Shown here: positions 1 through 64,000 of the stretch, piece after piece
How the letters are laid out: the number at the start of each line of letters is the position of its first letter
Position numbering within the stretch: the stretch's first letter is position 1
From: Nitrosopumilus sp.
GTDB taxonomy: Archaea; Thermoproteota; Nitrososphaeria; Nitrososphaerales; Nitrosopumilaceae
Length of the DNA: 64,000 bases
Direction of reading: 5' to 3'
Assembly (NCBI RefSeq): GCF_025699125.1
Contig: NZ_JAILWC010000001.1
Span: 786,204-850,203 of the forward strand
Program-made: the position numbers and the translations under genes
Notes under the pieces: generated by a model
What the model saw: the letters and a program-made list of their open reading frames with translations, nothing else
What the model was told of the DNA's origin: nothing
Databases searched by the model: none

Positions 1-43
1 AGATTGAGAATCAAAAAAGATATTCACTTAAATTATTGAAATA

Positions 44-1063
44 GTGTCATCAAACATCATGATGGCAGCAGATGCGGGTGCAACAGTTCTAGAAACAAAT
101 GATAGCGATCCAATGAAGCCAGATAAAACAAAAACAAAGTTTGATGTGATTATTATAGGTGCAGGACCTTCTGGATACACAGCAGGAATTTATTGCTCCA
201 GAGCAGGTTATGACACATTAATTTTATCAGGAATACTTCCAGGAGGTCAATTAGTAAACACGACAGAAGTTGAAAATTATCCCGGATTTGAAAATGGAAT
301 AATGGGACCAGATTTGATGATAGATATGAGAAAGCAAACTCAAAGGATGGGCACTACAATTATTGATGATGAGGCAGTAGATGTTGATTTCAGAAGAAAA
401 CCATTCAAAGTTTTAACTGCATCCGAAGAGTATGAAGGGCGTGCAGTAATTATTGCAACTGGTGCAAATCCAAGAAAAATGGGATTGGAAGGCGAACAAA
501 AATTTGCAGGTAAAGGGGTATCGTATTGTGCCACATGTGACGGACCATTCTTTAGAAATCAAGAGATAGTCGTAGTAGGAGGAGGTGATTCTGCAATTGA
601 AGAAGCTACGTTTCTTACAAAATTCGGATCAACTATCCACATCGTACATAGACGAGGCGAATTACGTGCAAGCAAAGTAATGCAAGAACGTGCAATGAAT
701 AATGAAAAAATAAAATTTCATTGGGATTCAGTTGTGACAGATATCAAAGGAGATCAAAAAATGCAGCAGGTGATTTTAAAAAATCTAAAAACAAATGAAG
801 AAACAGCAATTGATGCTGGAGGTCTTTTTGTTGCAATTGGTCATGAACCCAATACAAAATTATTCAAAGACCAAATTGATTTAGACAAGGAAGGGTATGT
901 TGTTTTAAAAAATAAAACCCATACAAATGTTGAAGGTGTTTTTGCAGCAGGGGATGTACATGATAGAAATTATAGGCAGGCAATAACGGCTGCAGGATTT
1001 GGATGTATGGCAGCAATTGATGTAGATAAATATCTCACAGAAAGCGCAGATAAGAAAGAATGA
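44..1063 (+). CDS. trxB: thioredoxin reductase
   Basis: FAD/NADPH-dependent reduction of a thioredoxin-type disulfide in the cytoplasm. The FAD-binding GAGPSG lies near residues 39-44, the redox motif CATC at 162-165, the NADPH-binding GGGDSA near 180, and the second FAD motif GVFAAGD near 303. The length of 339 aa is normal for the family apart from about 30 extra N-terminal residues. The called start is a GTG; ATGs at 59 and 62 are alternatives that shorten only the unconserved leader. The stop overlaps the start of the next small zinc-finger gene (ATGA), so the two are probably co-transcribed. The family assignment is firm; which thioredoxin it serves cannot be seen. Confidence 0.95.
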   Translation: MSSNIMMAADAGATVLETNDSDPMKPDKTKTKFDVIIIGAGPSGYTAGIYCSRAGYDTLILSGILPGGQLVNTTEVENYPGFENGIMGPDLMIDMRKQTQRMGTTIIDDEAVDVDFRRKPFKVLTASEEYEGRAVIIATGANPRKMGLEGEQKFAGKGVSYCATCDGPFFRNQEIVVVGGGDSAIEEATFLTKFGSTIHIVHRRGELRASKVMQERAMNNEKIKFHWDSVVTDIKGDQKMQQVILKNLKTNEETAIDAGGLFVAIGHEPNTKLFKDQIDLDKEGYVVLKNKTHTNVEGVFAAGDVHDRNYRQAITAAGFGCMAAIDVDKYLTESADKKE

Positions 1064-1275
1064 AAAATGCAGAATGTAAAAAGTGTTTAAATAAATTTCA
1101 ACAAAAAGATATCTATACAATTCAACAATTTCAATATAGAAAGATTCCAACTTACAAGTGGTCACTAAATTTTTTCAAAAAATTAGAAATTAATGAATGG
1201 GATTCTTTTTGTGAAAAATGCATAACAGAATATTCTGAAAAATCTAAAGAGGAATGGGATAAATTAAAAGCATAA
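1060..1275 (+). CDS. small CxxC/CxxC protein, function unknown
   Basis: A 71-aa protein with two cysteine pairs (CKKC near residues 6-9 and CEKC near 51-54) separated by a basic, aromatic middle, consistent with one zinc-binding fold. It is not recognised as a named family. The ATG overlaps the stop of trxB, which is strong evidence for translation as the second gene of that operon and hints at a thiol or metal role. The pair could instead be a redox disulfide, a plausible substrate of the adjacent reductase; that is inference from position only. Confidence 0.6.
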   Translation: MKNAECKKCLNKFQQKDIYTIQQFQYRKIPTYKWSLNFFKKLEINEWDSFCEKCITEYSEKSKEEWDKLKA

Positions 1276-1300
1276 ACTGTTTTGAGAAGGAGATAGTGTA

Positions 1301-1774
1301 ATGAGTGAAAATTTAGAGAACGTTAAAAAATCAATCAAAGAACATAGCGAAAAACTAGCAAAATTAGGAACAGAATTAGCTGAAATCAAGTTTAGTTACA
1401 AGGTTGAAGAAAAACCATCCAAAGAATATTGGGAGAAAAGAATGAAGGAATACAAAAAATATAATGAAAAATGTTTAGAATATTACAATCAAGTTCACTC
1501 GATGATGAATTTAATCAATAAAGAAGAATCACAGATGTTTCTATTACATATAAGCAAATTCAGGCAGCTAGGATTAGAATTATTAGAAATTATGCAGAAA
1601 ATCAAAGATAATCCATCAATTACCGATCCTAAAGATAAGCAGAAGAGTCAATGGAGCAAAGATATCAAAAATAAAATATCTGAACAGAGCAACAAGTGTC
1701 TCAATCATGAAAAAGAGATGAATGGATCATTTAGAAATTTTTATCAAAATGAATTAAAGAAAATTTTGGAATAA
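1301..1774 (+). CDS. hypothetical coiled-coil protein
   Basis: A 157-aa, highly charged, Lys/Glu-rich, predominantly helical protein with heptad-like stretches and a single central hydrophobic helix around residues 80-100. There is no signal peptide or membrane segment. A good Shine-Dalgarno (GGAG in gaaggagat) lies about 10 nt before the ATG. It follows the 71-aa gene by 25 bp on the same strand and ends 3 bp before the convergent cysteine synthase gene. The family is not recognised. Confidence 0.6.
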   Translation: MSENLENVKKSIKEHSEKLAKLGTELAEIKFSYKVEEKPSKEYWEKRMKEYKKYNEKCLEYYNQVHSMMNLINKEESQMFLLHISKFRQLGLELLEIMQKIKDNPSITDPKDKQKSQWSKDIKNKISEQSNKCLNHEKEMNGSFRNFYQNELKKILE

Positions 1775-1777
1775 AAT

Positions 1778-2770
1778 CTAATAGGCCAAGACAGACATAT
1801 GTTGTGCTTTATTCAGAGCATTTTCAAATTCTTCTTCAGACATGACATTTTGGGATGCATAAACACTTTTGAATTTTCTTCCATCATCTGCAAAAATTCC
1901 CACCACACATGCATCGTCTTTAATAGGATATTTTTTCATACACGCATAGACTGCAGCAGAGGAAGGGCTAATCAAGAGTCGATCTTTTTCGAACACCTCT
2001 TTTACTACAGAAAATGCTTCTTTATTGTCAACAGATACCCAATCATCCACCACATTTTCTCTTTTTAAAAATAAATCAGGTTTAGCAGACTCTTCAAAAT
2101 TCCTCCAACCTTGTATCAAATGATTTTGTTGTGGTTGGCAACCGATAATTTTGACATTAGGATTTTTTTCTTTAAGAAAAGTCCCAATGCCGGTAATGGT
2201 TCCTCCGGTACCTACACCTGTAAAAAAATGAGTCACTTTCCCATCAGTTTGTTTCCAAATTTCAGGACCTGTGCCAACATAATGTCCTTTGAAATTTGCT
2301 TCATTAGCATATTGATTTGGTGAATAGTAAGTGTCAGGTCTTGAGGAAGCAATGGATGTAGCTAGAGCAATGCTTTGATCGGTTCCGGCCCCAACTTTAG
2401 GACATAAATCATCGCTTGTCTCAAACACTTTAGCACCAAGATTTCTAATGATATCTTTGGTTTCATTACTGGCTTTTTCTGGAATCACAATCTCAACTTT
2501 GTACCCCAACACATTTGCAATACCAGTTAACGCAATTCCTGTGTTTCCAGAAGTGGGTTCTATGATGATGCTTTTTCCTTTTGTTAAAATCCCTCGCTCT
2601 TCACCATCTTTGATCATCCAATAGGCTGCCCTATCCTTTACTGAACCGAATGGGTTATGGCCTTCTAATTTTGCAAAATATTCAGTATTGTTGTGTGAAA
2701 GAGAATTTAGTTTTACAAGAGGAGTGTTGCCCACACGACTTAAGACATCTGTATCAGTGACAGTGGTCAT
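1778..2770 (-). CDS. cysM: cysteine synthase family, probably O-phosphoserine sulfhydrylase type
   Basis: PLP-dependent beta-replacement enzyme that makes cysteine from an activated serine and a sulfur donor. The PLP lysine is K45 in GSVKDRAA, the substrate loop is PTSGNTG near residues 73-79, and the phosphate-binding GTGGT lies near 188-192. A segment near residues 220-226 (QGWRNFEES) resembles the region of mycobacterial CysM in which an arginine recognises O-phosphoserine, so OPS rather than O-acetylserine may be the substrate; this is inference from remembered motifs. The gene starts 8 bp after a TusA-like gene on the same strand, suggesting an operon in which TusA carries the sulfur. 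Confidence 0.88.
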   Translation of the reverse strand: MTTVTDTDVLSRVGNTPLVKLNSLSHNNTEYFAKLEGHNPFGSVKDRAAYWMIKDGEERGILTKGKSIIIEPTSGNTGIALTGIANVLGYKVEIVIPEKASNETKDIIRNLGAKVFETSDDLCPKVGAGTDQSIALATSIASSRPDTYYSPNQYANEANFKGHYVGTGPEIWKQTDGKVTHFFTGVGTGGTITGIGTFLKEKNPNVKIIGCQPQQNHLIQGWRNFEESAKPDLFLKRENVVDDWVSVDNKEAFSVVKEVFEKDRLLISPSSAAVYACMKKYPIKDDACVVGIFADDGRKFKSVYASQNVMSEEEFENALNKAQHMSVLAY

Positions 2771-2778
2771 AATTCCGG

Positions 2779-3015
2779 TTATTTCACCTTTTTAATTTGA
2801 AAAGTAATTACATTACCATCTTTGGATAAATCTAATAATTCATGACCGTTTCGTGTAACCCACCGGGATATGTCATCTTCTGCAGCAGGATCATCGGCAG
2901 ATACGGTCAAGGTTTCACCAACTTGCATTCTTTCAATTTCAATTTTTGTTCTGAATACAGGTTCAGGACAAAACAAACCTGTTGCGTCTAATTTTTTATC
3001 AGGAGATTCAGACAT
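2779..3015 (-). CDS. tusA: TusA/SirA-like sulfur carrier protein
   Basis: A 78-aa protein of the TusA family, which carries persulfide sulfur on a single cysteine. The diagnostic CPEP motif with the active cysteine at residue 16 follows DATGLF, and the rest matches the two-layer alpha/beta fold with the conserved DDPAAEDDISRW stretch. It is first in a two-gene unit with the cysteine synthase gene, 8 bp apart. TusA proteins can serve tRNA thiolation, molybdopterin or dissimilatory sulfur transfer; the neighbour favours sulfur delivery for cysteine synthesis, which is not proven. Confidence 0.88.
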   Translation of the reverse strand: MSESPDKKLDATGLFCPEPVFRTKIEIERMQVGETLTVSADDPAAEDDISRWVTRNGHELLDLSKDGNVITFQIKKVK

Positions 3016-3101
3016 GATATCTAATTCATCAAAGACGTTTTGTTATATTAAAATCTATTTTAACTAGTGAAAGCGTAGCTATAACAAATTAGCTTTACCT
3101 A

Positions 3102-4820
3102 TCATTTTGAGGACAGAATAAACACAGTATATTCCAGATCTTTTATCAGGCTTTGATCTATTTTTGTAAATTTGAATTGAAGATCTTTTGCTTTTTCATA
3201 CACAGAATTATCCACCACAGTTGTATTAGGTAATGCATACTGATTTATCTTAAAGCAGATGTTTACAGGCTCTCCAAAAATATCATCTAATGAGGAATCA
3301 GATGTTTTTGCTTCATTTACAATTCCAAATGCAGAACTTATTCGGTATGCCATCCCTGGAAGATTTTCAGACTTCGTCTTCTCATTGAGTTCTTTATCCA
3401 TCTTTGAGATTTCCAAACAACAATCTAGCATGTTTGATAGAGCATCATCATCTTTGGATGCAGGAAAGTAAAACAGTACTGCATCATCAATAATCTTGAC
3501 AGGTATTCCTTCATGTTTTTTGATGATTGGGACAACAGAATCAGTAAAGATTTGGCCATATCGTTTTTTCTGCTCAGCATTTAGAGTTTTAGTAATTTTG
3601 ATTGAGCCCACTAAATCAACCAAACAGACATAGCTCTCACGCTTTTCTTCAAAGTATTTTGACAGAATATCCCCTTGTTGTTTAATGATGTTTTCTCGCT
3701 TTCCTATTGCAGAAATTGTTTCCTCTATTGTCTTTGCCATATCATCAAATGATGTGGATAACTGTTCAATCTCATCATTTGTCTTAATGTTTGTTCTAAC
3801 ATCAAAGTTTCCTGAGGAGAGTTCTTTAGCTGCATCACGCAATTTGAGAATTGGTTGTGATATTCTTCTAGACAGTATGAAAGTAACAATACTTGCAATA
3901 ACAATAAGACTAATTCCAACTAAAATTATCTTATTTTGTAATTCTGTAATTGGTTTTAAGATAGAAGACTCATCTACTTCAGTTAACAAAACAAATCCAA
4001 GATCTTTTTGACAGTAAGAATATCCAAAGATGTCAACATTTCTGTAATCAGTATAATCAACAGCCTCTACATTTCGTCCATTATCAAAGCATTCACTTAC
4101 TGCAAATGTGTCTACTTTTTGATTAAATGGTGTGTTTTCAAAAAATATTGATTCAGAAATCATCATCTTGTTTTTATTCACCAAATAAACTTCGCCTGTC
4201 TCATGCAAGCCAAATCTGTTCAGCAGTATGTTATCAAAGACAGAACTCCCCATACTTGCAATCATCACACCCACCTGATTGCCACTATCTGAAAGAATAG
4301 GCAATGAAATATTCATCAGGCGAGTTTTGTCAAGATCTTGTGTAAACTCTACAGTTACATCATTTACTTTGTAGTTGTCTTTGATGTATGTTATAGGATC
4401 AATTTTTTCATTTAATGAAAATATTGGTTTTCCCCTCATATTGATAATCTGAAGGTCTCTTATTCCAGCTTCAAACTCATTTAATTGAAATGATTGAAAT
4501 TCATCATGAAGATGGGGAAGTTGTTCTTCAAGAATATTATGAAATGAAACATCATCAAGTCCAGGTATCAAGACATCAAATGATTCTTGAACAACTTGAT
4601 TTTGGGTAAAACTCTGTAATTTTGTAATTCGTGATTCAATGATTGATGAAATTGTCTGACCACGTGTTTCTGATTCATCTTTTAGAGATTCTTTGACATT
4701 ATTTTTGATTACACTATCTGCAAAATTGTATGCAAGGCCAGTTGTAACAGCAATAGATGCTATGCTAATTGCAAGCATCAAAACAATTAGTTTCGTACTT
4801 ATACTTACAAAAGACTTCAT
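3102..4820 (-). CDS. membrane sensor with HAMP and class III nucleotide cyclase-like domain
   Basis: 572 aa. An N-terminal membrane segment (about residues 10-32) is followed by an extracellular sensor domain to about 290, a second membrane segment (about 293-316), a HAMP linker (316-370), and a class III cyclase homology domain (about 395-560). The cyclase core is recognised from VCLVDLVGS (first metal-site aspartate), DDAVLFYFP (second metal region) and DIFGEPVNICFKI. The transition-state Asn is present, but the position four residues later, usually Arg, is Lys. The product may be cAMP, another nucleotide or nothing, if the domain is only regulatory. It stands alone between the tusA and regulator genes. 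Confidence 0.82.
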   Translation of the reverse strand: MKSFVSISTKLIVLMLAISIASIAVTTGLAYNFADSVIKNNVKESLKDESETRGQTISSIIESRITKLQSFTQNQVVQESFDVLIPGLDDVSFHNILEEQLPHLHDEFQSFQLNEFEAGIRDLQIINMRGKPIFSLNEKIDPITYIKDNYKVNDVTVEFTQDLDKTRLMNISLPILSDSGNQVGVMIASMGSSVFDNILLNRFGLHETGEVYLVNKNKMMISESIFFENTPFNQKVDTFAVSECFDNGRNVEAVDYTDYRNVDIFGYSYCQKDLGFVLLTEVDESSILKPITELQNKIILVGISLIVIASIVTFILSRRISQPILKLRDAAKELSSGNFDVRTNIKTNDEIEQLSTSFDDMAKTIEETISAIGKRENIIKQQGDILSKYFEEKRESYVCLVDLVGSIKITKTLNAEQKKRYGQIFTDSVVPIIKKHEGIPVKIIDDAVLFYFPASKDDDALSNMLDCCLEISKMDKELNEKTKSENLPGMAYRISSAFGIVNEAKTSDSSLDDIFGEPVNICFKINQYALPNTTVVDNSVYEKAKDLQFKFTKIDQSLIKDLEYTVFILSSK

Positions 4821-4965
4821 ATGATTTTTAACATATTTTTAGGTATTTTAATTGTGATCTAGTTAATCATTAGAATCCAAATAAGTCAGTATTGCATTAC
4901 AATGATAAGCCATAAACGCATCCAGATTTGTTCTATTTATATTCAAAACCACAAAAATAATTTTT

Positions 4966-5769
4966 TTAAATTTCTTTTAGTTTACTTTCTTGAAACACAT
5001 CAGAGCCATGCCAGCAATATCGGAAATAATCAAGACACCATTCATGAAACATAGGATCTTTTGAATAAAACATTTCAGTAATATCAGATTCGCCATCAAT
5101 GCCAGGAAACATAACACACGCTTCTTTTTCATTAAGGACAAGGGTAGTGTGTGCATTAGTCATCATTTTACGCTCAACTAAGCCCTTTTCTATTAACTTA
5201 TCAAATCCTAATTTTTTTAATAATGCCTTTCTTCCCTTTGGAACTACAGTGGGTTCTGAAAAAATATAATTGAATTTGACACCTTTTTTGATTTGTTTTA
5301 CCAAGGGTTCAATAATATCAAGAGGCACTTCAGAAACTACTTCATAAATATACTCACTAGAATTTTTGTAGATATTCTTCCATTGCTCTAACACTTTAGA
5401 TACTCCTTTGACATATTCGCTAATTGCAAGTTGACCACAACGCATATTGAATTTATGAGGAATGTTCCCAAAATCATGATTTTCAAAATATTTCCTATTT
5501 TGTAATAAAAATACTAACGAAGGAACTTGTGTACAGATACTTTTTCCAAATGTCGTTAATGTGTATGTACCGTCTATTGTTTTTTTTATCAAGCCAGTTT
5601 TTTCAAGACGTGAGAAATTTCTGTGCACTTCCTGTCTTGTCGCATCAATTTCTTTGGCACATGTTGAAGGGGCTAAATTTTTGCTCAATAGTTTAAACAA
5701 AATACTTAGTCTTTGAGGGCTAGCTAACTCCAGCACATAATCTGCCGCCTCATCAATCAGATCAGTCAT
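4966..5769 (-). CDS. winged-helix transcriptional regulator (ArsR-like HTH plus DUF1724-like C-terminal domain)
   Basis: A 267-aa cytoplasmic protein. Residues 10-75 form an ArsR-like winged helix (LASPQRLSILFKLL, then TRQEVHRNFSRLEKTGLI as the recognition region and a beta wing). The remaining ~190 residues resemble the effector domain of archaeal regulators annotated DUF1724, containing the typical acidic segment near MFPGIDGESDITEMFYS. It probably senses a small ligand; none can be named. The gene is monocistronic, with 66 bp to the hemerythrin gene upstream on the same strand. Confidence 0.75.
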   Translation of the reverse strand: MTDLIDEAADYVLELASPQRLSILFKLLSKNLAPSTCAKEIDATRQEVHRNFSRLEKTGLIKKTIDGTYTLTTFGKSICTQVPSLVFLLQNRKYFENHDFGNIPHKFNMRCGQLAISEYVKGVSKVLEQWKNIYKNSSEYIYEVVSEVPLDIIEPLVKQIKKGVKFNYIFSEPTVVPKGRKALLKKLGFDKLIEKGLVERKMMTNAHTTLVLNEKEACVMFPGIDGESDITEMFYSKDPMFHEWCLDYFRYCWHGSDVFQESKLKEI

Positions 5770-5836
5770 GCATGATCATCAGATTCATGCACTATAAAAC
5801 TAGTCGAAAATTAGATTCAGTCAGAGATACAGCACA

Positions 5837-6379
5837 TCATTTTTGATACCAAGAACATGACTCCAAAAAGGCAATTTCTGCAATCATTTCTTCTACTTTC
5901 TTTACTACAGCAAACACTGATTTGTATTCCTCATACATATCAACCTCTTCTTCTTTTGTTAGCACATTTGCCTCAGCATCATCAAAAAATTTGTTTTCTT
6001 TGTGCAGATGATCTTTTAGAAACACGCCATATGCCTTTAGAAACCTTGAGACAGGTTCCCGTTCATCAGAACCGCCCTTCCATAATTTTAAATGACGAGA
6101 TATTTGTCGTGCAACATTTCTACCAAACTCATGTTCAACAAGAAATCTATGAATCTCTTCTTTGAGCGTGTCATGATTTGAAACACATGGAAAATACGAG
6201 TCTTCTTCACGTGAATGATGAATCGTATCTACAAATTCAGAAATTACTATCATGATTTTATTCAAATCTGAAAATGGAATTTCTGTGCCTTGTTCTAACT
6301 CATCAGAACATTTGAAAACTATTTTTTCCAGGCGTTTTACCTGATCATGATCTGCACGTAATTGATTAGTAGCACTCAT
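5837..6379 (-). CDS. hemerythrin-like HHE domain protein
   Basis: 180 aa, four-helix hemerythrin fold. Candidate iron ligands are visible as HDQ near residue 10, HHSREED near 56-62, HE near 85, and HLHKENKFFDD near 128-138. Such proteins bind a diiron site and take part in oxygen, NO or iron sensing or repair. The ATG overlaps the stop of the upstream 76-aa gene by 4 bp, so the two are one transcript. No membrane segment. A role in oxidative or nitrosative stress is plausible beside copper oxidase genes, but this is inference. Confidence 0.85.
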   Translation of the reverse strand: MSATNQLRADHDQVKRLEKIVFKCSDELEQGTEIPFSDLNKIMIVISEFVDTIHHSREEDSYFPCVSNHDTLKEEIHRFLVEHEFGRNVARQISRHLKLWKGGSDEREPVSRFLKAYGVFLKDHLHKENKFFDDAEANVLTKEEEVDMYEEYKSVFAVVKKVEEMIAEIAFLESCSWYQK

Positions 6380-6606
6380 TTTGAAGATATGAACTCTCTG
6401 AGAATTTCAGCAGCACCTGAAGTATCACATGCTTCCAGTCTGTCAAGAAGATATGAATCAGATTCTATTTCATTCATTTTTTCTTTGAGTTGGCGATATT
6501 TTTCTGCATCATCATAATAATTTAAAATATGAGTCAAATCATCAGATGAAATACCGTTTTCTTTTAGTTTAGATTCAAGATTTTCTCGGCTCAATGACAT
6601 CAGCAA
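6376..6606 (-). CDS. small acidic helical protein upstream of hemerythrin
   Basis: A 76-aa acidic, helical protein with no cysteines except one near the C-terminus, no signal and no membrane helix. It overlaps the hemerythrin start by 4 bp, which indicates translational coupling. The internal ATG at codon 3 is an alternative start. The family is not recognised; a regulatory or partner role for the hemerythrin is the simplest guess from position. Confidence 0.6.
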   Translation of the reverse strand: MLMSLSRENLESKLKENGISSDDLTHILNYYDDAEKYRQLKEKMNEIESDSYLLDRLEACDTSGAAEILREFISSK

Positions 6607-6664
6607 TTATTCTCCCACATTGTATTTAAAATCATATTACAATTTTTCATGTTGAACAATGCTG

Positions 6665-8002
6665 TTATGATCTAACACTAACAGTGCCTTGCATCCATGG
6701 GTGCAATGTGCAAATATAATCAATCATACCAGGATTCTCAAATGTATGACTCCAAGTATTGCCTGCCTGAATAAATTCTGAATCAAATGATTTTTCATTA
6801 TCAGTTACAGTATGTACAACAGAATCATCGTTTGTCCAAGTCACTGTTGTTCCAGATTTAATTTCTATCAAAGTTGGAAAATATGATTCTACAATGTCGG
6901 GATTCCAAGAATTTTTGACAATGGATACTTTATCTGTTTGAACTTTTTCAGCATGACTAACTTGAACCTGACCTAAATTCTCATATGATATTATCACTGG
7001 TTTTTCTAAGGATTTGATCAAGTCTTCTTGCCATTCTATCATAGAATAGCTTCCCTTGTTGTTACTTGGTTTTTGAATGTTAGACAATGATGATGCATCT
7101 TCAAGCACTTCAATTATTGCCATAGAGCCTCGTTCTTCTTGAATACCATGAACATGGAATAGGTATCTACCAGGAGTATCCCAAGTAGCTTCAATTATTG
7201 CAGTATCACCATTTCCAATCAAATGTGTTTGTGCAAAGTATGGTTCATTCCATAAAATTCCTGATGGATACACTTGCATTATGGTACTATGAATATGAAA
7301 TGGTGATTGGAGTACACCTCCAATACCTACTACATAAAATCGTGTTAACTCTCCTGCTACAACTTTGATTGGATTATCCATGTATTGTCCAGCATATCCG
7401 TTAATTGGGTAGTATTCTGTGAAATATGCCAGAGTTTCAGTTGGATCAAACTCACTTAAAGTGAAAAAATACTCTCTTGCAGGCTCCATTGGACGTATGG
7501 CAGGATCAATAATCATTGTTCCAAACATTCCCATTCTCACATGCTCAGTTGTAGGAAATGCATGACAATGATACATGAAAAGTCCTGATTCTTCTGCGAT
7601 AAAATGATACGTGTATTCTTCACCTGGCATTATCATTGGAAACACACCATCGTTTACAGAATCATGAGTTCCATGAAAATGAACAGTATGTGCATATGGA
7701 GTATCGTTAACAAATTTTACAGTAACATCGTCTCCTTCATTGAATCTAAGAGTAGGAGCTGGAACTGTTCCATTGTATGTCCAAACTGTTGCTCTAACAC
7801 CACCTGCAACTTCAATTTCGGCATCTTGGGCAATTAGTGTATAATGTAATGTTTGAGGATCTGGATTTTCAAATTTTGGATAAATATTAGTTGAATCTGC
7901 AACAGTTGTTTGTATTTCAGGAGATTGGAGTAGTAATACAGATGCAATACCAAATCCTACTATTATGCCTGCAATAATATACAATGTACTTGGTTTGATC
8001 AT
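6665..8002 (-). CDS. nirK: NirK-like multicopper oxidase with C-terminal plastocyanin domain
   Basis: 445 aa, exported by an N-terminal hydrophobic anchor (residues 7-25). Two cupredoxin domains (about 50-300) precede a plastocyanin-like domain (about 360-445). Domain 1 carries type 1 copper ligands H105, C146, H154 and M159. All four HxH motifs of two-domain multicopper oxidases are present: H108-x-H110, H145-C-H147, H236-x-H238 and H283-x-H285. The plastocyanin domain has its own His, Cys, His, Met set (VHTV, YIC, LHPWM). Archaeal ammonia oxidisers carry such proteins as NirK (nitrite/NO chemistry), but the four HxH motifs would also fit an oxygen-reducing oxidase. A 37-aa membrane peptide gene overlaps its start (ATGA). 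Confidence 0.85.
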   Translation of the reverse strand: MIKPSTLYIIAGIIVGFGIASVLLLQSPEIQTTVADSTNIYPKFENPDPQTLHYTLIAQDAEIEVAGGVRATVWTYNGTVPAPTLRFNEGDDVTVKFVNDTPYAHTVHFHGTHDSVNDGVFPMIMPGEEYTYHFIAEESGLFMYHCHAFPTTEHVRMGMFGTMIIDPAIRPMEPAREYFFTLSEFDPTETLAYFTEYYPINGYAGQYMDNPIKVVAGELTRFYVVGIGGVLQSPFHIHSTIMQVYPSGILWNEPYFAQTHLIGNGDTAIIEATWDTPGRYLFHVHGIQEERGSMAIIEVLEDASSLSNIQKPSNNKGSYSMIEWQEDLIKSLEKPVIISYENLGQVQVSHAEKVQTDKVSIVKNSWNPDIVESYFPTLIEIKSGTTVTWTNDDSVVHTVTDNEKSFDSEFIQAGNTWSHTFENPGMIDYICTLHPWMQGTVSVRS

Positions 8003-8112
8003 AAAATCACCGATAGTACAGATACTAAAATTACTGCAACAGCATAAAATATCCAGTATGTCCTTTTATGTCTTGGAATGTTTAGGGATTTTGATTTAGC
8101 TTGAAATTTCAT
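7999..8112 (-). CDS. 37-aa single-span membrane peptide overlapping the nirK-like start
   Basis: Reading the minus strand from ATG at 8112 gives a 37-codon ORF with a basic N-terminus (MKFQAKSKSLNIPRHKR) followed by one hydrophobic helix to the C-terminus. A clear Shine-Dalgarno (AGGAG) lies six bases before the ATG, and the TGA overlaps the ATG of the multicopper oxidase gene as ATGA, the usual sign of translational coupling. The predicted topology is N-in with a short outside tail. It may help membrane assembly or anchoring of the oxidase. The motif LNIPRH followed by two basic residues also occurs in the archaeosortase-like protein at 30255-31172, possibly by chance. Confidence 0.7.
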   Translation of the reverse strand: MKFQAKSKSLNIPRHKRTYWIFYAVAVILVSVLSVIL

Positions 8113-8130
8113 TATAACTCCTTTGAAAAA

Positions 8131-8190
8131 GCGAGAACTGTGTGAGAAAAAGTCACACCATGTTCTGGTCTAGGGAAGCATTGTTCTCGC
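8131..8190 (-). ncRNA. structured leader, attenuator or small RNA upstream of the nirK-like operon
   Basis: Perfect 8-bp inverted arms GCGAGAAC (8131-8138) and GTTCTCGC (8183-8190) enclose a second perfect 6-bp hairpin, GTGTGA (8140-8145) with TCACAC (8153-8158). In minus-strand RNA the outer 3' arm is directly followed by TTTTT, then by the Shine-Dalgarno of the 37-aa gene. The segment is clearly more GC-rich than its surroundings. It could be a leader that controls the nirK-like operon, a terminator or attenuator, or a free small RNA of about 60 nt. No known Rfam-like consensus is recognised. Confidence 0.45.
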
Positions 8191-8226
8191 ATGATTATGG
8201 ATATGCAAAAGTGATGATTAACCTTG

Positions 8227-8250
8227 GTAAGCTTGCTAGCTTACATGTAA
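8227..8250. promoter_or_regulatory. hairpin plus overlapping palindrome
   Basis: A perfect 7-bp inverted repeat GTAAGCT-TGCT-AGCTTAC (8227-8244) runs into the 10-bp palindrome TTACATGTAA (8241-8250). It lies between the divergent nirK-like operon and the zinc-ribbon pair starting at 8284, about 35 bp before that ATG. This suits an operator for one or both directions; an RNA hairpin is the alternative. Confidence 0.35.
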
Positions 8251-8283
8251 CCTCTGAAACTTACGAGGGTCTTTGAGAAATCA

Positions 8284-8481
8284 ATGCCTGATGGATGTAT
8301 GAGAATCGATAGTTGTAGAAGATGTGGAATCAAATTAAAAATAAAACAAAAATGCTCAATTTGCACACAGCCAATAAAATTTGTCTGTAATGATTGCCGT
8401 TTAGAAACAGAAGAACAAATCCATTCCACATGTAGATTGGTGGATATGCACTACAAACCTTTAGCACCAGAGATAGCATAA
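8284..8481 (+). CDS. small zinc-ribbon protein (family A)
   Basis: A 65-aa protein with seven cysteines after the start region, in the pattern C-x2-C-G-x-K-L, K-C-x2-C, C-x2-C, then HS-x-C, consistent with two zinc sites. The same spacing occurs in the protein at 40967-41182, so this is a small paralogous family within the window. The stop TAA overlaps the ATG of the next zinc-ribbon gene (TAATG), so the two are translated together. Nucleic-acid binding or protein contact is likely for such ribbons; no specific function is recognised. Confidence 0.65.
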   Translation: MPDGCMRIDSCRRCGIKLKIKQKCSICTQPIKFVCNDCRLETEEQIHSTCRLVDMHYKPLAPEIA

Positions 8482-8702
8482 TGTCACGCAATTCTGATTC
8501 ACATCCATTGTGTGTGGGAAAATGCAAAGAATTTGAAGTGCTCAGATCAGGCTTGGAGAGAAGATACAAACCAGGTCACAAGCGGTGTCAGCAATGTAAT
8601 CAATGGATGTTGTATGAAGGGGTATTCTGCCCGTGTTGTAACTATCGTCTAAGAACAAGACCTAGATGTAAAAAATACAAAGTGGATCTTCCAAGAATTT
8701 GA
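8481..8702 (+). CDS. small zinc-ribbon protein (family B)
   Basis: A 73-aa, strongly basic protein with cysteine pattern C-x3-C, C-x2-C and C-x-C-C followed by LRTRPRCKK. The same architecture, including the Y-x2-G-x-K spacer and the final C-x-C-C-N-x2-L-R-x-R, is found in the protein at 11075-11317, the other side of the two nirK-like genes. The start codon overlaps the stop of the upstream zinc-ribbon gene. The arginine-rich C-terminus suggests nucleic-acid binding, by inference. Confidence 0.65.
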   Translation: MSRNSDSHPLCVGKCKEFEVLRSGLERRYKPGHKRCQQCNQWMLYEGVFCPCCNYRLRTRPRCKKYKVDLPRI

Positions 8703-8715
8703 ATATCTTTCAAAT

Positions 8716-8811
8716 TCAAGAAATTTCTTTTCCACATTTGTTTGAACAGATTTTCTCAAACAAGCTAACAAACTCTCGTCCACAATGAATGTAATTTTTG
8801 ATGATTTTCAT
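8716..8811 (-). CDS. possible 31-aa cysteine micro-protein
   Basis: A 31-codon minus-strand ORF starting at ATG 8811 and ending TGA at 8716. Cysteines lie at a HCGREF motif and at CSNKCGKE, spacing that resembles a minimal zinc knuckle. It starts 5 bp after the stop of the 45-aa zinc-ribbon ORF on the same strand. There is no obvious Shine-Dalgarno beyond the overlapping region, so it may be chance. Confidence 0.3.
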   Translation of the reverse strand: MKIIKNYIHCGREFVSLFEKICSNKCGKEIS

Positions 8812-8815
8812 AATA

Positions 8816-8953
8816 TTAGTTATGGAATAATTCTACAAAATCACAACCAATGCAGAATTTTGCTTGAATTTTTCTCCAAGGTTGTTTTGCATGGAGAGCA
8901 ATGTTCGTATCACTTGTTTGAACTAGATTTGAACACTTTGGACATGTTTCCAT
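8816..8953 (-). CDS. 45-aa zinc-ribbon micro-protein
   Basis: Minus-strand ORF from ATG 8953 to TAA 8816. It begins METCPKCSNL, then a basic/tryptophan middle (KQPWRKIQ) and CIGC before a short tail. Two CxxC pairs about 27 residues apart are the pattern of a treble-clef or zinc-ribbon fold. It fills what would otherwise be an empty 385-bp gap between zinc-ribbon and RHH genes. Not recognised as a named family. Confidence 0.5.
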   Translation of the reverse strand: METCPKCSNLVQTSDTNIALHAKQPWRKIQAKFCIGCDFVELFHN

Positions 8954-9087
8954 ATTGTTAATTATCGTTCTTAATTATATTAGATGGTAAACAACACAGT
9001 TGATTTGTCATAAGGCAAGCTTCCAATCGGGTTACAAATTTTCAAAACACAATACATAATTAACTAATAATCATTGTAAAAAACCAA

Positions 9088-9621
9088 TTGACTATTGAGC
9101 AAAAAAAGAAAACTGAGACTATGTCATTTAGATTAGATAGGGAGATCCTAGATAAGCTAAGATCAGAATCTGAATTACAGGGAGTTAGTTTGAATGTGTT
9201 GGCAAACAAAATTTTCTCAAGATATGTGGATTGGGGGATGTTTGAGCCCAAGGTAGGCATGGTTCCAATAGCAAAACCCATTGTAACTGCATTATTTCAA
9301 AAACTGTCAGAACAAGAGACAATTGAATTGGCAACACAGATAGGCCATAGCATTGTGTCAGATATAGCCACATTCATGAAAGGCTCTATGGATATTGATT
9401 CATTTGTTTCATGGTTTGTAACAAGAATGAAAATTTCAGATTTTGAGATGAATTATTCTATAAAAGATTCAAGACACAGTTACATCATAAAACACGATTT
9501 AGGATACAACTGGTCGTTATATCACAAAACAGTATTAGAATTAATTTTCAATGACGCATTTGAGAAAAAAATTGATTTTAACATTAAAGATAGAATGATG
9601 GAGTTATCTTTTGAGAAATAA
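9088..9621 (+). CDS. ribbon-helix-helix DNA-binding protein
   Basis: 177 aa. The N-terminus (TMSFRLDREILDKLRSESELQGVSLN, in two parts) fits a ribbon-helix-helix motif: a beta strand of alternating residues and two helices, residues about 11-50. The remaining 125 residues are an unrecognised helical/beta domain. The called start is TTG; ATG at 9121 would begin just before the RHH strand and is a good alternative. It ends exactly where the convergent second nirK-like gene ends, so it is positioned to regulate the copper oxidase region, which is inference. Confidence 0.65.
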   Translation: MTIEQKKKTETMSFRLDREILDKLRSESELQGVSLNVLANKIFSRYVDWGMFEPKVGMVPIAKPIVTALFQKLSEQETIELATQIGHSIVSDIATFMKGSMDIDSFVSWFVTRMKISDFEMNYSIKDSRHSYIIKHDLGYNWSLYHKTVLELIFNDAFEKKIDFNIKDRMMELSFEK

Positions 9622-10992
9622 TCATACTGCTTTTACAGTTCCAGTCATCCAAGGATGAAGCATGCAATAGTATTCATACAAACCAATCTCATCAAATGTC
9701 TGCTCAAAAGAATCGCCTGACATCATCATTCCAGAATCAAAGAGTTCATCATTGCTTGTAACAGTATGAACAGAGATGTCCTTGTTTGTCCATGTAACAG
9801 TATCTCCAGCTTTTATCTGAGTAATTTTTGGATAGTATGATTTGTTAGACGACTTTACTGCAGAGCCTTCTTCTACTTCACAAAGGGTGGTTTCAACTAT
9901 TTGCGAAGTGTCAGCATCGCCTGATGTAGGGATATGGTGTTGCTCATGATCAGATGAGACTAATGTTTTAGTAATTTCGGCATCAGGATCAGGTTGTTGC
10001 AAACTGACAGCAATCTCTTGCTGCCATTCCCACATGTCAATGGATTTAGTTTTTGCAACATCTACACCATCAACTGCATCAGGAGTAGCATCCCTTACAT
10101 CAAAGTAAGCCATGGTGCCCTTTTCTTCAGGCACCCCATGCAAATGGAATAGATACCTTCCAGGCTCTTTCCATTTTGCCTCAAATATTGCGGCATTTCC
10201 AGGACTTACTTCCCATGTCTGCGTTTTAATTGGTTCATTTTCCCAAATTCCCGAAGTAATCGTATCAAATATTGTTCCGTGTATATGGAAACCAAAAGCC
10301 GCGATTGCCCCCATATCAATATAGTACAATCGGACTAGTTCGTTGGTTTTTGCAGGTAATGGGTTTGTCCAGTACTGGTCAGCATACCCATTGAAAAACA
10401 CGTAATCAGGAGTCCAGGTCTCCTGATCTTCCAAATCATATTCTCCTTTTACGAGGACATATTCTCGTGCAGGTTCTAGTCCCTCCTTGGGGTCTACAAT
10501 GAATGCACCATACAATCCGTTTCGGATGTGTTCAGATACGGGCATCACATGGCAGTGATACATGAATGCACCAGCTGGTTCTGCTATGAAATCATATGTG
10601 TAAGAATCACCTGGTAGTACTTCTTGGAATACTCCATCATTTTTCTCGTTATGATCTCCGTGAAAATGCATAGTATGTGGAAGTTTGCCATTGTTGATGA
10701 AATTGATTATGACTCTGTCACCTTCAGTTGCCCTCAAGGTAGGACCAGGGATTGTTCCATTATACGTCCAAGCTTCGATTCTCTTGCCAGGAGCAATTTC
10801 AACAGTCGTATCTTCTGCAAATACAGTGAAAGTTCGTGTAACTGGGGGATTTTGGATAGAAATATTTTCTGCATATGATACTGAGGGAGTCTCAGAAACA
10901 ACTAACCACAAACCAAACGCCACACCAAAGGAGGCAAGGGCTGCAATCATGATAATATTTCTATCCATGAACCATAATTCCACACACAGCAT
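9622..10992 (-). CDS. second NirK-like multicopper oxidase with plastocyanin domain
   Basis: 456 aa as called; the ATG nine codons in (MDRNII) is the likelier start because it begins directly before the membrane anchor. The architecture matches the paralogue at 6665-8002: two cupredoxin domains, then a plastocyanin domain with His, Cys, His, Met (VHTV, YYC, LHPWM). All four HxH motifs are present (H109/H111, H146/H148, FHIH, FHLH). The type 1 site has H106, C147 and H155, but the axial ligand position is Leu160 (HIRNGLYG) instead of Met159 of the paralogue. A linker of about 60 residues before the last domain is longer and acidic. Confidence 0.82.
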   Translation of the reverse strand: MLCVELWFMDRNIIMIAALASFGVAFGLWLVVSETPSVSYAENISIQNPPVTRTFTVFAEDTTVEIAPGKRIEAWTYNGTIPGPTLRATEGDRVIINFINNGKLPHTMHFHGDHNEKNDGVFQEVLPGDSYTYDFIAEPAGAFMYHCHVMPVSEHIRNGLYGAFIVDPKEGLEPAREYVLVKGEYDLEDQETWTPDYVFFNGYADQYWTNPLPAKTNELVRLYYIDMGAIAAFGFHIHGTIFDTITSGIWENEPIKTQTWEVSPGNAAIFEAKWKEPGRYLFHLHGVPEEKGTMAYFDVRDATPDAVDGVDVAKTKSIDMWEWQQEIAVSLQQPDPDAEITKTLVSSDHEQHHIPTSGDADTSQIVETTLCEVEEGSAVKSSNKSYYPKITQIKAGDTVTWTNKDISVHTVTSNDELFDSGMMMSGDSFEQTFDEIGLYEYYCMLHPWMTGTVKAV

Positions 10993-11074
10993 TTAACAAT
11001 GAAGTTTATTTTGCAATCACTTGCAAACAACACAATACAACTTGTTTATCTAGAACAATCCATGAAAAAATAGA

Positions 11075-11317
11075 TTGGCACCAAGATGTAAAGGATACTG
11101 TATTGATTTTATCACAAAAAGATTTGAAAATGGATTAAAATATCAAAATGGATTGAAATGGTGTACAATATGTTCCAAATTCGTCAAAACAGAGTCAATC
11201 AGATGTTCTTGTTGCAATACTAAATTACGAGTCAGAGCAAAAAATAGAGTATACCCCAAGAAGATGGAGAAACAAGAAAATTGTTTAACTGTAAAAGCAG
11301 AGGAAGTAAAACAATGA
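11075..11317 (+). CDS. small zinc-ribbon protein (family B paralogue)
   Basis: An 80-aa basic protein with C-x3-C, C-x2-C and C-x-C-C, closely matching the spacing of the protein at 8481-8702; the C-terminus is longer and Lys/Glu-rich. It starts with TTG, about 80 bp from the divergent oxidase gene, and its stop overlaps the ATG (11314) of the next gene. The paired placement of this family on both flanks of the nirK-like genes suggests a local duplication. Confidence 0.6.
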   Translation: MAPRCKGYCIDFITKRFENGLKYQNGLKWCTICSKFVKTESIRCSCCNTKLRVRAKNRVYPKKMEKQENCLTVKAEEVKQ

Positions 11318-11688
11318 GCATTCAAGGAATGTATATGCTAAACACTGGAGAATACACTGAAGAGAAAATTCACCAAGCTCTTAGAATGCTATACACAGAC
11401 AGAAAGAACGAATTTCAGACACTATCTGAGGCATTTTTAGGAAAAGAGAAACTAAACAAGATGGAGAATTGGAAGGAATTTGTTCTAAACTTTTGTTTGG
11501 ATGTAGAGGACTCGTTTAAAACATGGTCTAATCAAAAACCGCCATCTGCCACTTCCCCACAAAAGGCTTTGACAATTCTAAGGCAGATAGGCAAGGGCAA
11601 AACATCAATGAACCAGTTAACACATATGCTAAACATTTCATATAATCTTTCAAAAGAGTTCAAAGAAATTTACAGGCGTCTAAAGTAG
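11314..11688 (+). CDS. hypothetical helical protein
   Basis: About 124 aa from ATG 11314, which overlaps the upstream stop as ATGA; the longer reading from TTG 11281 is less likely. The protein is helical, with a C-terminal segment (residues ~80-124, ALTILRQIGKGKTSMNQLTHML) that looks like a helix-turn-helix. No cysteine cluster and no membrane segment. Family not recognised; a DNA-binding partner of the zinc-ribbon protein is possible. Confidence 0.55.
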   Translation: MSIQGMYMLNTGEYTEEKIHQALRMLYTDRKNEFQTLSEAFLGKEKLNKMENWKEFVLNFCLDVEDSFKTWSNQKPPSATSPQKALTILRQIGKGKTSMNQLTHMLNISYNLSKEFKEIYRRLK

Positions 11689-11732
11689 AATTAATTATAG
11701 ACTGAAATCGTTTTTTGAGCATTAACTGCTTA

Positions 11733-11816
11733 TTGTTAAAGGGAAATTTGGTTCGTCAAAAGGGAATTACAAAGTTAGTTCAAGACCCTAACATCAGAAA
11801 TACTGTAGATGGTTGA
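11733..11816 (+). CDS. possible 27-aa leaderless micro-ORF
   Basis: A TTG-initiated 27-codon ORF (second in-frame TTG at 11748) about 35 bp downstream of a TATA-like TTAATTATA (about 11691-11699), as expected for a leaderless archaeal transcript. The peptide is basic and amphipathic. It lies in the 150-bp gap between convergent genes. Evidence is weak. Confidence 0.18.
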   Translation: MLKGNLVRQKGITKLVQDPNIRNTVDG

Positions 11817-11838
11817 GTTTAGATTATCCTATTTTGAT

Positions 11839-12759
11839 TCATAATGCCATTTTGAACATGGTAGCCAAATTTCTGTCTTTCATGAAACCAGGATCCTGAT
11901 TTTGAAAATTAATTTTTTGTGAGATTCGTCTCATCAGATAGATTGCAATGTTGTAAAATAAAGACCACATGTGACTATTTTGGTTTGAATCATAGATTCT
12001 TAGCAATAATGTCAAAAGCCATTTTGAATTTGGGTAGTGTTCAGAAATATAATCAATCAGATAATCCTTAGAATTATTAATTTTGTATTTTAGATGATCT
12101 AGTGTTTCGGATTGTAATGCATAGCCTGTTTGAGATATACTGATTTTCCCTTTTTTCATTGCTCGTAAAATGTCATCAAGATTATTTTCTGAATCAATTA
12201 TATTCACACATCTTCCAAGTGTTGATATTACATGGGAGTCACTTCCTGCAACTTGAATCATATCATTGTCTAATGCAAATTGAGTTGCTCTAGCATTGGA
12301 TAGTATGTCAATATTGTTACTATTGAAAACTTCAACCATGTCACATTTTTTTGCATTGTCACGTAATGCATCAAGTAGGCTAAAGGGGTGAGGTGCAGAT
12401 GAAACCCCTCCCTGATCCCGGATTTTATCAATTACGTCATCAAGAGAAATGCCTGCAGGAATTTCATCATGAATCCCATATGCCAAAACATGTGCCCCAT
12501 TATCAATTGTGATCTCTTCTGCTGGAAAAACATCTATGTTTTTGAATTTTTCATGATCATTTTTGTATTCCAGTAATTGATGATACCCATCTAGAGTATT
12601 GTGGTTTGTTACAAAAATTGCATTTAATCCTAAATTATATGAACGCTCAAGTTGATCCCGTATTGATATATTACAATCGTATGGAGGTTCTTCTTCACCA
12701 ACATGAAAATTTGAAAAGGAGTTATGGCAGTGTAATTCAGCGTTAATGGGCAATTTCAA
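11839..12759 (-). CDS. PHP domain metal-dependent phosphoesterase
   Basis: 306 aa. The first PHP metal motif is H10-x-H12 (ELHCHNSFS), followed by TNHNTLDG near residue 51, an acidic metal residue in FPAEEITI near 80, APHPFS near 122 and GSDSH near 173. These match the PHP superfamily, whose members hydrolyse phosphoesters such as histidinol phosphate or nucleotides. The C-terminal 90 residues are helical and specific to this group. Substrate cannot be assigned. It precedes nothing in an evident operon; cofE is upstream by 47 bp on the same strand. Confidence 0.8.
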   Translation of the reverse strand: MKLPINAELHCHNSFSNFHVGEEEPPYDCNISIRDQLERSYNLGLNAIFVTNHNTLDGYHQLLEYKNDHEKFKNIDVFPAEEITIDNGAHVLAYGIHDEIPAGISLDDVIDKIRDQGGVSSAPHPFSLLDALRDNAKKCDMVEVFNSNNIDILSNARATQFALDNDMIQVAGSDSHVISTLGRCVNIIDSENNLDDILRAMKKGKISISQTGYALQSETLDHLKYKINNSKDYLIDYISEHYPNSKWLLTLLLRIYDSNQNSHMWSLFYNIAIYLMRRISQKINFQNQDPGFMKDRNLATMFKMAL

Positions 12760-12806
12760 AAGAAATCTTCTTCTTTAGATTATAATCCTATTGAAAGAGA
12801 AGAGAA

Positions 12807-13532
12807 TCATCTAAAAAGATCTTCATGTTCTGGACGAATTAATTCATCAATAACGTGTTCTTCAATTTTAAATGTGTAACCACGTATTATTGCAATTGGA
12901 GATTTCAGCGATTTTCCCATTACCAATTCTGCTGCAGAAGAAAGCTCATCAGCTATAGCAATCGCAGTAACACGTAAAATTTTTTGAAATGAATCAAGAG
13001 TTCCAGCATAATCAATTATAGGATTTAATCCAGAAATACCAATTGCACAATTAGTTTGACCCATACGAAAAGGACGGCCAAACGTATCAGAAATGATTAC
13101 TGCCACATTTTTGTTAGTTTGTTTTAAAATATTGTAACGAATAGATTCTGCAGAGACATCAGAGTTAATCGGCAACATAGTAGCATGTCCTTCTTTTACA
13201 TTGCTTTCATCAATGCCTGCATTTGCACAAATGAAACCATTTTTTGTTTCAACTATTATTATTCCATTTTTCATTCGGACAATTCTTTTTGTTTCAGATA
13301 AAATTAATTCAATTAATCGTGGATCTTTTTGATATTGAGAGCCAATTCCTTGAGACAATAAAGATGGTACAATATTAGATAAACTGACAATTCTTCCTTC
13401 TTGTTTTGAGATTATTTTTTGTGCAATTACAATAATATCTCCATTGTTCAGTTCAGAAGATTTTATGATTAATTCAGAGATATTGTCAGAGGGTTCAATT
13501 TCTTTTTCAATAAAGATTGGGATGATTTGCAA
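12807..13532 (-). CDS. cofE: coenzyme F420-0:L-glutamate ligase
   Basis: 241 aa, typical CofE length. The enzyme adds glutamates to F420-0 using GTP. Recognised by the GDIIVIAQKIISKQEGRI segment near residues 32-50, the NAGID motif near 108, IISDTFGRPFRMGQTN near 147-163, and the C-terminal RPEHEDLFR. The cofD-cofC pair lies about 30 kb away, so F420 genes are split. It is followed by the PHP phosphoesterase gene and preceded by the HAD phosphatase gene, all on the minus strand. Confidence 0.9.
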   Translation of the reverse strand: MQIIPIFIEKEIEPSDNISELIIKSSELNNGDIIVIAQKIISKQEGRIVSLSNIVPSLLSQGIGSQYQKDPRLIELILSETKRIVRMKNGIIIVETKNGFICANAGIDESNVKEGHATMLPINSDVSAESIRYNILKQTNKNVAVIISDTFGRPFRMGQTNCAIGISGLNPIIDYAGTLDSFQKILRVTAIAIADELSSAAELVMGKSLKSPIAIIRGYTFKIEEHVIDELIRPEHEDLFR

Positions 13533-13566
13533 GTAAGATAACTAAAAAGATGGACTAAAAAATTGT

Positions 13567-14235
13567 TTAGGCAGGAGAAACTGTTTCCAATTGTATCTTG
13601 TAATGTTTGTTAATAATATCTAGAACTTTAGAAAGATCTTTTTCTTCCAAAGTAGTAGTAGCTAAATCTTTGACTATATCCTGAGCCCGATAAGCAATTC
13701 CTAAACCACAGATATCAAATAATTTTACATCATTTGCTCCATCTACAACACAAACTATGTCTTCTATTTTTTCACCCCATTCTTTAATTTTTATTTTAGC
13801 AGATTTGGATTTATCAGAATCAACATTAATAATCACACCATCAAGTTTTCCGTCTTTAAATAATAATTCATTAGAAAAGACATAATCAAGACCCAGTTCT
13901 TTTTGTAATCGATCCATCATCAAAGTGAATCCACCTGAAACTGCCATGAGTTTCCAACCAGCAGCTTTTAAGACGCTACACAGTTCTTTTGCACCAGTCA
14001 TTATTGGTAATGCATCAGCGACTTCCTGACACACTTTTTGATCAAGGCCTTTAAGAGCGCCAACTCTTGTTCTCAAACCTTCTTCCCAGTTAATTTTACC
14101 TTGAATTCCTTGTTTGGTAATTTCCCAAATCTCATCTTCTTTGTGGAGTTTTTCTGCGAGGAGTGGAAGGTATTCTTCATCATATAAAACACCTTCAACA
14201 TCAAAAATTGCAAGCAACGGATTTCTGATTTGCAA
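13567..14235 (-). CDS. HAD-family phosphatase, phosphoserine phosphatase/ThrH-like
   Basis: 222 aa. HAD motif I reads D12-V-E14-G-V-L, with the second acidic residue Glu rather than Asp, as known for ThrH-type phosphoserine phosphatase/homoserine phosphotransferases. Motif II is SGG near residue 100, motif III the lysine in DKSKSAKIK near 141, and motif IV VDGANDVKLFD near 164. The cap between motif I and II is helical and of SerB type. A role in serine or threonine metabolism is likely; other phospho-substrates are possible. It is 34 bp upstream of cofE on the same strand. Confidence 0.75.
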   Translation of the reverse strand: MQIRNPLLAIFDVEGVLYDEEYLPLLAEKLHKEDEIWEITKQGIQGKINWEEGLRTRVGALKGLDQKVCQEVADALPIMTGAKELCSVLKAAGWKLMAVSGGFTLMMDRLQKELGLDYVFSNELLFKDGKLDGVIINVDSDKSKSAKIKIKEWGEKIEDIVCVVDGANDVKLFDICGLGIAYRAQDIVKDLATTTLEEKDLSKVLDIINKHYKIQLETVSPA

Positions 14236-14322
14236 AAAAATTGCTAATTATATTAAAGTTTAAACTTTTTTTGAGATCCAAAAAACGCTAGTAATAAATC
14301 ACCGTATGTTTTATGATTAAAC

Positions 14323-14607
14323 ATGGCAGAATTAGAACACAAATATGAAGTTGACATAAATGAAAAAGAAGGAAGACAAAAACTGCCACAGGATGTAAAA
14401 GACGAGTTAAAAGCATCAGGCATGATGGATGAAAAAGGAAAATTGAAATTAAAAGGTGTCAGTCCAAAAATGCTCAAAAAAATGAAACAAGAATTTGTTG
14501 ATTGTCCAGTATTAAAAGAAGAGATTCAATTTATTCAGTGTTTTGTGTGCCCAAATTTCCAAAGCAGGGTAATGGGCAAAGTTCTCTGTAAAGGGGATGC
14601 TCTTTAA
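14323..14607 (+). CDS. small charged protein with C-terminal cysteines
   Basis: A 94-aa, Lys/Glu-rich protein. Its last third has cysteines at DCP, QCFVCPNF and LCKGD, suggestive of a metal site. The N-terminal half resembles no named domain. It lies 55 bp before proS on the same strand and may share its transcript. The ATG at 14323 is the only good start. Confidence 0.55.
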   Translation: MAELEHKYEVDINEKEGRQKLPQDVKDELKASGMMDEKGKLKLKGVSPKMLKKMKQEFVDCPVLKEEIQFIQCFVCPNFQSRVMGKVLCKGDAL

Positions 14608-14662
14608 AGAAAATATAGATTTTCAAAATTCTCACGAAAGGCTCATTAGTTAAATTAATTCT

Positions 14663-16117
14663 TTGAGTTTTAGCTTGAGTAAAGAAGACATAGGGATCAC
14701 AGTTTCAAAAAACGATGATTTTAGTGAGTGGTATACACAAGTAGTCCTTAAAGCAAAACTTGCAGATTATGCACCAGTGAAAGGATTGATTGTGCTTAGG
14801 CCGGATGGATATTCCATTTGGGAATCATTAAGAAGCACATTTGATAAAAAATTTGCAAAAAATGGAATCAGGAACGGATTTCTCCCAATTTTAATCCCAG
14901 AATCATTATTAGGTAAAGAACAAAAACACTTTGCAGGATTTAATCCAGAAGTTTTTTGGGTAACTCATTCAGGAACAAATGAAATTGGAGATAAACTTGC
15001 ACTGAGACCAACATCAGAAACTCTGGCATATACAATGTACGCCAAATGGATTCAAAGTTGGAGAGACTTACCACTAAAAATTAATTTTTGGAATACAGCT
15101 TTGAGAGCAGAAATCAAAGCTACGAAACCATTTCTTAGAACATCAGAATTTTTATGGCAAGAAGGACATACAGTCCACACATCACAGGAAGAAGCAGAAG
15201 AAGAAGTGATTAAAATTTTAGAGATTTACAAAAATTCAGTAGAAGAGGAATTGGCAATTCCTGTAACAGTGGGAAAGAAAAGTGAAAAAGAGAAGTTTGT
15301 CGGTGCAGTATATACAACTACTATGGAATCAATCATGCCAGATGGAAAAGCATTGCAGATGGGCACATCTCATTTTCTAGGACAAAATTTTTCAAAACCA
15401 TTTGAAGTGAAATTTGCAGACAAGGATAATGTAGAACATTTTGCATGGCAAACTTCATGGGGAGTGTCATGGAGATTAATCGGAGCGATGATCATGGTAC
15501 ATGGAGATGATAAAGGATTAGTATTACCTCCAAAAGTAGCACCAACACAAGTTGTAATTGTTCCAATTTATAAAAATGATGAGGGTAAAGAAAAAGTATT
15601 ACCAAAAGTTGAGGAAATCAAAAATAAATTAGAATTAAAAGGAATCAGAGTTCATGTTGACAACAGAGAAGGATTATCCCCAGGCTACAAATTTAATGAT
15701 TGGGAACTAAAAGGAGTTCCACTAAGAATAGAAATTGGACCTAAAGATATTGAAAAAGAAAGTGTAGTTATTGCAAAAAGATACAATTGTGAGAAAACAA
15801 ATTTGAGTTTTACAGATATCGAGAGAATTATTATAATTTTAGATGAAATTCAAAAAGAGATGCTAAAAAATGCACAAGAACAATCGAAAAAGAACAGCAT
15901 AAACATATCAAACTACTCAGAATTCAAATCTAAAATTGAGGGAGGGGGTTTCTTGAATGCGCCATGGTGTGGAACATCAAAATGTGAAGAAAAAATTAAA
16001 GAAGAAACAGGAGCAGATATCAGAGTAATTCCATTTGGCAGTGAAAATTTAAATCTAAAATGCATATACTGTCAAGAGCAAAGTCAATCAATCCCAATTT
16101 TTGCTAGAGGATACTAA
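14663..16117 (+). CDS. proS: prolyl-tRNA synthetase, archaeal/eukaryotic type
   Basis: 484 aa, the short ProRS form without the bacterial insertion domain. Class II motif 2 is visible as RAEIKATKPFLRTSEFLWQE (residues ~150-170), the proline/ATP region as TSHFLGQNFSKPFE, and motif 3 as LIGAMIMVHGDDKGLVLPP. An anticodon-binding domain (APTQVVIVPIY onward) and the C-terminal zinc-like domain (APWCGTSKCEEK and CIYCQ) follow, ending with the conserved Tyr. The start is TTG with no clear Shine-Dalgarno, suggesting a leaderless mRNA. A tRNA-Pro gene occurs at 57505-57578. Confidence 0.96.
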   Translation: MSFSLSKEDIGITVSKNDDFSEWYTQVVLKAKLADYAPVKGLIVLRPDGYSIWESLRSTFDKKFAKNGIRNGFLPILIPESLLGKEQKHFAGFNPEVFWVTHSGTNEIGDKLALRPTSETLAYTMYAKWIQSWRDLPLKINFWNTALRAEIKATKPFLRTSEFLWQEGHTVHTSQEEAEEEVIKILEIYKNSVEEELAIPVTVGKKSEKEKFVGAVYTTTMESIMPDGKALQMGTSHFLGQNFSKPFEVKFADKDNVEHFAWQTSWGVSWRLIGAMIMVHGDDKGLVLPPKVAPTQVVIVPIYKNDEGKEKVLPKVEEIKNKLELKGIRVHVDNREGLSPGYKFNDWELKGVPLRIEIGPKDIEKESVVIAKRYNCEKTNLSFTDIERIIIILDEIQKEMLKNAQEQSKKNSINISNYSEFKSKIEGGGFLNAPWCGTSKCEEKIKEETGADIRVIPFGSENLNLKCIYCQEQSQSIPIFARGY

Positions 16118-16166
16118 AAGAAATTAGCCACAAATATAATAATAGAAAAAAGATCATTGTTCATTA

Positions 16167-17477
16167 ATGGCCTCCAGTCAAAAGTTAGATCAAAAGGGAG
16201 TATTATTAGAACAGTTTAAAGAAACACGAAATAGAACACTAGAACTAGTAAAAACTTTAGAAAAAGACGACTTTGTTGTTCAAACTGCTTTTTTTATGAG
16301 CCCTCCAAAATGGCATATCGGTCATGTTAGTTGGATTTATGAGGCAATCATGAGCAAATTAGATAAAAATTATGAATTTTACTCAAAAGAATTTACAGAG
16401 TATCTAAATTCGTATTATCAACAATTTGGAGTTCCACATGACAAAGGATTGCGAGGAGTAATTTCCAGACCAACCGTTGATCAATTGTTTCAATATTTTA
16501 ACACTATTAATCAAAGAGTGGAGAAATTTATCAAATCACAGACATTAGATGAAAATGCAATTAAAACTATCACAATGGGGTTTCATCATGAATGCCAACA
16601 TCAAGAACTTTTAGTGTATGATTTGCAACATCTTCTTGCTGAACAATATAGACCAGTGAAAAAAGACATTGCAGACAAACCAAAAGTGAATGATAAAAAA
16701 TCAACCTACATCAAAGGAGGAATTTATGAAATGGGTTACAATGGAAAAAACTTTTGTTACGACATAGAACTTCCTGAACACAAAGTTTACCTTAATGATT
16801 TCAAGATGGATGTATTTCCAGTTTCTAATCAACAGTATTTAGAATTCATCGAAGATGGAGGATATGAGAATTACAAATATTGGTTGTCAGACGGATGGGA
16901 GAAAGTAAAAGAAAACAAATGGAGTTCTCCCATGTATTGGGAAAAAATTGACGGAGAATGGAATGTCCGAGATTTTATAGGAATTAGAAAAATCAATCCA
17001 AATGAGCCAGTATGCCATGTAAGCTATTATGAAGCCGATGCATATTGCAAATGGGCAGGAAAAAGACTTCCTACAGAAGCTGAATGGGAAAAAGCTGCTT
17101 GTTGGAATGAAGAAAAACAAGAAAAATCAATTTATCCTTGGGGAAATGAAGAGCCAGAAAAAGACAAATGTAATTTATTAGAATCATATTATTGGAAATG
17201 TACAGAACTAGGAACATTCCCAAATGGTACTAGTCCTTCAGGATGTCAACAAATGATTGGAGATGTTTGGGAATGGACATCATCAGAATTTATCGGGTAT
17301 CCAGGATTCAAATCGGGATTTGATGAATACAATGACAAGTGGTTTACAAATCAAAAAGTTTTGAGAGGAGGATCATTTGCAACACCAAAAATGTCCATCA
17401 GAGGAAGCTATAGAAATTTTTTCAGATTAGATGAACGTTGGTTATTTTCCGGGTTTAGATGTGCAAAAGATATCTAG
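16167..17477 (+). CDS. egtB: EgtB-like sulfoxide synthase (DinB_2 plus FGE-sulfatase domains)
   Basis: 436 aa. An N-terminal DinB-like four-helix domain carries the presumed iron ligands: H53 or H50 in KWHIGH and H141-x3-H145 in HHECQHQE. A formylglycine-generating-enzyme-like domain follows (residues ~180-436), ending LRGGSFATPKMSIRGSYRNFF. EgtB joins a thiol to trimethylhistidine (hercynine) with oxygen in ergothioneine synthesis. The convergent neighbour, overlapping by 4 bp, is the hercynine-forming methyltransferase, which supports the assignment. Whether cysteine or gamma-glutamylcysteine is the thiol donor cannot be read here. Confidence 0.88.
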   Translation: MASSQKLDQKGVLLEQFKETRNRTLELVKTLEKDDFVVQTAFFMSPPKWHIGHVSWIYEAIMSKLDKNYEFYSKEFTEYLNSYYQQFGVPHDKGLRGVISRPTVDQLFQYFNTINQRVEKFIKSQTLDENAIKTITMGFHHECQHQELLVYDLQHLLAEQYRPVKKDIADKPKVNDKKSTYIKGGIYEMGYNGKNFCYDIELPEHKVYLNDFKMDVFPVSNQQYLEFIEDGGYENYKYWLSDGWEKVKENKWSSPMYWEKIDGEWNVRDFIGIRKINPNEPVCHVSYYEADAYCKWAGKRLPTEAEWEKAACWNEEKQEKSIYPWGNEEPEKDKCNLLESYYWKCTELGTFPNGTSPSGCQQMIGDVWEWTSSEFIGYPGFKSGFDEYNDKWFTNQKVLRGGSFATPKMSIRGSYRNFFRLDERWLFSGFRCAKDI

Positions 17478-18496
17478 ATTTTGGATACGAGTGTTAGTGA
17501 AAAATGATTTTTGTCATCTAACCAAGTATGTTTGATGTCAAATCCCACATCATCAAGAAGTTTATGTATATCAGACAACTTATACTTGTGAGAATATTCG
17601 GTGTGAATCAGTTCGTCTTTTTCCAAATTCAATAAAAGGTCAGATTTTGATATTACTACAGATTGGTTTACTAGAGATTTTAGATACATCTCAATTCTCT
17701 GATCATTTTCGTTGTATAGTGAATGATGTGAAAAATTATTTAAATTAAAATCTGCATCAAGTTCATCATTGATTCTAGAAAGAACATTTAGATTAAATTC
17801 CGCAGTTATGCCTTGCGAATCATCATAAGCAGATTCTAAAATCTGTTTATCCTTTACTAAGTCAAGTCCAATCAGAAAAAGATCACCTTTTTTCATGGTG
17901 GAATTTATTTTTTGTAGGAATTCATGTCCATCAACAGGGGAGAAATTTCCAAAACTAGAACCTAAAAATAAAATTAAGTTTTTTTTCTCATCATAGTTTT
18001 TTAGAAATTCTAAACCACCTTCATAGGTATCAATTATTCCAGTTATATGCAAATGTTCATAATCTTTCAATAAATTCTCTGAACTTTCCGCTAAAATCTC
18101 AGAAATATCTATAGGAAAATATTCAACAACATCACAAATTTTTGAAAAAATATCAAGAATTATTCTTGTTTTTACAGATGCGCCACTACCTAATTCAACG
18201 ACTCTGAAATTTTTGTCCAAATACGAAGGCAATTCATTTTGAAGTTTTTTTAAAATTATAATTTCGGTTTTAGTAGGATAATATTCAGGCAACATACAAA
18301 TTTTTTCAAATAAATCTGAGCCCTTTTTGTCATAAAAAAATTTAGGAGAGATGAATTTACAACGCCTGTTTAAACTAAAAGATATTTCTTCAGCAAATGT
18401 TTTTTCAATTCTACTTGCATGAGGTTTGAAATATTGAAGACGGTTATCTACAACATATTTTTTATAATTTAGATTTTTTTGTAAAGTGTTACTCAA
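17474..18496 (-). CDS. egtD: L-histidine N-alpha-methyltransferase
   Basis: 340 aa. Class I SAM methyltransferase of the EgtD (DUF2260-like) family that trimethylates histidine to hercynine. SAM motif I is VVELGSGASVKT near residues 96-107. The N-terminal CKFISPKFFYDKKGSDLFEKI and LPEYYPTKTE are characteristic of EgtD, as is FLGSSFGNF near 178. Together with egtB it forms the core of ergothioneine biosynthesis. The 95-bp region shared with the divergent ABC ATPase gene holds both promoters. Confidence 0.9.
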   Translation of the reverse strand: MSNTLQKNLNYKKYVVDNRLQYFKPHASRIEKTFAEEISFSLNRRCKFISPKFFYDKKGSDLFEKICMLPEYYPTKTEIIILKKLQNELPSYLDKNFRVVELGSGASVKTRIILDIFSKICDVVEYFPIDISEILAESSENLLKDYEHLHITGIIDTYEGGLEFLKNYDEKKNLILFLGSSFGNFSPVDGHEFLQKINSTMKKGDLFLIGLDLVKDKQILESAYDDSQGITAEFNLNVLSRINDELDADFNLNNFSHHSLYNENDQRIEMYLKSLVNQSVVISKSDLLLNLEKDELIHTEYSHKYKLSDIHKLLDDVGFDIKHTWLDDKNHFSLTLVSKI

Positions 18497-18591
18497 GTAT
18501 TAATTCCGTGATTTTTTAACATAAATGCGTTATCCCAAATTTTACGCATAAATCGTATTTCTTGATATACTTCTTGTTTTAACAATAATCA

Positions 18592-19557
18592 ATGAAAGAA
18601 ATACTAAAAGTGGAGCATTTGCAAAAATATTTTAATAAAAAAGGTATGTTTGGGGGGAAAACATCAACAGTCAGGGCAACTGACGATGTTTCGTTTTCAC
18701 TCGAAACGGGTGAAGTGTTAGTATTAGCAGGAGAGTCAGGATCAGGAAAATCAACCATTGCAAAATTAATTCTTAGATCAGTTCAGCCAGATTCTGGAAA
18801 AATCTTTTTTGAAGGACATGAAATTGATGATGAAAAAAAGAATTTGGAAAAAATTAGGATGAATTGTCAAATGATTCATCAAGATCCATATGACTCAATT
18901 AATCCAAGAATGAAAATTGGAGACATAGTATCAGAACCCCTAGAAATTCATAACATCGGAAACAAACAACAGAGATTAAAGAGAGTAGTTGAAGTTTTGC
19001 AAGAAGTAAAACTAGAGCCAGCTAACGAGATCATAAAAAAATATCCCCACATGCTATCAGGAGGACAAAGACAAAGAGTAGTATTGGCAAGGGCATTATC
19101 CCTCAAACCAAAAATTATCATAGCAGATGAGCCTGTATCTATGCTAGATGTGTCAATAAGAGCAGAGATGCTTGAATTAATGCATGATTTACAGAAAAAA
19201 TACAATATTTCATTTATCTATATCACGCATGATTTGGCAACTGCAAAATATTTTGGTCAGAGAATAGGAGTTTTGTATAAAGGAAAAATTGTGGAGATGG
19301 GTCCAATTGATCAAGTTTTATTGAAACCAAGACATCCTTACACCCAAGCATTAATTGATGCCATTTCAGAGCCAGATCCTGATAACCTAAAGAAAGAAAA
19401 GAAAATAAGGATTAAAGATGCAACCGATGAAGATATTTTTCAGGGATGTAGATTCAGAGCAAGATGCCCCTATGTGATTGAAAAATGTGCAGAAGAACCA
19501 GAGTTACTGGAAATTTCTGACAGACATTATTCTGCCTGTCACATAAAATTAGACTAG
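18592..19557 (+). CDS. oligopeptide/dipeptide ABC transporter ATP-binding protein
   Basis: 321 aa, OppF/DppF type. Walker A is GESGSGKST near residues 47-55, the Q-loop lies in MIHQDPYDS, the ABC signature is LSGGQRQRV near 160, and Walker B is IIIADEP. The C-terminal extension with RHPYTQAL and the Cys-containing CRFRARCPY...C...C segment is the oligopeptide transporter signature and may bind an iron-sulfur or zinc ion. No permease or second ATPase gene is adjacent; a candidate solute-binding partner is at 50704-53184. Its 3' end overlaps the smc gene by 4 bp. Confidence 0.88.
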   Translation: MKEILKVEHLQKYFNKKGMFGGKTSTVRATDDVSFSLETGEVLVLAGESGSGKSTIAKLILRSVQPDSGKIFFEGHEIDDEKKNLEKIRMNCQMIHQDPYDSINPRMKIGDIVSEPLEIHNIGNKQQRLKRVVEVLQEVKLEPANEIIKKYPHMLSGGQRQRVVLARALSLKPKIIIADEPVSMLDVSIRAEMLELMHDLQKKYNISFIYITHDLATAKYFGQRIGVLYKGKIVEMGPIDQVLLKPRHPYTQALIDAISEPDPDNLKKEKKIRIKDATDEDIFQGCRFRARCPYVIEKCAEEPELLEISDRHYSACHIKLD

Positions 19558-22500
19558 GAAGTGTGTACAGAAGGCATTCGTTTATCTTTGTAAGTCACAA
19601 CATTGGAAACACCATTCTTTGGGAAAACACCATAGATTAATTTTGCTTTTTGTATAACAGAATCTTTCAAAGAAACCATGATGAATTGACTCTCATGGGA
19701 TCTTTCTTCCAGAATTTTTGCCAGTCTTTCAGAGTTGGGAGCATCAAGATGTGCATCTACTTCATCAAATAGGTAAAAGGGAGATGGTTTTAGCTTTTGT
19801 AATGCAAGTACAAATACAATTGCAGCTAAAGTTTTTTCACCACCACTAATTGATGTTGATTCTCTTTTCGGCTTATTTGGAAATTGAATTAGATATGATA
19901 TTCCAGAATTAAATATATCATCTTCATTTTGTAATTCTAGCCATGCATTGCCTTCAGTCATTTTATTAAAAATCAAACGAATTTCTTTATCTACTTTGTC
20001 AAATGCATCTAAGAATGTCTGACGCTTATCTTTCTCGATATCTTCAATGAATTTAACAATAGAGTTTCTTTCTTCTTCAAGAGAATTCTTTCTTGTAGAC
20101 ATTGAACGATATCCATAGGATACTTCCAGATAGGTTTCAGGAGCTTTTGCATTTAATGCATTTAAAGAATTTAGTTCGGCAGTTAATCCCTGAACAATCG
20201 ATTCAACATCGAATGTTTCCATATCTTTGTCAAACCCAAATGCGGAAAGAATTTGCTGAAGTTTCATTTCGTTTTCAACTAAATCATGCAAATCCCTGTT
20301 CAAAGAATCAGTTTGACGCTCCAATGAATTGATTTGTTTTGTAATTTCTTTATCTTTTTCAGATAAAACTTTGAGTTTATCATCATATTCTTTTAGATTT
20401 TCAATTGAAGAACCAGATGTAGAGATAAGTTCCTGCTCTTTCTCTCTTAATTTAATAAGAATTGCACTTTTAGATTCTTTTTGTTTTTCTAATTCTTGTA
20501 TTTTTGATTCTAGTTCTTGATGTTCCAAATTCAAAGAATGTTCTTCATTATAAAGACGATCAGATTGAGACTTTTCTCTGTTTTCTTGAGTTTGTAATGT
20601 TGTTTGTTGAGAAGATTTATCACGATATTCATTCATTATTGTAGTATATTGTTTTTCAATTTCAGATTTCCTGGAATTTATTCTAGACAATTCATTTGCA
20701 ATTCGAGTCTGTTCACCACTTGCATAATTTTCCTCTACGATTGCGATACGTTGACGTAATGATTCTGCATGGGATTCAGTAGTGGATATTTCAGACGCAA
20801 TAGTAGAATTTCTAGAAGTCAATTCAGAAATTCTTTTTGTTAATTGATCTTTCATGGCAATTGCTGAAGTTATTCTGGATTTCAAATTTGCAAGATTCTC
20901 ATTTGTAGAAGTAAGAGAATTTTCAGAAATTGAGAGTCTTTCTGCATAAGATTGAATTGAATCGTCTAATTTTTTCAAAGAATGTTTTTTCTTTAACATG
21001 TATTTTTTTATTAACCCAATAGACTGGAATAATCCATCAATATCACTACTCATCGAAATTAGTTTTGTAAGTTTAGAAATTTTTGAGTTAATGTCTATTA
21101 CAACAGTTCCGCCTTTTGCTTCAAAGAATTCACCATCGATAGTCACAGCCTTGTAACCTTTTTGAGACAGATTATACGCAGATTCACGCGTTTCAGTAAG
21201 CACAATATTTCCAAACAAGAATGTTTTGAGTGCAGTGTATGCAGAATCACAAGTCACATAATCTGCAAGAATTCCCATTATTCCTGATTCGGCAGGTAAT
21301 TTTAGTTTGAATTGAGGAATTGCCTCAAGTGGGATAATTTTCAATTTTGGAAGATTTTTACTTTTAGCTACCTCAGCAATTCCAAGCAATGTTGCAAAAT
21401 CTTTTACCACTATAGCTTTAATCCAATCTGAACTCACAGCCAATACAGAGCGTTCATATTTCTTATCCCATGAAATCATTTCATAAACTAGACCGTCAAT
21501 TCCAAGTTTCTCAGCATCTTCTTTTAGTTTTGCAACAGTATAATCTTCATGCATGAATCCTTTTACTGTCTTAATTTTTGATTCGTATTGAGTTGCAGCT
21601 TTGTTGGATTTTTCTAAAATTAATCCCAATTCATCCATATCATTGTTAATCTTTGATTTTCGTTCATGTAATTTAGAAATTCTAGATTTTAATTCAGTTA
21701 TGGATGCAGTGTGATTATTCATCATCGATTCCAATTGAGATTCATATCCGGATAGTTTTACAATGTCATTTTCTATTTCATTAAATTTTGCAGTGTTTGT
21801 TTTAATTTTAATGAGAGATTCATCGTTTTCATTTTGTAGTTTGGATAACTTTAATTCAGATTGATTAAGCGCTCCAGTCAAAGACTTTATTTTATCATCA
21901 ATTTCTGATTTTTTCGCTGCAGCTTGTGATTGTTCATCTAGAATTTTATTTCTTTGTGAATCAATTATTTCTAAATCAGCATTTATTTTGTTTTTCTTTA
22001 GATTTGTTTCTTCAATTGAATCTTTGATTTTGTTTATTTGAGAATTGATATCATTTCTAGCTTGATCAATATCTTCAATTTCTTTTTTAATTTCCGGAAT
22101 TCTAATTTCAATTTGCTCCAGTCTTTTCTTTGATGCAGATATTGCACTATTGTCAATTTCATATTGTTCCATAGCAGAACTTATTTCTACATCCAAAGAT
22201 GCTTTCGATTGACTATAGTCATTAGCTTCTGCCATCAATTTAGATTTTTCAGTTTCAAGAGACTCAATTTCAGTTCGTAAAACATTTCTTTCTTCATCAA
22301 ATTTTGTGATTTCAGATGTCAGAGTATGTAGTGTAGATTCTTTGGAGGATTTTTGGCATAAAATAATTTTCAGTTTGTTTGCAGCCGCTATTGCCTTGTA
22401 ACGATTTAATTCACGCTCCAAAATATCGTGACGTAATTTTTGATTTCTTTCTTCTTCAAGTTCATCAATCCTTTTTTTTATTTCACCCATTTTTGCAAGT

Positions 22501-23084
22501 GCAATTTCCAGTCTTCTATCTGCCTCATCGAGTTGTTTTACAGACTCTGTCTTTTTTTCATCAAAATATGATAAACCGATTAAATCTTCAATGGTTTTCC
22601 TTTTTTCTTCTGATGTAAATTCAGAAATTCTGGTGACTGTTCCTTGTTGAACAGCATTTAGTTGGCCCAATCCAGCATTTGCCATATCCAACAAATCAAG
22701 AATGTGACTTCGGTTTGTTTTCTTTTTATTAAGATAGTAGGTATTTTCCCCACTTTCATCCATTTCTCTGGTTATCTCAACCTGATCTGAATCAACTGGA
22801 ATTTTTCGGTCAGTGTTATCAAAATGCACACTAGATCTGGCCATTTTTGGTCCACGGCGATTTCCCTCAATATCATGAATTAAAGATCGTAATTTATCAA
22901 CCCTCATTACTTTGGGCTTATTTTCACCCATTGCAAAAATTATGGCATCCAAAATGTTGCTTTTACCCGAACCGTTTGGGCCAGAGATAGACACAAGTCC
23001 AGGTTCAAATTGAACAGTAGTATTCTTAAATCCAAATGATTTGAAACCAAAGATCTCGACTTTTTTTACATGAACCAATGACAA
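19554..23084 (-). CDS. smc: chromosome segregation SMC ATPase
   Basis: 1176 aa. Walker A GPNGSGKSN lies near residues 34-42, followed by a long coiled coil, a globular hinge (about 515-660, including the GLVYEMISWD region), the returning coiled coil, and the C-terminal head with signature SISGGEKTLAA and Walker B YLFDEVDAHLD. It acts as a dimer in DNA loop extrusion and sister chromosome organisation. The start fits: the first residues form the head's beta strand. No scpA or scpB gene is adjacent; the upstream side is a 610-bp gap. Confidence 0.96.
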   Translation of the reverse strand: MSLVHVKKVEIFGFKSFGFKNTTVQFEPGLVSISGPNGSGKSNILDAIIFAMGENKPKVMRVDKLRSLIHDIEGNRRGPKMARSSVHFDNTDRKIPVDSDQVEITREMDESGENTYYLNKKKTNRSHILDLLDMANAGLGQLNAVQQGTVTRISEFTSEEKRKTIEDLIGLSYFDEKKTESVKQLDEADRRLEIALAKMGEIKKRIDELEEERNQKLRHDILERELNRYKAIAAANKLKIILCQKSSKESTLHTLTSEITKFDEERNVLRTEIESLETEKSKLMAEANDYSQSKASLDVEISSAMEQYEIDNSAISASKKRLEQIEIRIPEIKKEIEDIDQARNDINSQINKIKDSIEETNLKKNKINADLEIIDSQRNKILDEQSQAAAKKSEIDDKIKSLTGALNQSELKLSKLQNENDESLIKIKTNTAKFNEIENDIVKLSGYESQLESMMNNHTASITELKSRISKLHERKSKINNDMDELGLILEKSNKAATQYESKIKTVKGFMHEDYTVAKLKEDAEKLGIDGLVYEMISWDKKYERSVLAVSSDWIKAIVVKDFATLLGIAEVAKSKNLPKLKIIPLEAIPQFKLKLPAESGIMGILADYVTCDSAYTALKTFLFGNIVLTETRESAYNLSQKGYKAVTIDGEFFEAKGGTVVIDINSKISKLTKLISMSSDIDGLFQSIGLIKKYMLKKKHSLKKLDDSIQSYAERLSISENSLTSTNENLANLKSRITSAIAMKDQLTKRISELTSRNSTIASEISTTESHAESLRQRIAIVEENYASGEQTRIANELSRINSRKSEIEKQYTTIMNEYRDKSSQQTTLQTQENREKSQSDRLYNEEHSLNLEHQELESKIQELEKQKESKSAILIKLREKEQELISTSGSSIENLKEYDDKLKVLSEKDKEITKQINSLERQTDSLNRDLHDLVENEMKLQQILSAFGFDKDMETFDVESIVQGLTAELNSLNALNAKAPETYLEVSYGYRSMSTRKNSLEEERNSIVKFIEDIEKDKRQTFLDAFDKVDKEIRLIFNKMTEGNAWLELQNEDDIFNSGISYLIQFPNKPKRESTSISGGEKTLAAIVFVLALQKLKPSPFYLFDEVDAHLDAPNSERLAKILEERSHESQFIMVSLKDSVIQKAKLIYGVFPKNGVSNVVTYKDKRMPSVHTS

Positions 23085-23476
23085 TAATCTTGTATTACGT
23101 AGGATAATCGATGATTAACAAGTTTAGTTGACATAATTGAGTAATTTTTCTTGTTTTGTTATCATATTTTTCGTAATGGTCCAGATCCAGGATAGTCATA
23201 ATTAAAATACAATGAAACTAAAAACTACGACAAAATTGTTTTGATCACATTACAACTAAGTCAAAAACCAAGATCAGGCACAAAAAGGATATGTTTTAAA
23301 TTAAAAGTGGTTTCAGGCTTAATCGAGTTTCCCCTTGAACACCTGAAGCACACAAACGATAGGACGGTGATAAATTATCTACTACAAAATGGGAGATAAC
23401 ATCTTGTATGTATAGTAAAAACAGACAGAACTGTTCAGAAGAAATTTTATCTTTACCATAGATTGTTTGAAATAAA
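23085..23476. other. non-coding gap upstream of smc
   Basis: No convincing protein gene is seen. A locally GC-richer segment (about 23308-23370) can form a stem TTCAGG (23312-23317) with CCTGAA (23342-23347) and may be an RNA gene or leader; no known consensus is recognised. The smc promoter must lie at the left side of this gap. One copy of a 19-nt direct repeat ends the gap (see the repeat entry). Confidence 0.4.
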
Positions 23477-23603
23477 TTATATCAATGGAGTTGTGATAAA
23501 TCCTACAATTGAGCCGACCATGAATAGGAAGAGATTTTTTGGAAATACCATGTTATCACCTGTCCTTAAATTGGAATAAAAAATATAGATTGTTTGAAAT
23601 AAA
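23458..23603. repeat. 19-nt direct repeat pair
   Basis: ATAGATTGTTTGAAATAAA occurs at 23458-23476 and again at 23585-23603, 127 bp apart, flanking the 24-aa membrane micro-ORF. Exact matches of this length are unusual in so short a gap. They could be regulator sites, promoter duplications or target-site-like remnants. Confidence 0.6.
23477..23551 (-). CDS. 24-aa hydrophobic micro-protein
   Basis: ATG at 23551 to TAA at 23477. The peptide has a short MVFPKN start and then one hydrophobic membrane span with a Gly-Ser centre. A strong Shine-Dalgarno (AGGTGAT) is placed five bases before the ATG, which is the main reason to trust it. It sits exactly between the two copies of a 19-nt repeat. Function unknown. 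Confidence 0.4.
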   Translation of the reverse strand: MVFPKNLFLFMVGSIVGFITTPLI

Positions 23604-23695
23604 CAGATCATTTTTGCAAGGAATAAAGCATTTATCAAAATTTTTCAAATTCAGTGACAAGTCACCTATAATTACCGAGGAAAGATTCAAAAATT

Positions 23696-24430
23696 ATGGT
23701 AAAATTAGGATTAATTCAAACCACATCATACGAATCTAATCAGAAAGGAATAGCACAAGTTTCAAAGATTATTAAAAAACTAGGACAAAAAGAGACAAAA
23801 ATAGTATGCCTGCCAGAACAATGGTTAAAGAACAACATTATCAAGGATTTTGATTCAGAGTTTTTAGAATTTAAGAAAATCGCAAGAGACTTTTCAATGA
23901 CTATTATTCCAGGAGCGTTTTATGAGATTAGAAAAAACACCTCAATAATTGCTCCAGTTATTGGTCCTGAGGGTGAGTTCATAGGAAGACAAGAAAAAAT
24001 CCATCCTTTTGATTATGAACGCTATAGCGTAAAACCTGGAAATGAGGCTAAAATTTTTAAAACATCTTGTAAGTTTGGAATAATTATTTGCTACGACATG
24101 GTATTTCCCAACGTTGCCAATGTTCTTGCAAAGAAGGGAGCTCAAGTATTATTTTCTCCAAGCAGAATTGTTCGAAGAGGGATTGTACCTTGGGAAATGT
24201 ATGTTCAGGTCAGAGCACTAGAAAACAGAATACCAATTTTAGCTGCAAATGTGGAGAATCGAAGATTTGGAGGAAATAGCATTATTGTAGATTTAACAGA
24301 AGATGACAAAGTAGTTACAACAAAAATCATTAAATTAAAAGGAGCAAGTGAAAAAAGTAAAGAATTCATTCTTGAAAAATATGAGAAAAGTAGAAAAAGC
24401 AGATTTTCAGATTCAAATAAATTTCAATAA
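23696..24430 (+). CDS. carbon-nitrogen hydrolase (nitrilase superfamily)
   Basis: 244 aa. The catalytic triad is visible as E41 (CLPEQW), K101 (GRQEKIHPFD) and C132 (IIICYDMVFP). The fold and length fit a cytoplasmic amidase such as omega-amidase, deaminated-glutathione amidase or N-carbamoyl amidase; the substrate is not evident. The C-terminus is basic. The gene ends directly against the convergent inositol-phosphate synthase gene with no intergenic base. Confidence 0.88.
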   Translation: MVKLGLIQTTSYESNQKGIAQVSKIIKKLGQKETKIVCLPEQWLKNNIIKDFDSEFLEFKKIARDFSMTIIPGAFYEIRKNTSIIAPVIGPEGEFIGRQEKIHPFDYERYSVKPGNEAKIFKTSCKFGIIICYDMVFPNVANVLAKKGAQVLFSPSRIVRRGIVPWEMYVQVRALENRIPILAANVENRRFGGNSIIVDLTEDDKVVTTKIIKLKGASEKSKEFILEKYEKSRKSRFSDSNKFQ

Positions 24431-25525
24431 TTAATTACCGGCAACAAACTTTTCGCATTCAGCTTTTGCGTTTACATCAGAAGTTTGTTCTATGGGATGT
24501 TTCATCAGATAAGCACTAGCAGGTTTAATTGGACCACCAACACCCCTATCAAGAGCAATTCTTGCCAATCGAATTGCATCAATTACAATCCCTGCAGAGT
24601 TTGCTTTGTCATCAACTTCTAAACGAACTTCCATGTTGTAAGGAATGTTTGCCCATTGACGACCTTCAATTCTCATAAACATCAATTTAGTATTTCCCAA
24701 GAAAGGAATAAAATCAGAAGGACCAACATAGATTTGATCATCATCTAATCTGTCTTTAAGCTGGCTTTGAACACTTTCTGTTTTAGAAATTCTCTTTGAA
24801 GCTAATCTATCTTGTTCTTTCATGTTTAGAAAATCAGTGTTACCACCCACATTGATTTGGTAAGTTTTTTCGATTTTAGTTCCTCGATCACTACATAATT
24901 TTGCTAATGTTCTATGTACAATAGTTGCGCCAACTTGTCCTTTGATATCATCACCAATGCAAGGAATGTTTTTTTCTTCAAACTTTTTGGCCCATTTCTC
25001 ATCAGATGCAATAAATGATGGAATGCAATTAACAAAAGCAGTGCCAGTATCAAGACAGATTTGAGCCCAAAATTCAGTTACTTTGTCAGAACCTACAGGC
25101 AGATAAGATACAATAATTTCAACACCAGTGTCTTTTATTATTTTTTTTACTTCATCAGCAATTTGTTCAGGAGTTTTGTCACTTTGAATAGGTTTAATTC
25201 TATTTTCCACCCATAACCCTACACCATCCAAAATTGGGCTTTCATGAACTTTGGCGTCGGTTTTTGGCATTTCATCTCTAGGAACCCAATCAACCATGTT
25301 CGGATATTCATAAATTGCTTCATTGAGTAATTTGCCAACCTTGTTTTCCCCAACATCAAATCCGCAAACAAAGTCAATGTCATGTATCCCATATCCTGCT
25401 AATTTATCGTGAATGATTCCTGTAACTTCTTGAGAGGGGTTTTTACGGTAATATTCTATACCTTGAATTAATCCAGCAAAACAATTACCAATACCTACCA
25501 AACCAACTTTAATCCTATCAGCCAT
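24431..25525 (-). CDS. ino1: myo-inositol-1-phosphate synthase
   Basis: 364 aa. NAD-dependent isomerisation of glucose 6-phosphate to inositol 1-phosphate, the precursor of the inositol head group of archaeal phospholipids. The NAD-binding GLVGIGNCFAG is at residues 8-18. Family segments include YLPVGSDKVTEFWAQ near 140, GDDIKGQVGATIVH near 192, NVGGNTDF near 226 and KRISKTESVQS near 243. The short archaeal/actinobacterial form. The promoter is shared with the divergent deoxyhypusine synthase gene (about 80 bp). Confidence 0.93.
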   Translation of the reverse strand: MADRIKVGLVGIGNCFAGLIQGIEYYRKNPSQEVTGIIHDKLAGYGIHDIDFVCGFDVGENKVGKLLNEAIYEYPNMVDWVPRDEMPKTDAKVHESPILDGVGLWVENRIKPIQSDKTPEQIADEVKKIIKDTGVEIIVSYLPVGSDKVTEFWAQICLDTGTAFVNCIPSFIASDEKWAKKFEEKNIPCIGDDIKGQVGATIVHRTLAKLCSDRGTKIEKTYQINVGGNTDFLNMKEQDRLASKRISKTESVQSQLKDRLDDDQIYVGPSDFIPFLGNTKLMFMRIEGRQWANIPYNMEVRLEVDDKANSAGIVIDAIRLARIALDRGVGGPIKPASAYLMKHPIEQTSDVNAKAECEKFVAGN

Positions 25526-25606
25526 TTGAAGACTGGTGTTATTGGACTTGTTTAAAGTTTTCTTAGAACATACAGAAAATATTTCAATTAAGGCAGAATT
25601 TTATAC

Positions 25607-26569
25607 TTGCCATCGACGAATAAAATCATGATAGAACCTGGACGTCCGGTTAAAGACATTGAAATTGATTCAGATACACCAATAGAAAATATTTTTGAAG
25701 AGTTGTCTCAATCAGGAGGATTTGAATCAGTAAATCTTTCAGACGGATTAGAGATTTTAACTGAGATGATTTCAGATAAACAATGTCTAAGATTTGTTTC
25801 ATTTGTAGGAGCTGTTGTTTCAACTGGATTAAGAGGAATAATTAAAAATATGATCAAGAATAAATGGTTCGATGTTGTAATTACCACTTGTGGTGCATTA
25901 GATCATGATATTGCAAGGCATTTTTCACACTACAAAGAAGGTTCATTTACAATGGACGATATGGAATTGTCAAACCAAAATATTCACAGATTAGGAAATG
26001 TACTTGTTCCAATGGATAGCTATGGTCCACTTATAGAAGAGAAGATGCAGGGATTTTTAGAAGAAGAATATCAAAAGGGAGTCAAAGAGATGACCACTGC
26101 AGAAATTTGTAAAATGATCGGAAAGCATCTGGGAGAAGATTCATTTCTTTATTGGGCACACAAAAACAATGTAAGCGTAGTAGTTCCTGGAATTATGGAT
26201 GGAGCAGTAGGCAGCCAAATTTGGCTTTTTGCACAAAAACATAGTGATTTTAAACTAAACATGACAGGTGATGCAGATTTACTTTCAGGATTTATTTTCA
26301 AAGCTGAAAAATCAGGAGCGTTTATGATTGGAGGAGGGATTTCTAAACATCATACATTGTGGTGGAATCAATATAGAGAAGGATTGGATTATGCATTTTA
26401 CATTACAACTGCACAAGAATTTGATGGAAGTCTTAGTGGGGCACTAGTAAGAGAAGCAATCTCATGGGGGAAAGTTACACAAAAAGCTAGGCAGTCAACG
26501 CTACATGCAGAAGTCACAACAATTCTACCGTTTATTTATGCGGCATTAATTAAAAAATTACAAAAATAG
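25607..26569 (+). CDS. dys: deoxyhypusine synthase
   Basis: 320 aa. Transfers the butylamine group of spermidine to a lysine of aIF5A. Diagnostic segments are GAVVSTGLRG near residues 69-78, TTCGALDHDIARHF near 92-105, and the C-terminal GALVREAISWGKV with the catalytic lysine region. NAD-binding GGG(I)SKHH lies near 247. The called start is TTG; ATG at 25628 is the alternative and would still keep the fold. Also implies that polyamines are made by this organism. Confidence 0.93.
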   Translation: MPSTNKIMIEPGRPVKDIEIDSDTPIENIFEELSQSGGFESVNLSDGLEILTEMISDKQCLRFVSFVGAVVSTGLRGIIKNMIKNKWFDVVITTCGALDHDIARHFSHYKEGSFTMDDMELSNQNIHRLGNVLVPMDSYGPLIEEKMQGFLEEEYQKGVKEMTTAEICKMIGKHLGEDSFLYWAHKNNVSVVVPGIMDGAVGSQIWLFAQKHSDFKLNMTGDADLLSGFIFKAEKSGAFMIGGGISKHHTLWWNQYREGLDYAFYITTAQEFDGSLSGALVREAISWGKVTQKARQSTLHAEVTTILPFIYAALIKKLQK

Positions 26570-26618
26570 ATCATAAGGTAGACAAAAGATATTATCTGAT
26601 TAGGATAAATAGAAACCA

Positions 26619-27332
26619 TTGCTTCCTGAAATAAAAATTAGAGAGATCATACCAATAAATCTAGAAGGCGGGTACCTTATTGATGGGTTCCCATCTGTAG
26701 GATTTAGTAGCGCAATATCTTCAGAATCAATGATACACACATCAAATTTTGAATTAGCAGGCATAATAGATTCAGAAAATTTTCCACCAATCAGCATAAT
26801 AAAAAATAAAATTCCAAATTTCCCAACAAGAATTTTTGTAAATGAAAGTTTGAAAGTTGGAATATTTTTATCATATTTCACTCTTGAGGAATCTCTGCAC
26901 AGAGTTACTGCTAATGCAATGTTAGAGTGGGCAAAAAAACACAAAATTGAATTAATTGTAAGCAGTGTTGCAATAAAAGATCCAAAAGGAAATGAAGAAA
27001 TGATTGGAATTGGGAGCACAGAATCGGCCAGAGAGAAAATCACAGATGCAGGTTTGAAAGTATTAGAACACGGGACAGTTCCAGGAATTCCAGGAATCTT
27101 GTTAAATGAAGGAAGTATAAAAAAACAAGATGTCATTGTAATAATTTTTCACACTGATGGAAAAGGTCCAGACTTTAAATCAAGTGCAAATCTTTGCTTA
27201 GCAATGTCAAAATTAATTCCCGGAGCTTCATGCAACATTCCATCATTGCAAAAAGAAGCAGAAAAAGCAGAGGAAATGATTAAAGAGGCACATGAAGAAT
27301 CAAAACATCTAAAAGATTACATGTACAGATAA
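26619..27332 (+). CDS. PAC2 family (proteasome assembly chaperone-like) protein
   Basis: 237 aa, archaeal PAC2/COG2047-like. The N-terminal LIDGFPSVGFSSAIS, the HGTVPGIPGILL segment near residues 148-160, and the C-terminal PGASCNIPSLQKEAEKAEEMIKE fit the family, which includes eukaryotic proteasome assembly chaperone 2 and archaeal homologues binding proteasome subunits. The start is TTG, 49 bp after dys. Function in archaea is only partly known. Confidence 0.82.
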   Translation: MLPEIKIREIIPINLEGGYLIDGFPSVGFSSAISSESMIHTSNFELAGIIDSENFPPISIIKNKIPNFPTRIFVNESLKVGIFLSYFTLEESLHRVTANAMLEWAKKHKIELIVSSVAIKDPKGNEEMIGIGSTESAREKITDAGLKVLEHGTVPGIPGILLNEGSIKKQDVIVIIFHTDGKGPDFKSSANLCLAMSKLIPGASCNIPSLQKEAEKAEEMIKEAHEESKHLKDYMYR

Positions 27333-27382
27333 AAGTTCAATTATGTTTATTTTGTTACCCACATGGTTGCAATTACAAGAGA

Positions 27383-28003
27383 ATGGAACAGTTTTTTGAA
27401 TTTGCACTATCGGTAATTGTTATTTCAGCATCAGGAGTAATGACTCCAGGCCCACTTTTTGCAGCCAATGTATCTTATGGATTAAGAGAAGGTGCAAGAT
27501 CAGGAATCAAGATGGCAATTGGTCACACAATTGTTGAATTTCCATTAATTGTTTTGTTGGGAGTAGGAGTATTCTCATTTGAGATTTTTCCAGAATTTAG
27601 AACAATAATTTCTATTTTAGGTGCCATCACACTTTTTATGTTTGCAATTATTCAGATTAAGACAATTTTTACAAGAAAAGAAATTTCAAAAATAAAAACA
27701 AAACAAGGACCGTTAATTACAGGGATTTTGCTTAGTGCGTTAAATCCATTTTTTATTATTTGGTGGCTAACAATTGGTTTCAAATTAATATCGGATGCAA
27801 TGTTGATATGGGCATTTGCAGGCATCATCATTTTATTTGCATTGCATATTTGGATGGATTTTGCATGGCTTGGCGCTATTTCATTTTTTACATCAAAGAG
27901 TTCAAAAATGATATCTAATAGAAATTACAAAATGCTAATGATCAGCCTAAGTGTGGCGTTAATTTATTTTGGAATATCTTTTTTGTCAGACACAGTATTT
28001 TAA
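27383..28003 (+). CDS. LysE-family transporter
   Basis: 206 aa with six hydrophobic segments. The N-terminal TPGPLFAANVSYGLREGARSG (in two parts around residues 22-42) is the LysE/RhtB signature, and LNPFFIIWWLTIG near 118-130 is the second repeat. Members export amino acids such as lysine, threonine or homoserine. The ATG at 27383 is preceded by a weak ribosome-binding site. It ends convergently against a small minus-strand ORF. Confidence 0.85.
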   Translation: MEQFFEFALSVIVISASGVMTPGPLFAANVSYGLREGARSGIKMAIGHTIVEFPLIVLLGVGVFSFEIFPEFRTIISILGAITLFMFAIIQIKTIFTRKEISKIKTKQGPLITGILLSALNPFFIIWWLTIGFKLISDAMLIWAFAGIIILFALHIWMDFAWLGAISFFTSKSSKMISNRNYKMLMISLSVALIYFGISFLSDTVF

Positions 28004-28257
28004 CCACAATCTAAAATTTCAATTTCAGGTTCACATGAATCATTAAAAAGATCAATCTTTTCAACAATCATTTCACATATTTCAGGATCTAAAGATTCTT
28101 CAAATGTGTTAATTTCATTTAAAATTTGCATATGTTTTATACCACAGGAATTGTTGGATAAACTAAGAAACATCATCATAATTAAAATTACGAATAAGAT
28201 TAGAATGAGTTTTTTTAAACTAATTTTTTGAAATATCAATTTCCATAGTGGAAACAT
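28000..28257 (-). CDS. possible small membrane/secreted protein with cysteines
   Basis: From ATG 28257 (or further upstream at 28272 or 28311) an ORF of about 85 residues has a basic start ([11 protein letters not shown]), a very hydrophobic segment (about residues 17-30), and a soluble acidic tail with four cysteines (SCG, EICE, DSCEPE, DCG). It overlaps the end of the alba-like gene by about 38 bp in another frame. Signal-anchored and disulfide-rich if real. Family unknown. Confidence 0.45.
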
Positions 28258-28789
28258 TACGTTGTTTTCCATCTTGAGAAGTAAGTGAATCAGATGAAAT
28301 TCGTACATCACTAATCACGTAGCCTACCGAATCCATTCTTTTTACAATCATTTGGGATACATCAACGGCTTGAGTTATTCTTTTTCCTCTAGCTTTAATT
28401 GTCACAGTAGGCCTTGTAGAAAGTTGAGTTAAAGTTGCTGAAACATAGGTCATGATAGGTTTGGTGCCAACAAAAATTACATCTCGTTCTTCTGGCGGAT
28501 GATGTATTTCAGAAGTTTTGTGTTGTGGTTCAGGTTCTGGTGCAGATAGTTGTGGTTCAGGTTCTGGTGCAGATAGTTGTGGTTCAGGTTCTGGTGCAGA
28601 TAGTTGTGGTTCAGGTTCTGGTGTTGGTTCAGGTTCTGGTGTTGGTTCAGGTTCTGGTGTTGGTTCAGGTTCTGGTGTTGGTTCAGGTTCTGGTGTTGGT
28701 TCAGGTTCTGGTGTTGGTTCAGATTTAGTTCGGGTGTCAAATTCAGATAAAATGTCTTCTGCGTCTTTTGATTTTTTAGAGTCGTTCAA
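28220..28789 (-). CDS. Alba-domain protein with N-terminal Pro/Glu repeat tail
   Basis: 189 aa. The C-terminal ~90 residues are an Alba domain ([30 protein letters not shown]), a dimeric DNA/RNA-binding chromatin fold. The acetylated lysine pair of Sulfolobus Alba (KK) is T-K here. Residues ~24-85 are a low-complexity tail of PTPEPE and QLSAPEPE units, which is unlike classical Alba and strongly acidic. It is downstream of the 87-aa gene by 40 bp on the same strand. Whether the tail is a flexible spacer or a partner-binding region is not visible. Confidence 0.85.
28524..28722. repeat. tandem in-frame repeat coding the Alba tail
   Basis: Three copies of a 27-nt unit, then about six copies of the 18-nt unit GGTTCAGGTTCTGGTGTT on the plus strand. 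Both units keep the reading frame of the alba-like gene, so copy-number change would lengthen or shorten the tail without frameshift. No transposase or CRISPR features are nearby. Confidence 0.85.
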
Positions 28790-28829
28790 TTTTGAATTCC
28801 TGTTATATGAAAACTTTCCCCGGCGTTTA

Positions 28830-29093
28830 TTAATTTTTCAGGTTTTGCCCATCAAGATAGTCTTCAAGTATTTTTTCTAATTGATCTTCGTTACTAGCCT
28901 TTCTTATTTTTTCAACCAAATCCTCATGTTCAATTTCATAGCAGTTTAACACATCTTGAGAATCTTTGAAAACCAGCATTGCCTTATTTTTAAAAATACA
29001 ATGATACAGTTTTTCTTTTTCCATTTTTTCTGGTTTTAGATTAATGCCATTTTCATCAGCAGAGACGGGATAATCCATAAAATTATGAAACAT
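28830..29093 (-). CDS. hypothetical acidic protein
   Basis: 87 aa. Mixed beta and helix, acidic, with two isolated cysteines and no membrane segment. It is first in a probable operon with the alba-like gene and is divergent from the dpo4 gene (57 bp). Alternative in-frame ATG five codons in. Not recognised. Confidence 0.55.
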
Positions 29094-29150
29094 GATCAGT
29101 ATTTAGATGAATGCACAATATAGTAATAATCAAAACATTATCTAAAAGTA

Positions 29151-30245
29151 TTGGAAACAAGAGTGGTTTTCCACATAGATTTTGATTATTTTTATGCTCA
29201 ATGTGAAGAGACAAGATCACCCGAATTAAAAACAAAACCAGTTTGTGTTTGTGTTTTTTCAGACAGAGGAGGAGACAGCGGTGCAATAGCTACGGCAAAC
29301 TATGCTGCAAGAAAATATGGAGTTAAATCAGGAATGCCGATTTCGTTTGCAAAAAAAAGACTAGCAAGTAGAAATGATGCAGTGTTTCTACCAGTAGATT
29401 TTGATTTCTATTCAGACATTTCTGAAAAAGCAATGAAAATTATGAAATCCAATGCAGATATCTTTGAATATGTTGGAAGAGATGAGGCCTACTTGGATGT
29501 AACAAAAAGAGTAGAAGGAGATTTTAAGAAAGCAAGTCATCTTGCACAGCAAATTAAAAATTCCATTCGAGAAAAAATCAAACTTAGTTGCTCAATAGGA
29601 ATTTCACCTAACAAGTTGATTTCAAAAATTGCATCAGATTATCGAAAACCAGACGGTCTTACAGTTGTAACTCCAGATAATATGAGTGAGTTTTTAAATC
29701 CTTTAAAAATCAGAGCTATTCCAGGTATAGGGAAAAAAACTGATGAAAGATTCAGTGAAATGGGTTTGGAAACAATACAAGACTTGAAAAAACTAGATGT
29801 TTTTACATTGAATAAAGAATTTGGAAGAAAGAGTGGGACTTACATCTACAATGCAGTGAGAGGGACGTATAATGAACCAGTCAAAGAAAGAGAAGCAAGC
29901 ATACAGTACAGTAAAATTTCAACATTAAAAAAAGACTCAAAAGATTATCAATTTCTATCTGAAAGTATTATCGATTTATGCAAAGAAGTACATAGCATAC
30001 TATTGAAGAATAATCGGATGTTCAAATCAGTAGGAATTCATCTAATTCAATCAGATTTATCAAGTAAATCAAGATCAAGAATGTTGAAAAATCCGACTTC
30101 AAGTATTGAAGAATTGCAAAAAAATGCGGACCAATTACTAAGAGAAGCATTAGAAAACCAAACCATCACAATCAGGAGATTAGGTGTGAAAGTTACAGAA
30201 CTTTCAGAAGTTCAAGGGCAAAGCAGCATTACAAATTATTTTTAA
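29151..30245 (+). CDS. dpo4: DNA polymerase IV (Y family)
   Basis: 364 aa, translesion polymerase. The metal aspartates are D10/D12 in HIDFDYFYAQCEE and D-E in VGRDEAYLDVT near residue 107. The two helix-hairpin-helix region (IPGIGKKTDERFSEMG) and little-finger domain follow. The extreme C-terminus QSSITNYF fits a PIP box (Q-x2-I-x2-Y-F) for binding PCNA. TTG start with no leader. It lies divergently to the 87-aa gene. Confidence 0.95.
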   Translation: METRVVFHIDFDYFYAQCEETRSPELKTKPVCVCVFSDRGGDSGAIATANYAARKYGVKSGMPISFAKKRLASRNDAVFLPVDFDFYSDISEKAMKIMKSNADIFEYVGRDEAYLDVTKRVEGDFKKASHLAQQIKNSIREKIKLSCSIGISPNKLISKIASDYRKPDGLTVVTPDNMSEFLNPLKIRAIPGIGKKTDERFSEMGLETIQDLKKLDVFTLNKEFGRKSGTYIYNAVRGTYNEPVKEREASIQYSKISTLKKDSKDYQFLSESIIDLCKEVHSILLKNNRMFKSVGIHLIQSDLSSKSRSRMLKNPTSSIEELQKNADQLLREALENQTITIRRLGVKVTELSEVQGQSSITNYF

Positions 30246-30254
30246 ATAGAGAGA

Positions 30255-31172
30255 TTATTGTTCAAGTTTCTTCATACGTCTGGATTCTATCAAAATTACT
30301 ACAAGTATGAATGCAAACAGCCATGGCAGAAACATGATCTCACCTGCAATTTTGTGATATTCTTCCCATGCTACAGGATCTGTTGTTACTTTAAGGGCAT
30401 ACCAAGATAAAGAAAAGATTCGAATTAAATTGACTGTGATTGTCCCTATAATGCCTAAAACAAAATACATGGCTTTTCGATGTCTTGGAATGTTCAGTTT
30501 TAACATGAAGGCACCAATTACCAAGGAAAAAATAATAATACTGTGAACTCCAGCAGATGGCCAAAATACCTGAAGTGCCATTGAACCATGTTCCCCACGC
30601 AAAAACATCACATTATCTTTGGCAACGGCAGTTCCAAGATCAAGTATTGTAATAACCCACACGTTAGTTTGAACAAAATATGGAACAACATATTGTAAAG
30701 GTCCCAAAGTGTCATATGGGAAAAATGCATCAAGCGAAAGGATTAGCGCAGTACCAGTCAGGAAAATAGGTCCGGCAGGAGCGATTCTAATCCATCTCTT
30801 GCCAAAGAAAATAGTCAATGCTGCAACAACAAAAATTGCCATAATAACAAAGTCCCACATCCATGTCCAAGAATAAATTAATTGTACGTCAAACTGTTCT
30901 GCAGATTCAATAATGTAATCTCTTAAACCATACTCCAACGAAATCAGATATGCAATAGTCAGAAACGACAAAGGGATTACTGAAAGAAGTCGTTTTTTAG
31001 ATATGACAATTTTTAGTCCAATTAATTCGGCCACTATGAAAACAAGTGCAAAGAAATAACCTCCTCTACCTTCATTCCAACTCCATGCGATGGAATCAGG
31101 GAAGGCAATCATTGAAAAAATGATAGGGCCAGATATTATGAAAATTCCAAAAATAATATTCCAATTCTGCAT
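30255..31172 (-). CDS. archaeosortase/exosortase family membrane protein lacking the catalytic cysteine
   Basis: 305 aa with about eight membrane helices. The family core is recognisable: PSAGVHSIIIF (usual A-C-S-G-x-R-S), N-x2-RI in TVNLIRIF, and a histidine in the YHKIAGEIMFLPW segment. The position that is Cys in exosortases is Ser, and the protein contains no cysteine at all. The conserved Arg and His remain. Exosortases process and anchor secreted proteins with C-terminal signals; Nitrosopumilus-type PEFG-CTERM proteins are known substrates of a thaumarchaeal enzyme. No PEFG protein is seen here. Last in a minus-strand series with DsbA-like genes. Confidence 0.75.
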   Translation of the reverse strand: MQNWNIIFGIFIISGPIIFSMIAFPDSIAWSWNEGRGGYFFALVFIVAELIGLKIVISKKRLLSVIPLSFLTIAYLISLEYGLRDYIIESAEQFDVQLIYSWTWMWDFVIMAIFVVAALTIFFGKRWIRIAPAGPIFLTGTALILSLDAFFPYDTLGPLQYVVPYFVQTNVWVITILDLGTAVAKDNVMFLRGEHGSMALQVFWPSAGVHSIIIFSLVIGAFMLKLNIPRHRKAMYFVLGIIGTITVNLIRIFSLSWYALKVTTDPVAWEEYHKIAGEIMFLPWLFAFILVVILIESRRMKKLEQ

Positions 31173-31256
31173 TAGTTAAACCTAAAAAATGGCAAATAAA
31201 TAGCTCAACTTTGATGATTTGGAAAAATCATTCTTTCATTAAAATTCAAAAAAACG

Positions 31257-31364
31257 CTAATCTTCGGCATCCTCTATTTCATCTGACTCAGGATCTCTTC
31301 TACTAGGCCTAATTGGGACATAAATGAATGTCATATAATCAATTAAAAGTCCTACAACATACAT
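31257..31364 (-). CDS. 35-aa membrane micro-protein upstream of the archaeosortase-like gene
   Basis: ATG 31364 to TAG 31257. About 17 hydrophobic residues with a Tyr-rich end, then a basic-to-acidic soluble tail (RPSRRDPESDEIEDAED) suggest an N-out single-span peptide. It fills most of the space between the 159-aa membrane gene and the archaeosortase-like gene on the same strand. No strong Shine-Dalgarno. Not recognised. Confidence 0.4.
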   Translation of the reverse strand: MYVVGLLIDYMTFIYVPIRPSRRDPESDEIEDAED

Positions 31365-31413
31365 TTCAAGGTTGTAAAAATTTGCCTAATTGGTAATTTC
31401 TGATGCATCATTA

Positions 31414-31893
31414 TCAAGTATTGAGAGTACATTCAATTTTAAGAGATTTTACAGTAGTAAAATAAGTGACAATCAAAATGACAATTGCAATAATTCGAAT
31501 CGGAACATCATAATTGGTTAGAAATGCAGTTGCAGTTGCACCTACAGAACCAAAAGTCGAGATTATTGCAAATCCTACTGGACCACAACTACACGCACCA
31601 GCAACAGCACCAACAATGGATCCAATAATACCGCCACCCATTTTTTGTTTTGAACTTTTTAGAATGGTTATTCTAAAAATATTCATCGGGATAACCAGTC
31701 CAGATAGTGCAGAAAGTATTAAAATTAATACAAATCCCAATTCAGTCCCAACAGGTAAATGACTTATGATGTAAGGTTCTAAGAAAATGTATTCAGACAG
31801 AATCAGTAAACCAATTACCATAGAAACAAAAATAACAGATGCTAATAAGACATATTTGAAATTTGAGAATACAAGTTTGGTAGTTTGTATCAT
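31414..31893 (-). CDS. four-helix membrane protein with CSCGP motif
   Basis: 159 aa with four hydrophobic helices. Between helix 2 and 4 is a Gly-rich GACSCGPVGFAI segment with two cysteines that could be a redox or metal pair in the membrane. The ATG directly follows the DsbA-like stop (TAA-ATG), so it is probably a dedicated partner, for example to reoxidise or accept electrons from it. That is inference; no known DsbB or VKOR signature is present. Confidence 0.65.
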   Translation of the reverse strand: MIQTTKLVFSNFKYVLLASVIFVSMVIGLLILSEYIFLEPYIISHLPVGTELGFVLILILSALSGLVIPMNIFRITILKSSKQKMGGGIIGSIVGAVAGACSCGPVGFAIISTFGSVGATATAFLTNYDVPIRIIAIVILIVTYFTTVKSLKIECTLNT

Positions 31894-32556
31894 TTAGATC
31901 ATAGGATCCAGAATTTGTTTAAAGACAGAAAATGGTTGTGCACCACTGATTTGTTGTTGTCCGTCAGGACCTACAATAAAGAATCCAGGGGTTCCTCCAA
32001 CACCATGATCTTTTGCTTGCTGTATATTATACTGAACACGTTTTGAATATTTTCCTGAATCAAGACAACTATCAAAGAGATTCATGTCAAGACCCAAACT
32101 AAATGCAAATGCTTTTAGTCTTTCAGAATTTGCCCAACCGCCATCAATTTTCGATTCTTGTGAATTGTAAAGAAGGTCATGATAATCCCAATACTTTCCT
32201 TGATCTTCAGCACAGTATGACGCTTGAGCTGCTTTTAGAGAATCACTTCCCAAAAAAGCTAAATCAACAAAAACTAAATTTACTTTTCCTGTTTCAATAT
32301 AATCACGTGTTATTGCAGGTTTTGTGTTATGAAACCAATTATAACATTGGTGACATTGGTAATCACCAAATTCAACAATTGTGATTGGAGCAGAAGGATC
32401 TCCTAAAATTGCAGAACCCATAGCAGTAGAGATGGTACCATGCATTCTACCCACATCAAGATTCGCAGTTTCTGTGGGTGATGAAGAGGCAGATACTGCA
32501 ATACCAACAATAATTGCTGCAACTATAGATCCTAAAACTACAGCTTTTTTACGCAT
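31894..32556 (-). CDS. DsbA-like thiol oxidoreductase, membrane-anchored
   Basis: 220 aa. An N-terminal hydrophobic anchor (residues 4-24) and a thioredoxin_4/DsbA domain with active-site C68-H-Q-C71 in FGDYQCHQCYNWF, the helical insertion, and cis-Pro motif GVGGTPGFFIVG near residue 188. It acts outside the cell membrane in disulfide formation or reduction. It directly precedes the CSCGP membrane gene and lies 32 bp after a C2H2 zinc-finger gene on the same strand. Confidence 0.88.
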   Translation of the reverse strand: MRKKAVVLGSIVAAIIVGIAVSASSSPTETANLDVGRMHGTISTAMGSAILGDPSAPITIVEFGDYQCHQCYNWFHNTKPAITRDYIETGKVNLVFVDLAFLGSDSLKAAQASYCAEDQGKYWDYHDLLYNSQESKIDGGWANSERLKAFAFSLGLDMNLFDSCLDSGKYSKRVQYNIQQAKDHGVGGTPGFFIVGPDGQQQISGAQPFSVFKQILDPMI

Positions 32557-32588
32557 GTTTCAAAACATATCGAATTGGTTAAAAAAAC

Positions 32589-32786
32589 TTATTCCAAATT
32601 ACGTGATGATTTTCGTTTGAACAGATTTAGAAATTTTGCAATAATAGTATCAATAGGACAAATCTCACAGGAAGCAAGTGATGAGTGACTATCAAGATGT
32701 TTTTCAAATTTTTCTCGAGATTCAAAAACAAGATCACATTTTTCACAATAAACTTTATTCACATTGTTCTTCGATGGTGTATTCAT
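32589..32786 (-). CDS. C2H2 zinc-finger protein
   Basis: 65 aa. A textbook C2H2 finger: CEKC, 12 residues, then HLDSH, followed by a CEIC pair and a basic C-terminus. Archaeal C2H2 fingers are few and mostly of unknown role, though DNA binding is likely. It precedes the dsbA-like gene in the same direction by 32 bp. A second C2H2 gene starts about 700 bp upstream on the same strand. Confidence 0.75.
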   Translation of the reverse strand: MNTPSKNNVNKVYCEKCDLVFESREKFEKHLDSHSSLASCEICPIDTIIAKFLNLFKRKSSRNLE

Positions 32787-33106
32787 AAATTTTTTTGTGG
32801 ACTGATGCTTATAAAGATCCTGTTGAAAATCAAATTATGATTAAATTCTTTGATGACGGTTAGAGGATTTTTCGATGACGCTAGAAGTTTTATAATTATT
32901 GTAGTTTAAGATACTACGTAAAGCCCACCACACAATTGTAATTTATGATATTTTTGGAAAACAATTAAAGATAGAAGGCATGAGAACAGATCCAAAATAT
33001 AAGTTGCACAAAGTCAGATTTCAGAATACCAAAACATTTTCCACATTATAATTTCTCATTGCCGCAAGAGATACCAATGAAAGATTTGGGTTTCAGAATT
33101 TAAGAA
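32787..33106. other. gap with a possible gene remnant
   Basis: No intact gene. On the plus strand one frame from about 32909 to 33115 reads as about 70 codons interrupted by a single TAA at about 33046-33048 and has no start codon; the codon use looks coding (VIYDIFGKQLKIEG...). It may be a decayed gene fragment. Two related motifs, TTTGATGACG and TTCGATGACG, occur near 32850-32875. Confidence 0.2.
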
Positions 33107-33496
33107 TTAGAGATAATGAATTCTCATGTGAACATTTAGTTCAACTTGATATTTTGTCACAAACCCACAATGTGTACAAGAAAACAATTCAGATTGATCT
33201 ACAGATTCTCGTTCTATCACCCTACCTGAAATAGAAGTAATGTTAATTTTTTCATTATTTGAAATTACTGCAAAGTTTCTTCCTTCATCTATTGAATCCA
33301 AGTATTCTTTAATAGCAGAAATAACTAAAGCGATGTCAAGAGTTTCATCATCATTAAAAGTAGAGAGAGTGAACTGGTGTTGTTTGATAGTAGGAATAGC
33401 AGCTACCTTATCTGCAACATAAACGAGTAACTCGTTTTTTATAGATGATACATCTTTGCAGTCAATAGTAAGCATGAATTTTAATGAATTTATCAA
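33107..33496 (-). CDS. protein with C-terminal C2H2 zinc finger
   Basis: 129 aa. Residues ~105-127 are a canonical C2H2 finger (CTHC, 12 residues, HMRIH). The N-terminal 95 residues look like an alpha/beta domain with alternating strands and helices, no signal. It is on the minus strand in the same direction as the 65-aa finger but separated from it by 320 bp. Probably DNA- or RNA-binding; function unknown. Confidence 0.7.
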   Translation of the reverse strand: MINSLKFMLTIDCKDVSSIKNELLVYVADKVAAIPTIKQHQFTLSTFNDDETLDIALVISAIKEYLDSIDEGRNFAVISNNEKINITSISGRVIERESVDQSELFSCTHCGFVTKYQVELNVHMRIHYL

Positions 33497-33558
33497 TATT
33501 TTAGTTTAACAATAATTTGAAAATGATTATTATGGTTTGATATTGTGAATTTGAATAG

Positions 33559-33945
33559 ATGAGAGATTCAGAAACATTTGGGGTTGAAAAAGGCCACGGA
33601 GAAGAGATTGTATCATGGTTAAACAACCAGGCAAAAATTCAAGGGGTAAAACTTGAAGCTAGATTGTATGGATACGATATTTCGACTAAAAATTTTGGGG
33701 ATTTTGAATTGTTTTCGTGGATTGGAGATGTGCAAATTGCAAGAAAAATGATCATAAAAGCAAGTAAAAGATTCAAGGTAAAAGTAATCGAAGGAGGATA
33801 CAAACCAAAAGAAAAATTACTCAGATTAAAAAAATTTGATTTTGCCAAAGTCAAAAAGGGAGACAAGACAATAGGATTATTAGAATTTGCATCATCAAGA
33901 TTTGGAGATAAACAATGGGAGATTCAAAATGAAGAACGTCATTAA
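33559..33945 (+). CDS. hypothetical basic protein
   Basis: 128 aa, basic, alpha/beta, with no cysteines or membrane segment. The middle (GYDISTKNFGDFELFSWIGDV) and the following Lys-rich part suggest a small nucleic-acid-binding or regulatory fold, but no family is recognised. It is 27 bp upstream of the dehydrogenase gene on the same strand. Confidence 0.55.
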   Translation: MRDSETFGVEKGHGEEIVSWLNNQAKIQGVKLEARLYGYDISTKNFGDFELFSWIGDVQIARKMIIKASKRFKVKVIEGGYKPKEKLLRLKKFDFAKVKKGDKTIGLLEFASSRFGDKQWEIQNEERH

Positions 33946-33972
33946 AATAATAATTAAGAGAGTTGAAAAAAT

Positions 33973-34857
33973 ATGAAAAAAATAGGAATTGTAGGATTAG
34001 GAATGTTAGGAAATGCTGTGGCACTGCATTTGTTAGATGTAGGATTTGATGTCACAGTATACAATAGAACAAAAGAAAAAACAATTCAAGTTAAAGAAAA
34101 AGGAGGAAAAGTTACATCATCACCAAAAGAAACTGCTGAAAACGCAGAGCTCGTCATAATAGTAGTTAAAGATGCAGAGGCAGTAAAACAAGTATCATTT
34201 GGAAACAAGGGAATCATAGAATGTAAAAACGAAAAATTGATTGTTGCAGATATGAGTACAGTTGAACCGTCAGAATCAAAAAACATCTCAAAAAAATTTC
34301 AAGAGCACAATATTAACAAACTGGATATTCCAGTAATGGGGGGACCAAATGTAGCTATCACAGGAGAACTAGTCATGATGGTATCAGGAGATAAAACTGC
34401 TTTTGATAATTGTAAAAACGTTCTAGAAAAAATTGCAAATAAAGTATTTTTCTTAGGAGGAAGCGGGATAGCACATTCAGTTAAACTTGCCATGAACCTA
34501 CAAATAACTATGCTTGCTCTGGCACTATCTGAAGGGATCACTCTTATGAAGAATGCAGATGTGGATCCAAAAATATTTCTTGAAATTTTAAACTCTACGT
34601 ATTTTAAAACTGGCATGAGTGAAAAAAAGGCATACAAAATGATAGACGGAGAATATACCGCAACATTTACTCTTTCAAACCTAAAAAAAGACATCAGTAC
34701 TATTACAAAAATGGCCAAATCCTTAGGAATAAAACTCCCAATGATAGAAAAAGCAGAGGAAGTGTATGACGACGCCCTAAAAGAAGGACTGGGGGAGATT
34801 GACTATACAGGGATAATAGAGTACATCAAAAGAATTAATGATTCCAAACAAAAATAA
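33973..34857 (+). CDS. beta-hydroxyacid dehydrogenase (3-hydroxyisobutyrate dehydrogenase family)
   Basis: 294 aa. Rossmann motif GLGMLGNAVALHLL at residues 8-21, substrate motif DIPVMGGPNVAITGELVMM (residues ~116-134, usual D-x-PVSGG), and the catalytic lysine in GIAHSVKLAMN near 175. Likely an NAD(P)H-dependent short-chain hydroxyacid reductase such as succinic or glyoxylic semialdehyde reductase. The 3-hydroxypropionate/4-hydroxybutyrate CO2 cycle of this group uses semialdehyde reductases, but no evidence here ties this enzyme to it. Confidence 0.85.
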   Translation: MKKIGIVGLGMLGNAVALHLLDVGFDVTVYNRTKEKTIQVKEKGGKVTSSPKETAENAELVIIVVKDAEAVKQVSFGNKGIIECKNEKLIVADMSTVEPSESKNISKKFQEHNINKLDIPVMGGPNVAITGELVMMVSGDKTAFDNCKNVLEKIANKVFFLGGSGIAHSVKLAMNLQITMLALALSEGITLMKNADVDPKIFLEILNSTYFKTGMSEKKAYKMIDGEYTATFTLSNLKKDISTITKMAKSLGIKLPMIEKAEEVYDDALKEGLGEIDYTGIIEYIKRINDSKQK

Positions 34858-34912
34858 TTGCACGAATATAATTAAACAAAAATTCTATAAGTTATGAGTT
34901 CCTTGTGCTAGT

Positions 34913-35674
34913 ATGAGATTAAGTGATAAAGTCGCCATAGTAACAGGTGCATCAAGTGACATAGGTAAAGGAATTGCTAAAAGATTTTCAGAAGAAGGGG
35001 CAAAAGTAGTCATGGTTGCAAGAAACCTAGAAGGATTGGAAAATGCAAGAAAAGAGATAGGAAATGAAGAGTCAACAGCATCAGTCACGTGCGATTTGAT
35101 AGATGAATCACAAGTATTACAAGCAGTAAATCAAATCATGGACACGTATGGGAAAATAGACATTTTAGTAAATAATGCAGGAGCAATCAATGATCCAGTA
35201 CATTTTCACGAAATGAAAGACGCAGAAATTAAAAAACTCATAGATGTTAACTTGTTAGGAGTCTTTCATATGACAAAAGCAGTTCTTTCAAAAATGTCAG
35301 ACGTAAAAAGTGGTGCAATTGTAAACATTGGCTCTATTTCAAGCGAAAGAGCAATTCCAAGAGTGCATTTGGCAGTGTATTCAGCAACTAAAGCAGCAAT
35401 TTCCATGTTTACAAAATCAATCGCAGTTGAATATGCAAGAAGAAACATCAGATGTAATTGCGTCAATCCAGGAATTATTAATTCAGGAATGATTAAACCA
35501 TATCTAGATGATCCTCAAGCAAGAAAAGTTCTCGAAGAAAGATTACCACTTGCAAGAGTCGGCGAACCTGTAGATGTTGCAAATGCAGTACTGTATTTAG
35601 CATCAGACGAGGCAAATTGGGTGACTGGAACTATCTTAAATGTAGATGGTGGCAAAACAGCTTCAGAAGGATAA
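34913..35674 (+). CDS. short-chain dehydrogenase/reductase (FabG-like)
   Basis: 253 aa. [12 protein letters not shown] near residue 11 binds NAD(P); the NNAG motif is near 87, and the catalytic Ser-Tyr-Lys appears as [22 protein letters not shown]. Classic SDR of the 3-oxoacyl-ACP reductase-like group, substrate unknown. It follows the dehydrogenase gene by 55 bp. Its 3' end overlaps the convergent DUF99 gene by 12 bp. Confidence 0.9.
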
Positions 35675-36244
35675 CCCTTTTTCAAACAATGTTTTTGCCA
35701 GTAATTGTGATACACGGATAGGTTCTGGGATAGAACCATCCAATGTCAAATCATCAAGAAGATGTCGTACATCATTTAGTGAACAGCCCTCTCTCCGAAC
35801 AAAAATATCATGACATGTATGCAAAGTAATCTTGTCTCTTTTACCCAATTTATTATATTCAGAAAGTTTAGATTCAAATGAATTTGGAAAATGTTGTTTA
35901 ATGGCACTATCTATTCCCACAGAATCATTATATGAAATTCCAATTATAGGAATTGTTAGAGAATCAAACAATTGTTTTATGTCTATAATATTATACATAG
36001 AGACTATCAAACCAGATATCAAAACATAGCTAACATCAGGTCTCTGAAGTTCATTATACATCTTCAAGATGGAATCTGTAGCATCATCACCGCCTATTGT
36101 AGTACTTCCAAATACAAAATCATCAATGATGAAATCTCGTCTCATTACAATTCCAGATAAAATAGATTTTGAAGAATTTGGTCCAAAGCTTTCAGCAATA
36201 GCAAGGCCTCTCAGTCCCTTTTTTTCAAGATGAAGAGATCTCAT
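35663..36244 (-). CDS. DUF99 family protein
   Basis: 193 aa, archaeal DUF99 (COG1628). Recognised by LRGLAIAESFG near residue 11, GSTTIGGDDAT near 47 and ISYND near 104. Family function is unclear; members are often described as possible endonuclease-like proteins, but no catalysis is established. It starts within the coding sequence of a 41-aa membrane gene (overlap 20 bp), so both are read from one mRNA. Confidence 0.82.
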   Translation of the reverse strand: MRSLHLEKKGLRGLAIAESFGPNSSKSILSGIVMRRDFIIDDFVFGSTTIGGDDATDSILKMYNELQRPDVSYVLISGLIVSMYNIIDIKQLFDSLTIPIIGISYNDSVGIDSAIKQHFPNSFESKLSEYNKLGKRDKITLHTCHDIFVRREGCSLNDVRHLLDDLTLDGSIPEPIRVSQLLAKTLFEKGLSF

Positions 36245-36350
36245 TTTTCTTTGCCCTCAAGTATGCTCTATAGCTTAATCCCGTAATGGTCATAATTATA
36301 CCAGTAATTACAGACCACATAACGAAAGATGCGATTTGAGATTCGTCCAT
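36225..36350 (-). CDS. 41-aa single-span membrane protein overlapping DUF99
   Basis: ATG 36350 to TGA 36225. An acidic start (MDESQIASF), one hydrophobic helix of about 18 residues, and a basic tail (RAYLRAKK) give a clear N-out/C-in topology. The last 20 bp overlap the start of the DUF99 gene in another frame, consistent with translational coupling. Not a named family; similar tiny membrane proteins occur in related archaea. Confidence 0.55.
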   Translation of the reverse strand: MDESQIASFVMWSVITGIIMTITGLSYRAYLRAKKNEISSS

Positions 36351-36439
36351 AAATTATTAGGAATTTGTAAACATCTAAAGTTTCGGTTAGGAACAAGAAT
36401 GTCAAATTCAATTTTGCCTGAAACATCTAAATAGATTTA

Positions 36440-36664
36440 ATGCAAGTGAAATTTATGCCTGAATTTATTTGCCCTGACTGCGGGAAACGACTATTTCATG
36501 AAAATGAAACAACGTTAAAAATCGAGGAAACAATTCATTCAAAATTCTGCAGGAAAACCGAAGGTGAAACACATAGTTTTATGCATCGAGATCCAGCACA
36601 TATGCAAACTTTTGATTCAGAAAGAGAAAACGATACATCAGGCACGCCAGTGTTAAAGAAATAA
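36440..36664 (+). CDS. C2HC zinc-finger-like small protein
   Basis: 74 aa from ATG 36440; the ATG at 36455 (MPEFICPDCG) is an equally good start. C-P-D-C-G, then 17 residues on H-S-K-F-C, gives a C2HC finger. The C-terminus is acidic with His/Met. It is followed by the geranylgeranyl reductase gene 52 bp away. Function unknown. Confidence 0.6.
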   Translation: MQVKFMPEFICPDCGKRLFHENETTLKIEETIHSKFCRKTEGETHSFMHRDPAHMQTFDSERENDTSGTPVLKK

Positions 36665-36716
36665 TTTCAAAAAAATACCTCAAAATTATATCCTAGGCAT
36701 TACTGATGGAGTCTAG

Positions 36717-37931
36717 TTGTCAGAGGAATATCATTATGATTTAGTTGTAGTAGGAGGAGGTCCAGCAGGTTCATCAGCAGCATATGAAGCTGCAAGAAAC
36801 GGAGTCAGGGTGGCCATGCTAGAAAAAGAAAATTCAATAGCAGAAACAGTTAGAACAAGTGGTGTAACATGGATTCAAAACATCAAAGAGTTTGGAATTC
36901 CAGATGATTGCTATAATCCCATAAAAAATTTCTCATTTTGTTCACCAAATAATGAAGTTACAATTAGCGATTCAGTTCCACGAGCTGCCGTGTTAGATGT
37001 GAGAAAAACATACAGATGGTTAGCTCAAGAAGCAAAACAGTCAGGCGCAGATATTTTTGTCAAAATCAATGTTAACAATGTAATTAAAAATGAAATGGGA
37101 GACATCATCGGAGTAAGCGGAATTGGGCCAAATGGCAAAATCACATTTCATTCCAAAGCAGTGATAGATGCAAGTGGATTTCCTTCAGTTGTTGTCAAAG
37201 CAATGGGATTTGCTACTCAATGGAAAAGATTTGGTGCAGGAGCTGAATACGAGGTAAAAGTAGAAAATATCGATCCAGACACATGGTGGCTAATGGTGGG
37301 TAAGCAATATTCACCTGCAGGATATGCGTGGATTTTTCCTCTAGGAAATAACATTGCAAGAATTGGAGTGGGTGTTGGAAAACCAGAATCGAATGTAGAT
37401 CCAACTCAAAGACTAAAAGAATTAATGGATTCAAAGTTAGGACCAATTAAAAAACTGGGAAAAATATCACCAATTGAGTTTCATTATGGGTTGATTCCAA
37501 ATGACGGATTATCAAGAAAGACAGTGTTCAATAATTTAATTTTAGTTGGGGACTCTGCAGGACAGGCAAATCCATTGGTTCTTGAGGGAATTAGATATGC
37601 TATAAAATTCGGCAGAGTTGCAGGAAAAGTAGCATCAGATGCAATTAAAGCAGGAAACACAGATGAAAGTTCTTTAAAAGCCTATGAAGAAAATTGGAAA
37701 AAAGAAATCGAATCCAAGATTAATTCTGCTGGAAAAGTACAGGATAGATGGATTGGGTTATCTGATGAAGAATGGGATAAAGAGTTAGATATCATTAAAG
37801 AATTAAAACCTGAAGAGTTCATTGATTTTATAAAAGCAGAATTTGGGTTATCAAACATGATAAAACTTGCTACACATCATCCAAAACTTGCAGTAAGACA
37901 GCTCTTTAATTTAGTTAAAGGGAAAAAATGA
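36717..37931 (+). CDS. geranylgeranyl reductase family flavoprotein
   Basis: 404 aa. FAD motif VVVGGGPAGSSAA at residues 9-21, the EKENSIAETVRTSG loop, and the GDSAGQANPLVLEGIRYA segment near 277-294 are family signatures. Such enzymes saturate geranylgeranyl chains of archaeal membrane lipids or of quinone side chains. Start is TTG. The 3' end abuts the convergent large secreted protein gene with no spacer. Confidence 0.88.
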   Translation: MSEEYHYDLVVVGGGPAGSSAAYEAARNGVRVAMLEKENSIAETVRTSGVTWIQNIKEFGIPDDCYNPIKNFSFCSPNNEVTISDSVPRAAVLDVRKTYRWLAQEAKQSGADIFVKINVNNVIKNEMGDIIGVSGIGPNGKITFHSKAVIDASGFPSVVVKAMGFATQWKRFGAGAEYEVKVENIDPDTWWLMVGKQYSPAGYAWIFPLGNNIARIGVGVGKPESNVDPTQRLKELMDSKLGPIKKLGKISPIEFHYGLIPNDGLSRKTVFNNLILVGDSAGQANPLVLEGIRYAIKFGRVAGKVASDAIKAGNTDESSLKAYEENWKKEIESKINSAGKVQDRWIGLSDEEWDKELDIIKELKPEEFIDFIKAEFGLSNMIKLATHHPKLAVRQLFNLVKGKK

Positions 37932-40889
37932 TCATTTCACATTAAAAAAGTCAGTTACTCGCGTATCATGATATTCTAATTGAATGACGTGCAGACCAGA
38001 ATCAAATGGTTTTGATATTATTTCTGAAAATAAGCCTGAAGAATTATCTTTAAGAGGAATCTCCTCTATCAAATTCCCTTTCTGATCAAAAATATCAACA
38101 AAGATATCTTCTCTAAATGCAATTGTCTTCTGAACAGCCCCAGATATTATCAGTTTATCATTATCATAGGAAGCTTCAATCACTGCGGTACGGGAACGGA
38201 TGGGAAGGTATCTTTCAATGATCATTTTTAATTCATCGATGTTTTCATCTACACTTTGAGCATTCTTATCAGTAAACCCTGACTTTATTTCATTAATTAC
38301 AGATGAAAATCTAGAATTACTAGCAAAATCTTCACCGCCAAATTTTTCTGCAAATGATTCTAGTTCTTCAAATTCGCGTGCTAATTCAACCATATTCAAA
38401 TCAGTTTCACTGTATTCAAAATCAAATTCTTCTTCAACATGAACAATTTGAGTAGCCTTAGAATCTTGATATTGTAACATTACAACATATAGGCCAGGAT
38501 CGGTGGGGGCAATCCATTGGGTGAAAAAATCACCTTGCTTGGTATCAGTAAATTTTAAGCTACTGTGAGTACTTCCATCCATATTGAAAACAGTAACGTA
38601 AAGATTTTCGCGCCTATCAAAAATAGATTTTTCAGTAGCGCCCTTTAGAATCCAAATATCTTTTTCTGCATCAAATGAGATATCATATATTATTTTTGGG
38701 TTTTTGAGAACCAGATGTTCACTAAGATAATCACCAATTTCTGAAATTTTGGATTCTGCGTCGACAAAGTTTGCAATATCAATTAATTCATTAGCATCAA
38801 TCATCATTTGATCATACTCATCAACGTATGCAGAAAATTCACTGTTGTGGAAGGTGGACACCATGTTTGAAAAAGTGCTGAGTTTTTTACGGAATTCAAT
38901 ACGCTTTATCTCATCTGCAGTATATCCAACATCAGACCCCAGAGGATCATTTGCATAAGCCTGTGAAACATCTGTCCATTCACCAAATAATTCTCTCACT
39001 AACGTATCAGCTTGATCAAGATCATTTTGAATCACAAGATCCCTTACGTTATCTATTTTCTCATTGAATTTTTCAGTGAATTGAATATAGTTTGGTAAAA
39101 AGCGATTCTTGGTTAAGCTGAGTTCAACCAAGTTTTCAAGAGATTTTGCACGTTGTAAAATATCACTAGCACGTACTTTGAATGCATCTTTATCATAAGA
39201 ATCCAAATCGGATTTGATCTGAGGTGCTTTTTCACTTACCCAGGTTAGCAAAACTTCAATCCTATCAATTCTTGTTATTGAGGGGTTCCCAGATTCCATT
39301 TGTTTAGCAGTATCTAAAATTTTAAGAGCATTGTCAATCAAAAATAGATTTTCGTAATCAGCGTGTAACTCAGCCTTTTCTTTCATAGTCTTGTATTGGA
39401 ATTCTAAAACAATCAATGGGTTTCGTTTTTCTCTGAGTTCAATCATTGATTGATCAAATTCAGAAACAATATCCAAAATCTCATCAGGTGATTTAGCATT
39501 TTCCACTCGCTCTAAAAGTAATTTCCAATCAGATACAAGACTAGAATCAATACCGCTTGATTGTGAAATCTCGACACTCTTGTTAATTCTTGAAGAAATA
39601 TCTATAATCTGAACCATCTGTTTTATGACATATTCAGAATCCAAGATACTTTGAACGGATGTAGCGAGTGCAAGATCTGTTTCCAAATCCTCCCAGTCAG
39701 GCATGATCAGATTAGCAAGTTCACTGTTTTCTTCGGAATCGCTTGAGATAAATCTCTCAACAGTGTCTAATTCTCTCAATAGAATTGCGGCCTGATGTAA
39801 TTCCGAAACGCGTGTTTTAGAATCAAGTAGATCTTCGATAGACTCTTTTTCCATTAACGAAGGTTTTAGCAATTCCCAATCATTTTGAATTAATCTGTAA
39901 AGATCACTTTCTTTTCTAGATACGACATCAAGATATCGGGATTTTGAGAGAATGTCAATTAGTTCGTTCAATTCTTCAGAATAAATTGGAGCGGTTCCCC
40001 TAGCAAAAATAAAGCCCACTTCATTTTTCACAGGCTTGCTCATCACAGTGTCAGACTTTGTCATCAAATTAAGCAATGTCTCTTCTAATTCATCAAATGT
40101 AGGAGTTCTTTGATTAGTTGCCTTTTCAGGATTTACGTTTCTAATGTCAACAAAAGCATCAGTTAGTAAATCAACTGCCTTTGTTTTATCACCAATATGA
40201 TAATAAAATATTGCAGAGTAAATTGTTCTGTCAATAGATTTTGCAAGATCAAAAGATATTTTGTCATCATCTAATAACTTCTGCACAGAATCAAGGGAAG
40301 AGGATATTGCAGGCCTAATTAACGGATCAACCTCAAGAATCAAATCACTCACAAAAAACTCACTCCATAAATCAACATATGTGGTTTCCAAGTCAGACAA
40401 ATCATTTGATGTTTGATTTGATATAGGGGATGAAATATCAAACAATGTGCCAATTAACAGACCTTGATCTTTTACTAAGTTTTGTGCAAGAGAAAGTTTT
40501 TCTTCATTGTTGGGTTCAGAAAACGAAGATGAAGACACAGTAAATGTCGTAGATTTTGAATAATCACCATAAAATAATTTTATTTCATATTCACCAGAAA
40601 GCCCACAAATTCTTCCTTTCAATGGAATAACATCTGTGATGAAAATTCCATTGGGTAAGGGTATTAGTTGTTGGATTTGACATAAGTCGCCTTCAGGATT
40701 AAAAATTTGCATTATTAGGAAAGAATCATCGGTAATGCTTGCAATTTGGCCATAAATGAAAAGAGGTTCACCATGGTCATAATTTCCAAAATCATCAAGA
40801 AGTGTAATCCTGTCAGGACTTTGAGCTGATGCATACACAGGCATTAATAAAATAACAATTAGGCTCAGAATTACCGGAATTTTCCCCAT
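37932..40889 (-). CDS. large secreted protein with beta-sandwich and helical domains
   Basis: 985 aa. A signal peptide (residues 1-22, ending ASA) leads to an Ig-like beta domain (25-120). A long helical region (about 130-760) rich in Asp, Ser, Leu and Glu has repeated 30-50-residue helical hairpins. Two further beta domains follow (about 765-850 and 895-985), each with the pattern ...GA(T/V)(E/Q)K(S/T)I..R.(N/D)(L/I)(Y/F)V. Probably cell-surface or attached to the S-layer. No sorting signal or membrane anchor at the C-terminus. Family not named. Confidence 0.75.
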   Translation of the reverse strand: MGKIPVILSLIVILLMPVYASAQSPDRITLLDDFGNYDHGEPLFIYGQIASITDDSFLIMQIFNPEGDLCQIQQLIPLPNGIFITDVIPLKGRICGLSGEYEIKLFYGDYSKSTTFTVSSSSFSEPNNEEKLSLAQNLVKDQGLLIGTLFDISSPISNQTSNDLSDLETTYVDLWSEFFVSDLILEVDPLIRPAISSSLDSVQKLLDDDKISFDLAKSIDRTIYSAIFYYHIGDKTKAVDLLTDAFVDIRNVNPEKATNQRTPTFDELEETLLNLMTKSDTVMSKPVKNEVGFIFARGTAPIYSEELNELIDILSKSRYLDVVSRKESDLYRLIQNDWELLKPSLMEKESIEDLLDSKTRVSELHQAAILLRELDTVERFISSDSEENSELANLIMPDWEDLETDLALATSVQSILDSEYVIKQMVQIIDISSRINKSVEISQSSGIDSSLVSDWKLLLERVENAKSPDEILDIVSEFDQSMIELREKRNPLIVLEFQYKTMKEKAELHADYENLFLIDNALKILDTAKQMESGNPSITRIDRIEVLLTWVSEKAPQIKSDLDSYDKDAFKVRASDILQRAKSLENLVELSLTKNRFLPNYIQFTEKFNEKIDNVRDLVIQNDLDQADTLVRELFGEWTDVSQAYANDPLGSDVGYTADEIKRIEFRKKLSTFSNMVSTFHNSEFSAYVDEYDQMMIDANELIDIANFVDAESKISEIGDYLSEHLVLKNPKIIYDISFDAEKDIWILKGATEKSIFDRRENLYVTVFNMDGSTHSSLKFTDTKQGDFFTQWIAPTDPGLYVVMLQYQDSKATQIVHVEEEFDFEYSETDLNMVELAREFEELESFAEKFGGEDFASNSRFSSVINEIKSGFTDKNAQSVDENIDELKMIIERYLPIRSRTAVIEASYDNDKLIISGAVQKTIAFREDIFVDIFDQKGNLIEEIPLKDNSSGLFSEIISKPFDSGLHVIQLEYHDTRVTDFFNVK

Positions 40890-40966
40890 AGAATTACAAA
40901 CCTACGTTAATCATACTTAAAACTTGAGTAGCTATGATATGTGAAATTTTTTAATATTTGATTTGA

Positions 40967-41182
40967 TCAAGCCATGGCAACTACCATCCGATAGTTGCCA
41001 GACTTGATTTTTGGCACAGTGTTGGTATGGTCGATATTTTGCGACATACAAATTGAATGAAATTGCACTAGTGTGCAAAAGGCACAATCTTTACAAATCA
41101 TACTATTAGGCATCAAACATTGAGAGCATTTTGAATACTCGTATAATTTTCCACCGCATTTTCTGCATGATTCATCTGGCAA
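40967..41182 (-). CDS. small zinc-ribbon protein (family A paralogue)
   Basis: 71 aa with C-x2-CGGKL, K-C-x2-C, C-x2-C and an HS-x-C end, the same layout as 8284-8481. It has an extra cysteine (FCTL). Start is TTG at 41182. It stands alone between the large secreted protein gene and a methyltransferase gene. The 32-kb separation from its paralogue suggests an old dispersed family. Confidence 0.6.
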   Translation of the reverse strand: MPDESCRKCGGKLYEYSKCSQCLMPNSMICKDCAFCTLVQFHSICMSQNIDHTNTVPKIKSGNYRMVVAMA

Positions 41183-41267
41183 TTCTTTTCAAATTAATTT
41201 AATGCAAATAAAATATAAGCAACACGTAGAAGTTGTTCATATCAATCATCAGTGAAACAAGATTATA

Positions 41268-41921
41268 ATGGAAATAAAAAAACAAGGAAGTATGGACAAG
41301 GTTAGAAAGACGTTTGATGAATGGGCTCAAAATGGACGAGCAGAATTAATGGAAATAGAGCATGGAAAGAATGTTGTAAAATTTTTGCAAACAATATCAT
41401 TTGATAAGCCATTTACATTTCTAGATGTCGGTTGTGGAAATGGATGGGTAGTTAGAAAAATAGCAAAAGAAAAAAACTGTAAAAAGGCGATAGGCATAGA
41501 TAAAAGTAAAAAAATGATCATTCAAGCTACACGAAAAAAAGAAAACAACAAAGAAGAATACATTCACACAGATGTTGAAACAATGAAGAATAGAAGAAAG
41601 TTTGATTTTGTTTTTTCGATGGAGTCTCTTTATTATGCAAATTCAATGGAGTTAGCACTGAAAAAAATATTCAAACTACTAAAACCAGGTGGAAAATTTT
41701 TTTGTGGAACGGACTTTTATTCAGACAATAAGGCCACTGCTAAATGGGCAAAAATTATGAAAATACAGATGCACCTACATTCAAAAAAAGAATGGAAAGA
41801 GTTTTTTAAAAACGCAGGATTCATTGTAAAAACAAAACAAATCAAAGATTTGAGAAATACAAAAAAATGGAAGCGAGAATTTGGCACATTATTCATCATA
41901 GGCACAAAGCCTAAAAGGTAA
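41268..41921 (+). CDS. class I SAM-dependent methyltransferase
   Basis: 217 aa. SAM motif I FLDVGCGNGWV near residues 46-56, motif II GIDKSKKMI near 72-80, and the KLLKPGGKFF loop near 131-140. The acceptor cannot be read from the sequence; lipid, quinone or small-molecule methyltransferases share this layout. The next downstream feature on the same strand is RNase P RNA. Confidence 0.82.
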   Translation: MEIKKQGSMDKVRKTFDEWAQNGRAELMEIEHGKNVVKFLQTISFDKPFTFLDVGCGNGWVVRKIAKEKNCKKAIGIDKSKKMIIQATRKKENNKEEYIHTDVETMKNRRKFDFVFSMESLYYANSMELALKKIFKLLKPGGKFFCGTDFYSDNKATAKWAKIMKIQMHLHSKKEWKEFFKNAGFIVKTKQIKDLRNTKKWKREFGTLFIIGTKPKR

Positions 41922-41952
41922 TATTCAAATTCAATCAAGAAACACAACTATC

Positions 41953-42236
41953 ATGTGAGCTGGAGCACGATACGCTGCTACGGCAGAGGAAACTCCTCCC
42001 TCCATACAGGAAATGTGATCCGGAGATGGATAATCAGAGATGATTGGCAACGGAGCAGAAAAAAATCCAATATGGCGCACTATGATGGCAAAACCTGAGG
42101 TTTCCATAAAAGGAATGAAAAAAGCCGTCCCACATGGAGCAAGGCCAAACAGAACTTTAAGTTCCTGTACTAGGTTCAGGTAGGCTGCAAAGCGAAATAT
42201 CGTGGAAACAGAAGGAGGGTTACTCCCAGCACACAT
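41953..42236 (+). ncRNA. rnpB: RNase P RNA
   Basis: A 284-nt GC-richer island. The ends pair as P1: TGTGAGCTGG at 41954 with CCAGCACACA ending 42235 (one A bulge on each side). The conserved P4 region is recognisable as GAGGAAACTCC near 41986 and AACAGAAGGAGGG near 42208, with CCTCC pairing to GGAGG as in other archaeal RNase P RNAs. The 3' end is followed by T6 (42239-42244). It is the catalytic RNA that trims tRNA 5' leaders. A 101-aa ORF on the opposite strand over the same interval is spurious. Confidence 0.85.
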
Positions 42237-42238
42237 AA

Positions 42239-42244
42239 TTTTTT
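42239..42244 (+). terminator. oligo-T terminator of RNase P RNA
   Basis: T6 directly after the closing P1 strand, followed by AATTTT, fits archaeal oligo-dT termination. The convergent Cys-rich protein gene ends at 42258, so termination is needed here. Confidence 0.55.
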
Positions 42245-42257
42245 AATTTTAAAAATG

Positions 42258-43631
42258 TTAGCTCATTGAGCGAACTTGCTCTTTACAAATCTCTGCATTA
42301 CACTTGCATGAGGCATCACACAAACATGAACCGTGCATCTCACAATCACACTCAGAACCCATCTCAGCAGATGCTGCACATCCACAGGCTGCCTCTTCAG
42401 TAGCGGATGTCTGTGGTGGTGGACTTTGTTGTTGTGCATTATCATAAACGCTTCGGGTTTGCTGATAATCAGTTTCATCCTTCAACTGTGCTTCACCTCT
42501 ATTCGTTTGATAACCACCAGACGATGCACTAGTTTGATAACCAACTAATCTGTTTGGATCAATTCCTTGTTGTCCAACTTTTTCATTTTTAAGAGATCTA
42601 TTACTTACAATGAAAAATGCAATTCCTGCAATCGCGGCCATTCCTGCCATTCCATAAACTATCATAATTGGAAAGTCACCAGTAGAAGTTGTTGCATATC
42701 CCTCCGGAGGCTTTGGTGTAACACCTGCAATTTCAAGACCATCCAATACATCCAAAGCTCCAAAACCTATGGTAGCCAAGTTTGCTTGGTCGGCGGATTG
42801 TACACTTCTAACGGTATATTTTTGATCAGCAACAACATCAGCTGTAAAGACTCTTTCAACCTGTCTTCCTTCCCTAATGCTGCTTTCTCCCATTGTCCAA
42901 CTTGACACTACAAAACCAGCTATTTCTTCATCCAATCCAAATGTTCCAGCATCTACATTGATTCCAGTTGGATCAAACAAAAAGTGCCAATTTGTAAGTG
43001 GTTGTTCTAAAATAAAATCAGCATTAATAATTGGTCTATGTAAAACTTGTTCAGCTTCAGTTCCAGCAAATACAGCATATACTTCAGGTTCCTTATCCCT
43101 CAACATGTTAATTGGAATATTGATTTCTACTCCATCGATATTGACTTCACCATTAACAGTCATTCCTCTCCATCCTAGGTCAACCAAAGTTCTTTGGGCA
43201 TCTTTTGTGATTACATAATCAGACAATGTACCTTCCAAGAGAACTTTATAGTCAATTGACGTATTGATAGATCTTCCTTTAAGTAAGAATTCATAGGATA
43301 CATTCAAATCGGAAACTTTTGCGTGGCTTCCATCATTAGAGAGTTTTTGATTTAATTTTGCCATTAATTCCTGAACGCCAGGATTTGATGAATCTGCAGA
43401 ACCTGAAACTGTCCATTCTTTTCCTTGTAATTCATCAAAGAGTTTTCCGCCGTTTGGATATTCAATGAAGACAGTTTTGAGATAATGCATTGAAAATGGT
43501 GAAGAATCTGAATTAGGATTAATTCTAGCATCCAATTGTGCAGCCCAAGCGGTACTGCTAGCTCCAATAACAACAAGTACTGCAAGCAAAACTGTTAAGA
43601 GTACAGCTTTAGACACGAGTGAAATCCACAA
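42258..43631 (-). CDS. secreted single-span protein with cysteine-rich cytoplasmic tail
   Basis: 457 aa. A signal/anchor at residues 8-30 (ending AWA), a beta-rich extracellular region (31-305), one membrane helix (about 318-337), and a ~120-residue hydrophilic tail. The last 55 residues contain ten cysteines as CGC, CDC, CLC, C, CKC, C with histidine, a metallothionein-like pattern. It may bind copper, zinc or iron-sulfur inside the cell while the outer domain senses or attaches to a ligand. The family is known only from related archaea as hypothetical. It starts about 100 bp from the divergent cofD gene. Confidence 0.75.
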   Translation of the reverse strand: MWISLVSKAVLLTVLLAVLVVIGASSTAWAAQLDARINPNSDSSPFSMHYLKTVFIEYPNGGKLFDELQGKEWTVSGSADSSNPGVQELMAKLNQKLSNDGSHAKVSDLNVSYEFLLKGRSINTSIDYKVLLEGTLSDYVITKDAQRTLVDLGWRGMTVNGEVNIDGVEINIPINMLRDKEPEVYAVFAGTEAEQVLHRPIINADFILEQPLTNWHFLFDPTGINVDAGTFGLDEEIAGFVVSSWTMGESSIREGRQVERVFTADVVADQKYTVRSVQSADQANLATIGFGALDVLDGLEIAGVTPKPPEGYATTSTGDFPIMIVYGMAGMAAIAGIAFFIVSNRSLKNEKVGQQGIDPNRLVGYQTSASSGGYQTNRGEAQLKDETDYQQTRSVYDNAQQQSPPPQTSATEEAACGCAASAEMGSECDCEMHGSCLCDASCKCNAEICKEQVRSMS

Positions 43632-43732
43632 AATAACAGTAATAAACTTATCTTAAGATTATTGATCGGTATTTTTTGAAAAAGTAATATGGAGTAATTT
43701 AGGTAAACCCGATAGTCTTAGGGGAAAATGGT

Positions 43733-44653
43733 ATGATTACAGTATTAGCAGGAGGAACAGGTTCGGTCAAGTTAGTAAGAGGGTTAGTTGCTCAAGAATC
43801 CAAAGTTAACGTAATTAGTAATGTAGGAGACAATTACTGGCTTTATGGACTCTATGTTTGTCCAGATATTGATACAATTGTTTACGGCTTGGCAGATTTA
43901 CTTGATCAAGAAAGAGGTTGGGGAATGAAAAAAGACACATTCAACTTTTTGCGTCAAATGGAAGTGTTTGGAGAAGAAACATGGTTTAGAGTAGGAGACA
44001 GAGATGCTGCAACTCATTTGATTAGAACTAACATGTTAAAGAATGGAAAAAATCTCAGTGACATCACTAAATGGATGTGTGAGAAATTCGCAGTGAGTGC
44101 AAATATTATTCCAGTAACAGATAACAGTATTGAAACTAGAATTACTACAGATAAAGGAGAACTACATTTACAGGAATATTGGGTTAAACATAGAGGCAAA
44201 GATCCTGTTTTAGGAATTCAATACATTGGCGCAGACAAAGCACGTCCAAATCCTGAAGCAGTTAATGCAATACATGATGCAGACATGGTAATTTTAGCAC
44301 CAGGAAATCCTCTAACATCAATCGGCCCAATGCTTCAGATAAAAGGCATTAGAAAAGAACTCTCGAAAATTAAGAAAAAAGTTGTGGCAGTTAGTCCATT
44401 AATCGGAGATGATGCCGTAAGCGGACCTGCAGCAAAATACATGCAAGCGGCGGGAATTGAATCAAATGCTTATGGGTTAGCAAAGATGTATTCAGATGTA
44501 TGTTCAAATATCATCATAGACAGTAAAGACAGACTCCTAACAAAAAAAATTCAGAGTTTAGATATGAGAGTTTTTGAAACAAAAATCACCATGAAAAATA
44601 AATTAGCTGAAGACGCATTAGCGAATTTTATTTTAAAACAAGTACACGTTTAA
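43733..44653 (+). CDS. cofD: 2-phospho-L-lactate transferase
   Basis: 306 aa. Transfers the phospholactyl-type group onto Fo to give F420-0. The N-terminal LAGGTGSVKLVRGL and NVGDN motifs, DIDTIVYGLADLLD and GDRDAATHLIR are diagnostic. ATG at 43733. cofC follows 2 bp later on the same strand, so both enzymes that build the phospholactyl side chain are co-expressed. cofE is at 12807-13532. Confidence 0.93.
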   Translation: MITVLAGGTGSVKLVRGLVAQESKVNVISNVGDNYWLYGLYVCPDIDTIVYGLADLLDQERGWGMKKDTFNFLRQMEVFGEETWFRVGDRDAATHLIRTNMLKNGKNLSDITKWMCEKFAVSANIIPVTDNSIETRITTDKGELHLQEYWVKHRGKDPVLGIQYIGADKARPNPEAVNAIHDADMVILAPGNPLTSIGPMLQIKGIRKELSKIKKKVVAVSPLIGDDAVSGPAAKYMQAAGIESNAYGLAKMYSDVCSNIIIDSKDRLLTKKIQSLDMRVFETKITMKNKLAEDALANFILKQVHV

Positions 44654-44654
44654 T

Positions 44655-45293
44655 TTGAAAATTGCAGTAATTATTCCTGTAAAGACCTTCACCAAAGCAA
44701 AGACGCGTTTAGATTTATCATCAGAGAAAATAGATAATTTATGCAAAATAATGCTAGAAGAGATTTTACATACAATATCAATTTCACCTCAAATTGATAA
44801 AACAATCATAGTAACAAAAGAAGAAAAGGCAATAGAGATTGGGAAAAAATTCAATGCGGTAATATTAGTAGATGAAAAAGAAGAAAGTGTAAATAGCGCA
44901 GTTGCACTTGCAGACAAATATCTTTTAGAGAACAACTATGATGCATCTATCGTTTTCCCACAAGACATACCATACATCAAAACTCAAGATATTGATTTTA
45001 TGTTAAATTACAAAGCACCGCCAAATTTTGCGATAATTATTCCATCAAGAAGATTTGATGGTACAAATGCCCTTATGAGAATGCCAATAGATCTCATGGA
45101 AACTCATTACGATGAAGATAGTTACAAAATCCACATGAATACGGCCAAAGAACATACTCTTAATGTTGCAATGGTTTTTGTAAAGAGAATCATGTGGGAT
45201 GTAGACAATATTGAAGATCTGAAATTTCTACTAGAACAAAATGAAAAGCCCCAAATTGCAGAAAAAATTAAAAAAATTTTAGAGATCAATTAA
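44655..45293 (+). CDS. cofC: 2-phospho-L-lactate guanylyltransferase
   Basis: 212 aa. Activates phospholactate (or phosphoenolpyruvate) with GTP for CofD. A nucleotidyltransferase fold with the N-terminal IIPVKTFTKAKTRL, the phosphate-handling QDIPYI near residue 100, and IIIPSRRFDGTNALMR near 126-141 are family marks. Start TTG, 2 bp after cofD. Confidence 0.92.
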   Translation: MKIAVIIPVKTFTKAKTRLDLSSEKIDNLCKIMLEEILHTISISPQIDKTIIVTKEEKAIEIGKKFNAVILVDEKEESVNSAVALADKYLLENNYDASIVFPQDIPYIKTQDIDFMLNYKAPPNFAIIIPSRRFDGTNALMRMPIDLMETHYDEDSYKIHMNTAKEHTLNVAMVFVKRIMWDVDNIEDLKFLLEQNEKPQIAEKIKKILEIN

Positions 45294-45343
45294 ATCAAAA
45301 CCATAGATAGGATCAATGGAGAAAGAGAGGGATCATCAACAAA

Positions 45344-45351
45344 CTTATAAA
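45344..45351 (+). promoter_or_regulatory. TATA box of tfb
   Basis: CTTATAAA about 54 bp before the ATG and in an A-rich context, with the leader GGGAGAT (45393-45399) as a ribosome-binding site. The predicted transcript would start about 25 nt downstream. Confidence 0.4.
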
Positions 45352-45405
45352 CAATAAATTAGAAAATGTTAAATATCATAATAAAAAGTTTTGGGAGATA
45401 TAAAA

Positions 45406-46314
45406 ATGGTTAAAAAATTAAATCCAAAAGACAGATGTCCAAGATGTGGGCAGGGCACAGTAGTCACAGATGCCAATACAGGAGAGAATTTTTGTGGAAA
45501 ATGCGGATTTGTAATTACAGATAAAGTTGAAGAGTCTGGACCTGAATGGAGATCATTTTCAAATGAAGGCGAAAACAAAAGCAGGGCAGGAGTTCCAACA
45601 TCACTTGCAATGCACGATATGGGATTAGCCACAGTAATCAACCCACAAAATAGAGATGCAACAGGAAAGCCACTCACAGCGTCGATGAAAAGTACAATTG
45701 AGAGACTAAGAACTTGGGACAGTAGAAGTCAAGTTCACGAACCAGTAGATAGAAATTTCAGACAAGCATTTAGTGAATTAGACAGATTAAAAGACAAACT
45801 TGCAGTAGGAGATGCAGTTATTGAAAAAGCAGCTTATATCTACAGAAAAGCATTAGAAAAAGGACTAGTACGTGGACGTTCCATTTCAGCTTTAATTGCA
45901 TCAGCATTGTATGCAGCATGTAGAGATACAGAAACTCCCAGAACGTTAAAAGATATAGGACAGGCAAGCAACATCAAGCGAAAAGACATTGCAAGGTGTT
46001 ATCGTCTTTTGCTAAGAGAATTAAATCTGAAAATGCCGGTAGTGGATCCTGTAAAATGTATTTCAAGAATTGCAAGTAAAGCAGGATTATCAGAAAAAAC
46101 AAAGAGAAAAGCGACAAAGATTTTACAGACTGCAGAAGAAAATAAAATTTCAGCAGGTAAAGATCCAATGGGATTGGCAGCTGCTGCACTTTATGTTGCA
46201 TGCGTCACAAATGGAGAAAACAAGACTCAACGAGATGTTGCAGAAGCTGCAGGTGTAACAGAAGTCACAATCAGAAACAGGTACAAAGGATTGAAAGTAG
46301 CGTTAAATCTCTAG
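45406..46314 (+). CDS. tfb: transcription initiation factor B (TFB)
   Basis: 302 aa from ATG 45406, preferred to the TTG at 45391 because the ribosome-binding site lies between them. The N-terminal zinc ribbon (CPRC...CGKC), the B-reader segment GPEWRSFSNE, and two cyclin-like repeats (about 120-205 and 215-300) are all present. TFB recruits RNA polymerase to promoters bound by TBP. The 3' end overlaps the convergent CPBP protease gene by 12 bp. Related archaea carry several tfb genes. Confidence 0.95.
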   Translation: MVKKLNPKDRCPRCGQGTVVTDANTGENFCGKCGFVITDKVEESGPEWRSFSNEGENKSRAGVPTSLAMHDMGLATVINPQNRDATGKPLTASMKSTIERLRTWDSRSQVHEPVDRNFRQAFSELDRLKDKLAVGDAVIEKAAYIYRKALEKGLVRGRSISALIASALYAACRDTETPRTLKDIGQASNIKRKDIARCYRLLLRELNLKMPVVDPVKCISRIASKAGLSEKTKRKATKILQTAEENKISAGKDPMGLAAAALYVACVTNGENKTQRDVAEAAGVTEVTIRNRYKGLKVALNL

Positions 46315-47292
46315 AGCAGATTCTTTTTTTGAATTAAATCGATTCACAAATAAAATTGATGTAGAAATTATTCCCGATATTAACAAAAGTATTTCCAATG
46401 AAGACATTAGTGAATGAGAAAATGCTTCTTCAACAGATATGAAATTTAATTGAGAAACGAAATTAGCATAGGAGAAAATAAAATAATTCATTGCCCAATG
46501 GATTAAGAGTGAAGCTACGAATCCATATCTTAGATATACCCATCCTAAAATAATTCCACTAGCAGCAGCTTGAGCAAATTTTCCTTCACTCCAAGATTCT
46601 GCAAACGCAATATGTGCAAAACCAAAGAATATACCTACAAAGACAATTAGTAAAATTGCTTTTTTATTATCGTGGAGATGTAATGAACTAGGAGTCCACA
46701 AACATTTGATGAAATATCGTAGTGAAGATTTATGAGAGTATAGGACAAATAATGGAATACCTATCAAAATCAGACGAAACCCAAATTCTTCAATAAAAGG
46801 TGCAAGGCTAACATAAAAAAACTGAATCAGATCATTATCGTCTAGTGGAGGTACAGTTACAATTCCAAATGCCTCTTGAATAAAATTAATCAACGCAGAG
46901 ATTAAAATTAAAATTGAAAACCATTTTGTAATTCCAATCATATAGTTAGACGTAGTGTTGAATTTGCCAAAAGAGATGATTGATGAAATAGATTTCAGAA
47001 ACCCATCTTTTGGGCCAAAAATTGCGATTGCAAACAATATTGCATAAAAAGTCCACAAAACAGCAAAAACATCCCCAATACTAACATCAAGATGAAATTG
47101 ATACAATTCTGTGCCTTCAAAAAGTGTCAAATGAGTAAGCGGATATTCATGATTGATATCCCCACCAATATCACTTTCAAAAACAATGTAAACACCAATG
47201 GGAAACGATACAAGCAACAAGCCAAGAATGACCGATTGTAATGCCGTAAATGGAATTCCAAGGAATTGAAGAATTCTATTTGAATTTTGCAA
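46303..47292 (-). CDS. CPBP-family intramembrane metalloprotease
   Basis: 329 aa with about eight membrane helices. Catalytic motifs: EEFGFR near residue 169-174 (E-E-x3-R), HIAFAES near 222 and HWAMNYF near 261. These are the glutamate and histidine motifs of the Abi/CAAX protease family. Substrates in archaea are unknown. Downstream of the aIF1 gene by 5 bp on the same strand. Confidence 0.85.
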   Translation of the reverse strand: MQNSNRILQFLGIPFTALQSVILGLLLVSFPIGVYIVFESDIGGDINHEYPLTHLTLFEGTELYQFHLDVSIGDVFAVLWTFYAILFAIAIFGPKDGFLKSISSIISFGKFNTTSNYMIGITKWFSILILISALINFIQEAFGIVTVPPLDDNDLIQFFYVSLAPFIEEFGFRLILIGIPLFVLYSHKSSLRYFIKCLWTPSSLHLHDNKKAILLIVFVGIFFGFAHIAFAESWSEGKFAQAAASGIILGWVYLRYGFVASLLIHWAMNYFIFSYANFVSQLNFISVEEAFSHSLMSSLEILLLISGIISTSILFVNRFNSKKESALEI

Positions 47293-47297
47293 TGTAT

Positions 47298-47606
47298 CTA
47301 ATGTAATTCTATGGTATCTGCGGCAAATCCCAAATTAATCAAAGTGTCTTTGATAGTATCTCGATGATCACCTTGTAAGAAAATATATCCTTCTTTGGCA
47401 GTTCCGCCACAAGCATATTTGTTTTTGAGTTCTTTGGCAACAGTTTCTAAATTATTTAGTTTTGGATCTAACCCTTCAATCATTGTGCCTTTTTTCTTAA
47501 ATCTTCTAGTTTCTAATCTAATTATAATTTTAGTACTATCTTTGGCCAGTTCACCGCATGCGCACAAATCTTCTGGTAGACCACAAGTATTACAAATTAC
47601 TGCCAT
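47298..47606 (-). CDS. translation initiation factor aIF1 (SUI1)
   Basis: 102 aa. The SUI1 fold is recognisable by RRFKKKGTMIEGL, LKNKYACGGTAKEG and FLQGDHRD. The N-terminus has a CNTCGLPEDLCACG metal-binding element typical of archaeal aIF1. It controls start-codon selection on the small ribosomal subunit. Transcribed with the CPBP gene. Confidence 0.93.
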   Translation of the reverse strand: MAVICNTCGLPEDLCACGELAKDSTKIIIRLETRRFKKKGTMIEGLDPKLNNLETVAKELKNKYACGGTAKEGYIFLQGDHRDTIKDTLINLGFAADTIELH

Positions 47607-47710
47607 TCGTTCGAAATAAATTCAATTATACGCACTATTAAGCCTTGTTTGGTTAATTCTTACAAAATGAAAATAAACGGATTTTTTAGACAGAGAATCA
47701 AAGATAAATT

Positions 47711-48040
47711 ATGCCAGAAGATCTTACAAAAAAAGCTGCTGAAATGCTTCTAAACGGAGCAACATTACTTGGAGAGCCTTGTCCATATTGCTCAGGAGTC
47801 AGAGTAATGAAAGAAGGGCACGCATTATGTGTTAGTTGTGGACGTGAGCCAGAAAAAAAAGAGATCATGACAGAAACTCCACAACACCCAAAATCAAGAT
47901 TAGAAGAAACTTTAGAAAAAAAGATAGAATTACTCTCAAAAGAACTTGAAGAGGAAAAAAACCACGATAAACAACAAAGTATTCTAAAATCAATTAATTC
48001 AGTGCTAGAAACATTGGGAAAAATCAGAGAAAAACAATAA
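47711..48040 (+). CDS. autoantigen p27/Sjogren-type zinc-ribbon protein
   Basis: 109 aa. One zinc ribbon (C-P-Y-C...C-V-S-C-G) at residues 24-44 followed by an acidic coiled coil. The pattern matches the archaeal COG1645 family. Function unknown; position near translation and secretion genes is the only clue. Followed by the Sec61beta gene. Confidence 0.7.
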   Translation: MPEDLTKKAAEMLLNGATLLGEPCPYCSGVRVMKEGHALCVSCGREPEKKEIMTETPQHPKSRLEETLEKKIELLSKELEEEKNHDKQQSILKSINSVLETLGKIREKQ

Positions 48041-48074
48041 AGTATTTATGTAAAAATCCGTGACTCGAGGTATA

Positions 48075-48245
48075 ATGAGTAGCAACAAGAAAAAATCAGC
48101 ACCACTTCCAGCGTCAAGTGGAGGTCTCATGCGATTCTTCGAAGATGAGACAAAAGGATTCAAAATAGATCCAAAAATAGTAGTATCAATTCCAATTGGC
48201 TTAATTGTAATTTCATGGGCAATTGATCTTTTCCTAGCTTCGTGA
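48075..48245 (+). CDS. secG: protein translocase subunit Sec61beta/SecG
   Basis: 56 aa from ATG 48075 (a GTG at 48060 lies five codons upstream but gives no conserved residues). A basic, Pro/Ser/Gly-rich cytoplasmic stretch with SSGGLMRFFEDETKG precedes a single membrane helix at the C-terminus, the archaeal Sec61beta layout. It is the small subunit of the SecYEbeta channel. Confidence 0.9.
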   Translation: MSSNKKKSAPLPASSGGLMRFFEDETKGFKIDPKIVVSIPIGLIVISWAIDLFLAS

Positions 48246-48252
48246 AAAAACA

Positions 48253-50001
48253 ATGGAACAAGATCCAGACGATGTTTCAAATATACACAATAGATTCTCG
48301 CTTACTCTAGTTAATCCATCATCACATTATTTTTCATTAGTAGTATCACTAATAGTATCTTCAGTGATGGTTCTTGCAACATATTTTGGTTATTTGACCA
48401 ATGTAAGTTTTGAACAAAATTGGTATAGACTGCCACTTGTTTTAGGGGTTCTAGTTGTAACACAATTATTAGATACAAGATTTTCCAAGAAGAAAGAACT
48501 TTCAAAATCACTGCATTCATCTCTTTTTGGAAATATGTTATGGACAGTTACAATTTTGATGGGAATACTATCAAGCATAGTATTATCAAAAGAGATAGAA
48601 TTATTTTTCATAGTTTTTGGAGTGTTGCTTTTTGCTAGTTTTAGAATAGGAATTTACACTACAACTCTTGGAGCAAGTCTCAAAAAAGCTTGGGCAATTT
48701 GTTTTATTCAACCATTAGCAATGTATTTGGTATTAATTCCGCAAGACATGTGGTTTTCAATACTTTCTGAACCTATTGGGTTAGTATATGGAATATCATT
48801 TATGGTAATAGCAAGCATATGGTCAGTTCTCACTGACAGAGCAGGAAGACCAGGAATGGAAAGTACACATAAAACAATTCAGGCATATCTTGCATCACAA
48901 GGAAATGATTTTGATGATGCTGAAGAATTAATGGAGCAGCGATCAAATGAAACTAAAGTTACTACATCACAGTTAAGATTATCATCACCTAATGGAGAAA
49001 CAGAGTTTCGCATGGTATTGCCAGAAATTCACCCAGGACCATATCATCCGGTAGGCGGAAGCAATATCCCATACCTTATTTACAAAAATTTATCATCATC
49101 AGCAATGGTGATGCACAGTATTTCAGATCACTCATTGAATCTACCATCAAGAAATGAAGTTGAAAACTATCTGAAAAAAATGCAAGACAGTAAAATCAAA
49201 GAAGAAGGACTACAGTGTACAGAACCAGTCACAGTGCAAATAAACAAAGCCAGAGTAATAGGTTTACTTTTTGGAAATAATCCACTCTTGTTTTTGTCAT
49301 TGTCGCCTCATGGTATGGAAGACATCCCTAGCTATATGAAAACAGAAATAGAACAATATGCAAAAAATAGAAATTATTCAAGAACAATGATTGTAGATTG
49401 TCATAATGCAATGGGGGAAGAAATTTCAAAAGAGGATGGCGAAGATATGTTAAAAGCTGCAAAATCTTGCCTAGACACTCTAATTACAAAAGAGAACTAT
49501 CCAATAGAATTCGGTTATGCTAATTCAGACGATATGGATGTATGGACAGAAGATTTGGGGATGGGAGGCTTGGGAATTGTTTGCCTAGTAATAAACAATA
49601 AAAAATATTTTCTCGGATGGGCAGATGCAAACAATATGGAAAATGGAGTAAGAGAGAAAATAATAGATAATTTTTCAAAATTAGATTATAATTTGGTGGA
49701 AATCTGCACTTCAGATACCCATTATGCTCCGGTAAAAGCTAGAAACAGAAATGGGTATTATCAATTGGGGTTGATTACAAGTGCAGATAAGCTTTCAAAG
49801 TGGTTTTTGGAAATTGCTAGAAATGCAGAATCAGATACGAAATCTGCAAAATTTGAAATTTTAGAGAATGAGGCAAGTGTGAAAGTAATGGGGCATGAAA
49901 TATACGAAGATTATTCAAAAGCACTAGACAATTCGTTGAAAATCACCAAAGCATTTGTCATTGGCGGAGTGCTGTTTTTCATAACTAGTCTGTTCCTATA
50001 G
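48253..50001 (+). CDS. DUF2070 family membrane protein
   Basis: 582 aa. The N-terminal ~200 residues hold six or seven hydrophobic helices; a large soluble domain (residues ~205-555) follows, then a C-terminal helix (558-582). The soluble part has conserved-looking PEIHPGPYHPVGGSN, SPHGMEDIP and VDCHNAMGEE segments rich in His and Asp, suggesting a metal-dependent hydrolase. DUF2070 is archaeal and uncharacterised. It follows the Sec61beta gene by 7 bp, so a link to the membrane machinery is likely. Confidence 0.8.
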   Translation: MEQDPDDVSNIHNRFSLTLVNPSSHYFSLVVSLIVSSVMVLATYFGYLTNVSFEQNWYRLPLVLGVLVVTQLLDTRFSKKKELSKSLHSSLFGNMLWTVTILMGILSSIVLSKEIELFFIVFGVLLFASFRIGIYTTTLGASLKKAWAICFIQPLAMYLVLIPQDMWFSILSEPIGLVYGISFMVIASIWSVLTDRAGRPGMESTHKTIQAYLASQGNDFDDAEELMEQRSNETKVTTSQLRLSSPNGETEFRMVLPEIHPGPYHPVGGSNIPYLIYKNLSSSAMVMHSISDHSLNLPSRNEVENYLKKMQDSKIKEEGLQCTEPVTVQINKARVIGLLFGNNPLLFLSLSPHGMEDIPSYMKTEIEQYAKNRNYSRTMIVDCHNAMGEEISKEDGEDMLKAAKSCLDTLITKENYPIEFGYANSDDMDVWTEDLGMGGLGIVCLVINNKKYFLGWADANNMENGVREKIIDNFSKLDYNLVEICTSDTHYAPVKARNRNGYYQLGLITSADKLSKWFLEIARNAESDTKSAKFEILENEASVKVMGHEIYEDYSKALDNSLKITKAFVIGGVLFFITSLFL

Positions 50002-50638
50002 TTTTCATTTGATCAATATTCCCATAAAATTCATCAATAAATGAAGTGAATTGGAAGATTGGAACGATAGGAACATTTTCAATAAAATTAACCTTATCTT
50101 GATATAAAGTTACGATTACAGGCACTGCCATTCCACCAGGAGTTTTTTCAACATAGTGTTTTGTCCTCTCAATTTGTTTTTTAACTGCGGTTTTTAATGC
50201 AGATGAACTGTATCGCTTCCAATGCTTGCAATCGATTAAAATTGCAATACCTAATCGAATGCCAATTACATCAATTTCCATACGAGGTTTTGTAAGAATC
50301 ATATTTTTAATCACTGCAAAATTTTTCGATGATAAAATTTCACCAGTCAAACCCTCAAAATCTTTCCAATCAAGAGAAATTGAAATTTCATCAATAGGGT
50401 AACCGTTTTCAAGCAATGCAACTGCAATTTTTAATTTATCACCATCATTAAAATAATAATTATCATCTTGTTTTGTACCAATTCCATTTTTGATGAATTC
50501 TTCAAGAATTATTTCAGAATCAACAAAATTAATTTTTGTAACAGCAGAAAAATCCTCGACGGATACGCCACCTTGAATAATTCCATTTAATCCAATTATC
50601 ATCTTAGGATGAATTTTCAACTCCATTTTTTGGTTCAT
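49985..50638 (-). CDS. PD-(D/E)XK nuclease-like protein with N-terminal wHTH
   Basis: 217 aa. An N-terminal winged-helix region (about 1-100) is followed by a restriction-endonuclease-like core: acidic residue in EGLTGEIL, then EIDVIG and IDCKHW (D...CxK pattern) near residues 125-146, and a helix with Lys/Arg. Probably DNA cleavage or repair; specificity unknown. Its end overlaps the DUF2070 end by 17 bp. Confidence 0.72.
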   Translation of the reverse strand: MNQKMELKIHPKMIIGLNGIIQGGVSVEDFSAVTKINFVDSEIILEEFIKNGIGTKQDDNYYFNDGDKLKIAVALLENGYPIDEISISLDWKDFEGLTGEILSSKNFAVIKNMILTKPRMEIDVIGIRLGIAILIDCKHWKRYSSSALKTAVKKQIERTKHYVEKTPGGMAVPVIVTLYQDKVNFIENVPIVPIFQFTSFIDEFYGNIDQMKTIGTD

Positions 50639-50703
50639 GGGCAGATATAGGTTTTAAGAACTATTAATTGGAAGTTATTATGATATAGATTTTATTACAA
50701 GCT

Positions 50704-53184
50704 TTGCAATGTAAGAATATGAAAAAATTGCTAGTAATTCTACTAGCTCTTTCAATTGCAACCTTAATGTATAACGAATCATTTGCAGAAAAAAATACGT
50801 TTTTTGATTCAGTTAAATTCATTCAATATATGGATGAAAACACAGCATTAGAGGAAGTAAGAAATGGAAATCTAGACGTGTATTATTATAGAATTTCATC
50901 AGATAGATTAGAAAATCTTCAATCAAGAGAAGGGTTACAGGTTTTTGATTCCACAGGAGGATCATACAGTATTCTTGTAAATCCTGCAGAATCTGAAAAA
51001 TTCAATCCTTTTTCAAATAGAGAAATTAGATTTGCCCTAAATTATTTGGTAGACAGAAAATTAATCGTCAATGAATTAATGGGCGGGTATGGCTCACCCG
51101 TCATTTCTTACTATAGCCCATCAGATCCAGAATACCTTACGATAATCAAACAACTTGAGTCATTTAATTTCAAATACAACCCTGCACTAGCAGACGAGAT
51201 AATCACTAGGGAATTAAACAAGAAAGGAGCAGTTAAGATAGATGGAAAATGGGAATTTGCAAATATTCCAATAGAAATCACAATTTTCATCAGAAGTGAT
51301 GATCCTGTAAGAAAATCTATTGGAGAGATTTTATCAGGAGAACTAGAAAGAATTGGATTTACAGTCAAAAAGGATTTTGGAGATCTTAACAAAGCATTTG
51401 TTATAGTGTACGGTTCAAATCCTTCTGATTTGAAATGGAGTCTGTACACTGAGGGATGGGGGCGTTCTGCATTTGTAAAATATGATTCAGTAGGATTAGG
51501 TCAAATGTACTCTCCTTGGTTTTCAAATATGCCAGGGTTTAATGATCCAGCATATTGGAATTACAAGAACGAGAAATTAGATGCACTGACTCAGAAAATT
51601 TACACTGGAGATTTTGATTCATCAGAAAAAAGATCAGAGTTAATTCAAGAAGCTGTTGTTGAAGGAATTAATGAATCAGTTAGAGTTTTTTTGGCAAGTA
51701 AGATTGATCAATATGTTACAAATGAGAAAATTAACGGAGTAGTAAATGACTTTGGTGCAGGGGTTCCAAGCAGATTCACCCCAATTAATGCAAGAGGGGA
51801 TAGTGATGAGTTAGTCATTGGTGTCAAGCAAATCTATCAAGGGGCATGGAATCCAATAATGGGGTTAACTGATAGTTATAGTAGACATATTTGGGGAATA
51901 ATTTCAGATCCTGGAACATTCAAACATCCATTTACTGGTGAAACAATTCCAGTTAGAGCAGATTGGAAGATTGAAACCTCAGGGCCAGATGATAAAATAA
52001 AGATTCCAAATGAATCAAAAATGTGGAATCCTACATTGCAGAAATGGATGAATGTGGAACCAAACACGCTTGCAACAAGCAAAGTTACATTTGATTTTGA
52101 ATTTAGTAACTGGCACAATGGACAAAAAATGGATATGAATGATATTTTGTACTCATTATATTTTACAATAGAATGGGGAACACAGACGGATAAGAATGAT
52201 AGAACTTTTGATACCGAATTTACACCAAGAGCTGCTCAAAGTATCCAGACAATCAAGGGAGTAAATCCAATTGATGAAGATACAGTGGAAGTCTACGTAG
52301 ATTATTGGCATTTTGATGACGGGGAAATTGCAGAATGGGCATTGTTGTGGAATTCAGTACCATGGGAAATTTCTGTTGCTATGGAAAAAGCAGTGATTGA
52401 TGGTAAAGTATCATTTTCAAGATCTGGAGCAACTAGCAAAAATGTCAACTGGTTGTCATTAATTATTCCAAATGATGCAAACACCATCAAAAATTATCTG
52501 CAAGAATTCAAAGATACAAACTACATTCCAGAATCACTAAAAGAGAGCAAAGGGAATTCAGAGTATTTTCAAAACAGGTACGATGCATCAATTAAATGGA
52601 TTGAAACTAATAATCATGCAGTAATTAGCAATGGACCATTTTATTTAAAATCATACTCTCCTGAATCAAGAACAATTACAGTTAAAGAATTCAAAGATGA
52701 TTCATATCCATTTAAAATTGGGAAATGGGAACAGTTTGAAAAAGCAAAATTTCCACAAATAAAGAAAATAAATATGAAAGATATTTTTCAAAGAGGAAAC
52801 GAAATAAATTTCGCGGTTGAGACAGAAAATTCAGATGAAATACTTTACTTTTTAACAAACAGTGAAGGAGATATGATATCATCAAAGACACTCAAATTAG
52901 ATAAAAACAGCATTTCCGTTAACATACCTCCTGAAATTACAAATGAGTTGGGAATTGGATCAAACAACATCAAAATATTTGCAATTTCAGATTCTGTTTT
53001 AAAACCAGATTTTTATGAATCAAGTTTCATGATAACCAAAGATAAAGTAGAATTACCAAAAAGTGCTGATACAAACATCGATGTTTCAGAAAACAAAACA
53101 GAACTTTGGTATTGGATTATTCCATTTGGATCAGTGATTGGAATCATAATCATCATAAAGAAGAGACGTCATTCCAGACCATAA
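50704..53184 (+). CDS. ABC peptide-binding protein (family 5), membrane-anchored
   Basis: 826 aa as called from TTG 50704; ATG 50719 (MKKLLVI...) is the better start because it begins the signal peptide. The SBP_bac_5 fold spans about residues 25-680 with SNREIRFALNYLVDR and the VDYWHFDDGEIAEW region. A Ser/Asn-rich linker and one C-terminal helix (805-823) follow, so it stays on the outer face. It is the likely partner of the oligopeptide ATPase at 18592-19557; no permease is near. Confidence 0.85.
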   Translation: MQCKNMKKLLVILLALSIATLMYNESFAEKNTFFDSVKFIQYMDENTALEEVRNGNLDVYYYRISSDRLENLQSREGLQVFDSTGGSYSILVNPAESEKFNPFSNREIRFALNYLVDRKLIVNELMGGYGSPVISYYSPSDPEYLTIIKQLESFNFKYNPALADEIITRELNKKGAVKIDGKWEFANIPIEITIFIRSDDPVRKSIGEILSGELERIGFTVKKDFGDLNKAFVIVYGSNPSDLKWSLYTEGWGRSAFVKYDSVGLGQMYSPWFSNMPGFNDPAYWNYKNEKLDALTQKIYTGDFDSSEKRSELIQEAVVEGINESVRVFLASKIDQYVTNEKINGVVNDFGAGVPSRFTPINARGDSDELVIGVKQIYQGAWNPIMGLTDSYSRHIWGIISDPGTFKHPFTGETIPVRADWKIETSGPDDKIKIPNESKMWNPTLQKWMNVEPNTLATSKVTFDFEFSNWHNGQKMDMNDILYSLYFTIEWGTQTDKNDRTFDTEFTPRAAQSIQTIKGVNPIDEDTVEVYVDYWHFDDGEIAEWALLWNSVPWEISVAMEKAVIDGKVSFSRSGATSKNVNWLSLIIPNDANTIKNYLQEFKDTNYIPESLKESKGNSEYFQNRYDASIKWIETNNHAVISNGPFYLKSYSPESRTITVKEFKDDSYPFKIGKWEQFEKAKFPQIKKINMKDIFQRGNEINFAVETENSDEILYFLTNSEGDMISSKTLKLDKNSISVNIPPEITNELGIGSNNIKIFAISDSVLKPDFYESSFMITKDKVELPKSADTNIDVSENKTELWYWIIPFGSVIGIIIIIKKRRHSRP

Positions 53185-53660
53185 TCTTTGAGAATCAATT
53201 CTATTTGTTGTTCATTTTCAAGTTTGGAGTATTCTTCAAAGAGGTTTTGGTTGAGTTCATAAAATGTATGCCCCCATTTGAATTTGTCAAGCAGTTCCAA
53301 ACCTTGTTCCTTAAATCCTAGAATTATCAATGTTGCAGACAGAGCTTCAGCAGTAGTGAGTTTATTTAGTTTTGAATAGTTAACTGGGTTTCCAGCAAGC
53401 AGAGGAGGTAGTTTTCTCTTGATGCCGTTGAATTTTTTTGAGAAGGCATGTTCTGCAAGATTCCAGGAACAATCAATTCCAACAACCGAATTAATCAAAA
53501 ACTTATCTTTAGGAAGCAAAGTTTTTTCAGAAAAAGGATCTAACACTAATCCTTTGGTCCCTATTTTTGTTATATTTTGAGCAAGTCCAAATTTCACCAT
53601 TTTAGCAGCTGTGCATTTTTTAGGATCATCTTGATAAAACATCAAAACTTGTAACTTCAT
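53169..53660 (-). CDS. tsr3: ribosome biogenesis protein Tsr3
   Basis: 163 aa. DUF367/Tsr3 aminocarboxypropyltransferase of small-subunit rRNA hypermodification. The motifs GIDCSWN near residue 63, RKLPPLLAGNPVNY near 82-95 and KLTTAEALSATL near 99-110 are diagnostic. The C-terminal helix follows. Overlaps the 3' end of the binding-protein gene by 16 bp. Confidence 0.93.
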   Translation of the reverse strand: MKLQVLMFYQDDPKKCTAAKMVKFGLAQNITKIGTKGLVLDPFSEKTLLPKDKFLINSVVGIDCSWNLAEHAFSKKFNGIKRKLPPLLAGNPVNYSKLNKLTTAEALSATLIILGFKEQGLELLDKFKWGHTFYELNQNLFEEYSKLENEQQIELILKDYGLE

Positions 53661-53694
53661 TTTGATTAGTGGTAAAATGTAGAGTATTTTGAAT

Positions 53695-56600
53695 TTACTC
53701 TAGTGTTTTGTATGTTATTTTGTAGTAGAATCGTGAAACTTGATCATCTTTGATAATTTCTACATCCCAATTGGCGTCAGATAAGAATCCATCAGTAGAT
53801 TCAGGCAAAATACTGAATTTTTCTAATCGTACATCAGGACCGCTATACCTTACATTTAGAGCAGTTCCATCAACTTCCACCACATCATAGATTTGTCCAG
53901 GTTTTCGGGTAGATTCACTAACGAGACATTCAGTATCAGGACCAATTATACAAATTCCAGTACCAGTGGAAACTTTGATGTTAACACTTGATTCCTCACC
54001 TCTAGCTGGAGTTATCAAAGAACCTGAAAAGACTCGAGGTGCAACAGTTACATCATTAACAATTTTTTCTGAAGTAAAAACAGAAATCATATTTTCAGCA
54101 AGTCTACTTTCTTTCTCAATTATTGTGTCTACTTTTGGAATTTTTGGTTTTTCAATTACGTTGAATTTGATGGATTTTGCTTCAAAATCTGCGTCAACTA
54201 ATGCTTCGTATGAACCAATTGCAGATGCATCTGCTGGGATTGTGAAGTGATAGGTAAAAGAGCCTGACGAACTAGGACGAATTGTAGTTACAGGTCCAGA
54301 ATTTTTACCACAAATAAAAGAGCCACATGATATTTCATTACCTGTTTTTTTAGCAACGCTAACTTCAAACTTTTCTAGATAGATTAGTTTGTTTGGTTTT
54401 CCAGTAATAACTACAACATCTCCAGGATAATATTCAGATTTATCAGTAGATAGTAAAAGAGACAAAGGAGCATCAATGCCAAATGCAAAATCATTTGCTA
54501 CTGTAAATGTTGAAGTGGCAAGGGTGTTTCCATAAAGTGCTTTTACTGTATAACTTCCTTCACGAAAAATTGTGGCAGGTAATTCAAATAGACTTGAAAA
54601 GTCGCCGCCTTGTGTTGGATAAACAGATGATTCATGGATTTGTTTGTATGGAAAAGTGCCATCAAGAACTTGGATTAAGATTCGTTCAGGTATTACAAGG
54701 CCTTGATCACCTTGAACCCTTTTGATAATATTTCCAGTGACCTTTAGTTTTTCGCCTGCCTTGTAGAGGGATTTTTCAGTTGTTACAAAAACTGGAGTTT
54801 TTGACAGGGAGTCATTTTGAGGATCAGGTGAGACTTTGAAGAAGAGATTTTTACTTTCTGACGATGTAGAGATTTTGATTTTATATATTCCAAAATTGGA
54901 TTTTGTTACATCTCTTTCTTTGACATCAGTTTTTAGATTTTGAGTTTTTTCAGCGATGGGAATTTTCCAGTCAAATGTGAATCGCTGTTCATGTACAGTT
55001 GCACCTAAATCAGTTCTAGTTCCATCAGGTCTGGTAATTGTTATGACTACAGAACGATCACCAGTTGGAGGAAGGACTCCTGCAAGATGGGCTGTTTCAC
55101 CTAATCCATATACTTCTTTATCAAGAGAAATGATAGCACCACTTTTCAAATCAAGGGAATTGGCAATTTCAAAACTATTGGTTACCAATAACCCCTCATA
55201 TTGAGCTTTAACGACATATTTACCTTCAGAGAAAATCAGTTTGTTCAGATCAGTAGTGACGGTAAAGATTCCTGATGATTCAGGAATGGCAGTAAAGTCA
55301 TAATCAATTGAAACACCGCGGGTAGAAAGGTTCCCAGTATTGGCAGAACCAGTAATTTGTAACGGTTTTCCATCTTCTGTTAGAATTGTGACTTTAACAG
55401 GAGCAGTTTCGAAACTTGCTCTGGAAACGGTGTTAGCTATCTGACCAGTGATAATGATTTTTTTGTCTATACCAAAATCATATAGAGGTTTATCAGTAAA
55501 GACGGTAAGAGGAAGATTTGATTTGACATATGTTGAAGGATCTCTTACTACTTGGATGTATTTTGTTGCAGAGCCAATATCTTTGTTGACATTTATAGAA
55601 TAACCACCTAATCGTGAGTCGCTTTGCGGAATTTTAAACGAATATTTGAATTTACTATCTCCATCTAATCGTACTACATCAAGAATTTTTAATGTGGAAC
55701 CGCCACCTGTAGTGCCTCCCAATGAAAGATTCTTTGTCTGAACAATTTCTAAATTAAATGAATCCACCCATTTATCATTTAATCTTCCAGTAATAGTGAC
55801 AGTTTCTCCTAATCCATAGACTTCCTTGTCAGTCCATAGTGAAATTGATTTATCTTCTTTTACATCTTTGATTACTTCAAAAGTCACTAATGCGGATTTG
55901 TCAAAATATTCAGCATATACCTCGTATGTACCATAGACTGGACTTACAGTTGTTAAGAATAAACTAGTCGAAAATTTATCCTTTGTCGGATACAAATTGC
56001 CACTTGAGACAACTTTACCTTGAGGGTCTTTCACAGTTACTTTCATTCCTTCAAATGGAATAGTTTCTGAAGTAAGACCAGTTATTGAAACCAGTTGTCC
56101 TGGAATGTATTGAGATTTATCAGTAATTATACTAAGAGAGGAATCTCCTTTTGTTTTTTGTTCCGCCAATTCATAGCCGACTAAGAAATTAGTTTTTGCA
56201 GTTGAACCTGCATATGAAACTGATACTGTATATTCTCCTTCATTAATTCCCAGAACCTGATGTAAGTTTAGAGAAGTTTTGTAATTGAGATTTAAATCAG
56301 GGTACAAAGTAAGAGATTGTGAATAATCAGGCCCAGAAATATTTACTTTAATTGGCTCTGATTGGAAAAAGGGTTTAACAATAAAAACTTCTTCAGACAC
56401 GCTGCCCTTTATTGTTGCAGTTTGACCAAACAAGTATGATGGTTTATCAGTAGATATGGTGACCGTGATTTCATCTGAATCTTGAGCCTCTACAAGCTTA
56501 CCATTTGAAGAACCTGCAGTGGATGTTACAAATTTCCAATCATCAGAACTATCAAAGTCATAACCATCATAGATTCTCTGCCAAGATTTAAAATCATTTT

Positions 56601-56982
56601 GAATATCAGCAAGTAGTGGAGTTTTGTCAATCACAATTCCATTTTTATCTCGTAGTTCAACGGATTCATTTGAATCAGTAAACCAAACACTTTGATAAGA
56701 ATAGGTCAAAAATTGTCCAGGTTGAATTATAGTTCCACTAGGAATAGTCATAGTTTTTTTAAGAACAGTAGTTGATGCAATTTTCCAACCACCCAAGTCA
56801 ACATTAGAATTAGTAGGATTGTAAAGTTCTATCCATTCAGATACAGATGTCGCATCATTTCCAGGAGGATTGATATCAACTTCATTTATCACCACATGCT
56901 CAGAGTTTGTTTGAGCATATACAGGAACAACAAGTGCAACTAGTAAGAACAAAGATAGTACTAAAGATAGATGATTTTTCAT
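53695..56982 (-). CDS. large surface protein with lamin-tail domain and Ig-like repeats
   Basis: 1095 aa. Signal peptide (residues 1-23), lamin-tail domain (27-130; VVINEVDINPPG, WIELYNP, LGGWKI), then seven beta-sandwich repeats that each begin with a (D/E)K-x-x-Y-x-x-G stretch near residues 178, 284, 384, 492, 612, 726 and 836. The C-terminus has two cysteine pairs (SCGSFICG; CIIGPDTEC). No C-terminal membrane helix. Likely an S-layer-associated or adhesion protein. Confidence 0.8.
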   Translation of the reverse strand: MKNHLSLVLSLFLLVALVVPVYAQTNSEHVVINEVDINPPGNDATSVSEWIELYNPTNSNVDLGGWKIASTTVLKKTMTIPSGTIIQPGQFLTYSYQSVWFTDSNESVELRDKNGIVIDKTPLLADIQNDFKSWQRIYDGYDFDSSDDWKFVTSTAGSSNGKLVEAQDSDEITVTISTDKPSYLFGQTATIKGSVSEEVFIVKPFFQSEPIKVNISGPDYSQSLTLYPDLNLNYKTSLNLHQVLGINEGEYTVSVSYAGSTAKTNFLVGYELAEQKTKGDSSLSIITDKSQYIPGQLVSITGLTSETIPFEGMKVTVKDPQGKVVSSGNLYPTKDKFSTSLFLTTVSPVYGTYEVYAEYFDKSALVTFEVIKDVKEDKSISLWTDKEVYGLGETVTITGRLNDKWVDSFNLEIVQTKNLSLGGTTGGGSTLKILDVVRLDGDSKFKYSFKIPQSDSRLGGYSINVNKDIGSATKYIQVVRDPSTYVKSNLPLTVFTDKPLYDFGIDKKIIITGQIANTVSRASFETAPVKVTILTEDGKPLQITGSANTGNLSTRGVSIDYDFTAIPESSGIFTVTTDLNKLIFSEGKYVVKAQYEGLLVTNSFEIANSLDLKSGAIISLDKEVYGLGETAHLAGVLPPTGDRSVVITITRPDGTRTDLGATVHEQRFTFDWKIPIAEKTQNLKTDVKERDVTKSNFGIYKIKISTSSESKNLFFKVSPDPQNDSLSKTPVFVTTEKSLYKAGEKLKVTGNIIKRVQGDQGLVIPERILIQVLDGTFPYKQIHESSVYPTQGGDFSSLFELPATIFREGSYTVKALYGNTLATSTFTVANDFAFGIDAPLSLLLSTDKSEYYPGDVVVITGKPNKLIYLEKFEVSVAKKTGNEISCGSFICGKNSGPVTTIRPSSSGSFTYHFTIPADASAIGSYEALVDADFEAKSIKFNVIEKPKIPKVDTIIEKESRLAENMISVFTSEKIVNDVTVAPRVFSGSLITPARGEESSVNIKVSTGTGICIIGPDTECLVSESTRKPGQIYDVVEVDGTALNVRYSGPDVRLEKFSILPESTDGFLSDANWDVEIIKDDQVSRFYYKITYKTLE

Positions 56983-57119
56983 TGTTATTTCCTGTTTTGA
57001 TTGATTATAGCACTCTTTTTAGAATGAAATTGAGGAAAAGTTGAGCTTGTTGTTAAAGTCATATATCTTAAAAACATGAAAAATTTTACGATTTTTCTCT
57101 ATTAAGGCATACGTATGAA

Positions 57120-57365
57120 TTATTCTTTAGAATAGTCACAATTGGGACATTTTTTATTAAAAATACGTGAACCGCATTCCATACAAATTCCCTCCCCAAC
57201 ATCTTTTTGGATTAATTGTCTTTTTTTCCCCACGTATACCTTGATTCCAAAATACATGACTATTACAATTATAGCGGCATAAACTGGCGCCATAAATGGG
57301 ATCAGGCCAATCATAAAAAGTAGAAGTCCTACAATTAGCAAAATGTCGCGTCTTTCAAATTTCAA
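57120..57365 (-). CDS. small membrane protein with C-terminal zinc ribbon
   Basis: 81 aa. Two hydrophobic helices (about 7-24 and 26-45) and a cytoplasmic CMEC...CPNC zinc ribbon. Common layout in archaea; function unknown. It is on the same strand as, and downstream of, the candidate sRNA and tRNA-Pro. Confidence 0.65.
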   Translation of the reverse strand: MKFERRDILLIVGLLLFMIGLIPFMAPVYAAIIVIVMYFGIKVYVGKKRQLIQKDVGEGICMECGSRIFNKKCPNCDYSKE

Positions 57366-57397
57366 TAAAACAACACCTAAAAGAATTCATAAAAACA

Positions 57398-57469
57398 TGC
57401 CGGAGCTCAGAGCCATTAGTTTACTTCATATCAAAGTCAATTCTCTAACTCTTCCTCATTGCTCGGCAA
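57398..57469 (-). ncRNA. candidate box C/D small RNA
   Basis: The 72-nt GC-rich segment starts and ends with pairing sequence TTGCCGAGC / GCTCCGGCA. A C-box-like ATGAGGA (57453-57459) follows the 5' stem, then 12 nt, a D'-like TTGA, a C'-like TGAT, 15 nt, and a perfect D box CTGA (57407-57410) before the 3' stem. This is the order and spacing of archaeal guide RNAs for 2'-O-methylation. The C box deviates at one base from RTGATGA. Targets not identified. Confidence 0.5.
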
Positions 57470-57504
57470 GTAGACTAGTTATTAATTTGATAATAAGATA
57501 ATGG

Positions 57505-57578
57505 TGGGATTGGAGTGATTTGAACACTCGATCTCTGCGTCCCAAACGCAGAATCATACCAAGCTAGACCACAATCCC
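57505..57578 (-). tRNA. tRNA-Pro (anticodon UGG)
   Basis: A 74-nt cloverleaf: acceptor GGGATTG with CAATCCC-A, D arm, anticodon stem CTGCG/CGCAG with loop TTTGGGA giving anticodon TGG (reads CCA), and T stem GAGTG/CACTC with loop TTCAAAT. No CCA in the DNA and no intron seen. The window also encodes ProRS. Confidence 0.95.
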
Positions 57579-57705
57579 AGTAAATCGTAAAAGTTGCCCA
57601 ATTTAAGCTTGACAGATAAGTTATTCGTAAGCAAAATTTCTCTATTAAATAAAATAGATATGAAGAATTTTTGAATAAAGAAAAATAAGAAAAAAGTGTT
57701 GGATT

Positions 57706-58617
57706 TTATGTGAAAGTTAATTCCAACTGAGGAATATTATCTTGTGTCTCTCGTGCTGCAATGTTGATTCTACCCGAAGAGTCTTCATCGCTTTTCATGA
57801 TAACCCAACCATAGTTTGGAGTGCCATCAAGATATGCCAAGATATCTTCAGTAACATCAAACTCTATCCATTTGCCAGACACATCATTTGAGATAACTAC
57901 TGTGTCAGCAACTGTGGCCTTAAAACTGCCACCATCCCAATTTGTACAGTTATCTTCAGATGAGCAATCCCATGTAACACCTTTTTGTGTTCCAATGAAA
58001 TTTCCAAATGGGGCATTAGAGCCAATTCCTTCTTGCCATGGTTCAGTTAAACTGCGAACAGTAACTGATTGTCCCTCTTGCCATCGGCCGTCATTATCCA
58101 CTACAAAGATTTTCAGTTTTGCAGAATCCAATGTTTTATCACCTAGTGCAGTTCCCAATTGTATTTCATCAAAACCAATGAGGACACGATTGTTAGTAGG
58201 ACCAGTGCCCATTACTCGTAGAACTTTATTAGAGCCTTCATTTGATGTTTGTAATCCTTCTCTAACAAAACTATCTTTTGAAGAGAAAAGAATTGCAGAA
58301 TTTTCGGTGAATTGAATGTCAGAAACAGAAGTCTTTACAGCCCTGAATGCCGAGAAACTATCAGTGTTTGTTCCAATCATTTGTGAATCAAATCCTTGGT
58401 TCTGTTGAATAAATATACCAGTTGGAAATGATGCAGACGATGGATCAAAACATAATCCAGTATTGCAAAGCAGTTCGTAGTTTTTATCAGAAAGTAGAGA
58501 TGATGTAAATCCGCCACCTAACATAAAAAAAGTCATGCCAGAAAAGGCCACACCAGCAATTACCATCACACTTAGAAGTTTAATTCCAGAATGTTCAGTT
58601 GTCGTCAATGTTGTCAT
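57706..58617 (-). CDS. DNRLRE-domain surface protein
   Basis: 303 aa. An N-terminal hydrophobic segment (13-37) anchors or exports it. The rest, from about residue 105, is a DNRLRE/CBM96-like beta domain: KDSFVREG, NRVLIGFD, AKLKIFVVDN, WQEG...SLTEPWQEG, FDVTEDI and NYGWVIM. Such domains occur on secreted proteins with carbohydrate or structural roles. A palindrome TGTAAT-CAG-ATTACA lies 39 nt before the ATG, shared with the subtilase gene. Confidence 0.8.
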   Translation of the reverse strand: MTTLTTTEHSGIKLLSVMVIAGVAFSGMTFFMLGGGFTSSLLSDKNYELLCNTGLCFDPSSASFPTGIFIQQNQGFDSQMIGTNTDSFSAFRAVKTSVSDIQFTENSAILFSSKDSFVREGLQTSNEGSNKVLRVMGTGPTNNRVLIGFDEIQLGTALGDKTLDSAKLKIFVVDNDGRWQEGQSVTVRSLTEPWQEGIGSNAPFGNFIGTQKGVTWDCSSEDNCTNWDGGSFKATVADTVVISNDVSGKWIEFDVTEDILAYLDGTPNYGWVIMKSDEDSSGRINIAARETQDNIPQLELTFT

Positions 58618-58655
58618 TACTATATGATATCATGTCATGTTAGTATAGACTTGTT

Positions 58656-58670
58656 TGTAATCAGATTACA
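58656..58670. promoter_or_regulatory. palindromic operator upstream of the DNRLRE gene
   Basis: TGTAATCAGATTACA, perfect over seven bases each side of a single central base. It lies 39 nt before the DNRLRE start. The same TGTAAT-N3-ATTACA, followed by a similar (A/C)ACATTTT flank, lies before the subtilase gene. Confidence 0.6.
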
Positions 58671-58756
58671 CACATTTTAGAGTACATAAAACCATTTTAG
58701 AAATTACAAGTTATGAAGTAATTATATTTCAATTAAAATTAATTGTAAAGTTCTAA

Positions 58757-61189
58757 CTAGTTTATAATGAACGCTGCATCAATTGAGCCAAATCCATACT
58801 CATTGTGATTGTTTCCGTGTGAATTTGGAATTGCGTTTCGCTCAATGTTATCTAATAGTTGTTCAGGGGACAAGTCAGGATTTGCATCAATCATTAGTGC
58901 TGCAATGCCTGCAACATGGGGGGTAGTGGCTGATGTTCCATAAAACAAGTTACCGCCATACGCAATTGTAGTTACACCGTTTGGTCCCACTACACTTGGA
59001 ACTGATAGTCCATTGTTTGTAGGCCCATGGGAACTAAATGATTCTAGAGTTCCATCAACATTATTTACTGCACCAACTACAATGACACCTTTGGCATCAG
59101 ATGGAACCACAACACTTCCTGAAGATACAGGATATTCAATGCTGTTATTCACTGAGAATAATTCCAAGGAAGAATGAGTTGGGACATCTGAAAGAGATTT
59201 AAATTCACCTACGGATGAGATTCCTATGGCATACATTCCTGCCATTTTTGGCATAAAGAAGATACTTTCAATTTTTTGAGAGTCTTTTGTTTGGGTGTTT
59301 GCAGAATAGTCTACAATTTGTCCCAATGGATCAACTAATACCAGATCAAAGTCAGATAAATCTCCGAGCCCATCATTCCAGTTTAGATAAAGCATGATTG
59401 GCACGTGGCTATTAAGTTGAGACTCAGATACTGTAATTGAGAGACCCTCATCATTTTCTGCAAATTCGTGCCATGCATTAAGATCATCATCGGAGAATGT
59501 TCCTTCCCAGTGTTTTTCTGCAAAGTTACCAGATGGCACAATTACTGTAATTCCACTATTGATTGCTTCTTCAACTTTCTTAGTAATATGACTAGAACCA
59601 TCAGTTGGGAGGTTAGGCCATCCTGCAGCCATTGCAATCACATCTACATTATTTGCAATTGCCTCATCAATTGCACGACCAAACTCTACATCAGTGTTCA
59701 TCTCATAGAGATGTAACTTAGCGTTTGGTGCAACATCTGAAATAATTTCTGCTACTGCAGTTCCATGACTAGTAGTTTCTCCTTGGGTGATAGTTTGAGA
59801 AATCATAGAGTTCTCAAATGAGTTTCTAAAGGATTTAAAATCCACTATATTGTCGGAAATTTTTGGATTATCAGTATCAAATATTATATCAAGTACTGCA
59901 ACTTTGACATCTTTTCCTGTAATTCCTGAATTGTGTACAATGTCGGCATTAATGGTGAACACGCCTTCTGAAATTGGATAAGTGTAGTCGGATTTTGTAA
60001 CGGAATCTGATGCATCGCTGCTTAATTGAACAAGGTTTGCATATTTTACATCACCAATTGTTTTGACAACAACATCAGAGTTGAGGAATGGTGATTTTAC
60101 TGTCTCAAATGAATCTCTAGTGAAATCAGATAGATTTGTGGTTGCTCGAGTCTTTGTAACATCCATCATAGAGTTTATTCTTGGGATATTTTGAATATCA
60201 GTGGTAATTTGAACTAAATTATCGCCTTGTACTTCAATATCAGACAGACTTTGGATTTTCTCAATAGTTTCAGGATCTGTGTTTGATAATTCTAAGACAA
60301 TTCTTGTTTTGCCGTTTTGTGAATCAATTCCAAATTTCCATGCATCGTCATCAGGATTTTCACTTTGGAGTAGTTTTCGTACTTGCTTGTCTGTTTTCTT
60401 TACCAACAGTCCAGGATTCTTTTCATTTTGTATTTCAGAAGAGACTTCTTTGACTTTATTTTCTATGTTATCTGCCTCTATGGTTAATCCAGGATTTACA
60501 TCTAAAATCTTTTCAAAATATTCCAATTTTACTTTTTGAGTGTCTTTGATTAGTTGTAATTCAATTTTTGCAAGTTCTGCGCGGTATTTGGCATCAGGGG
60601 ATTTTCCTTTGTATTGCTTGTCAAGATCCTTTGTAGCCATCATAGACATGACTTTATTTACTAGATGTCCTTTTTGAGATTCTTTTTGAGCATCACTGAC
60701 TTTGTGTTCAGTTTTGTCTAACGAGGGATCTGATTGGAATGATTCTTCAATAATTTCATCTACTGCTTGAATGATTGCATCTTCAATTAATTTATCATTG
60801 CCAAATGTGTTTGCAGTGAGTTTTTCTGCCTTTTTAATTGCGTCATCTACTGCCTTTTGAGCTTGTTTTTCTGCCTTTTCAATTGCTTTTTGTGCTTTGT
60901 CAACTGCCTTTTGTTCATCGGAATTACTGTTGCCGTTTCCACCGCCATTGCCGTTTCCACCGCCATTGCCGTTTCCACCGCCATTGCCGTTTCCACCGCC
61001 ATTGCCGTTTCCACCGCCATTGCCGTTTCCACCGCCATTGCCGTTTCCACCGCCATTGCCGTTTCCACCGCCATTGCCGTTTCCAGGATCTGCAAATGTT
61101 GGAGTGGAACCTGCAAAACTCCATGTTAAGAGTAGAATTGACAAAGATAAGAATAGAATTCTAGAACTTGTACTAGGTTGAGTCTTCAA
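58757..61189 (-). CDS. secreted subtilisin-family (S8) protease with Gly-Asn repeat
   Basis: About 810 aa from TTG 61189 (LKTQPSTSS...), preferred because the called TTG at 61240 lies inside the upstream palindrome; from 61240 it would be 827 aa. Signal peptide, then a GGNGNG tandem repeat, a Lys/Ala-rich coiled region (~110-240), a propeptide-like region, and the S8 catalytic domain with Asp (VAVLDIIFD, ~449), His (SHGTAVAE, ~491) and Ser (YGTSATTPHVAG, ~768), numbered from 61240. A ~120-residue insertion lies between His and Ser. Probably cell-surface processing or degradation of proteins. Confidence 0.87.
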   Translation of the reverse strand: MKTQPSTSSRILFLSLSILLLTWSFAGSTPTFADPGNGNGGGNGNGGGNGNGGGNGNGGGNGNGGGNGNGGGNGNGGGNGNGGGNGNSNSDEQKAVDKAQKAIEKAEKQAQKAVDDAIKKAEKLTANTFGNDKLIEDAIIQAVDEIIEESFQSDPSLDKTEHKVSDAQKESQKGHLVNKVMSMMATKDLDKQYKGKSPDAKYRAELAKIELQLIKDTQKVKLEYFEKILDVNPGLTIEADNIENKVKEVSSEIQNEKNPGLLVKKTDKQVRKLLQSENPDDDAWKFGIDSQNGKTRIVLELSNTDPETIEKIQSLSDIEVQGDNLVQITTDIQNIPRINSMMDVTKTRATTNLSDFTRDSFETVKSPFLNSDVVVKTIGDVKYANLVQLSSDASDSVTKSDYTYPISEGVFTINADIVHNSGITGKDVKVAVLDIIFDTDNPKISDNIVDFKSFRNSFENSMISQTITQGETTSHGTAVAEIISDVAPNAKLHLYEMNTDVEFGRAIDEAIANNVDVIAMAAGWPNLPTDGSSHITKKVEEAINSGITVIVPSGNFAEKHWEGTFSDDDLNAWHEFAENDEGLSITVSESQLNSHVPIMLYLNWNDGLGDLSDFDLVLVDPLGQIVDYSANTQTKDSQKIESIFFMPKMAGMYAIGISSVGEFKSLSDVPTHSSLELFSVNNSIEYPVSSGSVVVPSDAKGVIVVGAVNNVDGTLESFSSHGPTNNGLSVPSVVGPNGVTTIAYGGNLFYGTSATTPHVAGIAALMIDANPDLSPEQLLDNIERNAIPNSHGNNHNEYGFGSIDAAFIIN
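60930..61085. repeat. 18-nt tandem repeat in the subtilase gene
   Basis: About eight and a half copies of TTGCCGTTTCCACCGCCA, in frame, encode a GGNGNG stretch directly after the signal peptide. It lacks spacers and so is not a CRISPR. Copy number may vary between strains without frameshift. Confidence 0.9.
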
Positions 61190-61230
61190 TGTAGATATTA
61201 TAAGAATAGAATAGATAATGAACTTCTGTC

Positions 61231-61245
61231 TGTAATACAATTACA
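61231..61245. promoter_or_regulatory. palindromic operator upstream of the subtilase gene
   Basis: TGTAATACAATTACA, six-base arms with central ACA, about 42 nt before the preferred TTG start at 61189. It matches the site before the DNRLRE gene in both arms and the right flank, and is spaced the same way. Confidence 0.6.
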
Positions 61246-61251
61246 AACATT

Positions 61252-61267
61252 TTCTGGAACTCCAGAA
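61252..61267. terminator. inverted repeat between kinase and subtilase genes
   Basis: TTCTGG-AACT-CCAGAA is a perfect six-base hairpin just after the histidine kinase stop (61280, minus strand). It may end the kinase transcript or be a second regulator site; no T-tract follows on the minus strand. Confidence 0.3.
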
Positions 61268-61279
61268 TCAGCTAAAACA

Positions 61280-62821
61280 TTACTTGGTTGCGATATGCCC
61301 TTCCTTTAGTTTTGCGTACTCTTTTTTTATTGGGATTTGATGGTTTCGAGGATTTTTTGGCAATGAAATAGAGAACGTGGTAGGATTGTTCTTTACAGAG
61401 ATTTTACCTTCATGTGCCTCCACAATACTCTGACAACTAGATAATCCTAGACCAGTACCAGTTTGTTTGGTAGTAAATAGAGGTTCAAAGATTTTATTAA
61501 TTTCACCCTCAGGAATTCCCTTTCCTGAATCTTCAATTTCAATCAATACATCATCATCATTTTCAACAATTCTAAATGTTATTTGGCCATCATTATTTAT
61601 TGCGTAACATGCATTATTAATCAAATTAGTGAAAATAATTTCAAGTTTATACGGATCACATAAAATTACAGCGTCATTTTCTGGAAGAATAATTTTTACA
61701 CCATAAGGAATTTTTATATTTTTTATCGTTGATTTAAGGATACCCAGTATGGAGTGTTTTTCACGTTTTAATTCAGTAACATTAACAAAATCTAAAACAT
61801 CATCTGTTTGATGAGTTATTCTTTCGACAGCTCTTCCTATTCTTTCGAAATTTTTAATCATGCCATCGTCAAGAGTATTTTTTGTTTTAATTTCAATAAT
61901 TTCAAAACTATTTTTGATTACTGATAGTGGATTTCGGATATCATGTGCAAAACGAGTTGCCAAACTGCCAATAGAGGACAATCGTTCTTTCTCAACTATT
62001 TTCTTATGTAATTCTGCAAGATCTTTTGACATTATATTGATATCTTTACCTAGTTCCGAAATCTCATCATTTCCTTTTACAGGATACATGACGTAATCCC
62101 CTTTCGCAATAGAATGTGTAACTTGTCGGATTTTATTTAGAGGGTTAGAGATGGATCTTAAAATTAGAAATCGAATTACCAATGCAGTCAAGACAAACAT
62201 GTTTAATGCGACCACAATGCTCCAAGTGACTTCAGATACTAGTGAGTCAATGTATATTTGTCTTTGATCAATGTTTCCTGAAGTTAATGTAATAGCACGA
62301 TCGATTTCGGCATTCATTGCATCAAATGAAGAATCAAAATCTTTGTTCAAATTTAGAATCTTAATTCCTGAAATACCAGATGTTTTTGTTTGAATCATTT
62401 TGTTTGAAACAAATAACATTTCATTCCATTTTTCCGCCAATTCTTCAGTATGGTTAATTTCATCTGGATAATTTTTTGACATAATATTAGAATATTTTGA
62501 AAATGCATCATTAAACAGAGATTTTGCTTGCTCAATCCTATAGAAATTAATTTCAAGTATCTCTTCTAATTCTCGGTATTCATTCTCTTGTACATTTCTA
62601 GTCTCATCTTCAATTAACACAATTTCCATAGTGATAGCAGACAGTTGGGTTGATGCATAACGCATATTCTTTAAAGTGTCTAATATAGGAAGGGTTTCAC
62701 TATTAATGCTTGAAAATGTATCTTGTAGTTGTTTTGTATTCATTATAGAAACAAAGGAGATCATGCCAACTAGTGCAAACAAAACTATAATTTCTAGCAC
62801 CAATTTGGTCCTAATCTTCAT
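61280..62821 (-). CDS. membrane sensor histidine kinase
   Basis: 513 aa. Two membrane helices (about 8-27 and 196-218) flank a four-helix periplasm-type sensor domain. HAMP (about 220-270), the H box FAHDIRNPLSV with His near residue 292, N box NLINNACYAI, G1 DSGKGIPEG, F box FEPLFTT and G2 GTGLGLSSC are all present. It should autophosphorylate and pass phosphate to a receiver. A divergent gene 183 bp away encodes a TrmB-like regulator with a receiver domain, the probable partner. Confidence 0.92.
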   Translation of the reverse strand: MKIRTKLVLEIIVLFALVGMISFVSIMNTKQLQDTFSSINSETLPILDTLKNMRYASTQLSAITMEIVLIEDETRNVQENEYRELEEILEINFYRIEQAKSLFNDAFSKYSNIMSKNYPDEINHTEELAEKWNEMLFVSNKMIQTKTSGISGIKILNLNKDFDSSFDAMNAEIDRAITLTSGNIDQRQIYIDSLVSEVTWSIVVALNMFVLTALVIRFLILRSISNPLNKIRQVTHSIAKGDYVMYPVKGNDEISELGKDINIMSKDLAELHKKIVEKERLSSIGSLATRFAHDIRNPLSVIKNSFEIIEIKTKNTLDDGMIKNFERIGRAVERITHQTDDVLDFVNVTELKREKHSILGILKSTIKNIKIPYGVKIILPENDAVILCDPYKLEIIFTNLINNACYAINNDGQITFRIVENDDDVLIEIEDSGKGIPEGEINKIFEPLFTTKQTGTGLGLSSCQSIVEAHEGKISVKNNPTTFSISLPKNPRNHQIPIKKEYAKLKEGHIATK

Positions 62822-62853
62822 GAGATTAATGCCTGAATTTAAAAACTAAAGAG

Positions 62854-62874
62854 TAGCTTGTCAAAAGTAAGCTA
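62854..62874. promoter_or_regulatory. inverted repeat near the kinase start
   Basis: TAGCTT (62854-62859) and AAGCTA (62869-62874) around nine bases, 33 bp upstream of the kinase ATG. Possible operator. Confidence 0.25.
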
Positions 62875-62946
62875 TCATCATAGAATAATGTCATCACAAA
62901 TGTGTACATTTCTAGCCACCATTTTTTGGGAATTTACCATAAATTG

Positions 62947-62965
62947 TTTGTAAATATTGTAAACA
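62947..62965. promoter_or_regulatory. imperfect palindrome in the divergent kinase/regulator promoter
   Basis: GTTTGTAAATATTGTAAAC has outer arms GTTT/AAAC, with mismatches inside. The left half TTTGTAA and right flank ACACAT resemble the DNRLRE/subtilase operators (GTTTGTAAT...ACACAT), so the same regulator may bind here weakly. It is 39 bp before the TrmB-REC ATG. Confidence 0.35.
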
Positions 62966-63004
62966 CATCTAATGATATAGCGAAAAAGACGTAAAACTCA
63001 TCAT

Positions 63005-64000
63005 ATGCAAGTTCAAGATATCTCCCTAGAAGAGGAGCTTAATCAAAAAGAAGAGCGTGATGAAATATCAATTCTTCGTGATTTTGGATTAGAAGAAGAT
63101 GAAGCACAAACATATGTAGGATTAGCTCAGTTAGGCTCAGTTAAAGCAAGTGAGATTAGTGCATTTACAAAAATCGATAGGGTAAGAACCTATAAAATTT
63201 TAGAGAATTTAAAAAATTTGGGATTTGCAACATCCACACTGTCATCACCTATCAAGTTTTCAGCTAATGATCCAGAAATGATTCTCAAGGATATTATTTT
63301 AAAACAAAAACAAAAAGTAGAACATTTAGAAAAAAACAGTTCACAGTTCTTAAAAATTTTATCACGTCTAAAACTACATGAACCACAAATTGGATTACCA
63401 AAATTGACCATTGTTTCTAATAGAAACAACATCTATGATCAGATGACAAAAATAATTGAAGAAACAAAAGATAGATTGTACATTGTAGTGACACTTTCAG
63501 ATATAATTCGAATGTATTACACTTCAATTCCAGAGGCAATAAAAAAAGCAACTAAACAAAATACAAAAATCAAATTGATGACAGGTCCTGAATTATCAAC
63601 AAAACTAGAATACATTCAAAGATTGGGAATAAATAAATTTAGAATTGTCACGCTCCCCTCACCAGGACGATTACTATGTAGTAAAACCCAAGTATTAATG
63701 TCAGGAAATACATCATCACAAGTAAATAAAAATATCAATGAAGAATCAGTGATGGTCACAAATTCAAATGATATAATCAAAAACATGCAAAGTTTGTGTG
63801 AATTTCTATGGGAATCAGGCGAGGATGTATCTATAGAAGATAATAGTAAAAAAGAAAAGAAACATGAAAAACAATCAACAATACTTGTAGTAGATGATGA
63901 TCCAGACGCAGTAAATATTTTTGCAGATTATTTAGAAATTAAGGGAGTGTCCACTGTAGAAAGATGCACCGATGGAAAAAAGGCAATAGAGACATTTAAG
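63005..64000 (+). CDS. TrmB-type HTH regulator fused to a response-regulator receiver domain (partial, cut by window end)
   Basis: At least 332 codons from ATG 63005 with no stop before the window ends. Residues ~20-95 are a TrmB-like winged helix (LEEDEAQTYVGLAQLG, RVRTYKILENLKNLG) with a coiled region, followed by a ~190-residue TrmB effector-like domain. After a Lys-rich linker, TILVVDDDPDAVNIFADYLE (from ~292) is the start of a CheY-like receiver. The phospho-acceptor Asp lies beyond the window. The divergent histidine kinase is the likely phosphodonor. TrmB regulators usually sense sugars; a receiver at the end is unusual. Confidence 0.8.
   Translation, partial: MQVQDISLEEELNQKEERDEISILRDFGLEEDEAQTYVGLAQLGSVKASEISAFTKIDRVRTYKILENLKNLGFATSTLSSPIKFSANDPEMILKDIILKQKQKVEHLEKNSSQFLKILSRLKLHEPQIGLPKLTIVSNRNNIYDQMTKIIEETKDRLYIVVTLSDIIRMYYTSIPEAIKKATKQNTKIKLMTGPELSTKLEYIQRLGINKFRIVTLPSPGRLLCSKTQVLMSGNTSSQVNKNINEESVMVTNSNDIIKNMQSLCEFLWESGEDVSIEDNSKKEKKHEKQSTILVVDDDPDAVNIFADYLEIKGVSTVERCTDGKKAIETFK

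Follow-up and report, generated by a model that had tools for sequence, protein, structure and literature searches.

The window, a stretch of 64,000 nucleotides from a Nitrosopumilus genome of 1.85 Mb, carries two related copper protein genes, P0001 and P0002, both on the minus strand (Table 1). Each is an intact open reading frame, of 445 and 456 residues, respectively, and protein matches come from Nitrosopumilus, Nitrosarchaeum, and other ammonia-oxidizing archaea. A structured element and a microprotein gene lie upstream of P0001, while a ribbon-helix-helix (RHH)-like gene, a palindrome, and a small zinc-ribbon-like frame accompany P0002.

Table 1. Features of the locus and the NirK-pattern gene of the same genome. 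Positions are those of the window, except where a contig of this genome (G000) is named.
Feature	Position	Strand	Description
P0001	6665..8002	-	MCO4, axial Met159; MCO4_a-like; orthologue of N. maritimus 9CCK
Microprotein ORF	7999..8112	-	37 residues, single-pass membrane; behind the 60-nt element; overlaps P0001 start (ATGA)
60-nt structured element	8131..8190	-	Upstream of P0001; second copy at G000:C1:32392-32451
RHH-like gene	9088..9621	+	Convergent with P0002, stop codons abut; called from sequence motif only
P0002	9622..10992	-	MCO4, axial Leu160; MCO4_b-like
Palindromic operator candidate TTTGCAA-N4-TTGCAAA	11010..11027	-	57 bp upstream of the P0002 M-D-R start
Small zinc-ribbon-like ORF	11075..11317	+	Divergent from P0002; at 16/22 P0002-type loci
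L006	G000:C1:106895-108304		470 aa; mononuclear type 2 ligands plus Asp

The HxH motifs lie at residues 108, 145, 236, and 283 in P0001 and at 109, 146, 236, and 283 in P0002, and the alignment and ligand positions show that both proteins keep all eight histidines of a trinuclear cluster. The type 1 site of domain 1 consists of H105/C146/H154/M159 in P0001 and of H106/C147/H155/L160 in P0002. An earlier note on this DNA had pointed to the four HxH motifs and to Met159 and Leu160 as the axial residues, and its residue numbers proved exact throughout. The motifs superpose on known trinuclear ligands in alignments with 3GDC and 9CCK, in agreement with the AlphaFold2 model of P0002, and the axial loop of P0002, HIRNGLYG, contains no second Met that might fill the position. 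What the note overlooked is a third domain in each protein. From about residue 360, both carry a C-terminal cupredoxin (Pfam PF13473/PF00127) with a type 1 site of its own (H397/C431/H434/M437 in P0001 and H409/C443/H446/M449 in P0002). This domain is also modeled by AlphaFold2 for P0002 (mean pLDDT 88), together with an N-terminal helix at residues 11-31, and both proteins are predicted to be membrane-anchored and outward-facing. Since M-D-R is the conserved start among P0002 orthologues, translation of P0002 probably begins at Met9, with its codon at 10966-10968.

Both proteins could in principle be copper nitrite reductases with additional histidines, one or both making NO from nitrite in ammonia oxidation. 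NirK shares with them the two-cupredoxin core fold and the type 1 site of domain 1, and the P0002 model matches the NirK folds of Nitrosomonas (Z 32.6), Thermus (31.3), and Geobacillus and AniA (about 30). The molecule name given in the PDB for 9CCK is likewise "copper-containing nitrite reductase." The same model matches 9cck_C with a Z of 41.0 (2.1 Å over 290 residues) and 3gdc_C with 32.7, and both 4KNS (a Nitrosomonas nitrite reductase) and 7RAB lie at about 32. Because 3GDC, 4KNS, and 7RAB score so similarly, the fold does not tell an oxidase from a nitrite reductase; the ligands do. NirK, including that of N. viennensis, has a single type 2 copper and a catalytic Asp, and the positions of its Asp, Ala, Ile, and Val are all His in P0001 and P0002. 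The catalytic Asp and second-sphere Ile, both present in the NirK controls, are thus replaced by His in the two proteins, which also have two further histidines.

This pattern holds across an alignment of 111 relatives, in which each sequence was scored at those trinuclear positions that it covers. Every multicopper-type sequence had His at all covered positions. Residues other than His at four of the positions were found in two annotated bacterial NirK proteins, in L006 from this genome, and in one Anaerolineales protein, with Asp, Ala/Ser/Gly, Ile/Val, and Val at the respective sites. The axial Met of NirK is matched by Met159 of P0001 but not by Leu160 of P0002. Against the NirK equivalog model NCBIfam TIGR02376 (cut-off, 296 bits), P0001 and P0002 scored 112.1 and 144.5 bits and the NirK controls 544 and 535; L006 also fell below the cut-off, so the separation of the two classes rests on the residue pattern and not on the model score.

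L006-type proteins occur in 75/81 family genomes, and the Cys-to-His spacing of L006 is that of N. viennensis NirK, for which nitrite reduction has been demonstrated (PMC6308003). L006 is probably the true NirK-like protein encoded here, and a role in NO or nitrite chemistry would be better assigned to L006-type proteins than to P0001 or P0002. With such a protein already encoded, and with the ligand and model results above, we regard nitrite reduction by P0001 or P0002 as very unlikely.

The features found are instead those of type C two-domain multicopper oxidases, which combine a domain 1 type 1 site with eight His in four HxH motifs. Examples are 3GDC, 7RAB, 3G5W (Nitrosomonas europaea blue copper oxidase), and 2ZWN (mgLAC); these share the domain 1 site and the HxH motifs with P0001 and P0002 but lack the C-terminal cupredoxin. 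Among solved structures the closest is 9CCK, whose title reads "Multi-copper oxidase with a C-terminal cupredoxin domain from Nitrosopumilus maritimus." It is 83% identical to P0001 over 408 residues, with all ligands in common and an axial Met, and only 44% identical to P0002, whose axial residue is Leu. A multicopper oxidase on a Deinococcus ficus plasmid (L122:427-1746) has an axial Met and a cupredoxin-like C-terminal fusion that apparently arose independently. Another oxidase (L004:1234-2292, plus strand; also L123) is a two-domain protein without the cupredoxin, MCO1-like and with an axial Leu. It adjoins genes for a DtxR-like regulator and a ZIP-like permease, and a pair of an oxidase and ZupT is also present on a cyanobacterial plasmid.

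The lineage to which P0001 and P0002 belong is already known as MCO4. Reyes et al. (2020; PMC7785015) describe MCO4 as having T1-T3 centers plus an extra blue-copper domain, and report it from Nitrososphaerales, Nitrosopumilus, and Nitrosarchaeum. P0001 and P0002 have the same three types of copper center, with type 1, 2, and 3 ligands in the two-domain core and an extra blue-copper domain whose ligands are intact. According to the same study, the axial residue in N. viennensis is Met in MCO4_a but Leu in both MCO4_b and MCO1, and its MCO4 genes are NVIE_017730 (Met) and NVIE_019250 (Leu); one Met and one Leu member are present there, as at this locus. Copper limitation strongly induces both N. 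viennensis genes (log2 4.27 and 6.99, the latter for the Leu-type gene), and Cu(I) oxidation for uptake has been proposed as their role. N. maritimus MCO4 does not show the copper-limitation response of N. viennensis, and the authors suggest that its role there may not be related to copper. The copper-limitation motif of N. viennensis showed no excess over shuffled sequences within our window.

P0001 and P0002 are MCO4 proteins, and since this family and its Met/Leu difference were described in 2020, the observation that started this analysis is correct but mostly known. We consider it highly likely that both are membrane-anchored type C two-domain multicopper oxidases with a tethered cupredoxin. 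The apparently unreported additions are the linkage of P0002 to an RHH-like partner, its palindrome, and the element and microprotein of P0001; the sections of the MCO4 study covered here mention neither a dedicated RHH-like partner nor a palindrome.

The axial residue of a type 1 site tunes its potential; which substrate reacts at the cluster does not depend on it. This residue is fixed by clade in our tree, which came from a short search with SH-aLRT support only and has some weak nodes: Met in 22/22 members of the P0001 clade, Leu in 26/26 members of the P0002 clade, and Leu again in 56/56 members of a wider clade of archaeal and bacterial two-domain oxidases. Members of the Nitrososphaerales are present in both the P0001 and the P0002 clades. 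The motif around the residue is GLYG (Leu) in 3GDC and 7RAB and GMWG (Met) in 2ZWN. This predominance in alignment and tree rules out Leu as an unusual substitution in P0002; as far as the compared sequences go, Leu is the family norm and Met the exception.

The earlier note had also suggested that the two proteins might divide their labor, with P0001 (Met) acting on NO or nitrite and P0002 (Leu) on oxygen. The Met/Leu difference is indeed real and clade-fixed, and the upstream elements and partner genes differ between the two types. The set of trinuclear ligands, however, is identical in both proteins, and a split between nitrite and oxygen finds no support because both lack the aspartate of the nitrite reductases. 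Given also what an axial residue can do, such a division is highly improbable. The accompanying statement that Met to Leu raises the type 1 potential is documented for laccases: the exchange raised the potential of a Bacillus subtilis laccase by 90 mV, and the converse L499M lowered that of a fungal laccase by 140 mV, although the second coordination sphere can have an effect as large as that of the axial residue (PMC4220974). The domain 1 type 1 site of P0002, being capped by Leu, therefore probably has a higher potential than that of P0001.

The P0002-type genes are accessory, present in about 22/120 family genomes, and they come with a constant partner. The RHH-like gene was found at 22/22 P0002-type loci and at 0/18 P0001-type loci. 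Its product had no match in Pfam; a low-confidence model places helices at residues 18-31 and 35-48, and Foldseek returned mainly designed proteins. The palindrome is similarly specific. In the closer genera, most P0002-type loci have TGCAA-N4-TTGCA 57 bp upstream of the M-D-R start; it precedes no P0001-type gene. This genome has exactly two occurrences of the 17-mer GTTTGCAANTGNTTGCA, one upstream of each P0002 copy, and no match for the reversed control. A scan of 101 genomes found the 17-mer ten times, in seven of them, all seven with a P0002-type gene: eight occurrences precede the oxidase, one precedes the RHH-like gene (G073), and one lies 4.3 kb away (G033). With one mismatch allowed, the relaxed TGCAA-N4-TTGCA was not enriched in the whole window; the signal is the long form at a fixed position. 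The RHH-like protein may bind the palindrome, which is a candidate operator.

A second copy of the P0002 cassette exists in this genome (contig C4; L002/L161), and this cassette (L161:7426-10118) adjoins genes for a copper P-type ATPase and for an Lrp-like regulator with a TRASH-like domain. That neighborhood would suit a copper-tolerance oxidase in the role of CueO or PcoA, made at copper excess rather than shortage. It is not conserved, however: a search for a lasting link between P0002 and copper ATPases found this one P0002-type locus only, such a neighbor not being a recurrent family, and the idea of such a link was rejected. The related Leu-type gene of N. viennensis is, moreover, induced by copper shortage at log2 6.99 (PMC7785015). 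A copper-tolerance role for P0002 is hence unlikely.

Other variants of these loci were also seen. A second P0002-type gene in G027 (L160:3110-4309) has lost its cupredoxin and forms an in-frame fusion with the tail end of a dCache/cyclase-like gene, apparently a deletion scar. This gene type is represented in our window (3102-4820, minus strand) by a dCache-HAMP protein that matches adenylate/guanylate cyclases weakly, and its relatives recur near some P0001-type and P0002-type loci. The complete genome G098 has the P0001-type gene in three apparently identical copies (L155, L156, and L157).

P0001 is preceded by a different element. Its 60 nucleotides comprise an outer 8-bp stem (GCGAGAAC/GTTCTCGC), a conserved CCCTAGACCAG, and an inner hairpin that shows covariation. 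Among 24 distinct sequences, seven pairs had changed on both sides, and the covariation score reached 0.160, compared with 0.061 for shuffles and no more than 0.083 for slid controls. Because the alignment had been fitted to the structure, the score leans in the structure's favor. The element precedes a conserved membrane microprotein of 36-39 aa (PRHKKAFYGFY...VVLSLVL) in about 15 Nitrosopumilaceae genomes, and elsewhere the element stands upstream of microprotein or zinc-ribbon frames. In an order-wide sample it was confined to this family. No Rfam family matched it, and a literature search for structured RNAs of Nitrosopumilus found nothing. It may act as a leader in RNA or as a palindrome in DNA, and is a candidate for a new leader RNA or operator.

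Based on these observations, we propose a mechanism for both oxidases. The electron donor would be a small reductant, in all likelihood Cu(I) but possibly another metal or a reduced nitrogen compound, and electrons would enter at the type 1 copper of either the tethered cupredoxin or domain 1. From there they would pass over the Cys-His bridge to a trinuclear cluster, formed by the four HxH motifs at the subunit interface of a predicted trimer, where O2 would be reduced to water. Cu(I) as the physiological substrate is a prediction that we make tentatively. P0002 would differ from P0001 in its Leu-capped site and in its own regulation, through the dedicated RHH-like protein and the palindromic operator. 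It is conceivable, though we hold it to be rather doubtful, that the two MCO4 paralogues are under separate dedicated switches, with P0002 controlled by the co-inherited RHH-like protein through a palindrome nearly confined to these genes, and with a new structured RNA in the 5' leader governing both P0001 and the conserved membrane microprotein in Nitrosopumilaceae.

Many copper proteins of ammonia-oxidizing archaea are labeled NirK. Sorting them by residue sets a near-universal NirK-pattern protein apart from MCO4 oxidases, which lack the classical nitrite reductase site, and this matters wherever nirK gene counts stand in for NO or N2O production. Within MCO4, the clade-fixed axial residue and the distinct upstream elements predict two enzymes that would work at different potentials and under different conditions.
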